Positions 1 through 36,767 of a DNA stretch of 36,767 nucleotides are shown here, piece by piece. Made by a program: the position numbers and the translations under genes. The DNA comes from Pseudoselenomonas ruminantium (GTDB lineage: Bacteria; Bacillota; Negativicutes; Selenomonadales; Selenomonadaceae). The notes under the pieces were generated by a model, which was not told the origin of the DNA, searched no databases, and saw only the letters and a list, made by a program, of their open reading frames with translations. The stretch's first letter is position 1; the number at the start of each line of letters is the position of its first letter. The stretch is from NCBI RefSeq assembly GCF_900113715.1, contig NZ_FOQK01000031.1:1-36767 (forward strand), read 5' to 3'.

Positions 1-46
1 TGCCCATTTTTCAGCGGTTATTCTCTAAAAAGTAAAAATAGGCATG

Positions 47-97
47 AAAAAAGAAGGTGGACAAAATGCTTTTGCATTTTGTCACACCCTCTTTTTT
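47..97. terminator. Bidirectional intrinsic terminator
   Basis: A 10-bp perfect stem (GACAAAATGC / GCATTTTGTC, 60-69 with 74-83) around a TTTT loop is extended by GGTG/CACC and by an A-rich left arm pairing with a T-rich right arm. The T run on the right (92-97) and the A run on the left (47-52) allow it to stop transcription from either side. It lies 67 bases beyond the stop of the minus-strand zinc-ribbon gene and would also stop a plus-strand gene entering from outside the window. Confidence 0.8.
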
Positions 98-163
98 ATT
101 TGCAGTTTTTTTCGCGTCGCACTTGGAGTTCCCTTTTGCCGCTAAACGCTTGCGGTCAAAGAT

Positions 164-730
164 TCAATGGAAGCGGCCCAGGATAATGATGAGGAGGAAT
201 ACCAGGACTCCGAAAAGATAGGCGGCGCCAAAGAAATATGAGAAGAAATGACGATGACCGGTCAATTTTTCCCGACGATATAAATAAATTGGCGGGCAGA
301 GGAATATTGCAAGATAATACCATTTGGATAGCGGAAATCCTGCGCGTTCCAAGTAGTTTTTATCAATGCAAAGCAGGGAGGAAGAGAAGAGCGAGATGTA
401 GGGCGGCATAGGTGGCAGATGCAGGGAATTCTGCACGATGCCGTAGAGGAAGGGGAGAAACAAGGCCAGCCGGCAGAGGTTCCAGCCTTTTTGCAGAAGC
501 GCTAAATCCTCAGGCGCAGGGGGGAAAATCATGTTTGCCGGACCGGACGCTGCGCCACTGGCGGCGTAGTTCATGTTCATAGGGGGAGTTGCAGCAGTGG
601 AAAATTCTGGTGCCTTTTGGTCAGTCGTATTTGGATTTGCTGCTGGTCCTGGACTGTTTACAGGCGTGCCGCAGCTTGAACAGAACTTTGAATCATTTTC
701 CAATGGATTACCACATTTCATGCAAAACAT
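164..730 (-). CDS. Zinc-ribbon membrane protein of unknown function
   Basis: This 188-residue protein begins with a zinc ribbon (C3, C6, C17, C20 in a CxxC-x10-CxxC pattern), followed by a Pro/Ala/Ser-rich linker to about residue 70. The rest holds hydrophobic segments near 86-102, 137-151 and 161-184, so it is probably an inner-membrane protein with the ribbon in the cytoplasm. The start at 730 is supported by GAGGAA five bases upstream on the minus strand. The next gene, read divergently, opens with a very similar ribbon, which suggests a related pair. No enzymatic motif is visible; the function is unknown. A TGACNNGTCA palindrome lies inside the C-terminal coding part (255-264). Confidence 0.75.
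   Translation of the reverse strand: MFCMKCGNPLENDSKFCSSCGTPVNSPGPAANPNTTDQKAPEFSTAATPPMNMNYAASGAASGPANMIFPPAPEDLALLQKGWNLCRLALFLPFLYGIVQNSLHLPPMPPYISLFSSSLLCIDKNYLERAGFPLSKWYYLAIFLCPPIYLYRREKLTGHRHFFSYFFGAAYLFGVLVFLLIIILGRFH
255..264. repeat. TGACNNGTCA palindrome, single copy (TGACCGGTCA)
   Basis: Exact copy of the recurring palindrome, inside the zinc-ribbon membrane protein gene, where it is read as Leu-Thr-Gly-His on the coding strand. Confidence 0.7.
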
Positions 731-946
731 AAAAATTCCTCACTTTAAATAATAATTTGCTAAGCTATCAAATATAGATAGTTTATACAATTGTTTCTTA
801 TACATACTACGCAGGGATTATTTGCTAAGCGTTAATCTTCGATTAGATATCCATTAAATCGTGCAAATTTTAATGAAATTATATTTTTTACGTGCTATGG
901 TGTCTAGCGGAAAAATTCTTATGAAAAATGGATGGAGGATACGATT

Positions 947-1768
947 ATGTTTTGTAAAAATTGTAACACACAGCTGCCGGATAATGCGACATTCTGCAAA
1001 ATTTGTGGTGCACGGTTGACACAGGAATCCGCAGGGCCCGCGAAACCGCAGACGGTTATCCAGCCGCCGGAGCCGCCGATGGGGCATATGGCTTCGCAGA
1101 TGAACAGGCAGGGGGGCTGCTATCCACAGCAACAGCCGCAGCGAGCTTCGACGCTGAAGATTGTAGGCTTGACGTTGGCGGCGGTAGTGGCAGTTGGGGG
1201 CGTTTTCTTTGCCGTCTCGGGCTCAGATGCAAAGGATAAGCCGTCTACGGAGGTAAGCGAGCCGGCAGCACCGGGCGGGAGCAACACGAAGCAGGATAAA
1301 ACCCAGCCGTCACAGGCACAGCCCCAGCAGACCCAGCAGCCGGCGGCAGCGGCAGGGACGTTAGCTATTAAGGAGAAAAATTTAAAAGTAAGTCTAAAAG
1401 AAACCGGTCAGCAATTGCTGACGATAGCCGATGCACAGATTTCTTTTGATGCATCTGGCCGTCCGCAATTGTGCTTCTTGTACCAAAATGATACTGGCAA
1501 GCAGGTGAAGAGCCTCGATCTGCTGGTAAGAGCTGTTGGCCCGAATGGTGAGTTTATGAAAAGCCCTGTAACGGGAGATACGGTTCAGGCTGTGGAACTG
1601 AACCGTGTCCTGGCACCGGGCGCAGCTACGAGCGCTAGTGACGTTATTCCTTTGACGGATCTGCCACAGGCTGGCAAATATCAGGTCGTAATCAGCTGCA
1701 TCAATTATGCGGATTATAGTTATCTGATGTTTGACTACGACTATCGCCCGACGCTTGTTCTCGAGTGA
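947..1768 (+). CDS. Zinc-ribbon, single-pass membrane protein of unknown function
   Basis: The product of 273 residues has a zinc ribbon (C3, C6, C17, C20), a Pro/Gln-rich linker, one membrane segment at about residues 71-91, a second low-complexity Gln/Pro/Ala stretch, and a C-terminal domain of about 130 residues rich in beta-type sequence that would lie outside the cytoplasmic membrane. An ATG exists at 932, but the Shine-Dalgarno TGGAGGA lies at 933-939, seven bases before the ATG at 947, so 947 is chosen. It is divergent from another zinc-ribbon gene. Related zinc-ribbon plus extracellular-domain proteins are common in Firmicutes, but I recognise no specific function. Confidence 0.8.
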   Translation: MFCKNCNTQLPDNATFCKICGARLTQESAGPAKPQTVIQPPEPPMGHMASQMNRQGGCYPQQQPQRASTLKIVGLTLAAVVAVGGVFFAVSGSDAKDKPSTEVSEPAAPGGSNTKQDKTQPSQAQPQQTQQPAAAAGTLAIKEKNLKVSLKETGQQLLTIADAQISFDASGRPQLCFLYQNDTGKQVKSLDLLVRAVGPNGEFMKSPVTGDTVQAVELNRVLAPGAATSASDVIPLTDLPQAGKYQVVISCINYADYSYLMFDYDYRPTLVLE

Positions 1769-1905
1769 TGAATAAGTCCGGCCGCTGCGGGATGGGTGAT
1801 ATTCGGCGGTAAAAGTAAATTTATGCAGGAAAATCAAGTCCTCCGTAGAATACAGTAAGGGAAAGGATGTGATTGTTCAATGGAACAAGGGAGGACGAGG
1901 AGATT

Positions 1906-3960
1906 ATGAGGAAACCAGAAGGCAGTATCAAGACACTGTTTATAACATGTATTGTCGTTATTACAGGTGTTTTGCTGGCGATACAGACATTCATAAATGT
2001 ATCGCAATTCCAAAAAGGTATGGAAGCGCAAGTCAAAGCTACGCTGGAACAGCAGGGGCAGGGGATTGCTGCCAAGCTCGATCAGCGCTTGCTGCAGATC
2101 GAGCAGAAGGGCGAAGGCCTTTCCCGTGCGGTAAGCAATATGGCAAGCTATGACAATACGGTTTTGCTCGCGACCGCCAAGAGCTTTATCGAATCGGATA
2201 AGCTGGTACTCGGCAGTGGCTATTGGTTTGAGCCGAACGCTTATCAGGAGGGAATGGAATTCTACGGTCCTTACCAGATGCGCAAGGGCAGCCAGATCGA
2301 GCTGACGATGGAGTACAGCACGGCCAGCTATAATTATTTTTCTTATCCTTGGTACAAAGAGGCTCTGGCTAATCCTGGCAAGGTTTTCTGGGATGGACCC
2401 TATCATGATGATACCTCCGGGACGAATATGCTGACCAGCAGCTGCGGTTTTACCAAGAATGGAAAAGCCGCCGGCGTCATCACGATGGATGTAGGTATCG
2501 ATGAGCTGGAAAACTATGTACAGAGCATCAAAGTAGGCGAACATGGCTATGCTTTCCTGCTCAGCAAGGACGGTTACTATCTTGGCCATAAGGATAACGA
2601 CAAGAACATGAAGGTCAAGATGAGTGAAGAGTCCAATCCGTCGGTGGCAGCGCTGGGCAAGCAGGCTGCTGGTATCCAGGAACTGACGCTGGTAGAAAGC
2701 GATGCGTTGGGCGAGGACAGCTATCTGATGATGGTGCCGCTTGCTATCGACAATATGAATCTGGTTCTTGTCGCACCGAAATCTGATTATACGGGCCCGA
2801 TTACGCAGGCGAAATACACGAGCATCGTCATGGCCCTTATCGTCATGCTGATACTCTGCGTCGTGCTCATCGGTATTTTCAACCGTCGGGTAGGCAACCC
2901 CATCGGACATTTGATGGAGGAGGCCGGGCAGATTGCCGATGGCAACCTGACTGGTCATGTCAATGTCGCAGCCAATGACGAAATGGGCGCTCTGGGCGGC
3001 TCGCTCAACCATATGATTGAGAACCTGCGCAAGGTCATCCGCCATGTAACCGATATGTCCCAGCAGGTGGCTGCGGCCAGCGAACAGCTTACGGCAAGCG
3101 CTGACCAGTCGGCACAGGCTTCGCATATGGTCGCAGACAGCGTCGTCAATATCGCCGAAGGCGCCAGCGAGCAGGCGATAGAGGCTGGCAATATCCAGGC
3201 TACGGCGGAAGATGTCACGGCACATGCCAAGGAGCTGGTCGGTGATACCAAGATGGTACTGGATAATGCAGTAGCTGCCAAGGCGAAGATTACCGATGGC
3301 CGCCAGTCCATTCAGGAGGCAGTAAGGCAGATGAATAATATCACTGCCAGCACGGACAGCATTCAGCAGTCCATCGAAAAACTCGACAAGAGTTCCCAGC
3401 AGATTGCCGACATCGTGCAGATGATTACCGGTATTGCTGAGCAGACGAATCTTCTGGCACTCAATGCTGCTATCGAGGCAGCCCGGGCTGGCGAAGCCGG
3501 ACGCGGGTTTGCCGTAGTGGCGGATGAGGTCCGCAAACTGGCGGAAAGTTCCAATCAGTCTTCGCAGCAGATTGCACAGCTCGTACAGGCCAATATGCAG
3601 GATATGAAGTCGGCGGTTGAGGCCAGTGCCAGTGGGGCGCAGAGCGTGCAGGAAGGCATCAGCACCGTACAGTCTGCCGATGGCGCGTTCCAGGAAATCG
3701 TTGCGGTTATCGATCAGCTGACGGATAAGATCCAGACCATCGCCAAGGGCATTGAGCAGATGGCAGAAGAGAACGAAACGATGCTGCAGGCCAGCAACAA
3801 TATTGCGGCGACCAGCGGCAAGAATTCCGATGAAGCCCAGTCTGTATCGGCGGCAGGCGAGGAGCAGAGTGCTTCCATGCACGAGATTTCCGATGCAGCC
3901 CGCAGTCTGGCACAGCTGGCTGGCGATTTGCAGGCCGAGATGGAGAAGTTTAGATTATAA
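1906..3960 (+). CDS. Methyl-accepting chemotaxis protein with dCache sensor domain
   Basis: A chemoreceptor of 684 residues. It has a first membrane helix at about residues 9-30, a periplasmic dCache-type sensor (about 35-300, with the aromatic YWFEPN and WDGPYHDD stretches), a second helix at about 306-327, a HAMP linker and a long coiled-coil signalling domain. The conserved hairpin tip [20 protein letters not shown] begins near residue 512 and contacts CheA/CheW. The ligand is not predictable; dCache domains often bind amino acids or other small organic compounds. A TTG at 1873 would add 11 residues, but the ATG at 1906 follows GGGAGG and GAGGAG and places the first helix near the N-terminus as usual. 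It is followed by a strong terminator, so it is probably transcribed alone. With the flagellin gene in the same window it points to a motile cell. Confidence 0.95.
2948..2957. repeat. TGACNNGTCA palindrome, single copy (TGACTGGTCA)
   Basis: Exact copy of the recurring palindrome in the HAMP-encoding part of the chemoreceptor gene, read as Leu-Thr-Gly-His. Confidence 0.7.
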
Positions 3961-3972
3961 TCCTTAAAAACG

Positions 3973-4018
3973 AAAACAGTGCAGTTCCGAGGAGCCCCTC
4001 GGAGCTGCGCTGTTTTTT
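3973..4018 (+). terminator. Intrinsic terminator of the chemoreceptor gene
   Basis: A 20-bp stem (3973-3992 with 3997-4016, two G-U pairs) closes an AGCC loop and runs into a T run at 4013-4018. It lies 12 bases after the chemoreceptor stop codon. Confidence 0.95.
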
Positions 4019-4172
4019 GTTTTTTTGTCAAAAGAGGAAAACGGCTGGCTTTCGAAATCTGGTATATGTTACGCAAACGGTTGGCTGAAATGTAAAAAAA
4101 TACTAAAAAACCAACGATTTTGTAACAATGTTCCATTTTTTGCTTCGAAAGACATTTTTTTTGACGTGAGTC

Positions 4173-4202
4173 TTGAAGTATTTTGGTCGGCTATGCTATA
4201 AT
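4173..4202 (+). promoter_or_regulatory. Sigma-A-type promoter of the PTS gene
   Basis: TTGAAG (4173-4178) and TATAAT (4197-4202) are separated by 18 bases. Transcription would start near 4209, so the leader RNA begins just before the terminator hairpin at 4238-4290. From the chemoreceptor terminator to this promoter (about 4019-4172) the DNA is AT-rich and I see no gene. Confidence 0.75.
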
Positions 4203-4206
4203 AACT

Positions 4207-4290
4207 GCGGTAAATATTTTATGGTGTGTCCGGTAATAAGCATTTATCTGCTATGGTACTCGGGTTAAATAGCAGGTAAATGCTTTTTTT
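4207..4290 (+). promoter_or_regulatory. Leader terminator of the PTS gene with a possible competing hairpin
   Basis: A 17-bp stem (4238-4254 with 4269-4285, one G-U pair) with a 14-base loop is followed by seven T residues (4284-4290). It lies between the promoter and the start codon, so it must be bypassed for expression. The segment GCGGTAAAT at 4207-4215 resembles the terminator's right arm (GCAGGTAAAT) and could instead pair with the left arm at 4242-4251. In Firmicutes such PTS leaders are often controlled by BglG/GlcT-type antiterminators. No such regulator lies in this window and I do not see a clear match to their known RNA site. Confidence 0.7.
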
Positions 4291-4314
4291 ATTGGACGAG
4301 AGAGGATGTGTCTA

Positions 4315-6441
4315 ATGAAAGACGAAATTTTCAGCGTGCTGCAGCGCGTTGGCCGCAGTTTCATGCTGCCAGTTGCAGTTCTGCCGATTGCAGGTCTCTT
4401 GTTAGGCCTTGGTGCGTCGTTTACGAATCCGACGACCATCAAGACCTATGGACTGGAAGCCATCTTTGGGGATGGAACCGTGCTCCATTCCCTGCTGACG
4501 GTTATGAGCGCTGCCGGCGGTACGATTTTTGGCAACTTGCCAATCATCTTTGCCGTTGGTGTAGCCATTGGTATGGCAAAGGCCGAGAAAGAAGTTGCGG
4601 CACTGGCTGCGATGATTGCTTTCTTTGTCATGCATGTTTCCTGTAATGCCATGCTCCAGCTGACGGGGAAAATCCTGGCTGATGGCTCGATTGCTCCGGG
4701 CGTGCTCGAGGGTACGATAGCATCGAGCTGCGGCATCATGTCCCTGCAGATGGGCGTTTTCGGTGGTATCATCGTCGGTATCGGCGTTTCGATCCTGCAC
4801 AATCGCTATCATAAAATTGTTCTTCCGGATGCGCTGTCCTTCTTCGGTGGCTCGCGTTTCATTCCGATTATTTCGACGGTGGTCTTCCTGTTCGTTGGTA
4901 TTGCGATGACGTTTGTTTGGCCGGTGGTCCAGGACCTCATCTTCGGTCTGGGCAATGTCGTTACGGGCACGGGCTACATCGGTACGCTGATTTTCGGTAT
5001 CGTAAAACGTGCACTGATTCCGTTTGGTTTGCACCATGTCTTCTATCTGCCGTTCTGGCAGACGGGCGTTGGCGGCAGCATGATGATCGATGGCCAGCTC
5101 GTACAGGGTGGTCAGAATATCTTCTTTGCGCAGCTCGCTTCGCCGAATGTCGCTCACTTCAGTGCTGACGCTACGCGTTATTTCTCCGGTGAGTTCATCT
5201 TCATGATCTTCGGTCTGCCGGGTGCTGCACTTGCTATGTACCGCTGCGCTCGTCCGGAGAAGAAAAAGGTCGCTGGCGGCCTGCTGCTTTCGGCAGCGCT
5301 TACGTCGATGCTCACGGGTATCACGGAGCCGATTGAGTTCTCGTTCCTGTTCGTTGCACCGATGCTCTTCGGTGTTCAGGTTATCCTGGCTGGCGCCGCT
5401 TATATGATTGCGCACATGCTCAATATCGCTGTCGGCCTCACGTTCTCGGGTGGTCTTTTGGACCTCTTTATCTTCGGTATCCTGCAGGGCAATGATAAGA
5501 CGAGCTGGATGCTCATCATCCCGGTTGGTATCGTTTATTTCTTCTTGTATTATTTCGCGTTCTCGTTCCTCATCAAGAAGTTCAACTTCAAGACGCCGGG
5601 CCGCGAGGATGATGATGAAGAGACGAAGCTCTATACGAAAGCTGATGTCAAGGCCCGCAAAGAGGGCGCTGCTGGTGCTGGCGATGAGCTCAGCCCGGTT
5701 ATTGCCCGCGCGCTGGGTAGCAAGCGTAATATCACGTCGGTTGACTGCTGTGCAACGCGTCTGCGCTGCTCGGTAGCAGATTCGGAGCTCGTTGATCAGA
5801 AACTCCTGAAGGCTACGGGGGCTTCGGGCGTTATCGTCAAAGGTACGGGTGTCCAGGTCATCTATGGACCGAAAGTTGCCGTTATCAAATCGAACCTCGA
5901 AGAGTATCTGGCTACGGCTCCGGATGTTGAGCCGGAGGCTGAGGCTCCGGCAGTAGAGGAGCAGGCTGAGACTACGGCTGAGGCTCCGGCAGCAGCTCAT
6001 GGTGAGCATGAGTTCTATGCGCCGGTTGCTGGTACGGCACATGCCATCACCGAGGCTCCGGATGCTGCTTTTGCTGGCAAGATGATGGGCGATGGTTTCT
6101 TCATCGCTCCGGCTGATGGCAATGTCGTTGCTCCGTGCGATGCCGAGGTCATGTTCGTCTTCGATACGAAGCACGCCATCGGCATGAAAGCCGCTGACGG
6201 CACGGAGTTCCTCATCCACTTCGGCGTTGACACCGTCAAACTCGGTGGCCAGGGCTTTGAGGTCTTCGTCGAGCAGGGCCAGCAGGTCAAGAAGGGCGAC
6301 AAGCTCATGCAGGTCGACCTCGACTATGTCAAGGCTAACGCTCCGTCGGATGTCTGCCTCGTGATCTTCACGGGTGGTCAGGCTGTCCATATGGAAAAAT
6401 CCTATGGCGTCAAAGCATTGGATGCAGTAGCTTCTTATTGA
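4315..6441 (+). CDS. ptsG: PTS sugar transporter EIICBA, glucose/maltose-glucose type
   Basis: This 708-residue membrane protein imports and phosphorylates a hexose, probably glucose, using phosphoryl groups from HPr. The EIIC channel (about 1-425) carries many membrane helices and the conserved GITEPIEF motif. The EIIB domain follows, with the phosphorylated cysteine at about residue 479 in CCATRLR. A Glu/Ala/Pro-rich linker leads to a Crr-type EIIA domain, with its active histidine at about 635 in IHFGVDTVKL. All three domains look intact. ATGs exist at 4306 and 4315; AGAGG at 4301-4305 abuts the first and is nine bases from the second, so 4315 is preferred. Codon use is strongly biased, consistent with high expression. 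Specificity for glucose rather than N-acetylglucosamine or maltose is inferred from EIIC sequence style and is not certain. Confidence 0.88.
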   Translation: MKDEIFSVLQRVGRSFMLPVAVLPIAGLLLGLGASFTNPTTIKTYGLEAIFGDGTVLHSLLTVMSAAGGTIFGNLPIIFAVGVAIGMAKAEKEVAALAAMIAFFVMHVSCNAMLQLTGKILADGSIAPGVLEGTIASSCGIMSLQMGVFGGIIVGIGVSILHNRYHKIVLPDALSFFGGSRFIPIISTVVFLFVGIAMTFVWPVVQDLIFGLGNVVTGTGYIGTLIFGIVKRALIPFGLHHVFYLPFWQTGVGGSMMIDGQLVQGGQNIFFAQLASPNVAHFSADATRYFSGEFIFMIFGLPGAALAMYRCARPEKKKVAGGLLLSAALTSMLTGITEPIEFSFLFVAPMLFGVQVILAGAAYMIAHMLNIAVGLTFSGGLLDLFIFGILQGNDKTSWMLIIPVGIVYFFLYYFAFSFLIKKFNFKTPGREDDDEETKLYTKADVKARKEGAAGAGDELSPVIARALGSKRNITSVDCCATRLRCSVADSELVDQKLLKATGASGVIVKGTGVQVIYGPKVAVIKSNLEEYLATAPDVEPEAEAPAVEEQAETTAEAPAAAHGEHEFYAPVAGTAHAITEAPDAAFAGKMMGDGFFIAPADGNVVAPCDAEVMFVFDTKHAIGMKAADGTEFLIHFGVDTVKLGGQGFEVFVEQGQQVKKGDKLMQVDLDYVKANAPSDVCLVIFTGGQAVHMEKSYGVKALDAVASY

Positions 6442-6485
6442 TTTGAACGCTAGGTAATATTTGCTGTAAAATGTAAACTATGTTC

Positions 6486-6514
6486 TTGACAGCGGCTATG
6501 TTGTATGATATATT
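6486..6514 (+). promoter_or_regulatory. Sigma-A promoter of the ethanolamine operon
   Basis: TTGACA (6486-6491) and TATATT (6509-6514) lie 17 bases apart, a near-consensus promoter. It sits 45 bases after the PTS stop codon and about 180 bases before the eat start codon. The predicted start of transcription, near 6521, is immediately before the leader hairpins. Confidence 0.85.
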
Positions 6515-6523
6515 TACTACATC

Positions 6524-6585
6524 ATCAAGATAGCAATGACGCTTGATTGGAGGCTGGGCCCAGCCTCTGGTCAGGCGTCTTTTTG
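6524..6585 (+). promoter_or_regulatory. Leader attenuator of the ethanolamine operon
   Basis: A 19-bp stem (6538-6556 with 6561-6579, several G-U pairs) with a 4-base loop is followed by TTTTT (6580-6584), forming a strong intrinsic terminator inside the leader. Its left arm overlaps a second possible fold: ATCAAG (6524-6529) pairs with CTTGAT (6542-6547). Within that loop AGC and GCT (6532-6534, 6541-6543) frame the hexaloop AATGAC, with A at position 1 and G at position 4, as in RNA sites of ANTAR antiterminators such as EutV. Only one such hairpin is seen, whereas known ANTAR sites have two, so the assignment is tentative. The hairpin may also terminate PTS transcripts. Confidence 0.65.
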
Positions 6586-6619
6586 TTTGATGAAAAGAAT
6601 GGAATACTTCAGGCAGAGG

Positions 6620-6669
6620 AGCCAGTCTGTTTTGCGGATGTCCAAAGGCATCGGCAGAGCAGGCTGGCT
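6620..6669 (+). other. Second stem-loop in the eat leader
   Basis: AGCCAGTCTG (6620-6629) pairs with CAGGCTGGCT (6660-6669) with one G-U pair. The 30-base loop contains a smaller stem, GATG/CATC. It ends just before the ribosome-binding site GGAGGA at 6681-6686. I found no B12-box, so I do not call it a cobalamin riboswitch. Its function is unknown. Confidence 0.45.
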
Positions 6670-6692
6670 TTTGTGCGATAGGAGGAATAAGT

Positions 6693-8084
6693 ATGAGCAT
6701 GGAACATGGAAGCACAATAACGGTAACACAGGAGATGGCAGGGAAGCGTGAGGAAAATCTTACGCGGGTGTTAAAGCCGATTCATCTTTGGGCTTTAGCA
6801 GTAGGACTTGTCATTTCCGGCAATTATTTTGGCTGGAGCTATGGCTTTGCCGCTGGTGGTGTCATGGGCCTCGCACTGGCACTGATTCCGGTAACGATTT
6901 TTTATGTGACGTTTATTCTCTCGTATTCGGAGCTCGCGACAGCCATTCCGCATGCAGGCGGCCCGTCGGCATACGCACGCCGGGCAATGGGAAAATTCGG
7001 CGGTTATCTGAATGGTATCAGCTGCCTTATCGAGTTTGTCTTTGCTCCGCCGGCTATTGCGCTAGCTGTTGGTGGTTATGTACACGCGTTATTGCCAGCC
7101 ATCGACCCGATGGTGGCAACCGTAGCCGCATTTTTCTTCTTTATCTTTTTGAATTATCTGGGCATGAAGACTTCGGCGACGTTTGAGCTTGCCGTGACGG
7201 TTATTGCCCTGCTGGGGCTCGTGATTTATTGGGGGCTTGCGGCACCGCATTTTGATATGGCCCGCGTTGCCACCACGCCGCTTTTGCCGCATGGCTTTGA
7301 TGGCTTGATGGCCGCTGTACCGTTTGCCATCTGGTTCTATTTGGCTATTGAAGGCGGTGCGATGAGTGCCGAGGAAATGGTCGATCCGCAGCATGATATT
7401 CCGAAAGGTTTTTTGAGTGGTATGGCAACGCTTTTGGTCATGGCGATTCTCACGCTGTTTTTGACGGCTGGCGTAGCCGATGTGGATGCCATTGCTGCGG
7501 TTGATTTCCCGTTGCCGCTGGCACTTAGTGCGGCTTATGGAGAAGGTTCCCTGCCGGTACTCCTTATGAGCGGTATTGGTCTTTTCGGTCTGGTGGCGTC
7601 GCTGCATGGCATCATCGTTGGCTATTCGCGTCAGACTTATGCGATGGCCCGCACGGGGTATCTGCCGAAGTTCCTCGCTCGTCTGGATGCGAAGCATCAT
7701 ACGCCAGTCTGGGCCCTTATCCTGCCGGGCATTGTCTGCCTGTTCACGGCCCTTACGGGGCTTACGGATCTTGTCATCACGGTTGCCTGCTATGGCTCCG
7801 TCGTCATGTATCTGACGAGTCTGGTTTCGTTCTTTATCCTGCGTCATAAGGAGCCGGCACTTCATCGTCCGTTCAAGGTCCCGAGCCTTTTGATTCCAAT
7901 CGTGAGCGTCCTTATGGCGGTGTTCTGCCTTGTGAGCCTTGTCATGGCGTCGAGTGAAGTCCTGCCGTATGTGGTTGGGATTTATGCGCTGGCCATTGCC
8001 TACTATTTCCTGTATGGCAACAAGCATATCCGTCCCTTTGACGAGGAGTTTGGCGTGCTCGATGATCTCGATGAGGAAGCTTGA
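6693..8084 (+). CDS. eat: Ethanolamine permease (APC superfamily)
   Basis: A 463-residue transporter of the amino acid-polyamine-organocation superfamily with about twelve hydrophobic segments. The family-typical first helix region (GLVISGNYFGWSYG) and the SELATAIPHAGGPSAYA stretch match Eat-type ethanolamine permeases. It would bring ethanolamine into the cell for the lyase encoded directly downstream. The start follows GGAGGA by six bases. It is the first gene of an apparent operon eat-eutA-eutB-eutC-cobT-cobS-cobC, and its 3' end abuts eutA. Sequence alone could also fit a close amino-acid permease, but the context makes ethanolamine the natural substrate. Confidence 0.92.
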   Translation: MSMEHGSTITVTQEMAGKREENLTRVLKPIHLWALAVGLVISGNYFGWSYGFAAGGVMGLALALIPVTIFYVTFILSYSELATAIPHAGGPSAYARRAMGKFGGYLNGISCLIEFVFAPPAIALAVGGYVHALLPAIDPMVATVAAFFFFIFLNYLGMKTSATFELAVTVIALLGLVIYWGLAAPHFDMARVATTPLLPHGFDGLMAAVPFAIWFYLAIEGGAMSAEEMVDPQHDIPKGFLSGMATLLVMAILTLFLTAGVADVDAIAAVDFPLPLALSAAYGEGSLPVLLMSGIGLFGLVASLHGIIVGYSRQTYAMARTGYLPKFLARLDAKHHTPVWALILPGIVCLFTALTGLTDLVITVACYGSVVMYLTSLVSFFILRHKEPALHRPFKVPSLLIPIVSVLMAVFCLVSLVMASSEVLPYVVGIYALAIAYYFLYGNKHIRPFDEEFGVLDDLDEEA

Positions 8085-8086
8085 CC

Positions 8087-9487
8087 ATGGCGCAGGAAAT
8101 TCTCAGTGCAGGCATCGATATCGGGACGACCACTTCGCAGGTGATTTTCAGCCGGCTGCGGCTGGAGGACAACTCCTACACGGCGGTGCCCGATGTGAAA
8201 ATCACCCAGAAGGAAGTCCTGTACAGAAGCCCGGTATATTTCACCCCGCTGGGTGCCGATGGCAATATCGATGCCCAGGCCCTGGACCGGCTGCTGCTGG
8301 CTGAGTATGCAAGGGCCAAGGTCAAGCGGGAGGATATTGCCACGGGAGCTGTTATCATCACGGGCGAGAGTTCGCGTAAGCAAAATGCCAGACTGGCGGT
8401 GGAGCGGTTGTCCGCCGCCGCTGGCGATTTTGTCGTGGCGGCGGCCGGCCCGGATTTGGAATCGGTGCTGGCAGGGTATGGCGCCGGCGCGGCCGATTAC
8501 TCGGAAAAATATCCCGCCGCCGTGGCCAATTTCGATATCGGTGGTGGCACGACCAATGTGGCCGTCTTTTTGGGCGGGGAACTTCAGGACGCCTTTGCTT
8601 TGGACATTGGCGGGCGTTTGGTGCGGCTCAATCCGAACCACTGCGTGACCTATCTTTCCCCGCGCATTGAGCCCTTAATCGCTTCGTTGGGGCTGTCGCT
8701 GCAGGTGGGGAGGAAAGCAGACCTTGGGGAGCTTATAAAACTTGCCGAGACCTTTGCCGATATTTGTCGGCGGGTTTGTCTTGATGAACCGCTTACCAAG
8801 GTGGAACAGAAACTATATATCGGCCATGGCAAACGGCCGGGGCGTCTGTCTGCGGTGATGTTTTCGGGGGGCGTGGCAGAATACATCAAGGACACACCGG
8901 TGGCGAGCTGGGACGATATCCTGCGGTATGGTGACATCGGCCCGCTGGTGGGGGCCGCCTTTTGGCGGGTATTTTCAGCGCAGACGGCTGTGCAGCTGCT
9001 TAATTCCCGGGAGCGCATCCGAGCCACCGTTATTGGTGCGGGAAGTTATGCCGTGCGGCTGAGCGGCAGTACCGTCATGATGGATGACGGGCTGGTGCCG
9101 CTTATGAATGTTCCCGTTATTCGCTTGGAGCATCCGGAGCGGCCGAAGGCGTTGATGCAGGAGTACTGCTTGAAGCGGGCCGTTTATCCGCCCCATCAGC
9201 AGGTTGCCATTGCGCTGGCGGGGCCGGCGGGCGGTTCCTATGAAGCGTTAATAAAACTTGCCGATGGGCTGTTGGCGGCAACGGCGGAGGTGAAACAAAT
9301 TCTGCTCGTTGTCATGGAACAGGATTTTGCCAAGGCGTTGGGGCTGTTGCTGAAGCATCGGGGCAGGGGGCGGCAGGTCATCTGCCTTGACCGCATCCAT
9401 GCCCAGCCTGGCGATTATATCGATGTGGGTCGGTCCGTTGCCGGAACAGTGCCAGTGGTGGTCAAGACATTGATTTTTAAAAGTTGA
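8087..9487 (+). CDS. eutA: Ethanolamine ammonia-lyase reactivating factor EutA
   Basis: A 466-residue actin/Hsp70-fold ATPase that releases damaged cobalamin from ethanolamine ammonia-lyase so that fresh AdoCbl can bind. The N-terminal phosphate loop GIDIGTTTSQ and the second nucleotide-binding motif NFDIGGGTTNVAVF are both present. The length is as expected for EutA. A TTG at 8081 overlaps the eat stop codon, but the ATG at 8087 is eight bases from GAGGAA (8073-8078) and is preferred. It lies two bases after eat and 15 bases before eutB, which implies cotranscription and coupled translation. Confidence 0.95.
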   Translation: MAQEILSAGIDIGTTTSQVIFSRLRLEDNSYTAVPDVKITQKEVLYRSPVYFTPLGADGNIDAQALDRLLLAEYARAKVKREDIATGAVIITGESSRKQNARLAVERLSAAAGDFVVAAAGPDLESVLAGYGAGAADYSEKYPAAVANFDIGGGTTNVAVFLGGELQDAFALDIGGRLVRLNPNHCVTYLSPRIEPLIASLGLSLQVGRKADLGELIKLAETFADICRRVCLDEPLTKVEQKLYIGHGKRPGRLSAVMFSGGVAEYIKDTPVASWDDILRYGDIGPLVGAAFWRVFSAQTAVQLLNSRERIRATVIGAGSYAVRLSGSTVMMDDGLVPLMNVPVIRLEHPERPKALMQEYCLKRAVYPPHQQVAIALAGPAGGSYEALIKLADGLLAATAEVKQILLVVMEQDFAKALGLLLKHRGRGRQVICLDRIHAQPGDYIDVGRSVAGTVPVVVKTLIFKS

Positions 9488-9502
9488 AAGTAGGCAATCG
9501 CG

Positions 9503-10900
9503 ATGAAACTAAAGACGAATCTTTTTGGCCAGACGTATTCTTTTAACGATGTCAAAGAAGTGCTGGCCAAGGCGAATGAAGAAAAATCCGGTGACATGCT
9601 GGCTGGCATTGCCGCCAGCGGCAATGTGGAACGGGTGGCGGCAAAAGTCGTTTTAGCCGATATGACGTTGAAGGATTTACGGGAAAATCCAGTGGTTCCT
9701 TATGAAGAAGATGACATTACGCGGGCTGACCAGGACGCCGTGTCCGACACGGTCTACCAGCAGATAAAGGGCTATACGGTGGGCGAGTTCCGTGAATTCC
9801 TGCTGCGGGAGCCGCCGGAGAAACTCTGCGCCATCCGGCCAGGTCTTACGGCTGAGATGGTGGCAGGGGTGACCAAGCTTATGTCCAATATGGATTTGGT
9901 ATATGCGGCCCGCAAGCTGCCGGTGGAGGCTACCTGCAATACGACGATTGGCCGACCAGGGACACTTTCCTCGCGCTTGCAGCCCAATCATGCAACGGAC
10001 AATCCGGCGGGAATCATGGCCTCGGTAATGGAAGGCATCAGTTATGGTGTTGGGGATGCGGTAATCGGCCTTAATCCGGCTGTCGATACCATCGACAGTG
10101 TTGCCAGTATCCTGCGGGAATTCGATACGTTTACGCAGAAATGGCAGATTCCCACCCAGAACTGCGTGCTGGCTCATGTCACGACCCAGATGAAGGTGCT
10201 CGAAAAGGGGCTGGCACCGATGGATCTGATGTTCCAGAGTCTGGCTGGTTCAGAAATTGCCAGCCGGGCTTTTGGCATCAACGTATCCTTGATGGATGAG
10301 GCCTATGCCATCATGCGGGAGAGGAAAAACTCCAGCGGGCCAAACTTCATGTACTTCGAGACGGGGCAGGGCTCGGAGCTTTCTTCGGATGGACACCACG
10401 GTGCTGACCAGTTGGTGATGGAAGCCCGCTGCTATGCTTTTGCCAAGCGCTACCAGCCGTTCCTGGTCAATACAGTGGTTGGCTTCATCGGGCCCGAGTA
10501 CCTCTATGACGGCCGGCAGATGATACGGGCAGGCCTTGAGGACCATTTTATGGGCAAACTCACAGGCATTCCCATGGGCTGCGATGTCTGCTATACCAAT
10601 CACATGCGGGCTGACCAGAATGATCTGGAAAATCTGGCCATGATGCTGGCGATGGCGGACTGCAACTACATCATGGGCATCCCTGGCGGCGACGATGTGA
10701 TGCTGATGTATCAGACGACGAGCTATCACGATGTGGCAGCTCTGCGGCGCTTGACGGGCAAAAAGCCCATCGCGGAATTTGCCCAGCGCATGCAGGAACT
10801 GGAGATTTTGGATGAAGCGGGGAACCTTACGGCAAAGGCCGGAGACCCGTCCCTGTTTTTTGCTGGGAATGAAAGCCTTTCGGGAGGTATGGCGGTATGA
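9503..10900 (+). CDS. eutB: Ethanolamine ammonia-lyase large subunit
   Basis: The 465-residue catalytic subunit of the AdoCbl-dependent enzyme that splits ethanolamine into acetaldehyde and ammonia. The sequence follows the EutB family over its full length, including the CNTTIGRPGTLSSRLQPNHA region and the GIPMGCDVCYTNHMRADQND region near the C-terminal half of the barrel. It overlaps eutC by four bases (ATGA). No microcompartment shell genes or acetaldehyde dehydrogenase lie next to it, so acetaldehyde must be handled by enzymes encoded elsewhere. Confidence 0.97.
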   Translation: MKLKTNLFGQTYSFNDVKEVLAKANEEKSGDMLAGIAASGNVERVAAKVVLADMTLKDLRENPVVPYEEDDITRADQDAVSDTVYQQIKGYTVGEFREFLLREPPEKLCAIRPGLTAEMVAGVTKLMSNMDLVYAARKLPVEATCNTTIGRPGTLSSRLQPNHATDNPAGIMASVMEGISYGVGDAVIGLNPAVDTIDSVASILREFDTFTQKWQIPTQNCVLAHVTTQMKVLEKGLAPMDLMFQSLAGSEIASRAFGINVSLMDEAYAIMRERKNSSGPNFMYFETGQGSELSSDGHHGADQLVMEARCYAFAKRYQPFLVNTVVGFIGPEYLYDGRQMIRAGLEDHFMGKLTGIPMGCDVCYTNHMRADQNDLENLAMMLAMADCNYIMGIPGGDDVMLMYQTTSYHDVAALRRLTGKKPIAEFAQRMQELEILDEAGNLTAKAGDPSLFFAGNESLSGGMAV

Positions 10901-11673
10901 ATGAGACAGAGGGATTTGTAAGCGATATATCCTTGCCAGAAGTGAAAGAGCGGGTTCTCATCGACCACCCTCAGAGTCTGGCGATGGTAAGGCGGTTGAA
11001 GAAGACCACCAATGCCCGTCTGGGCGTTGGCCGTGCCGGGGACCGCTACAAGACGGAAACGCTGCTGAAGTTCCGGGCGGACCATGCAATTGCCCAGGAT
11101 GCCGTCTGGACGGATATCGATGAGACGCTGATTGATGAGATGGGGTTCTACAAAGTCCAGACCTTGGTGGAAAACAAGGAAGAATACGTGCGGCGGCCCG
11201 ACCGGGGGCGGATATTTTCGGATGAGACCATGGAAGCCATCAAGCGGGACTGCCTCCATGAACCCGATGTGCAGCTCGTGGTAGCCGATGGGCTCAGCGG
11301 TTTTGCGATAAATGCGAATCTCAAGGATATCTATGCCATCATGATGGATGGTTTCCAAGAGAAAGGCTATCGGGTGGGAACGCCGATTTTCGTGCGTTAC
11401 AGCCGTGTGGCCACCATGGACAAGATCAGTGAGGCCTTGGGGGCCACGGTCACGATCCAGTTGATTGGCGAGCGGCCGGGACTGGCTACGGGCGAAAGCA
11501 TGAGCGTTTATATGGCTTATGAAGCCAGCAGCAAAAAGCCGGAGTCCCAACGGACGGTGGTTTCGAATATCTATGAGCAGGGCATTCCTCCGTTGGAGGC
11601 AGGGGCTCAGGTCGTTCACTTGACGGAAGTGCTTATGCGGGAAAAGAAAAGTGGGGTGGATCTGAAGATATGA
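10897..11673 (+). CDS. eutC: Ethanolamine ammonia-lyase small subunit
   Basis: The 258-residue partner of EutB; the two subunits hold AdoCbl between them. The family stretch RTTNARLGVGRAGDR-like (here KTTNARLGVGRAGDRYKTET), the VVADGLSGFAINANL segment and the C-terminal YEASSKKPESQRTVVSNIYEQG-type segment are present. It begins in the eutB stop codon (ATGA overlap) and ends in a second ATGA overlap with cobT, so synthesis of lyase and cofactor enzymes appears coupled. Length is slightly below the enterobacterial protein, as in other Firmicutes. Confidence 0.96.
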   Translation: MNETEGFVSDISLPEVKERVLIDHPQSLAMVRRLKKTTNARLGVGRAGDRYKTETLLKFRADHAIAQDAVWTDIDETLIDEMGFYKVQTLVENKEEYVRRPDRGRIFSDETMEAIKRDCLHEPDVQLVVADGLSGFAINANLKDIYAIMMDGFQEKGYRVGTPIFVRYSRVATMDKISEALGATVTIQLIGERPGLATGESMSVYMAYEASSKKPESQRTVVSNIYEQGIPPLEAGAQVVHLTEVLMREKKSGVDLKI

Positions 11674-12683
11674 TGGATGCAGCAGCACGTATGACGGCGA
11701 GAATGGCTATTCCGCCGGGAAGCCTCGGGCTTCTGGAAAAACAGGTGCAGAAATTGTTCCGCGCCTGGCCAAAGTTTTATGACACGATAAAACCCTATCA
11801 TTATATCTTTGCGGCCGATAATGGCGTGGTGGCAGCCGGTGTTGTCCGTCAGGAACAGGCCATCACGTATCTGCAGGCCAAGAACATGATGGCGGGGCAG
11901 GCGGCCATCAGCTGTTTCTGCAAAGCCCAGAACGTCCCCTATGCGGTGGTGGACGTCGGGGTAAACAGTGAGGAGGCCGTCGGCCTTGACCGCAAGGTGG
12001 CTCATGGGACCCGGAATTTTCTGGAAAGCCCGGCGATGACGGAGCGGGAATTCTGGCAGGCTTATGATGCCGGCGCGGAAATGGTGCGGCGGGCCCAGGT
12101 GGCCGGTTGCAATCTCTTGTCCTTTGGTGAGATGGGCATTGGCAATACGACGACCTCAACGGCGGTCCTGCATGCGCTCACCGGAGCGAGCCTGCTCGAA
12201 ATCACTGGCTACGGGGCCAATCCCGGGCATCCAGAGGTCGTCCTGCGCAAGCGGGAGGTCATCCAGACAGCGGTTCGGAAGTATGCACCGCTGATGAAGG
12301 CACCTCAGGGGATGATCCGCTGCGTGGGCGGCTTTGACCTTGCGGCACTGTGCGGTGCGATGGTGGCCTGCCGGGAACAGAACCTTCCCTTTATGCTCGA
12401 TGGCTTCATCACGGCGGTAGCTTTGGCTTGTGCAGTGCGCATCAATCCCGGTGTGAGTGCGATGGCAATCCCATCCCATATGTCGCAGGAACCAGGGATG
12501 CTTTACGCCCTGCAGGCGGCGGGAATCCGTACCGATGAGGTGCCGATACAGGCTGGCCTGCGGCTCGGTGAAGGAACCGGGGCGATCCTCGGGCTATCCA
12601 TGTTGCGGACGATGTTGTATACTGTTTATAACATGAAAACAATGGATGGATTAATATCAGAAAGTTGTGGTGCCGCAAAATGA
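11670..12683 (+). CDS. cobT: Nicotinate-nucleotide--dimethylbenzimidazole phosphoribosyltransferase
   Basis: A 337-residue enzyme that makes alpha-ribazole phosphate from nicotinate mononucleotide and a lower-ligand base such as 5,6-dimethylbenzimidazole. The PPGSLGLLE N-terminal motif, the FGEMGIGNTTTS loop and the C-terminal RLGEGTGAIL segment with the catalytic glutamate are intact. It starts in the eutC stop codon (11670, or ATG at 11673) and overlaps cobS by four bases. With cobS and cobC it builds the nucleotide loop of cobalamin, and its position suggests it supplies the cofactor for EutBC. Confidence 0.96.
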   Translation: MMDAAARMTARMAIPPGSLGLLEKQVQKLFRAWPKFYDTIKPYHYIFAADNGVVAAGVVRQEQAITYLQAKNMMAGQAAISCFCKAQNVPYAVVDVGVNSEEAVGLDRKVAHGTRNFLESPAMTEREFWQAYDAGAEMVRRAQVAGCNLLSFGEMGIGNTTTSTAVLHALTGASLLEITGYGANPGHPEVVLRKREVIQTAVRKYAPLMKAPQGMIRCVGGFDLAALCGAMVACREQNLPFMLDGFITAVALACAVRINPGVSAMAIPSHMSQEPGMLYALQAAGIRTDEVPIQAGLRLGEGTGAILGLSMLRTMLYTVYNMKTMDGLISESCGAAK

Positions 12684-13438
12684 GTAGTCTGCGTTCTTTT
12701 GTCTTACTGTTGCAATTCTTTACACGTTTGCCTTTGCCCTGGCAGATCCCCTTTGAGGAGGGGATGCTGTCCAGGGCAATTGTTTGGCTGCCGCTGGTGG
12801 GAGTCATCATCGGCAGTATGAATGCCTTGGCCTATATGCTCGGGAATGTCATGGCGGGGCCGGAGGCAGGCGTGTTCTTTGCTATGGGGGCCAATCTGTT
12901 CCTGACGGGAGCGTTCCATCTCGATGGTTTGGCCGATACCTGCGATGGCATTTATTCGAGCCGTAAGCGGGAACGCATGCTGGAAATCATGAAGGACAGC
13001 CGCCTGGGAACCAATGGGGCCTGTGCCCTGCTATTGGTGTTTCTGGCACGGTATCATGGACTGTTGCTGCTGCCCGAGGAGCTGATCCCGCTGGTTATCC
13101 TGCTGATGCCGACGGTGGCGCGGGCCTGCAACCCGCTATTGATGCTGTCGGAGTATGCACGCAAAGAAGGCTTGGGCAATCTTTTCATCGGCAAGGTTAC
13201 CTGGGGGCGCGTGCTGGTATCGGTAGGCCTTGGCGCTCTGCTGGTATATGCCATGACAGAGAATTACTGGCTGCTGTGGGCCTATCTGCTGCTGGCTGTC
13301 TGGCAGCGGCTTTTCACCCGCTATATCTCAGGCATCTTGGGCGGCATGACGGGAGATACTTTGGGAGCTGGCGATGAATTGAGTGAGATACTCTTTCTGG
13401 GGGTTTGCTGTCTGGGGGCTTATCATGGCTGGCTTTGA
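12680..13438 (+). CDS. cobS: Adenosylcobinamide-GDP ribazoletransferase (cobalamin synthase)
   Basis: A 252-residue integral membrane enzyme joining adenosylcobinamide-GDP and alpha-ribazole (phosphate) in the last assembly of AdoCbl. The motif GAFHLDGLADTCDG, the following SRKRERMLEIMKDSRLGTNG stretch and the C-terminal GGMTGDTLGA motif are typical of CobS. Several hydrophobic segments are visible. An in-frame TTG at 12665 would lengthen it, but the ATG at 12680 overlaps the cobT stop (ATGA) and fits the family N-terminus. It overlaps cobC by 14 bases. The kinase/guanylyltransferase CobU that supplies its substrate is not in this cluster. Confidence 0.95.
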   Translation: MSSLRSFVLLLQFFTRLPLPWQIPFEEGMLSRAIVWLPLVGVIIGSMNALAYMLGNVMAGPEAGVFFAMGANLFLTGAFHLDGLADTCDGIYSSRKRERMLEIMKDSRLGTNGACALLLVFLARYHGLLLLPEELIPLVILLMPTVARACNPLLMLSEYARKEGLGNLFIGKVTWGRVLVSVGLGALLVYAMTENYWLLWAYLLLAVWQRLFTRYISGILGGMTGDTLGAGDELSEILFLGVCCLGAYHGWL

Positions 13439-14039
13439 TTCCGATCCCTTGCGGGTCTATTTGCTTCGCCATGGTGAGGCCTTGGGCAATGTGCAGGGGG
13501 GCTACTATGGGCGCACCGATTGCCCGCTGACCGCCAAAGGGTGCCGGCAGGCAGAAAGGGCCGGCGCCACCCTGCGGGAATTGCGGGCGGCAGGATCGGG
13601 CAGGGATCTGCTGCTCCTTACCAGTCCCTTGGAGCGGGCACGGCACACGGCGGAAATAGTCCGCGAAGCTGCCGGGCTTGACGGGGCCGTCCTCGTTGAG
13701 CCGGATTGGCAGGAAATCGACTTTGGCCGCTGGGAGAAGCGCCACTACCAAGACATAGCGCGGGAAGAACCGGCAGCATGGCAGAGCCTTTGTGACGATT
13801 GGCAGGCGTTCTGCTATCCGCAGGGGGAAAGCTTCCGCATGTTCGCGGAACGTGTCATAGGGGCATGGCAAAAGTGGCAGCAGGCTGCTGCAAGAGAGGA
13901 GAAAGACCTGCTCGTAGTCAGTCATGGCGGCGTGCTGAAAGTCATCCGCTTGTTTGCTGAGGCGCGGCCCTGGGAGGATTTCTGGCAGCTGGACATTTCT
14001 TTGGGGGAAGTCCAGCTTATGTCCCTTCCGGTTTGCTGA
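13425..14039 (+). CDS. cobC: Alpha-ribazole phosphatase (histidine phosphatase superfamily)
   Basis: A 204-residue phosphohistidine-type phosphatase with the RHGEALGN motif near the N-terminus (catalytic histidine), LTSPLERARHTAE, and the second catalytic histidine in VVSHGGVL. On sequence it could be any small histidine phosphatase or phosphoglycerate mutase, but its position right after cobT-cobS makes alpha-ribazole phosphatase the best call. The start at 13425 follows GGGGG (13414-13418) and lies inside the cobS 3' end; an upstream start at 13383 has no good ribosome site. It is the last gene of the eut-cob unit, and no terminator is seen before the next promoter. Confidence 0.85.
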   Translation: MAGFDSDPLRVYLLRHGEALGNVQGGYYGRTDCPLTAKGCRQAERAGATLRELRAAGSGRDLLLLTSPLERARHTAEIVREAAGLDGAVLVEPDWQEIDFGRWEKRHYQDIAREEPAAWQSLCDDWQAFCYPQGESFRMFAERVIGAWQKWQQAAAREEKDLLVVSHGGVLKVIRLFAEARPWEDFWQLDISLGEVQLMSLPVC

Positions 14040-14072
14040 TCGTATGAGCGGGGAAATTTTTGGAAAAAAGAT

Positions 14073-14101
14073 TTGACAGCTCATGGCAGGTATGATAAAC
14101 T
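14073..14101 (+). promoter_or_regulatory. Sigma-A promoter of infC-rpmI-rplT
   Basis: TTGACA (14073-14078) and TAAACT (14096-14101) are 17 bases apart. Transcription would start near 14108, at the 5' end of the L20-type leader. Confidence 0.8.
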
Positions 14102-14114
14102 AACAGAGTCGTGA

Positions 14115-14210
14115 ACAAGAAGAGGCCACCGCTTCTCACCTGCTGGCATAGGTCAGATGGGTTTATAGCATGAGTTTTTTAGAGGTGGCTTTGTGCCGCC
14201 TCTTTCTTGT
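14115..14210 (+). promoter_or_regulatory. L20-type ribosomal protein leader with terminator
   Basis: The leader ends in a terminator stem AGAGGTGGC / GCCGCCTCT (14181-14189 with 14195-14203) followed by a T-rich tract. A distant upstream segment, ACAAGAAGAGGCCACC (14115-14130), can pair either with the terminator's left arm (GCCACC with GGTGGC) or with its right arm and tail. This long-range alternative pairing just before infC is the layout of Firmicutes L20 leaders, in which excess L20 protein favours termination. Assignment is by position and architecture, not by a covariance-model search. Confidence 0.75.
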
Positions 14211-14242
14211 TTATAAAAAGAAATACCAGGAGGTGTTCTACT

Positions 14243-14824
14243 ATTAGCAGAGATTCGTTACGCATCAATGAAGAAATTCATATTCGCGAAGTACGCGTGA
14301 CCAGCGCAACTGGTGAGCAGCTCGGCATCATGCCGACGCGTGAGGCGCTTCGCATGGCGGAGGAGCAGCATCTTGATCTCGTCGAGGTCGCTCCGAAGGC
14401 AAAACCGCCGGTCTGCCGTATCATGGATTTTGGTAAGTATAGATACGAACAGCAGAAACGGGAGAAAGAGGCTAAGAAGAAGCAGAAAGTCATCAGCATC
14501 AAGGAAGTCAAACTTCGCCCGAACATTGAACAACACGATTTTGACGTCAAGTTGAAGAATGCTCTTCGCTTTGTCGAAGAAGGAAATAAAGTCAAAGTGA
14601 CTATCATGTTCCGCGGACGAGAGCTTTCTCATCCGGAGCTCGGCAAAGAGGTATTGGGCCGCGTAGCTGAAAAGCTGGGCGACAGCGTCTCGATTGAGCG
14701 CAATGCCAAACTTGAAGGAAAAAATATGACGATGATTGTTGCACCGAAGGTGCAGAAGGCATCGAAACCAAAGAAGTCGAAAGAGACTCAGTCTAAGGAG
14801 GAAAACAGTAATGCCAAAGATTAA
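14243..14824 (+). CDS. infC: Translation initiation factor IF-3
   Basis: IF-3 of 193 residues binds the 30S subunit, prevents early joining of 50S and checks the start codon. Both domains are complete, with [13 protein letters not shown] at the N-terminus and the C-terminal segment [19 protein letters not shown]. The start is an ATT codon at 14243: AGGAGGTG (14228-14235) lies seven bases before it, and the reading begins [11 protein letters not shown], the conserved IF-3 start. An AUU start is the known device by which IF-3 represses its own translation. It overlaps rpmI by 14 bases. Confidence 0.97.
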
Positions 14825-15008
14825 AACTCGCAGAGCTGCTGCAAAACGCTTTACCGTAACGGGTAGTGGTGAATTCAAACGTAACAAGGCTTTCAAGAGC
14901 CACATCCTGGAGAAGAAATCTCCGAAACGTAAACGCAACCTGCGTAAAGCTGCTCTGATTACGGCTGCTGATCATGGCCGCGTCAAGAGAATGCTTCCGT
15001 ACGCATAA
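14811..15008 (+). CDS. rpmI: 50S ribosomal protein L35
   Basis: A 65-residue, very basic ribosomal protein with the standard start [14 protein letters not shown] and the [16 protein letters not shown] segment. AAGGAGG at 14795-14801 precedes the ATG by nine bases and lies within the infC coding end. It is the middle gene of the conserved infC-rpmI-rplT operon. Confidence 0.97.
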
Positions 15009-15055
15009 TTCGATAACGGATAGATTGATTAGCCAATATTTAGGAGGATGAAAAC

Positions 15056-15409
15056 ATGCCAAGAGTAAAAGTAGGCGTGACTGCACATAGACGTCATAAG
15101 AAAATCCTGAAGCTCGCAAAGGGCTACAAAGGTACGAAGAGCAAACAGTTCAAAAAAGCTAACGAGACTGTAATGAAGGCTCTCTACTACGCACGCCGTG
15201 ACCGCCGTGCGAAGAAGGGCAACTTCCGCCGTCTCTGGATCGCTCGTATCAACGCTGCTGCACGCGTCAACGGCATTTCCTACAGCCGTCTCGTTTGCGG
15301 CCTGACGAAGGCTGGCGTTGAGGTCAACCGCAAGATGCTGGCTGACCTGGCTATCTCCGACGAGAAAGCTTTCGCACAGCTCGTTGCCGTTGCCAAAGAG
15401 AACCTGTAA
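15056..15409 (+). CDS. rplT: 50S ribosomal protein L20
   Basis: A 117-residue ribosomal protein that binds 23S rRNA early in 50S assembly; in Firmicutes it also represses its own operon through the leader [27 protein letters not shown]-type start and the [16 protein letters not shown] segment are typical. GGAGGATG lies just before the start. It is followed by a strong terminator 25 bases after the stop codon. Confidence 0.97.
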
Positions 15410-15433
15410 TTCATAGGTTTACACGAAGAAGTG

Positions 15434-15469
15434 GGGTTGATGGAACCAATGGTTCTGTCAACCCTTTTT
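15434..15469 (+). terminator. Intrinsic terminator after rplT
   Basis: A 14-bp stem (15434-15447 with 15451-15464, two G-U pairs) with an AAT loop is followed by TTTTT. It separates the ribosomal operon from the methyltransferase gene. Confidence 0.95.
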
Positions 15470-15494
15470 GTCGTTAGGAGATAGGAGGGAACAT

Positions 15495-16316
15495 ATGCGG
15501 GAACGGATCGACAGTCCGGCCAACAAGAAAGTCAAGCTGGCCGCAAGCCTGCACAGCCGCAAGCACCGGGAGAAGGAAGGCCTGTTCATTGCGGAGGGCA
15601 TCCGCCTGGGAGAGATGGCAGCTGCTGCTGGCTGGGACATCGTCTTTGGGCTCTATACGGCAGAGCTCAGCGAGCAGGCGCGCGGACAGGAGCTCCTGGC
15701 AAAGCTTAAGGCGCAGGGGTGCCTGCTATGCGAGACGACGGCGGCGGTCTACCGCAAGGCTTCGGCTACCGACACGCCGCAGGGGATACTGCTCGTCATG
15801 CGGCAGCAGAAAAGCCGCCTGCAGGAACTGCCGGCGGCGGGAAAACAGCCACTCTATGTGGTTCTCGATGGGGTGCAGGACCCCGGCAATGCGGGCACCA
15901 TCATCCGCACGGCCGATGCGGTGGGGGCCGATGGCGTCATCCTGCTCAAGGGCTCGGTGGATGTGTTTGGCGATAAGACCGTGCGCTCGACGATGGGCAG
16001 TCTCTTCCATCTGCCGGTCTGCACGGATGTGACTGCGGAGGAGCTTATGGACTTTGCGGCGGCCCAGAACCTGATGCTCTATGCGACGGCACTCGACGAG
16101 AGCGCGCAGCCGCATTTTGCCCAGGACTTCACGCGGGGGACGGCCATCGTCTTCGGCAATGAAGGCAATGGCGTGTCCGAAGCGATCCTGCAGCGCGCGG
16201 CCAAGACCTATATCCCGATGTATGGCCAGGCAGAATCCCTGAATGTCGGCGTGTCCGCGGCCGTGGTGCTCTACGAGGCCGTGCGGCAGCGGCAGTCTCA
16301 GTATTTGCCCCAGTAG
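15495..16316 (+). CDS. TrmH/SpoU-family RNA 2'-O-ribose methyltransferase
   Basis: A 273-residue SAM-dependent methyltransferase. The N-terminal part (about 1-95) resembles the substrate-binding domain of this family, and the C-terminal SPOUT domain has all three motifs: LDGVQDPGNAGTIIRTADA, IVFGNEGNGVSE and IPMYGQAESLNVGVSAAVVLYE. It probably methylates a ribose in 23S rRNA, as YsgA/RlmB-like proteins next to rplT do, but the exact site cannot be read. The start follows AGGAGGG by about six bases. Its last 19 bases overlap the end of thiN on the other strand. Confidence 0.9.
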   Translation: MRERIDSPANKKVKLAASLHSRKHREKEGLFIAEGIRLGEMAAAAGWDIVFGLYTAELSEQARGQELLAKLKAQGCLLCETTAAVYRKASATDTPQGILLVMRQQKSRLQELPAAGKQPLYVVLDGVQDPGNAGTIIRTADAVGADGVILLKGSVDVFGDKTVRSTMGSLFHLPVCTDVTAEELMDFAAAQNLMLYATALDESAQPHFAQDFTRGTAIVFGNEGNGVSEAILQRAAKTYIPMYGQAESLNVGVSAAVVLYEAVRQRQSQYLPQ

Positions 16317-17014
16317 CAGTAGACGCCGAGGATGCCCGAGGCTATGCTGACTGTCAATTCGTTTTGACCGGTCAGAAGCTCGTTGCTGACGGCATTGGGC
16401 TGGCGCTGCGACAGTGTGGCCCCCGCAAGCGGCCAGCGCACGTTGCCGATGCTGACGCCTGTGCAGGTGCCTGTGAAGGGCAGCAGCGAAAGCGCTTTCG
16501 GACGTGTTTGACAAGTCAAGGTGATTGACATGTCAGTCGTCACGTAGAAGAGCGCCTCGCTCTCGTCAATCAGGCAGCAGGGAATCTGGGCAGCAGCCGC
16601 GCTGAAGATGGTGCTGAAGGCATGGTCGAAGCGGCCGCCGAAGGCGCCGGTAAGGGCGATGAACGGTGCGCCTTCCACCTGCATCATGGCCAGGGCCAGC
16701 TGCGTGTCGGTGAGGTCCTTGGCCACCGGGAATTTCCGGATGGGGACGCCCTGCCGGACGGCCCATTGCCAGGCCGCCGTGCTGGCGCTGTCCCCGTCGC
16801 CTAGCAGGCAGTCGGGGAGCCGGGCGCTTTTCTGGCAGGTGTCGATGCCATGGTCGGCGGCCCAGCAGTGCGCAAAGCCCTGGAGCTGGTCAAGCCACTC
16901 GGTCTGCGGCGGTCGGCCGCCTGTCACGAGCAGCCAGGGAGAGGCCGCAGGCTGCGCGGGATATGTCACGGTGATCTGGGGGAAGGATAGCTGCAGGCTG
17001 GATGTCTGGGACAT
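16298..17014 (-). CDS. thiN: Thiamine pyrophosphokinase
   Basis: A 238-residue enzyme transferring pyrophosphate from ATP to thiamine to make thiamine diphosphate. The GDGDS motif, KDLTDTQLAL and the GAFGGRFDH stretch (metal and pyrophosphate binding) mark the catalytic domain, with the thiamine-binding beta domain at the C-terminus. GAGGTC six bases before the ATG supports the start at 17014. It is convergent with, and overlaps, the methyltransferase gene, and divergent from the UPF0173 gene. No TPP riboswitch is seen upstream. The gene contains three TGACNNGTCA palindromes. Confidence 0.93.
   Translation of the reverse strand: MSQTSSLQLSFPQITVTYPAQPAASPWLLVTGGRPPQTEWLDQLQGFAHCWAADHGIDTCQKSARLPDCLLGDGDSASTAAWQWAVRQGVPIRKFPVAKDLTDTQLALAMMQVEGAPFIALTGAFGGRFDHAFSTIFSAAAAQIPCCLIDESEALFYVTTDMSITLTCQTRPKALSLLPFTGTCTGVSIGNVRWPLAGATLSQRQPNAVSNELLTGQNELTVSIASGILGVYCYWGKY
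16365..16374. repeat. TGACNNGTCA palindrome, single copy (TGACCGGTCA)
   Basis: Exact copy of the recurring palindrome within thiN, read as Leu-Thr-Gly-Gln on the coding strand. A one-base-shorter relative, TGACTGTCA, lies just to its left at 16348-16356. Confidence 0.7.
16509..16535. repeat. Pair of TGACNNGTCA palindromes in thiN
   Basis: TGACAAGTCA (16509-16518) and TGACATGTCA (16526-16535) lie with a 17-base period inside thiN. Because 17 is not a multiple of three, the two copies are read in different frames, so the pairing is not explained by a peptide repeat. Confidence 0.7.
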
Positions 17015-17067
17015 AGAAAGACCTCGATTCGCGGAATATAGGATAGCGTACGTTTATTTGCATCATA

Positions 17068-17095
17068 TGATATAATGAGTATAAGCGATGCTTAT
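17068..17095 (+). promoter_or_regulatory. Extended -10 promoter and small hairpin before the UPF0173 gene
   Basis: TGATATAAT (17068-17076) is an extended -10 element; no good -35 box is visible. ATAAGC-GAT-GCTTAT (17081-17095) lies at the expected transcription start and could be an operator or a 5' hairpin. The region is shared with the divergent thiN. Confidence 0.55.
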
Positions 17096-17145
17096 AGCAT
17101 AGCATGGAAAAAAACAAGGAGCAACTGCAAGGGAGGTATATATCC

Positions 17146-17820
17146 ATGGTAATGTTCAAATATTATGGCCATTCCTGCTTCATGCTGGACAATGGCGAGC
17201 ACAAGGTGCTGTTCGACCCGTTTTTGACGGGGAATCCGAAGGCGACGGTCAAGGCGGAGGATATCGACTGCGACTTCATCCTGATCTCGCATGCACATAG
17301 CGACCATCTAGGCGATGCGCCGGAGATCGCTGGCCGCACGGGCGCAGAACTGGTGGGGATACCGGAAGTGCTCGCCATCTGCGAGCAGCGCGTGCCGGGG
17401 CTCAAGCAGCATCCGATGAACCTCGGCGGTTCGATAAATCTCCCGTTTGGCAGGGTGCGCATGACGATGGCGAAACACAGTTCGGGCGTGGCAGGCGGCA
17501 TTGCCTGCGGCTATGTCATCTCGATGAGCGGGCTCAAGATTTACTTTGCGGGTGACACGGCTTTGTTCGGCGATATGCAGCTGATCGGCCGCAAGGATGA
17601 GATCGACTATGCCATCCTGCCGGTTGGCGACAACTATACGATGGGGCTGGAGGATGCGGCTCTCGCGGCCCAGTGGCTCAATGCGCGCCATGTCATCCCT
17701 GTGCACTACAACACCTGGCCCATCATCAATCAGGATGTCAAGAAGTATCGGGAGATCACCGAGGCGATGTCACGGGCTGAGGTCCATGTGGTCGAGCCGG
17801 GGGCAGAACTGGAGCTTTGA
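17146..17820 (+). CDS. UPF0173 metal-dependent hydrolase (metallo-beta-lactamase fold)
   Basis: A 224-residue protein with the metallo-beta-lactamase metal site HAHSDH (near residue 50), an FAGDTALFGDM segment carrying another metal ligand, and HVIPVHYNTWP near the end. It matches the UPF0173 family (B. subtilis YtkL), whose substrate is not established. The ATG at 17146 follows GGGAGG by eight bases; an ATG at 17104 has no comparable site. The stop codon overlaps the miaA start (TGATG), so it appears to lead a UPF0173-miaA-hfq unit. Confidence 0.9.
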   Translation: MVMFKYYGHSCFMLDNGEHKVLFDPFLTGNPKATVKAEDIDCDFILISHAHSDHLGDAPEIAGRTGAELVGIPEVLAICEQRVPGLKQHPMNLGGSINLPFGRVRMTMAKHSSGVAGGIACGYVISMSGLKIYFAGDTALFGDMQLIGRKDEIDYAILPVGDNYTMGLEDAALAAQWLNARHVIPVHYNTWPIINQDVKKYREITEAMSRAEVHVVEPGAELEL

Positions 17821-18767
17821 TGAGCAAGGAGAAGTTAATCGTCATTTTAGGCCCGACGGCTGTGGGCAAGACGGCCCTGTCGATCGAGCTGGCCAAGCAC
17901 CTCGATACGGAAATCATCTCGGGGGATTCGATGCTCATCTATCGCGGCTTCGACATCGGCTCGGCCAAGCCGACGCTGGCCGAGCGGCAGGGCATCGTGC
18001 ATCATCTCGTGGATGTGCTGCCCCCCGATGCGGCTTTCAATGTCACGGATTTTGTCGCTGCAGCCCGCGCGCTGATCACCAGAATCAATGCCGCGGGGAA
18101 GATCCCCATCCTGGCTGGCGGCACGGGACTCTATGTCAAGGCACTGCTCGAGGGCTATGCGTTCAATGAGACCTCGGGCCACGCGGAATACCGCGCGGAG
18201 CTCGAGGAGCTCGGGCGCACCAAGGGCCATGCATACGTGCATGGGATGCTGGCAAAGGTCAATCCCGAAGCAGCGGCGCGCCTGCATCCTAACGATTTCC
18301 GCCGCATCGTGCGGGCACTGGAGGTGGCGCATTTCGGCGATGAGGCGATCTCGCAGTCGCGTGCGGCTGCGGATGGGGAACTTTGCTACGATGCGCTGGT
18401 GATTGGCCTGAACCGCGACCGCCAGCAGCTCTATGACCGCATCAACCGGCGCGTGGAGCTGATGTTTGCGGACGGGCTGGCCGCGGAGGTGCAGGGGCTC
18501 TTGGACGCGGGCATCCCGCGGGAGTCACAGGCCATGAAGGGCATTGGCTACAAGGAGACGGCGGCCTGGCTGGCTGGCGAGATAACGTATGAGGCGGCGG
18601 TCGATCTCATCCAGAAGTCGACGCGCCACTTCGCCAAGCGGCAGCTGACCTGGTATCGGAAAATGCCCTATATCCACTGGTATCGTGCCGATGAGATACC
18701 GGAAGAAAACTTGTTGCCGATGGTTTTTGCTGATGTGGCAGGATTTTTTTCGCAAGGGTCGAATTAG
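17820..18767 (+). CDS. miaA: tRNA dimethylallyltransferase
   Basis: A 315-residue enzyme adding a dimethylallyl group to N6 of A37 in tRNAs that read UNN codons. The P-loop GPTAVGKTALS is at the N-terminus, followed by SGDSMLIYRGFDIGSAKPT and the catalytic/binding segment ILAGGTGLYVKALLEG. The C-terminal RQLTWYRKM tRNA-contact motif is present. The start overlaps the preceding stop by one base. The miaA-hfq order, widespread in bacteria, supports the call. Confidence 0.97.
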   Translation: MSKEKLIVILGPTAVGKTALSIELAKHLDTEIISGDSMLIYRGFDIGSAKPTLAERQGIVHHLVDVLPPDAAFNVTDFVAAARALITRINAAGKIPILAGGTGLYVKALLEGYAFNETSGHAEYRAELEELGRTKGHAYVHGMLAKVNPEAAARLHPNDFRRIVRALEVAHFGDEAISQSRAAADGELCYDALVIGLNRDRQQLYDRINRRVELMFADGLAAEVQGLLDAGIPRESQAMKGIGYKETAAWLAGEITYEAAVDLIQKSTRHFAKRQLTWYRKMPYIHWYRADEIPEENLLPMVFADVAGFFSQGSN

Positions 18768-18795
18768 TAAGTAGTACCGTAATGGAGGGATTTTT

Positions 18796-19047
18796 ATGCC
18801 AGCAAAAAACATCAATCTGCAAGATAGCTTCCTGAATCAGGTCCGCAAGGAGAATGTCGCCGTGACGATCCATCTCCTCAATGGATTCCAAATCAAGGGC
18901 AATGTCAAGGGATTTGACAATTTCACCGTCGTTCTTGACGTTGCTGGCAAACAGCAGATGGTTTATAAGCATGCGATTTCCACGATTTCACCGGCGCGGC
19001 CGATCAGCGGCATCTTCGGTGTGGATAAGCGTGACGACGAAGAATAA
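18796..19047 (+). CDS. hfq: RNA-binding protein Hfq
   Basis: An 83-residue Sm-like protein that forms a hexameric ring and helps small RNAs pair with mRNAs. The Sm1 motif ([20 protein letters not shown]) and the Sm2 motif [10 protein letters not shown] are both clear. A good ribosome site, GGAGGG, precedes the ATG. A terminator follows 17 bases after the stop, closing the miaA-hfq unit. Confidence 0.97.
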
Positions 19048-19064
19048 TAGATGAGAAGAAGCGG

Positions 19065-19090
19065 GGCCTTTCTCTGAAAGGCCTTTTTTT
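19065..19090 (+). terminator. Intrinsic terminator after hfq
   Basis: GGCCTTT (19065-19071) and AAAGGCC (19077-19083) form a 7-bp stem with a 5-base loop, followed by seven T residues. Confidence 0.93.
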
Positions 19091-19117
19091 GATGGTAGCA
19101 GCAGACAGGAGAAAAAC

Positions 19118-19573
19118 ATGAAGGTACGAGGCTTTGAATGGGTTACAGGCTGGCAGCAGCGCGGCGCGATACTGCCGCAGCGCAAGACGGCGGCAAGCGC
19201 GGGCTATGATCTGGCAGCGGCTGAGGGCGCCGTGATTCCGCCGCAGGCCATGGTCATGGTGCCGACAGGTGTCAAGGCGTATATGCAGGCGGATGAGGTG
19301 CTGATGATCCATATCCGCTCGAGCCTGGCTGTCAAGCGACAGCTGGTGCTCATGAACAGCGTCGGTGTGGTCGATGCGGATTACTATAATAATGAAGACA
19401 ATGAGGGCCATATCTTCATCGCCCTCTGGAACCGCGGCACGCAGCCTGTGGTCATCGAAGCGGGGGAGCGCATCGCCCAGGGAATCTTCCAGAAGTACCT
19501 GACCGTAGATGGCGACATGGCTGGTGACGGTGCGGCGCGGCAGGGCGGTTTTGGTTCGACAGGAAAGGCGTGA
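19118..19573 (+). CDS. dut: dUTP diphosphatase
   Basis: A 151-residue trimeric dUTPase that hydrolyses dUTP to dUMP, keeping uracil out of DNA and feeding dTMP synthesis. The five family motifs are visible: AGYDLAA, the IRSSLA stretch, VDADYYNNEDNEGHI, ERIAQGIF and the C-terminal arm RQGGFGSTG. It overlaps or abuts the start of rarA, so the two DNA-maintenance genes are probably cotranscribed. Confidence 0.96.
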   Translation: MKVRGFEWVTGWQQRGAILPQRKTAASAGYDLAAAEGAVIPPQAMVMVPTGVKAYMQADEVLMIHIRSSLAVKRQLVLMNSVGVVDADYYNNEDNEGHIFIALWNRGTQPVVIEAGERIAQGIFQKYLTVDGDMAGDGAARQGGFGSTGKA

Positions 19574-19578
19574 GGGAT

Positions 19579-20973
19579 ATGGCAGACGAAGGCATGGATT
19601 TATTTGCGATGCCTGCGGCAGCTGACTGGTCAGGAAATGACCGGTCAACGGTTGACAAGTCAACGGCTGACAAGTCAACGCTGGGGGCGGCGCGGCCCTT
19701 TGAACCGCTGGCCCAGCGCATGCGGCCGCGCAATTTCGAGGAGTTCATCGGCCAGCAAGAGGCTGTGGGAGCTGGCCGCTTCCTGCGGCAGATGATCGAG
19801 CGGGACCAGATCTCGTCGATGATTTTCTACGGGCCGCCGGGCACAGGCAAGACGACGCTGGCGCAGATGATCGCGGGCATGACGGGCAGTGCGTTCCGCA
19901 AGCTCAATGCGGTATCCTCGGGCATCCAGGATATCCGCGCGATTGTCAAGGAGGCGGATGAGCAGCGCAGATATTATCAGAAGCGGACCATCGTATTCAT
20001 CGACGAGATCCATCGCTTCAACAAGAGCCAGCAGGATGTGCTATTGCCCTATGTCGAAGATGGCCGCTTGATTTTGATCGGTGCGACGACGGAGAATCCG
20101 TTTTTTGAGGTCAATCATGCGCTATTGTCGCGCGTGCGTATCGTGCGGCTCTATCAGCTGAGCGACGGCCAGCTCGTCAAGATCCTGCGGCAGGCCCTCG
20201 CGGACACCGAGCGGGGGCTCGGCGGCCAGCAGCTTACGGTGGCAGATGAGGTGCTGCTGGGCATCGCGCAGCTGGCAGGGGGCGATGCGCGCATGGCGCT
20301 CAACATCCTCGAAGGCGCGGCTTCGATGCTGCCGCCGAATGGCGGCACGGTCACGCTGGAGATGGTGCAGGAGATCCTCGGCCAGCGGGTGCAGCGCTAT
20401 GACAAGAAGGGGGACAATCATTATGATACGGTGTCGGCCTTCATCAAGAGCATGCGCGGAAGCGATCCCGATGCAGCCCTTCACTATCTGGCGCGGATGC
20501 TCGCAGCTGGCGAGGATGTCAAATTCATCGCGCGCCGTATCGTTATCTGCGCGTCGGAGGATGTGGGCAACGCTGATCCCATGGCGCTGGTCGTAGCGAT
20601 GAATGCTGCCCAGGCCGTGCAGTTTGTCGGCATGCCGGAGGCGCGCATTATCCTCGGGCAGGCGGTGACCTATATCGCCGCAGCTCCCAAAAGCAATGCG
20701 GCCTATATGGGAATCGATGCGGCCCTGCAGGATGTCCGCAGCAAGAATTGCGGGGCCGTGCCGATGCATCTGCGGGATGCCCACTACAAGGGAGCGTCCA
20801 AGCTCGGCCATGGCACCGAGTACATCTATCCGCACGACTATCCAGAGCATTTCACGCCGCAGGAGTATCTGCCCAGGGAACTGGCCGGTGCACATTACTA
20901 CCAGCCCTCTGAGAACGGTACCGAAAAGCGCCTCGGGCAGTACCTGCATCACTGCTGGCCGAAGCGGTACTGA
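19579..20973 (+). CDS. rarA: Replication-associated recombination protein A (AAA+ ATPase)
   Basis: A 464-residue RarA/MgsA protein, a clamp-loader-like AAA+ ATPase acting at stalled forks. Walker A is GPPGTGKTTLAQ, Walker B is IVFIDEIHRF, and a sensor region IGATTENPFFEVN follows; the C-terminal tetramerisation part is complete. The N-terminus is unusual: between MDLF and the family start (RPFEPLAQRMRPRNFEEFIGQ) lies a repeat DRSTV-DKSTA-DKSTL encoded by four TGACNNGTCA palindromes. The ATG at 19579 is used; a GTG at 19570 overlapping the dut stop is an alternative, and neither has an ideal ribosome site. A promoter for the next operon starts seven bases after its stop. Confidence 0.93.
   Translation: MADEGMDLFAMPAAADWSGNDRSTVDKSTADKSTLGAARPFEPLAQRMRPRNFEEFIGQQEAVGAGRFLRQMIERDQISSMIFYGPPGTGKTTLAQMIAGMTGSAFRKLNAVSSGIQDIRAIVKEADEQRRYYQKRTIVFIDEIHRFNKSQQDVLLPYVEDGRLILIGATTENPFFEVNHALLSRVRIVRLYQLSDGQLVKILRQALADTERGLGGQQLTVADEVLLGIAQLAGGDARMALNILEGAASMLPPNGGTVTLEMVQEILGQRVQRYDKKGDNHYDTVSAFIKSMRGSDPDAALHYLARMLAAGEDVKFIARRIVICASEDVGNADPMALVVAMNAAQAVQFVGMPEARIILGQAVTYIAAAPKSNAAYMGIDAALQDVRSKNCGAVPMHLRDAHYKGASKLGHGTEYIYPHDYPEHFTPQEYLPRELAGAHYYQPSENGTEKRLGQYLHHCWPKRY
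19623..19677. repeat. Tandem array of four TGACNNGTCA palindromes in rarA
   Basis: Exact palindromes start at 19623, 19638, 19653 and 19668, a strict 15-base period, with centres TG, CG, AA and AA. All are read in one frame as Asp-x-Ser, giving a 5-residue peptide repeat in the linker before the ATPase domain. Confidence 0.85.
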
Positions 20974-20979
20974 TAGGTT

Positions 20980-21008
20980 TTGACAGATGGCGGCGTTTCT
21001 GCTATATT
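20980..21008 (+). promoter_or_regulatory. Sigma-A promoter of the Rrf2-nifS operon
   Basis: TTGACA (20980-20985) and TATATT (21003-21008) are 17 bases apart, seven bases beyond the rarA stop codon. Transcription would start near 21015. Confidence 0.85.
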
Positions 21009-21033
21009 GAATCCATGAAATCTGACAAGGATA

Positions 21034-21047
21034 CTCAGAATTCCGAG
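21034..21047. promoter_or_regulatory. Candidate operator palindrome before the Rrf2 gene
   Basis: CTCAGAATTCCGAG is a 14-base near-palindrome (only one base-pair mismatch per half) lying between promoter and start codon and overlapping the ribosome site GAGGTGG. Rrf2 regulators often repress their own operon, so this is a reasonable but unproven site. Confidence 0.35.
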
Positions 21048-21054
21048 GTGGAAC

Positions 21055-21504
21055 ATGAAGATGTCAACAAAAGGCCGTTACAGTGTGACGGCTCTTTATG
21101 AACTGGCCCTGCACTATGGCGAGGGGCCGGTAGCGCTGAAATGCGTGGCGCAGAGCCAGGGGCTGTCGGAGAATTATCTGGAGCAGCTCATGGTGCCGCT
21201 GCGGCGGGCGGGGCTCGTCAAGAGCATCCGCGGGGCACAGGGCGGCTATATGCTCGGGCGCGAACCGAGGGAAATCACGATCGGCGCAATCATCACGACG
21301 GTGGAAGGGCCGATTGCCGTTGTGGACTGCCTGCTGGCTGAGGCGGGGGCAGAGGACCAGCCCTGTGAGCGGGCTTGTGCCTGCGTGACCCGCGGCATTT
21401 GGGAAAAGGTCTGCGACAGCATCAGCGGGGTGCTCGACAGCATCACGCTGCAGACGCTGATGGATAACGATGGCAGCCGCAAGCACGTGGGGTGCGGCCG
21501 ATGA
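21055..21504 (+). CDS. Rrf2-family transcriptional regulator, IscR-like
   Basis: A 149-residue winged-helix regulator with the family start MKMSTKGRYSVTALYELALHYG and the recognition segment around LSENYLEQLMVPLRRAGLVKSIRG. Cysteines at 92, 104, 108 and 110 fall in the region where IscR binds its Fe-S cluster (C92, C98, C104 in E. coli), so cluster sensing is likely, though the spacing differs. It overlaps the cysteine desulfurase gene by four bases (ATGA), the classic iscR-iscS arrangement. CymR-type control of cysteine metabolism is the alternative, but CymR lacks such cysteines. Confidence 0.9.
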   Translation: MKMSTKGRYSVTALYELALHYGEGPVALKCVAQSQGLSENYLEQLMVPLRRAGLVKSIRGAQGGYMLGREPREITIGAIITTVEGPIAVVDCLLAEAGAEDQPCERACACVTRGIWEKVCDSISGVLDSITLQTLMDNDGSRKHVGCGR

Positions 21505-22655
21505 AGCCGGTCTATCTGGATTATGCGGCGACGACGCCAGTGGACGAGCGCGTGCTGCCAGCTATGCTGCCCTATTTCATGGAGCAGTTCGGCAATCCGT
21601 CGAGCGTGTATGGCCAGGGGCGTGCGGCCAAGCGCGCAGTCGCTCAGGCGCGTGCGCAGGTGGCGGCACTGCTCCAGGCGGAGCCGGAGGAAATCTTTTT
21701 CACCAGCGGCGGCAGCGAGAGCGACAACTGGGCGCTCAAGGGCATGGCCTTTGCTCTGCGCCGCGCGGGGCGCGGCTGTCATATCATCACGAGCAGCGTC
21801 GAGCACCATGCCGTGCTCAATGCCTGCGCATGGCTGGAGCAGCAGGGCTTTGCAGTGACCTATCTGCCCGTTGATGTAGCCGGCCGGGTGCAGCCCCAGC
21901 AGGTCAAAGATGCTGTGCGTGACGATACGATCCTCGTCAGCATCATGACGGCGAACAACGAAGTCGGTACGATCGAGCCCATTGCCGAAATCGGCGCATT
22001 CCTGCAGGCAAAGGGGATTTTCTTCCACACCGATGCGGTGCAGGCCGCCGGACACATTCCGTTGTCGGTGGATGAGCTGCATGTGGATGCGCTCTCCCTG
22101 TCAGGGCATAAGCTCTACGGCCCGAAGGGCATCGGCGCGCTCTACTTGCGCCGCGGCTTTCGGCCCGACCCCTTGGTTCATGGCGGCAGTCAGGAGCGCG
22201 AGCTGCGGGCTGGTACGGAAAACACCGCTGGCATCGTGGGTCTCGGCAAGGCGGCCGAGATTGCCCGGGAGGAGCTCACGACGGAGTGGGAGCGCCTATC
22301 GGAGCTGCGCGACTGGTTCATGGCAGAGATCAAAACGATTCCGGGCAGCTGGATCAACGGCGATGAGGAATACCGCCTGCCGGGCAATGTGAATTTCGGC
22401 ATCGAGGGCATCGCCCAGGATACCCTGCTGATCCGTCTCGATATGGCAGGCTTCGCCGTTTCGGCGGGCAGTGCCTGCAGTGCAGGCTCCCTGGAGCCCT
22501 CCCATGTGCTCAAGGCAATGGGGCAGACGCCGGAGCAGGCAGCCTCTGCGCTGCGTGTCACGCTGGGACGCTTCACGACAAAGGACGAGCTCGAGGGCTT
22601 GCTGACTGTTTTGCAGCAGGCAGTCACAGCAATCCGCGGCCAGGCCGGCAGCTGA
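21501..22655 (+). CDS. Cysteine desulfurase (NifS/IscS family)
   Basis: A 384-residue PLP enzyme taking sulfur from cysteine as an enzyme-bound persulfide for Fe-S clusters or thiolated tRNA. YLDYAATTPVD at the N-terminus, the PLP lysine in SGHKLYGPKGIGALY, and the catalytic cysteine in SAGSACSAGS are present. Directly coupled to the Rrf2 gene. No iscU/nifU scaffold or mnmA follows; a terminator stands right after it, so its sulfur acceptor is encoded elsewhere. The family call (NifS-like) is firm, but the sub-type is not. Confidence 0.95.
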   Translation: MKPVYLDYAATTPVDERVLPAMLPYFMEQFGNPSSVYGQGRAAKRAVAQARAQVAALLQAEPEEIFFTSGGSESDNWALKGMAFALRRAGRGCHIITSSVEHHAVLNACAWLEQQGFAVTYLPVDVAGRVQPQQVKDAVRDDTILVSIMTANNEVGTIEPIAEIGAFLQAKGIFFHTDAVQAAGHIPLSVDELHVDALSLSGHKLYGPKGIGALYLRRGFRPDPLVHGGSQERELRAGTENTAGIVGLGKAAEIAREELTTEWERLSELRDWFMAEIKTIPGSWINGDEEYRLPGNVNFGIEGIAQDTLLIRLDMAGFAVSAGSACSAGSLEPSHVLKAMGQTPEQAASALRVTLGRFTTKDELEGLLTVLQQAVTAIRGQAGS

Positions 22656-22668
22656 ATATTTGGAGCAG

Positions 22669-22699
22669 AAGACCTGCGGGAAACCGTCAGGTCTTTTTT
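22669..22699 (+). terminator. Intrinsic terminator after the cysteine desulfurase gene
   Basis: AAGACCTG and CAGGTCTT, extended by CGG/CCG with one bulged base, close a GAAA-containing loop and run into six T residues. Confidence 0.88.
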
Positions 22700-22744
22700 C
22701 ATGAAACTTTTATGAATATTTTTAGTACCAAATAGCAAAAAAAT

Positions 22745-22773
22745 TTGTATTGACAAGCATTATTATGTATAAT
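22745..22773 (+). promoter_or_regulatory. Probable promoter of the rodZ gene
   Basis: TTGTAT (22745-22750) and TATAAT (22768-22773) are 17 bases apart in an AT-rich stretch. A TTGACA at 22750-22755 is only 12 bases from the same -10 box and is less likely to serve as the -35. Confidence 0.65.
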
Positions 22774-22842
22774 TAAAAGGTAATGCTTGAAGGAAAAGAT
22801 TTGACAAGCTGTAAAGCACAGGCAGGAGGGTTTTGATACAAT

Positions 22843-23664
22843 ATGTTAGGAGATATGCTGCGTGCAGAACGCGAAAGACAGAATCTTACCATTAAAGATA
22901 TCGAGAAGGGCACGAGTATCCGTGCGTTATATATAGAGTGCATTGAAAACGGCGACTACAGCCAGCTGCCAGGAGAAGTATATACGAAGGGCTTTATCCG
23001 CAACTACGCAAACTTCCTGAAGATGGACGCTGACGCGATCGTCAAGCGCTTCACCGAGGAGAATCATCCGGAGCAGGCTGCGGCTCAGGCCGCCAAAGAG
23101 GCGGAGCAGGCAGCGGAAGAGGAAGCTCCGCAGAAGGCAAAGGTTGCGCCCGCTTTTTCAACGGGCAAGGATTTCCATCAGCGGGTGGAGTCCTCCCATA
23201 AGCGCCAGAACTTTTTCCTCGTGGCTGTCATCCTGCTCGTGGTAGCTGCAGGTGCTTTCTTCCTGCTGTCGGACAGCGACAGCCCGACCACGGCAAAGCC
23301 AGCTAAGACGGCAACGACCACGGCCAAGGCGCCGCAGGAAAAGACGGAAAAGCCGCAGCAGCAGGCTGCTCCAGCCAAGAAGGCCGAGGGCGTCGAAGTC
23401 GTCGCCAAGACCACGGGCTCCTGCTGGACCCAGGTCAAGGCCGATGGCAAGGTTGTCTATGAGGGCACCCTGGAAAAGGGCAAGACCGAGACTTGGAAGG
23501 GCAAGGAATCGGTTGTCATCACGGCAGGCAATGCCGGTGCAATCGCCTTCAATGTCAACGGCAAGGATCTCGGCAAGGCTGGCGATATCGGCGAAGTGAC
23601 GGAGAAGACCTTCACGCCAGAGGGCGAGAAGTCGGCAGACAGCAAGAGGGATAGCAAGAAATAA
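22843..23664 (+). CDS. rodZ: RodZ-like cytoskeletal protein (HTH plus DUF4115)
   Basis: A 273-residue bitopic membrane protein. The N-terminal helix-turn-helix domain (about 3-72, LRAERERQNLTIKDIEKGTSI) binds MreB in known RodZ proteins. One membrane helix lies at about 124-142, followed by an Ala/Thr/Lys-rich linker and a periplasmic DUF4115 domain (about 185-260, SCWTQVKADGKVVYEGTLEKG). It probably links the MreB cytoskeleton to wall synthesis. The stop overlaps the next start by one base (TAATG), so the YgiQ-type gene is translationally coupled. Confidence 0.9.
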   Translation: MLGDMLRAERERQNLTIKDIEKGTSIRALYIECIENGDYSQLPGEVYTKGFIRNYANFLKMDADAIVKRFTEENHPEQAAAQAAKEAEQAAEEEAPQKAKVAPAFSTGKDFHQRVESSHKRQNFFLVAVILLVVAAGAFFLLSDSDSPTTAKPAKTATTTAKAPQEKTEKPQQQAAPAKKAEGVEVVAKTTGSCWTQVKADGKVVYEGTLEKGKTETWKGKESVVITAGNAGAIAFNVNGKDLGKAGDIGEVTEKTFTPEGEKSADSKRDSKK

Positions 23665-25550
23665 TGAACGGATTTTTGCCAATCAGCAAGAAGGATATGG
23701 AAGAACGCGGCTGGCAGCAGCTCGACTTCGTCTTCGTGTCCGGGGATGCCTATGTGGATCATCCGAGCTTTGGCCCGGCCATTCTTTGCCGCCTGTTGGA
23801 AAAGCATGGCTATAAAGTAGGAATCATACCCCAGCCAGACTGGCATTCTACCAGGGATTTCGACCGCCTGGGAAAACCGCGGCTGGGGTTTCTTGTTTCT
23901 GCGGGCAATATGGATTCCCTGCTCAACAAATTCACAGCGGCGCGCAAGGTTCGCCATCAGGATGCGTACTCTCCCGGGGGCAAGGCAGGTTTCCGGCCTG
24001 AGCGCGCGACGATCGTCTATTGCAACCGTCTGCGCGAGCTCTATCACGATGTGCCCATCATCATCGGCGGCATCGAGGCGAGCCTGCGCCGGCTGGCCCA
24101 CTACGACTATTGGAGCAACACCGTGCGCCGTTCCATCCTGGCTGACAGCCAGGCAGACCTGCTCATCTTCGGTATGGGGGAGCGGGCGCTTCTGGAGGTG
24201 GCGGCGGATCTGCAGCAGGGCGTAGCCATCGAGAACATCCAGGACGTGCAGGGGACGTGCTACCGCGTGCCCAACATGGACTATGTCTGGGATCATCTGC
24301 CCCTGCCATCCTATGCGGAGGTGGCGGCGGACAAGAAGAAATTCGCTGAGTCCTTCAAGCTGGAGTATCTGGAGCAGGACGCTATCCGCGGCCGCAAGCT
24401 GGCCCAGCAGAACGGCGAATGGTGCATCGTCCAGAATCCGCCTGCCCGGCCGCTTAACGAAGAGCAGATGGATGAGATCTACGATCTGCCGTACATGCGC
24501 ACGTGGCATCCCATCTATGACAAGGCGGGGGGGGTGCCGGCCATCCAGGAAGTGCAGTTCAGCCTTGTGAGCCAGCGCGGCTGCTTCGGCGGCTGCAATT
24601 TCTGCGCGATCATCTCCCATGAGGGGCGCATTATCCAGCGCCGCAGCCACGCGTCGCTTTTGCGCGAGGCGAAAATCCTCACGCAGCTGCCGGGATTCAA
24701 GGGCTATATCCATGACGTCGGCGGCCCTACGGCCAATTTCCGCCGCACGAGCTGCGACGGGCAGCTGGAGCGCGGCACCTGCCGTGGCAAGCCGTGCCTG
24801 TCGCCGGTGCCCTGCCGCAACCTGGTGGCCGACCATAGCGACTATCTGAAGCTGCTGCGTGAGCTGCGGGCCCTGCCAGGGGTCAAGAAAGTCTTCGTGC
24901 GCTCGGGCGTGCGGTTCGACTATCTGATGCTGGCCAAAGATGAATTCCTTGAGGAGCTCTGCAAGTACCATGTCAGCGGGCAGCTCAAGATCGCGCCGGA
25001 GCATGTATCTGACCGGGTGACGCGCATGATGGGCAAGTCGAACCGCAAGGTCTATCAGGCCTTTGCGGAAAGGTTCCGCCGTACGAACGAGAAACTCGGG
25101 CTGAAGCAGTACCTCGTGCCGTATTTCATGTCGAGCCATCCGGGCTCCGAGCTTGCTGATGCCATCGAGCTGGCGGAATTCATCCGTGACATGGGCTACC
25201 ATCCGCAGCAGGTGCAGGACTTCATCCCAACGCCGGGCACCCTCTCGACGGCCATGTGGTATACGGGCATCGACCCGCTGACGGGGGAGAAGGTATACAC
25301 GGCCAAGTCCTACGAGGAAAAACTCATGCAGCGGGCCCTCATGCAGTATTGGCTGCCGCAGAACCATGCCATCGTGCGCAAGGCACTGCGCCTGGCACAC
25401 CGCGAGGACCTCATCGGCTTTGCCCGCAAGTGCCTTGTGCGTCCCGAGGGCAGCGAGAAGAAACACATGCCGGACAAGGGCAGACGGCCGCGCCCGGCGA
25501 ACCATAGGAATAACAATCACAGCAAACGAGAAAAGAAGGTGCGGCGATGA
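23664..25550 (+). CDS. YgiQ-type radical SAM protein
   Basis: A 628-residue protein of the UPF0313/YgiQ family. The N-terminal part (about 1-290) carries the family stretch FVFVSGDAYVDHPSFGPAIL. The radical SAM cluster motif CFGGCNFC has cysteines at about 307, 311 and 314. The C-terminal part carries KIAPEHVSDRV and VPYFMSSHPGSE. The enzyme uses SAM and a 4Fe-4S cluster; its substrate is unknown. It overlaps nrdR by four bases, so rodZ-ygiQ-nrdR form one unit. Confidence 0.92.
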   Translation: MNGFLPISKKDMEERGWQQLDFVFVSGDAYVDHPSFGPAILCRLLEKHGYKVGIIPQPDWHSTRDFDRLGKPRLGFLVSAGNMDSLLNKFTAARKVRHQDAYSPGGKAGFRPERATIVYCNRLRELYHDVPIIIGGIEASLRRLAHYDYWSNTVRRSILADSQADLLIFGMGERALLEVAADLQQGVAIENIQDVQGTCYRVPNMDYVWDHLPLPSYAEVAADKKKFAESFKLEYLEQDAIRGRKLAQQNGEWCIVQNPPARPLNEEQMDEIYDLPYMRTWHPIYDKAGGVPAIQEVQFSLVSQRGCFGGCNFCAIISHEGRIIQRRSHASLLREAKILTQLPGFKGYIHDVGGPTANFRRTSCDGQLERGTCRGKPCLSPVPCRNLVADHSDYLKLLRELRALPGVKKVFVRSGVRFDYLMLAKDEFLEELCKYHVSGQLKIAPEHVSDRVTRMMGKSNRKVYQAFAERFRRTNEKLGLKQYLVPYFMSSHPGSELADAIELAEFIRDMGYHPQQVQDFIPTPGTLSTAMWYTGIDPLTGEKVYTAKSYEEKLMQRALMQYWLPQNHAIVRKALRLAHREDLIGFARKCLVRPEGSEKKHMPDKGRRPRPANHRNNNHSKREKKVRR

Positions 25551-26023
25551 AATGTCCATTTTGTAAACAGGCCGACAGCCGGGTAATCGACTCGCGGGCC
25601 GCCGAGGATGGCGCGACCATCCGCCGGCGCCGTGAGTGCAATGGCTGCGGCAAGCGGTTCACGACCTATGAGGTCGTCGAGAAATTGCCGCTGATGGTCG
25701 TCAAGCAGGACGGCCGCCGCGAGGTATTCAAGCGCGACAAGATATTGAATGGCGTCGTGCGTTCGTGCGACAAACGCGACATCTCGATGGAGCGCATCGT
25801 GGCGCTGGTCAACGAGATCGAGCGCGATGTGCGCAATACGATGGAGCAGGAGGTACCATCGTCCAAGATCGGCGAGCTCGTCATGAACCGCCTGAAGGAC
25901 TTCGATGAGGTCGCCTATATCCGTTTTGCATCGGTATACCGCAAGTTTGCCGATATCAGCAGCTTCCTTGAGGAGCTCAAGGTACTGCAGGCCCACAAGG
26001 GCGAAGAAGCGAAGGATAAGTAA
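25547..26023 (+). CDS. nrdR: Transcriptional repressor NrdR
   Basis: A 158-residue repressor of ribonucleotide reductase genes. The zinc ribbon has C3 and C6 (KCPFCK) and a second pair in CNGCGKRFTTYE, followed by an ATP-cone domain (VVKQDGRREVFKRDKI onward) that senses ATP and dATP. Length and motifs are standard. It starts inside the stop codon of the YgiQ-type gene. Its targets, the nrd genes, are not in this window. Confidence 0.97.
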   Translation: MKCPFCKQADSRVIDSRAAEDGATIRRRRECNGCGKRFTTYEVVEKLPLMVVKQDGRREVFKRDKILNGVVRSCDKRDISMERIVALVNEIERDVRNTMEQEVPSSKIGELVMNRLKDFDEVAYIRFASVYRKFADISSFLEELKVLQAHKGEEAKDK

Positions 26024-26058
26024 GACAGGCATAAGCAGGACTGGGAGGAAGAAAGCAT

Positions 26059-27783
26059 TTGGATTGGGAACTCAAACGAGAACTGAAGGAGCAACTGGCG
26101 CAGGAGACTGGCTATTACCGCTACCCGATGGGCACGCGGACGCCCGTGGCGCTGGTCTATCCCAATTCGTATTTCGTCGGCATGTCGAATCTCGGCCTGC
26201 ACATCGTCTATGAGCTCTTGAACGAGCGCGATGATGTGGCTTGTGAGCGCGTGTTCCTGCCAGAGCGCAAGGAGCTCAAGCGCTATGAGAATACGCGCAC
26301 GCCGCTCATGAGCATCGAGAACCAGACGCCGTTGCATGATTTTCCCATCATCGCGTTTGTGCTGTCCTTTGAGATGGACTATTTCAACGTCATGCAGATG
26401 CTGGCGCTGGGCAAGGTCAGGGTGAAGGCGGCTGAGCGCACGGAAAAAGACCCCCTCGTCATCGCGGGAGGGCCCTGTGCGACATTCAACCCTGAGCCGC
26501 TTTCCGGCGTCGTCGATGCCTTTGTCATCGGCGAGGGCGAGGTCATCATGCCGGCCTTCATGGATGCCTGGCACGAGGCCCAGGCACAGGGCATGAGCCG
26601 TCAGGAGATGCTCTTGCATATCGCCAAGGTTCCGGGCATCTATGTGCCGTCCCTCTATGAGCACCAGTACGATGAAGCGGGACATCTGACGGCCATCCAG
26701 GCCCTGCCGGGGGCTCCCGAGCGGGTCAGCCGCCAGTGGGTGCAGGACCTTGACGCGCATCCGGCCCATACGGTGGTCATCACGGACAACACCGAGTTCA
26801 ACTTCTATCTCATAGAGACGGCGCGGGGCTGTGGCCGCCACTGCCGGTTCTGCATGGCGGGCTACTGCTTCCGGCGGCCGCGCAACCGCTCCCTGGGCGT
26901 CATCACGCGGGAGGTCAAGGCGGCGCTCAAGCATAAGCGCCGCATCGGCCTGATGGGGGCGGCGATTTCGGATTATCCCGAAATCAACGAACTCTGCCGC
27001 GAGATCCTCGGCGAGGGGCTGTCGATGTCGGTGGCGTCCTTCCGCGCCGATTCGGTGACGAAGGAGCTCGTCGATTCGCTAGCCCAGAGCGGCCTCAAGA
27101 CGCTGACGATGGCGCCCGAGGCGGGAAGCCGGCGCATGCGTGCAGTCATCAACAAGGGCATCGAGGAGGAGCACCTGTTCAATGCCATGGAGCTGGGGCT
27201 CAAGGCGGGCATCCGCAATTTCCGCCTGTATCTCATGCTGGGCCTGCCCTTTGAGCAGGAGGCGGATATCGATGCCATCATCGACCTGGCGAACCGTCTC
27301 AAGGACTACATGGAGGAAAAGGGGGCGAAGGGGACGCTGACGCTCAGCGTCAATCCGTTCATCCCCAAGCCTTTCACGCCGTTCCAGTGGAAGCCCATGG
27401 CCGACCGCAAGTATGTAGAGCATGCCTTCAAGCGCCTGACCCAGGAGCTCAAGAAGCGCAAGCATATCATTGTCAACGTCGAGTCGCCCAAGGAGGCCTA
27501 TATCCAGGGCGTCATCGCCCGCGGCGGCCGCCGGGTCGGCGAGGCCTTGCTCCTGGCCCATGAGCTTGGCGGCAGCAAGGCATTCAAGCGGGCTATGAAG
27601 GAATGCGGCCTTTCGCTGGCGGAGGAGCTCTACCGCGAGCGAAAGGAGCAGGAGGTATTCCCCTGGGACAGGCTCGACATGGGCTTCACGCGGGAGTACC
27701 TGTACGCAGAGCTTGAAAAGGCTGGCGGCCTCAAGGCGACGATCCCGTGCTTTGACGGCTGCCACCGCTGCGGGGTCTGCTGA
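26059..27783 (+). CDS. Radical SAM protein of the TIGR03960 (B12-binding-domain) type
   Basis: A 574-residue protein. The N-terminal region (about 25-170, ALVYPNSYFVGMSNLGLH through VIAGGPCATFNPEPL and GEGE) is the cobalamin-binding-like domain. The cluster motif CGRHCRFC has cysteines at 258, 262 and 265. A cysteine-rich tail CFDGCHRCGVC ends the protein. The start is a TTG at 26059, ten bases after GGAGG, where the family N-terminus begins. The DUF2344 partner that often follows it in Firmicutes is not here; pgeF follows instead. Substrate unknown. Confidence 0.9.
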   Translation: MDWELKRELKEQLAQETGYYRYPMGTRTPVALVYPNSYFVGMSNLGLHIVYELLNERDDVACERVFLPERKELKRYENTRTPLMSIENQTPLHDFPIIAFVLSFEMDYFNVMQMLALGKVRVKAAERTEKDPLVIAGGPCATFNPEPLSGVVDAFVIGEGEVIMPAFMDAWHEAQAQGMSRQEMLLHIAKVPGIYVPSLYEHQYDEAGHLTAIQALPGAPERVSRQWVQDLDAHPAHTVVITDNTEFNFYLIETARGCGRHCRFCMAGYCFRRPRNRSLGVITREVKAALKHKRRIGLMGAAISDYPEINELCREILGEGLSMSVASFRADSVTKELVDSLAQSGLKTLTMAPEAGSRRMRAVINKGIEEEHLFNAMELGLKAGIRNFRLYLMLGLPFEQEADIDAIIDLANRLKDYMEEKGAKGTLTLSVNPFIPKPFTPFQWKPMADRKYVEHAFKRLTQELKKRKHIIVNVESPKEAYIQGVIARGGRRVGEALLLAHELGGSKAFKRAMKECGLSLAEELYRERKEQEVFPWDRLDMGFTREYLYAELEKAGGLKATIPCFDGCHRCGVC

Positions 27784-27830
27784 GCAGGGGATAACATCAA
27801 CAAATCTAGCAAACAAAGAGGGTGCGATGG

Positions 27831-28652
27831 ATGAGTTTTGTGCTTGAACATATGCGGGATAATCTCTGGCGGGGCAAGTTCTCGTCATTTACGGAGGACC
27901 TTTGTGTGCATGGTCTGACGGGACGCCTCGGCGGCGTGAGCAAGAAGCCCTATGACTCGCTGAACATGGCGTTGCATGTCGGTGACGACCCGCAGGCCGT
28001 CTGGCAGAACCGGCAGCGGTTCCTGCATGCCTTGGGGCTGAAGCCCGAGAACATGGTCACGCCGGAGCAGGTGCATGGCGATGCCGTCATGCGCGTCGGG
28101 GCAGCTGAGGTCGGCCGCGGGGCGCGTGACTACGCCGATGCGATTGCGGCCACGGATGCCTTGATCACCGACGAGCCAGGGCTGCCGCTGGTGCTCTGCT
28201 TTGCAGACTGCACGCCCATCCTGTTCCTTGACCCCGAGCATCGGGCCATCGGCATCGCCCATGGCGGCTGGAAGGGTACGGTGAACAAGATCGCGCAGAA
28301 GACTGCCCAGGCGATGCAGCGCGAGTTCGGCACCAATCCCGACGAGCTCCTCGTCGGCATCGGGCCGGCCATCGGGCCCTGCTGCTATGAGGTCGGCGAA
28401 AACGTGGCGGATGAGTTCCGGCAGGCCTTCCCTGCTCATGAGGACAAGATCGTGCTGGCAGAAGATGGCAAGCCGCATCTGAACCTTTGGCAGGCCAACC
28501 GCCTGCAGCTCATGGATATCGGCGTGCGCAGCGAGAACATCGAGATGGCCGATACCTGCACAGCCTGCAAGCACCAGTGGTTCTATTCCTACCGCGCCGA
28601 TGGCGGCACCACGGGCCGCATGGCAGCTGTCCTGGCACTTACGAAATACTGA
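27831..28652 (+). CDS. pgeF: Peptidoglycan editing factor PgeF (YlmD/YfiH, laccase-domain family)
   Basis: A 273-residue protein of the multicopper-polyphenol-oxidase fold family, equivalent to B. subtilis YlmD. Members act as purine-nucleoside-active enzymes and/or remove wrongly placed residues from wall precursors. Conserved metal ligands are seen in EQVHGDAV, LCFADCTPI and GIAHGGWKGT. The ATG at 27831 lies six bases after GAGGGTG and is preferred to a GTG at 27822. It heads the division cluster yggS-sepF-ylmH-divIVA. Confidence 0.92.
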   Translation: MSFVLEHMRDNLWRGKFSSFTEDLCVHGLTGRLGGVSKKPYDSLNMALHVGDDPQAVWQNRQRFLHALGLKPENMVTPEQVHGDAVMRVGAAEVGRGARDYADAIAATDALITDEPGLPLVLCFADCTPILFLDPEHRAIGIAHGGWKGTVNKIAQKTAQAMQREFGTNPDELLVGIGPAIGPCCYEVGENVADEFRQAFPAHEDKIVLAEDGKPHLNLWQANRLQLMDIGVRSENIEMADTCTACKHQWFYSYRADGGTTGRMAAVLALTKY

Positions 28653-28666
28653 TCGGGGGTAATCGC

Positions 28667-29359
28667 ATGATAAAAGAGAAGTTTCATGAAGTCGAGGCCG
28701 CTATCGCTGCCAGCATGGAACGACGCACCCGCGTGCCCAAGGATGCGCCCGTAAAACTCATCGCCGTGACGAAGAATCACGATGTGGCGGCGATGCGCGA
28801 AGCCATCGATGCTGGTGCGACCGATGTGGGTGAGAACCGCATCCAGGAGGCCAAGGAGAAATACGCGGTGCTGGACCGCGAAGTGACCTGGCATCTGATC
28901 GGCCATCTGCAGACGAACAAGGCCAAGGTGGCGGTGCAGATTTTCGACCTGATCCATTCGGTGGATACGCCGCATCTGGCCAAGGCACTGGACAAGGAGG
29001 CTGGCAAGATCGGCAAGGTCCAGGACATCCTGGTGCAGGTCAACCTGGCCAAGGAGGACAGCAAATCCGGGGTCTATAAGGAAGACCTGCGGGCCATGCT
29101 CGATCTGGTCGAGACGCTGCCGCATCTCTGCCTGCGCGGCTTGATGTGCATCGCACCGAACTACGAAGACGTCGAGCTGTGCCGGCCGTTGTTCCGGGAA
29201 ATGCATGAAATTTACCAGCAAGTAAAGGAATTGCCGTATCCAACGGCGAATATTACATATTTATCTATGGGTATGACCCATGACTACCCCATTGCGGTCG
29301 AAGAGGGCGCAAATATAGTCCGGGTAGGAACCGCGATTTTTGGACCGCGACAATACTAA
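28667..29359 (+). CDS. YggS-family pyridoxal phosphate homeostasis protein
   Basis: A 230-residue PLP-binding protein (B. subtilis YlmE) with a racemase-like barrel but no known catalysis; it buffers PLP levels. The PLP lysine is in LIAVTKNHD, and GENRIQEAKEKY, WHLIGHLQTNK and the C-terminal LSMGMTHDYPIAVEEGAN are family signatures. The ATG at 28667 is placed after GGGGGT; the open frame continues upstream within pgeF but without support. It lies 14 bases after pgeF and 12 bases before sepF. Confidence 0.95.
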   Translation: MIKEKFHEVEAAIAASMERRTRVPKDAPVKLIAVTKNHDVAAMREAIDAGATDVGENRIQEAKEKYAVLDREVTWHLIGHLQTNKAKVAVQIFDLIHSVDTPHLAKALDKEAGKIGKVQDILVQVNLAKEDSKSGVYKEDLRAMLDLVETLPHLCLRGLMCIAPNYEDVELCRPLFREMHEIYQQVKELPYPTANITYLSMGMTHDYPIAVEEGANIVRVGTAIFGPRQY

Positions 29360-29371
29360 AGAGGTGGCATT

Positions 29372-29869
29372 ATGAGTATTATTGATAAAGTTTGCGGAAA
29401 GATGGGCCTGATGGACCCCGAGGACGAGAAGCTCGATTTCGCCGACGAGGAACGCGAGCAGAAGCCGGAGATGAAACGTGAACCAGCCGAGGAGGAACAG
29501 GCTATGAATCATGAGAAAGAGGGCGCCCACAACGTCGTGGACTTCCACTCGGCCGCAACGGCGCGCGAGAACACCGTGACCAACTACAAGATGAAGGTCA
29601 TTGTCATCGAGCCGCAGACCTTTGACGATGCGCAGCAGGTCGCCAACAACCTGCGTGAGAAGAAGCCGGTCGTCATCAATTTCGAGAAGACGGACGCCGA
29701 GGCAGCTAAGCGCATCATTGACTTTATCAGTGGTACGACGTACGCGCTGAACGGTGAGATCAAGAAGGTCGGTCACAACGTATTCCTCTGTGCGCCGAGC
29801 AACGTCAACGTCAGCTATACGGAAGAAGATCGCCGGGTATCGACGGAGATGCCCTGGCTGAAGAAATAA
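29372..29869 (+). CDS. sepF: Cell division protein SepF
   Basis: A 165-residue FtsZ partner that tethers and bundles FtsZ at the septum in Firmicutes. The N-terminus (MSIIDKVCGKMGLM) can form a membrane-binding amphipathic helix, an acidic linker follows, and the DUF552 core spans about 75-150 (VIVIEPQTFDDAQQVANNLR and VVINFEKTDAEAAKRIIDFISG). Its place between yggS and ylmH is conserved in Firmicutes. Confidence 0.96.
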   Translation: MSIIDKVCGKMGLMDPEDEKLDFADEEREQKPEMKREPAEEEQAMNHEKEGAHNVVDFHSAATARENTVTNYKMKVIVIEPQTFDDAQQVANNLREKKPVVINFEKTDAEAAKRIIDFISGTTYALNGEIKKVGHNVFLCAPSNVNVSYTEEDRRVSTEMPWLKK

Positions 29870-29884
29870 GGGAACTAGAGCAAC

Positions 29885-30679
29885 ATGGCAAGTGAACAGA
29901 AAGAAAAACTGATCCGTTTCTACAAGGGGACGGAGGGCGAGGAAGCGGTCATAAAGCTCGTCGATATGGCTGAGGCCGTCCTGCGCAACCAGAAGTTCCG
30001 CATGAGCGGCTTCCTCGACCCCTTCGGGCAGGAAATCGCCGAGACCGTGGCGGCCAACTACGGCCGGCTGCGCGTCGACTTCGCGGGGGGCTATCAGGGC
30101 GCGGAACGCTGCCGCGCCATTTATGTGCATGAGGACTTTTTGGGGACGCCGGCAGGCTTTGACATTGACTGCATCGAGGCGCGCTGGAATGGGCAGTTTG
30201 CCCGCCTCTCGCACCGCGATGTGCTCGGGGCCCTCATGGGGCTTGGCATCGAGCGCGACTGCATCGGTGACCTGCTCGTGACGAATGACAGCGTCAAGAT
30301 CCTCTGCGACAAGAAGATGGCAGAATATTTCCTCGCGAACCTCACGAAGATTGGTGCTGTCGGCGTGAGCTGCCAGCGCGTCGAGCTTTCCTCGATCGCG
30401 CCGAAGGAAGAGCGCTGCAAGGAAATCCGCGCGACGGTGGCATCCCTGCGTGTCGACTCGATTGCGGCATCGGGCTTTGGCTCCTCGCGCAGCCGGGCAG
30501 CGGCTGACATTGCCGCCGACAAGCTGAAGCTCAACTGGCAGCCGGTCAAGAGTGCCTCGCAGACCGTCAAGGAGGGGGACATCCTCTCGATGCGCGGCCG
30601 TGGCCGCCTGGAGGTCGCTGAGGTGCGCGGCACGACGAAGAAGGGCCGCACGGTCGTGGTCCTCAAGCGCTATATGTGA
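29885..30679 (+). CDS. ylmH: YlmH-family S4-domain RNA-binding protein
   Basis: A 264-residue protein with a YlmH N-terminal region and a C-terminal S4 RNA-binding domain (about 183-264, LRVDSIAASGFGSSRSRAAADI and RGRGRLEVAEV). In Firmicutes it is linked to ribosome rescue and to the division cluster. It starts 15 bases after sepF. The small membrane gene ylmG that normally stands between sepF and ylmH in Bacillus is missing. Confidence 0.93.
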   Translation: MASEQKEKLIRFYKGTEGEEAVIKLVDMAEAVLRNQKFRMSGFLDPFGQEIAETVAANYGRLRVDFAGGYQGAERCRAIYVHEDFLGTPAGFDIDCIEARWNGQFARLSHRDVLGALMGLGIERDCIGDLLVTNDSVKILCDKKMAEYFLANLTKIGAVGVSCQRVELSSIAPKEERCKEIRATVASLRVDSIAASGFGSSRSRAAADIAADKLKLNWQPVKSASQTVKEGDILSMRGRGRLEVAEVRGTTKKGRTVVVLKRYM

Positions 30680-30715
30680 TAGACAAATACTCGTTTCAGA
30701 TGGGAGATAATAACC

Positions 30716-31339
30716 TTGCTTACACCAATGGACATCCATAACAAAGATTTCAAACGCAGTTTCCGCGGCTACAACGAGGATGAGATCGACGATTTCCTCG
30801 ACCAGGTCGTCAACGACTACGAGAAGCTGTTCCGTGACAACGACCGCCTCAAGGAGGAGCTTGAGCGGGCACGCAAGGACAACGAACAGTATCAGCAGCT
30901 GGAGCAGAACCTCAAGGACACGCTGCTGGTGGCTCAGAAGACGGCGGAGGAAGTGACGTCGAATGCGCGCCAGAATGCTGAGGAGCTGCGCGAGAACACG
31001 GCCAGGGAGTGCCAGAACATGCGCCATGAGGCCGAGATGCAGGCTAAGAAGCAGCTCGATGATGCAGCTGCCAAGGTGCGCAGCATCGTCGCTGAGTACG
31101 ACCGCCTCGTGCGCGAGAAGAACCAGTTCCTGCGCAAGGTCAAGGTGACGATGGAGTCGGAGCTGGCTGTCATCAATGAGACGCTGCGTGTGCTGCCGGA
31201 CCCGGAAGCCGCTGAGCGCCAGGCTGAGCAGCAGAAGCAGGCAGCTGCGCAGCAGACCGCCGAAGAGCCCCAGGTAACGGAGCAGGCAGCTGCTGAGGAA
31301 GCTGAGGAGAAAGACAAGGCAAGCGAGGAGAAAGAGTAA
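30716..31339 (+). CDS. divIVA: Cell division/polarity protein DivIVA
   Basis: A 207-residue coiled-coil protein that binds curved membrane at poles and septa. MLTPMDIHNKDFKRSFRGYNEDEIDDFLD is the family N-terminus, followed by a long heptad-rich coiled coil (about 35-160) and an acidic Glu/Ala/Gln tail. The start is a TTG at 30716, nine bases after GGGAG; the ATG at 30728 would remove the conserved LTP residues. It follows ylmH, as in Bacillus, but ileS does not follow it here. Confidence 0.94.
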   Translation: MLTPMDIHNKDFKRSFRGYNEDEIDDFLDQVVNDYEKLFRDNDRLKEELERARKDNEQYQQLEQNLKDTLLVAQKTAEEVTSNARQNAEELRENTARECQNMRHEAEMQAKKQLDDAAAKVRSIVAEYDRLVREKNQFLRKVKVTMESELAVINETLRVLPDPEAAERQAEQQKQAAAQQTAEEPQVTEQAAAEEAEEKDKASEEKE

Positions 31340-31346
31340 GTAAGTG

Positions 31347-31790
31347 ATGGCCTTTTGTTTGTTTGTTGTTCTGCTGGTATTGGATCAGGTAGTCAAAAGC
31401 TATGTCAGCACGGCCATGCTGCTCGGTGAGACGATACCGGTTGTGCCGGGGATATTCCACATCACGTACATCCTCAATCCAGGGGCAGCCTTCGGGATGC
31501 TTGCGCATCAGCGCTGGTTCTTCATCCTGGCGGGGATCATCATCGTCGCGGCGTTCCTTTACTATTATCCGCGGCTCAGGCGCCAGTGCGGCTGGTTCCA
31601 TTACGGCTGCGTGGCGCTGCTGTCTGGTGCTGTGGGCAATCTCATCGACCGCATCCGGAACGGACTGGTCATCGACTTCATCGATTTCCGCGTCTGGCCG
31701 GTGTTCAACATTGCCGATATAGCGATTGTGCTTGGTGTTGCCAGCATGATATATGCAATTCTATACAAGATGAAAGATACAGAGGATTGA
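31347..31790 (+). CDS. lspA: Lipoprotein signal peptidase
   Basis: A 147-residue aspartyl peptidase with four membrane helices that cuts the signal peptide from diacylglyceryl-prolipoproteins. The conserved NPGAAFG, GNLIDRIRNG and FNIADIAI segments contain the catalytic aspartates. Starts at GTG 31344 or ATG 31347 differ by one residue, and the ribosome site is weak. It lies seven bases after divIVA and one base before rluD, as a tightly packed set. Confidence 0.95.
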   Translation: MAFCLFVVLLVLDQVVKSYVSTAMLLGETIPVVPGIFHITYILNPGAAFGMLAHQRWFFILAGIIIVAAFLYYYPRLRRQCGWFHYGCVALLSGAVGNLIDRIRNGLVIDFIDFRVWPVFNIADIAIVLGVASMIYAILYKMKDTED

Positions 31791-31791
31791 T

Positions 31792-32745
31792 ATGGCAGAA
31801 CCATTGTTATTCATAGCAGATAAGGCTGGCGAGCGGCTGGACGTCTTTTTGACGCGCCAGCAGCCTGACTTGTCAAGAGCACATGTGCAGAAGCTCATCA
31901 CAGAGGGCGCGGCACTGGTGGATGGGGCGGTCCGCAAGGCGAACTACAAGCTGCGCGGTGGCGAGCAGGTCAGTTTGACGGTACCCGAGGCGGCATCGGT
32001 GGAGATCAAGGCAGAGGATATCCCTCTGGATGTGCTCTACGAAGATGAGGATATCATCGTCGTCAACAAAGCGCGCGGCATGGTCGTGCATCCGGCGGCG
32101 GGCGTCAATACCGGGACGCTCGTCAACGCATTGCTCTGCCATTGCCACGATCTTTCGGGCATCAACGGCGAGATCCGCCCGGGCATCGTGCACCGGCTCG
32201 ATAAGGATACCTCGGGTGTCATGGTCTGCGCCAAGAACGACAAGGCGCATATCGACCTGGCAGAGCAGATCCGCACGAAGGCGGCGCACCGCATCTACTG
32301 GGCCATCGTGCATGGCAACATCAAGGAAGAGGCGGGGATCATCAAGGGCGACATCGGCCGCCATCCCACCGACCGCAAGAAAATGGCTATTGTCCGTGAG
32401 AATGGCAAGCCGGCGGTCACGCATTTCAAGGTGCTTGAGCGGTTCGGTGACTACACGCTGATTGAATGCCGTCTTGAGACAGGGCGCACGCATCAGATCC
32501 GCGTCCATATGACGAGCATTGGGCATCCGCTTGTCAACGATCCCAAGTATGGCCCGAAAAAGCCGTCGCCTTTTGCCATCGAGGGACAGGCCCTGCATTC
32601 GCTGACGCTGACACTGACGCACCCGGGGACAGGCGAGCCGATGACGTTTACAGCTCCGCTGCCTGCGGACATGCAGCGGATACTCACAGGCCTGCGTGAC
32701 CGCCTGGCCAAGGACCGCAGGAAAGCTGCTGCGATGCAGCCTTGA
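31792..32745 (+). CDS. rluD: RluA/RluD-family 23S rRNA pseudouridine synthase
   Basis: A 317-residue enzyme that turns specific uridines of 23S rRNA into pseudouridine. An S4 domain occupies about residues 13-75 and the catalytic domain follows, with the aspartate in the motif GIVHRLDKDTSGVMV. The C-terminal motif RLETGRTHQIRVHM is also present. The lspA-rluD-pyrR order matches Bacillus (lspA-ylyB-pyrR). Whether it is RluD itself or another RluA-family member cannot be settled from sequence. Confidence 0.92.
   Translation: MAEPLLFIADKAGERLDVFLTRQQPDLSRAHVQKLITEGAALVDGAVRKANYKLRGGEQVSLTVPEAASVEIKAEDIPLDVLYEDEDIIVVNKARGMVVHPAAGVNTGTLVNALLCHCHDLSGINGEIRPGIVHRLDKDTSGVMVCAKNDKAHIDLAEQIRTKAAHRIYWAIVHGNIKEEAGIIKGDIGRHPTDRKKMAIVRENGKPAVTHFKVLERFGDYTLIECRLETGRTHQIRVHMTSIGHPLVNDPKYGPKKPSPFAIEGQALHSLTLTLTHPGTGEPMTFTAPLPADMQRILTGLRDRLAKDRRKAAAMQP
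31866..31875. repeat. TGACNNGTCA palindrome, single copy (TGACTTGTCA)
   Basis: Exact copy of the recurring palindrome in the S4-domain part of rluD, read as Asp-Leu-Ser. Confidence 0.65.
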
Positions 32746-32784
32746 TGGCACGATATACCTAGCGATAAGAAAAGACGGGAGTGA

Positions 32785-33345
<561 letters not shown>

Positions 33346-33355
33346 TAAGATAGCA

Positions 33356-33394
33356 AAGTCTGCTGCACAGCCATTATGTGCAGCAGACTTTTTT
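33356..33394 (+). terminator. Intrinsic terminator after pyrR
   Basis: A perfect 14-bp stem AAGTCTGCTGCACA / TGTGCAGCAGACTT (33356-33369 with 33377-33390) with a 7-base loop, followed by TTTT. Confidence 0.97.
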
Positions 33395-33491
33395 ACAATG
33401 ATGAAAACTGCAGGAAATAAGGGATATACAGGACACGCGAAACGTATTATACTTGAGAAAGAATATTTGTCGATTGTTGGAGGCTGGGCTT

Positions 33492-34085
33492 GTGAATCTG
33501 GTGGAACGTGTCTGTGGTCATACTTGGATGATTTTGCGTCATAAGTATTGGGTGTTTCGGTTTTGCTGTATTGCGGGGATTCCGTGGCAAGGTTTTATGC
33601 ATGACTGGTCAAAATTCTCGCCGACGGAGTTTATCGAAAGCGTAAAATACTACAATGGCAAGGTTTCGCCGATAAAGATCTGCAAGCGGGAAAACAACGG
33701 CCTGTCCATGGCCTGGATTCATCATCATGGACGGAATCTCCATCATTATGAGGCTTGGTGGGATAACTTCGATCATGGTGCCCACCCGCAGGATATGCCC
33801 TACAAATACGCGGTGGAAATGATTTGTGACTGCCTGGGGGCGGCCAAAGCCTATGGCCGGGATGAATTCACCTTTCAGGCCGAATACGAGTGGTGGCAGC
33901 GTAAATGTGCCACTGGTGTTGGCATGAGCCCTAATATGCAGGCCTTTGTGGAAACGATGCTGAGCCAGCTGGCGGCGACGGAAGATCTGTCCTTGCTGCG
34001 GCCAAAGCCCCTGCGGAAAATATATGCATCAGTAGTGAAAGAAGGAAATTATGAATATACAGATTTTCGGCACCAAGAAGTGTAA
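33492..34085 (+). CDS. DUF5662 family protein
   Basis: A 197-residue protein with conserved His/Asp/Trp motifs: GHTWMILRHKYWV, MHDWSKFSPTEF, WIHHHGRNLHHYEAWW and a DCLGAAKAYGRD stretch. The pattern of HD and HHH clusters suggests a metal-binding, possibly HD-like, hydrolase fold, but no activity is established. The GTG at 33492 is eight bases after TTGGAGG (33477-33483) and is preferred to TTG codons upstream. Its last 35 bases overlap the ArsC/Spx-like gene, so the two are coupled. The MHDWSKF motif coincides with a TGACNNGTCA palindrome. Confidence 0.8.
   Translation: MNLVERVCGHTWMILRHKYWVFRFCCIAGIPWQGFMHDWSKFSPTEFIESVKYYNGKVSPIKICKRENNGLSMAWIHHHGRNLHHYEAWWDNFDHGAHPQDMPYKYAVEMICDCLGAAKAYGRDEFTFQAEYEWWQRKCATGVGMSPNMQAFVETMLSQLAATEDLSLLRPKPLRKIYASVVKEGNYEYTDFRHQEV
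33602..33611. repeat. TGACNNGTCA palindrome, single copy (TGACTGGTCA)
   Basis: Exact copy of the palindrome in the DUF5662 gene, read as Asp-Trp-Ser in the conserved HDWSKF motif. Here protein constraint alone might explain the sequence. Confidence 0.55.
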
Positions 34086-34398
34086 CGATACGAAGAAAGC
34101 CCAGCGGTTCTTTAAAGAGCGCGGAATAAAGTTCCAATTCATCGACATGCTGGACAAGGGCATGAGCAAAGGCGAATTCCAGTCCGTGGCCAAGGCCCAT
34201 GGGGGCATCGATGGGATGATCGATCCGGATTGCAAGGATAAAGAAGCCTTAGCCCGCGTAACCTATATGGCCGATAAGCTGAAGACGCTTCTGGAGAATC
34301 AGCAGGTCATAAAGACACCGGTGGTAAGGAACGGCAAAGAGTCAACCGTTGGTTATGAGCCGGAGATTTGGAAAAGCTGGCAGGCAACAAAGGGATAA
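34051..34398 (+). CDS. ArsC/Spx-family thioredoxin-fold protein
   Basis: A 115-residue protein of the arsenate reductase/Spx family. The active-site strand is IFGTKKCNDTKKAQRFF with a single cysteine (residue 11) instead of the CxxC of Spx, and KTPVVRNGKES near the C-terminus provides the cis-proline region. It may be a glutathione/thiol-type oxidoreductase (YffB-like) rather than a true arsenate reductase; no other ars genes are near. It begins 35 bases inside the DUF5662 gene and is followed by a perfect 23-bp hairpin. Confidence 0.85.
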   Translation: MNIQIFGTKKCNDTKKAQRFFKERGIKFQFIDMLDKGMSKGEFQSVAKAHGGIDGMIDPDCKDKEALARVTYMADKLKTLLENQQVIKTPVVRNGKESTVGYEPEIWKSWQATKG

Positions 34399-34405
34399 CC
34401 TGCGC

Positions 34406-34454
34406 AAACAGGCGGTCTGACATGTCAAATCTTGACATGTCAGACCGCCTGTTT
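34406..34454. repeat. Perfect 23-bp inverted repeat holding two TGACNNGTCA palindromes
   Basis: The arms 34406-34428 and 34432-34454 are exact inverse complements around the 3-base loop ATC. Each arm contains TGACATGTCA (34418-34427, 34433-34442), 15 bases apart. The arms end in CTGTTT with only three T residues, so it is at best an imperfect terminator, readable from either side, after the ArsC/Spx-like gene. Confidence 0.9.
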
Positions 34455-34555
34455 ATGTGGGGGTGTGATAAAGCTGACAGCAAATGGGGACGGGATGTGC
34501 TAAGGTATTCCTGGATAGAGGCAGGTGGAGGGAAGGCTTGCAGAAAGGATTGCTT

Positions 34556-34921
34556 ATGGAGAACAGGATTTTACTCAAGCGCATCTATGAACCGCCAGAG
34601 GAAAGTGATGGATACCGGATATTGGTGGATAGATTGTGGCCGCGAGGCATCAAGAAGGAAGCGGCTCATCTCGATGAATGGGCCAAGGTCATCACGCCTG
34701 GTACCGAAATCCGGCGCTTGTATCACCAGGGCGAGATGCCCTTTGATGGCTTTGCGGAGGCCTATCAGGAAGAACTGGCAGCTAGCGAAGGGGCGGCGGC
34801 TTTTGCTGCCCATTGCCGGGAGCTGCTGGAGGCGCAGAATGTGACCTTGGTGTATGCGGCGAAAAACACGCAGGAAAATCACGTGCTCGTCTTGCGGGAA
34901 TGGCTGCGGCGGAATATGTAA
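34556..34921 (+). CDS. DUF488 family protein (YeaO-like)
   Basis: A 121-residue protein with the family features RILVDRLWPRGIKKEAAHLDEWAKVITPG, an RRLYHQG segment and the C-terminal VTLVYAAKNTQENHVLVL. The function is unknown. The ATG at 34556 lies six bases after AAAGGA; the frame continues upstream without a good start. The 100 bases before it hold no clear promoter. It faces flagellin tail to tail and has no T-tailed terminator of its own. Confidence 0.88.
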   Translation: MENRILLKRIYEPPEESDGYRILVDRLWPRGIKKEAAHLDEWAKVITPGTEIRRLYHQGEMPFDGFAEAYQEELAASEGAAAFAAHCRELLEAQNVTLVYAAKNTQENHVLVLREWLRRNM

Positions 34922-34993
34922 AACATGCATCGGGCGCAGAGGCTGGCTATGGTGCATAAGAGCGGTGTGACTGTCACGGATATGCAGGCTATG

Positions 34994-35022
34994 AAAAAAG
35001 CTCCTTGAACGATTCAAGGAGC
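34994..35022 (-). terminator. Intrinsic terminator of the flagellin gene
   Basis: On the minus strand GCTCCTTGAA and TTCAAGGAGC (35022-35013 with 35009-35000) form a perfect 10-bp stem with a 3-base loop, followed by six T residues. It lies 42 bases beyond the flagellin stop. Confidence 0.95.
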
Positions 35023-35064
35023 GGCTGGGCAGATGGAACGATAGGGCGGCAGCTATGGAAAGCT

Positions 35065-36375
35065 TCAACCTTGCAAGAGGCTCAGGAACCAGCCGGCGCT
35101 GTGGTTGTTCTGGGCCAGCATGGCCTGGGCGGCTTGCAGCAGGATGTTTTCTTTGGTGAATTCGGTCATTTCCTTGGCCATGTTGGCATCGAGGATGGTG
35201 GACATGGCTGCCGTGAGATTCTCGCTTTCGGTGGTGAGATTGCTGATGGTGTATTCGAGGCGCATGCTCATGGCGCCGATGGTGGTCTGCTGGTCAAGGG
35301 CGCGTTCGAGGGCCCGGTCGATGGCACTCATGGCGGCATTGGCGCCTTTTTGCGTGGTCACGTCGATGGCGTGGCCATTTTTGCCGGTCAGCCCGAGGGC
35401 GTAGGAGCTCATGTCGTCGATGGAGCCACGGATGCCACGGTTGGCATCGGCACTGCTGGCGATGTAGAAGCTCGAATCGCCCTGCTGATCGCGCGGCGCG
35501 ATGCTTTCCTTGAAGTCGTTGAGGGCCGTAGTGGCCGTTTTCTTGACCTGTCCCTTGGTGTCGGTGATGCTGATGGTGATGCCTGAAACGGCGCCATCAA
35601 GGCCCGTGGCGGCAGCCGTGAAGGAAACGGCATTCTGCTCGTCGGCGGTGTGGACGGTCTCACCATGGGCATCCACGCCAATGGTGGAATCGGTCTGCAA
35701 TTTTGACGGGTCAAAAATTGACTGGTCAATGGCATTGAATTGGGTAAGCATGTCTGCAAGGGTAGTGGTGCCGGCTTGGTAGCTGGCCGAGTATGTCTTG
35801 CCGTCCTTGATATAGGAGAGGTTCACGGTATCGCCTTCCTGGATGTTCAGCGAAGAGCCGTCCCGGCGTTTCAGGTCAGTCAGCTTGGTGCTGGCGGTGG
35901 TCGTGGTGGCAAGGCTCTGGTTGGTGAGCACCTGTGCCGTCGGTTCAGCGGCCGAGGCCATGGAACCGTCGAGCAGCAATTTGCCGTTATAGGTGACGCT
36001 TGCGTTGTCGTTGATCTGATCGCCGAATTGGTCAAAGAGCTTTTGGATGGTGCGGCGGTCCGTATCTGTGCAGGTATCGCTGGCGGCCTCGATGGCTTTT
36101 TCCTTGAGGTTGCGCAGGATGTCGATGGTGGAGCTCACGCCGCCCTCCGCGACCTTCAGCATGCTGAGGGAAAACTGGGCATTGCGGCTGGAGGCATCAA
36201 GGCTGCGGATGCGCACGTCCATGCGCTGGCCGATGGCCCAGCCCGAAGGATCATCCGCGACACTGGCAACGCGCTGGCCAGTCGCCAGATGGTGCATATG
36301 CTTGGACAGTTTGAATTGATGTTTGTCCATGATGTTTAAGATATTCGTCGACATGACGGAATTGCTGATCATCAT
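35065..36375 (-). CDS. Flagellin
   Basis: A 436-residue filament protein. The conserved N-terminal D0/D1 part (about 1-135) has VASVADDPSGWAIGQRMDVRIRSLD and AEGGVSSTIDILRNLKEKAIEAAS. The middle is variable, and the C-terminal part (about 345-436) has AMSAIDRALERALDQQTTIGAMSMRLEYTISNL and ends in FLSLLQG. The ATG at 36375 is preceded by GGAAGGTG; a longer frame from a TTG at 36399 would read through that site. The gene has its own terminator. No sigma-28-type promoter (TAAA...GCCGATAA) is seen upstream; instead there are two TATAAT boxes in a direct repeat. A 15-base-spaced pair of TGACNNGTCA lies in the variable region. Confidence 0.93.
   Translation of the reverse strand: MMISNSVMSTNILNIMDKHQFKLSKHMHHLATGQRVASVADDPSGWAIGQRMDVRIRSLDASSRNAQFSLSMLKVAEGGVSSTIDILRNLKEKAIEAASDTCTDTDRRTIQKLFDQFGDQINDNASVTYNGKLLLDGSMASAAEPTAQVLTNQSLATTTTASTKLTDLKRRDGSSLNIQEGDTVNLSYIKDGKTYSASYQAGTTTLADMLTQFNAIDQSIFDPSKLQTDSTIGVDAHGETVHTADEQNAVSFTAAATGLDGAVSGITISITDTKGQVKKTATTALNDFKESIAPRDQQGDSSFYIASSADANRGIRGSIDDMSSYALGLTGKNGHAIDVTTQKGANAAMSAIDRALERALDQQTTIGAMSMRLEYTISNLTTESENLTAAMSTILDANMAKEMTEFTKENILLQAAQAMLAQNNHSAGWFLSLLQG
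35704..35728. repeat. Pair of TGACNNGTCA palindromes in flagellin
   Basis: TGACGGGTCA (35704-35713) and TGACTGGTCA (35719-35728) lie exactly 15 bases apart in the variable part of flagellin. On the coding strand they read Asp-Gln-Ser and Asp-Pro-Ser, the same Asp-x-Ser frame as in rarA. Confidence 0.8.
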
Positions 36376-36414
36376 ATTTGTCACCTTCCTTGTGAGCAAA
36401 AGAAATCCGTATCC

Positions 36415-36447
36415 AATACTATTATACTACTCTAAATACTATTATAC
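36415..36447 (-). promoter_or_regulatory. Direct repeat with two -10-like boxes upstream of flagellin
   Basis: The 13-base sequence AATACTATTATAC occurs at 36415-36427 and again at 36435-36447, a 20-base period. On the minus strand each copy contains TATAAT (36426-36421 and 36446-36441) 40-70 bases before the flagellin start. No convincing -35 box accompanies either, so the region is a probable promoter or operator of unclear type. Confidence 0.5.
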
Positions 36448-36515
36448 GTAAGTATACATAAATTGCAGTTTATCTGTCCGTACGTGGTTAAAACAAACTC
36501 GGTACAGCTCAGCTT

Positions 36516-36717
36516 GGGTGGGGGCGGGTGCACTTTTTCTCCGCTCCCGCTAAATGACCCGCGCGGCTGCTTTAGTACGTACTTAGATACATGTGCCGGG
36601 CAGGCCAGCGGCACGCCAATACATCGAATCGTTCTAGGAAGTACGTACTGCGGGCCATCCCTCACTGCGTTCGGGCAAATCGCTCCCGCTGCGAAGAAAG
36701 TGTACCCGCCCCCGCCC
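36516..36717. other. Non-coding nested inverted-repeat element
   Basis: From 36448 to 36767 I see no credible gene. Within it, three roughly concentric inverted repeats nest. The outer arms 36516-36536 and 36697-36717 match at 19 of 21 bases, and both exceptions would be G-U pairs in RNA. The middle arms AGTACGTACTT / AAGTACGTACT (36574-36584, 36639-36649) are perfect. The inner GTGCCG / CGGCAC (36593-36598, 36609-36614) is also perfect. CGCTCCCGCT occurs twice as a direct repeat (36542, 36681). It could be a structured RNA, a small non-autonomous mobile element with terminal repeats, or a regulatory region for a gene beyond the window. Confidence 0.55.
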
Positions 36718-36767
36718 TCTGCTACGTTTAGATAAGCCTGCTTTGTTCCGGCAATAGGTTACGAATT

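Follow-up and report, generated by a model that had tools for sequence, protein, structure and literature searches.

How an ethanolamine utilization (eut) operon is controlled when no eut regulator is encoded beside it is the question raised by the stretch of Pseudoselenomonas ruminantium DNA analysed here (36,767 nucleotides of contig NZ_FOQK01000031.1, hereafter the window; the genus is read as Selenomonas). The operon lies on the forward strand in the order eat-eutA-eutB-eutC-cobT-cobS-cobC. It comprises the ethanolamine permease gene eat (6693–8084; NCBIfam TIGR00908, 475 bits against a cut-off of 382), eutA (8081–9487; PF06277), eutB (9503–10900; PF06751), eutC (10897–11673; PF05985), a cobT-like gene (11670–12683; TIGR03160, 283 bits, under the cut-off of 319), cobS (12665–13438; TIGR00317, 160 bits, cut-off 110) and a cobC-like gene for an alpha-ribazole phosphatase (13383–14039; TIGR03162, 149 bits, under the cut-off of 163). 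This B12-dependent operon (6693–14039) thus includes cobT, cobS and cobC, and no cobalamin riboswitch, the element expected near eut under AdoCbl control of the EutX type, was found in the window, where an Rfam scan of all 36.8 kb returned zero families at gathering score. As the initial annotation had stated, neither eutV nor eutW is present in the window, and none was found linked to the operon in the related genus loci L040–L044.

The leader opens, as initially annotated, with a near-consensus promoter followed by a T-tailed terminator of 19 bp. The promoter (6486–6514, forward strand) consists of a -35 element TTGACA (6486–6491), a 17-base spacer and a -10 element TATATT (6509–6514), matching 11 of the 12 consensus letters, and the transcript start of the operon is predicted near 6521. 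A small hairpin, AGC-AATGAC-GCT, follows on the same strand (6532–6543), its six-base loop carrying A at position 1 and G at position 4 (A1 and G4), as had been claimed. The intrinsic terminator itself (6538–6584, forward strand), identified by folding and covariation, has 19 pairs and a loop of 4 (6538–6579) and ends in TTTTT (6580–6584); the last bases of the hexaloop and the 3′ strand of the small hairpin's stem are part of its 5′ arm. The fold of this first module (6513–6600) has a z of -6.6 against shuffles.

The initial annotation had counted only one hexaloop hairpin in the leader, missing a second, GGC-AGAGGA-GCC, at 6612–6623 on the same strand and again with A1 and G4. It is joined to a further forward-strand terminator hairpin with a TTTT tail (6620–6672; fold z -8.2), which was recovered by two module/hairpin scans and of which a terminator-tool scan of the leader reports the inner part only. 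This second module directly precedes the ribosome-binding site AGGAGG of eat (6680–6685, forward strand). What held of the earlier count is that there is one hexaloop per terminator: the leader consists of two modules in series, a single hexaloop being coupled to a separate terminator in each, and not of one dual-hairpin site. In both, a hairpin with an A1/G4 hexaloop and a C-G-closed stem reaches into the terminator's 5′ arm. The alternative hairpin ATCAAG/CTTGAT, also annotated initially, is present in the window but is not conserved, the arms in L043 and L044 being ATTCAG and CTTGTG; the hexaloop hairpin is kept in these two loci though the arms have changed. Rfam gave two weak matches in the eut leader region, both far under their thresholds.

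The conservation of this arrangement was followed in 60 genomes, 14 of which carry eutB: 7 of the 22 genus genomes, 0 of 15 from the rest of the family and 7 of 23 from other families of the class. Twelve leaders upstream of eat were compared, namely those of the window, of five further genus loci (L040–L044) and of six loci from other families (L045–L050); the seventh genus genome (G021), whose contig begins 125 bases before eutB, and L051, which ends short of eat, were left out. When modules were defined by the pattern RGCA.....GCY plus a terminator, all 12 leaders had at least one and 11 had two in a row, so the hexaloop singled out by the initial annotation recurs in all the relatives compared. 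Both modules were found in the six Selenomonas leaders, window included, and any module at all in only 6 of 600 plain shuffles of the eut leaders. The loops of module 1 in these six are AATGAC, AACGAC or AATGGC, and position 4 is G in both modules throughout the genus; in the other families, position 4 is A in module 1 (6/6) and G in module 2. With the loop letters unforced, 50 terminator-associated RGC......GCY sites of Selenomonadaceae and related loci were counted: 47 have A1 and 49 have G4, and the same count in other eut loci gave 45/49 for each.

The terminators were also examined for covariation. A first alignment (alignment A1) contained 18 of the 23 eut modules, five near-copies being omitted (L041, L042 and module 2 of L040); a second (alignment A2) kept 15 modules, after removal of three genus module-2 rows with misaligned terminators in the first. 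Over these 15 modules, terminator pairing holds in 93.9% of 164 cells and 9 of 11 pairs have changed on both sides, with a covariation score of 0.723 against 0.276 for shuffled alignments and none of 500 shuffles as high. Covariation in the small hairpin carries little weight, since the modules had been preselected by RGCA.....GCY. Modules of different genes were also aligned together (A3), but this alignment failed on its 3′ side and was discarded.

Hexaloops of this kind are the sites of ANTAR antiterminators, for which a dual-hairpin definition and eut regulators have been described (PMC8164766, PMC5821096). In Enterococcus faecalis, both hairpins are required for induction, and EutV is sensitive to each of the four loop positions (PMC3369931). 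The upstream partner (P1) of the terminator-overlapping hairpin (P2) was searched for as an A..G.. hexaloop on a stem of at least 3 pairs, ending 3–15 nt before P2. P1 was found in 3 of the 79 modules upstream of eut, agcS, amtB and glnA, which come from the Selenomonas family with a few from other families of the class, and with 4 or more pairs in 1. The corresponding counts at eut loci outside Negativicutes were 31 and 27 of 46 modules, a set drawn from 27 loci of Clostridium, Enterococcus, Streptococcus, Bacillales and others, including a few non-Firmicutes, for which a stricter T tail was used than for the 79, the sequences within each set being related. A canonical P1 (A1/G4 hexaloop, linker of 5–12 nt) was found before none of the 12 genus eut modules. 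The guess in the initial annotation of a single-hairpin site thus fits the genus and, since P1 was not found there, one hexaloop per terminator would have to suffice.

A search of the window's genome for the regulator, on whose presence the earlier proposal depended, found one ANTAR protein (76 bits, cut-off 27.3), encoded outside the window. Every genus genome has exactly one such gene (22/22), with or without eut. In the window's genome it is paired with a GAF_PdtaS/HisKA_2 kinase gene, between tsaD and a mannitol PTS cluster, these neighbours being named by eye from their translations. The kinase-ANTAR pair (L002, 7053–9103) stands directly upstream of a mannitol regulator and the PTS cluster (also named by eye), and a link between the kinase signal and carbon supply is possible. 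The protein has a PF00072 receiver and a PF03861 ANTAR domain, and its closest solved structures are 1s8n and EutV (6wsh). When aligned to Enterococcus mundtii EutV, with positions as named in PMC8934654, this core ANTAR keeps the RNA-contact positions K143, Y164 and M172, with R for K147, and the phospho-acceptor D54.

In other families, an ANTAR regulator gene lies beside eut in all six loci that reach eat and the kinase gene in five, the sixth stretch beginning at the regulator so that the kinase side falls outside it; these six genomes have two ANTAR genes each. In a quick tree of 77 ANTAR proteins, with the genus thinned to 7, the eut-linked regulators of Negativicutes cluster together (8 rows, support 94) and separately from the core ANTARs, those of Selenomonas and other Negativicutes falling together (31 rows) with a weak support of 52. 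An ANTAR-controlled eut leader, as initially annotated, is thus borne out in its ANTAR protein and its conserved hexaloops and not in its EutVW-like dedicated regulator, whose place is likely taken by the core nitrogen ANTAR pair.

A variant hexaloop was seen in ten eut leaders (L045–L050, L283, L337, L346 and L355) that have a EutV of the Negativicutes/Desulfosporosinus type. These leaders contain a strong-terminator hexaloop with A4 replacing G4, for example GGC-AATAAC-GCC, and a recurring AAWGRAATA-like stretch with little stem around it lies a few bases upstream. In the EutV of L045, Y164 is replaced by H and M172 by T. Judging from these sequences, the A4 hexaloops and the altered EutV residues may possibly represent a second recognition code.

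To find further modules in the window's own genome, a covariance model of the 15 eut modules (R1) was used; it ranked module 1 of the window first and the leader of agcS, a Na+:alanine-type symporter gene, second (E 0.8), leaving amtB, glnA and glnH unmatched among the 150 of 600 first-look candidates that were scored. A pattern search with RGCAAYGRNGCY gave 52 sites in this genome against 28 for the reversed pattern. Fifty of the 52 were examined (C43 and C51 left out), and the five with a terminator score of at least 8 all lie before nitrogen genes: eut, agcS, the glutamine-type ABC transporter operon glnHPQ, amtB-glnK and a glutamine synthetase-family gene. Three more sites, L179, L193 and L199, were set aside for their weak terminator scores (6.0–7.6), L193 lying inside an agcS-paralogue gene. 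The glnHPQ module was seen in one genome only.

Across the genus, GGC-AAYGRC-GCC with a terminator is present in 18 of 21 agcS leaders and absent in 3; the search asked for A1 and a purine at position 4, and all 18 have G4, with positions 3 and 5 varying. Modules occur in 18 of 20 amtB leaders, often two in each, the 20 being the closest of 31 amt loci and the 11 others all paralogues; scanned separately, several of these 11 also carry modules, and one has no upstream sequence. They occur as well in 20 of 29 glnA leaders, the nine without an A1/G4 module being L265, L266, L269, L271, L272, L276, L277, L278 and L281, among which L265 and L272 have a module once any loop letters are allowed. Plain shuffles yielded modules in 5 of 2100 cases for agcS, 8 of 2000 for amtB and 3 of 2900 for glnA. 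Genus loci yielded 190 terminator-like hairpins; the 35 of these with a hexaloop all lie before eut, amtB, agcS or glnA, but the loci were chosen for holding these genes, so that this is not a genome-wide rate, and the scan was strict enough to miss module 1 of the window and that of glnH. Outside the genus, a strong module was found in only one of 10 agcS orthologues (L117–L126), that of L124, where it may end the upstream gene, and in a strict scan of 30 agcS-family leaders, L124 and L143 had modules and L125 a weak one; L144 and L145 have the pattern alone. Since like modules precede amtB-glnK, glutamine synthetase, agcS and the glutamine-type ABC transporter genes, eut seems, by its leader sequence, to be part of an ANTAR nitrogen regulon.

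Other forms of the hairpin were noted in these leaders. In the amtB-glnK leaders L218 and L223–L232, module 2 is mostly GAC-AAWGGC-GTC and not of the RGC/GCY type, and this form is also found in other genera. The glnA or amtB leaders L265 (G036), L272 (G025) and L241 (G046) have a hexaloop with G1 instead of A1 at the terminator, in the forms GGC-GATGAN-GCC or GGC-GATGAG-GCC.

Modules also stand near ANTAR genes. In G022, one of the glnA copies has a module of score 15.2, and an ANTAR gene lies on the same strand about 200 bases downstream of that copy. In G027, an agcS paralogue, a kinase and an ANTAR regulator form an operon with the hexaloop AGC-AATGAC-GCT in front of it; the terminator there is weak, was missed by the scan and folds only slightly better than shuffles (z -1.7). 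In each of these genomes an ANTAR gene therefore lies behind a hexaloop (L220 in G027; L055/L280 in G022), and autoregulation of these two genes is possible. Conversely, no module was found at glnA or agcS in G029, where no ANTAR was found, nor at glnA or amtB in G033, whose ANTAR match of 20.8 bits is sub-threshold. Overall, a glnA module is present in 20 of 25 genomes with ANTAR against 0 of 2 without a good ANTAR, a difference that is not significant (p about 0.06). An A1/G4 module at glnA is missing in five ANTAR-positive genomes, G025, G035, G036, G041 and G046; in G025 and G036 the gene does have a module with G at loop position 1. Because of these five genomes, and of the 3 of 21 genus agcS leaders without a module, the link between ANTAR presence and modules is not strict. 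In G029, a member of the family, neither ANTAR nor amtB was found, and nitrogen control may have been lost there as a set.

Leader anatomy, conservation, shared targets and the lack of a detectable canonical P1 come directly from the computation, and other readings of them were weighed. The hairpins could be ordinary terminators, ending the ptsG transcript or constantly lowering eut, with the hexaloop there by chance. Plain intrinsic terminators are common, and in the window the first terminator comes about 95 bases after the end of ptsG; the promoter, however, sits between ptsG and the terminators. Moreover, in L043 and L044 no ptsG was found upstream, yet promoter and both modules are kept; therefore, the eut hairpins are not the ptsG terminator and, given also the rarity of modules in shuffled leaders, this reading is very improbable. 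Control by a riboswitch or T-box (AdoCbl, glutamine or tRNA) would suit leader termination before B12 and nitrogen genes, but besides the empty scan of the window, Rfam found nothing at gathering score in seven related loci except one tRNA gene, and such control can be practically dismissed. A reading in which the hexaloop is bound by another RNA-binding protein or a non-ANTAR regulator, the core ANTAR having other targets, gains from the loose match between ANTAR presence and modules, and from the fact that we infer hexaloop binding by the core ANTAR. It is nevertheless improbable: hexaloops precede operons that carry or adjoin ANTAR genes (G022, G027 with its weak terminator, and eut of other families), one ANTAR is present in each of the 22 genus genomes, and A1 and G4 are known ANTAR determinants (PMC3369931).

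The strongest competitor, still unlikely, is a canonical dual-hairpin ANTAR site with a cryptic P1, the transcript starting further upstream or P1 having a form outside the search. The sensitivity of the search was indeed limited, as the 31 of 46 recovered at eut loci of other bacteria indicates, and the hexaloop often has, by eye, an A-rich stretch containing AATA or GATA in front of it; even so, any accepted P1 form was present in only 3 of the 79 modules. Room for P1 was judged from transcript starts, which were predicted by taking the highest-scoring promoter match within some 75 nt. They lie 11 nt before the hexaloop stem in all six genus eut leaders and, for amtB, 8–18 nt before the hexaloop in 16 of 17 (8–16 nt in 15 of 17), with one at 56. 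As a 12-nt P1 plus a 5-nt linker is longer than this, the eut and nearly all amtB leaders have no room for one, if these starts are right. For agcS the predicted starts are at 18–22 nt (18/18) and for glnA at 9–22 nt in 18 of 19, with one at 40, so that a minimal P1 would just fit at agcS and in most glnA leaders, but none was found there.

Single-hexaloop ANTAR antitermination of eut by the core ANTAR, as part of a nitrogen-supply regulon, is thus the reading that we prefer, with a probability of roughly 0.78. From the leader and protein sequences, we infer the binding, the antitermination, the protein responsible and the nitrogen-status signal as follows. The operon would be transcribed from its strong promoter and halted about 60 nt on by the first terminator or, if this is passed, by the second. 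At the 5′ base of each terminator, the 3-bp hairpin with its A..G.. hexaloop would share its 3′ half with the terminator's 5′ arm. The core ANTAR, encoded with a PdtaS-type histidine kinase, would when phosphorylated bind the hexaloop as a dimer and keep the small hairpin closed, blocking the terminator, and the same protein would open the modules before amtB-glnK, glutamine synthetase, agcS and glnHPQ, eut being one branch. A short 5′ tail or the repeated modules would stand in for P1.

The EutV/EutW systems of Enterococcus, Listeria and Clostridium eut operons (PMC3369931, PMC8934654) are alike in the A1/G4 hexaloop at the 5′ base of a terminator, in the eut target and in the pairing of an ANTAR response regulator with a histidine kinase. 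They differ from the present case, in which no P1 and no eut-linked EutVW were found, two single-hexaloop modules stand in series and the regulator is apparently common to nitrogen assimilation genes. The nitrogen theme of ANTAR control is already known: many bacteria have dual-hairpin sites upstream of genes for P-II, ammonium transporters and glutamine synthase (PMC3369931). The ANTAR nitrogen regulon of Desulfotomaculum acetoxidans has similar targets (P-II, ammonium transporter, glutamine/glutamate synthase) and several sites per genome (PMC3369931), but regulons of that type were found with a dual-hairpin model, whereas here there is one hexaloop per terminator and eut and agcS are included. 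The nasF leader is likewise alike in hexaloop and terminator, but its regulator NasR is a one-component NIT-ANTAR protein whose natural site is a P1P2 pair (PMC7496416), and the hexaloops here are single. NasR needs about 1 uM to bind two hairpins and about 12 uM to bind one, its binding of the single hairpin being about twelvefold weaker (PMC7496416). The EutV dimer contacts one hexaloop at a time, with G4 as the one base-specific contact, and its minimal binding motif is one hexaloop; P1 has been proposed to recruit the dimer before P2, and a longer linker abolishes antitermination (PMC8934654). In the literature covered, Selenomonas sites, a single-hexaloop design, tandem modules or core-ANTAR control of eut were not found described, though PMC3369931 may tabulate Selenomonas hits in its supplement.

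Why both hairpins are needed when the dimer contacts a single hexaloop is a question raised in PMC8934654, and a regulon apparently without P1 makes it directly testable. The results also suggest that dual-hairpin search models would tend to miss such sites. For the family as a whole, we consider it probable, with less confidence than for eut alone, that Selenomonadaceae use P1-less ANTAR antitermination for an entire nitrogen regulon, in which one hexaloop lying no more than about 20 nt from the transcript start would both recruit the regulator and block the terminator, with tandem modules at eut and amtB taking the place of a two-hairpin site. Other families of the class keep a dedicated EutVW pair at eut; in Selenomonadaceae, eut would have moved from EutVW to the core ANTAR with its two-terminator leader kept. 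A catabolic operon would thus apparently have exchanged its dedicated RNA-binding regulator for one that serves nitrogen control in general, with the leader design retained.
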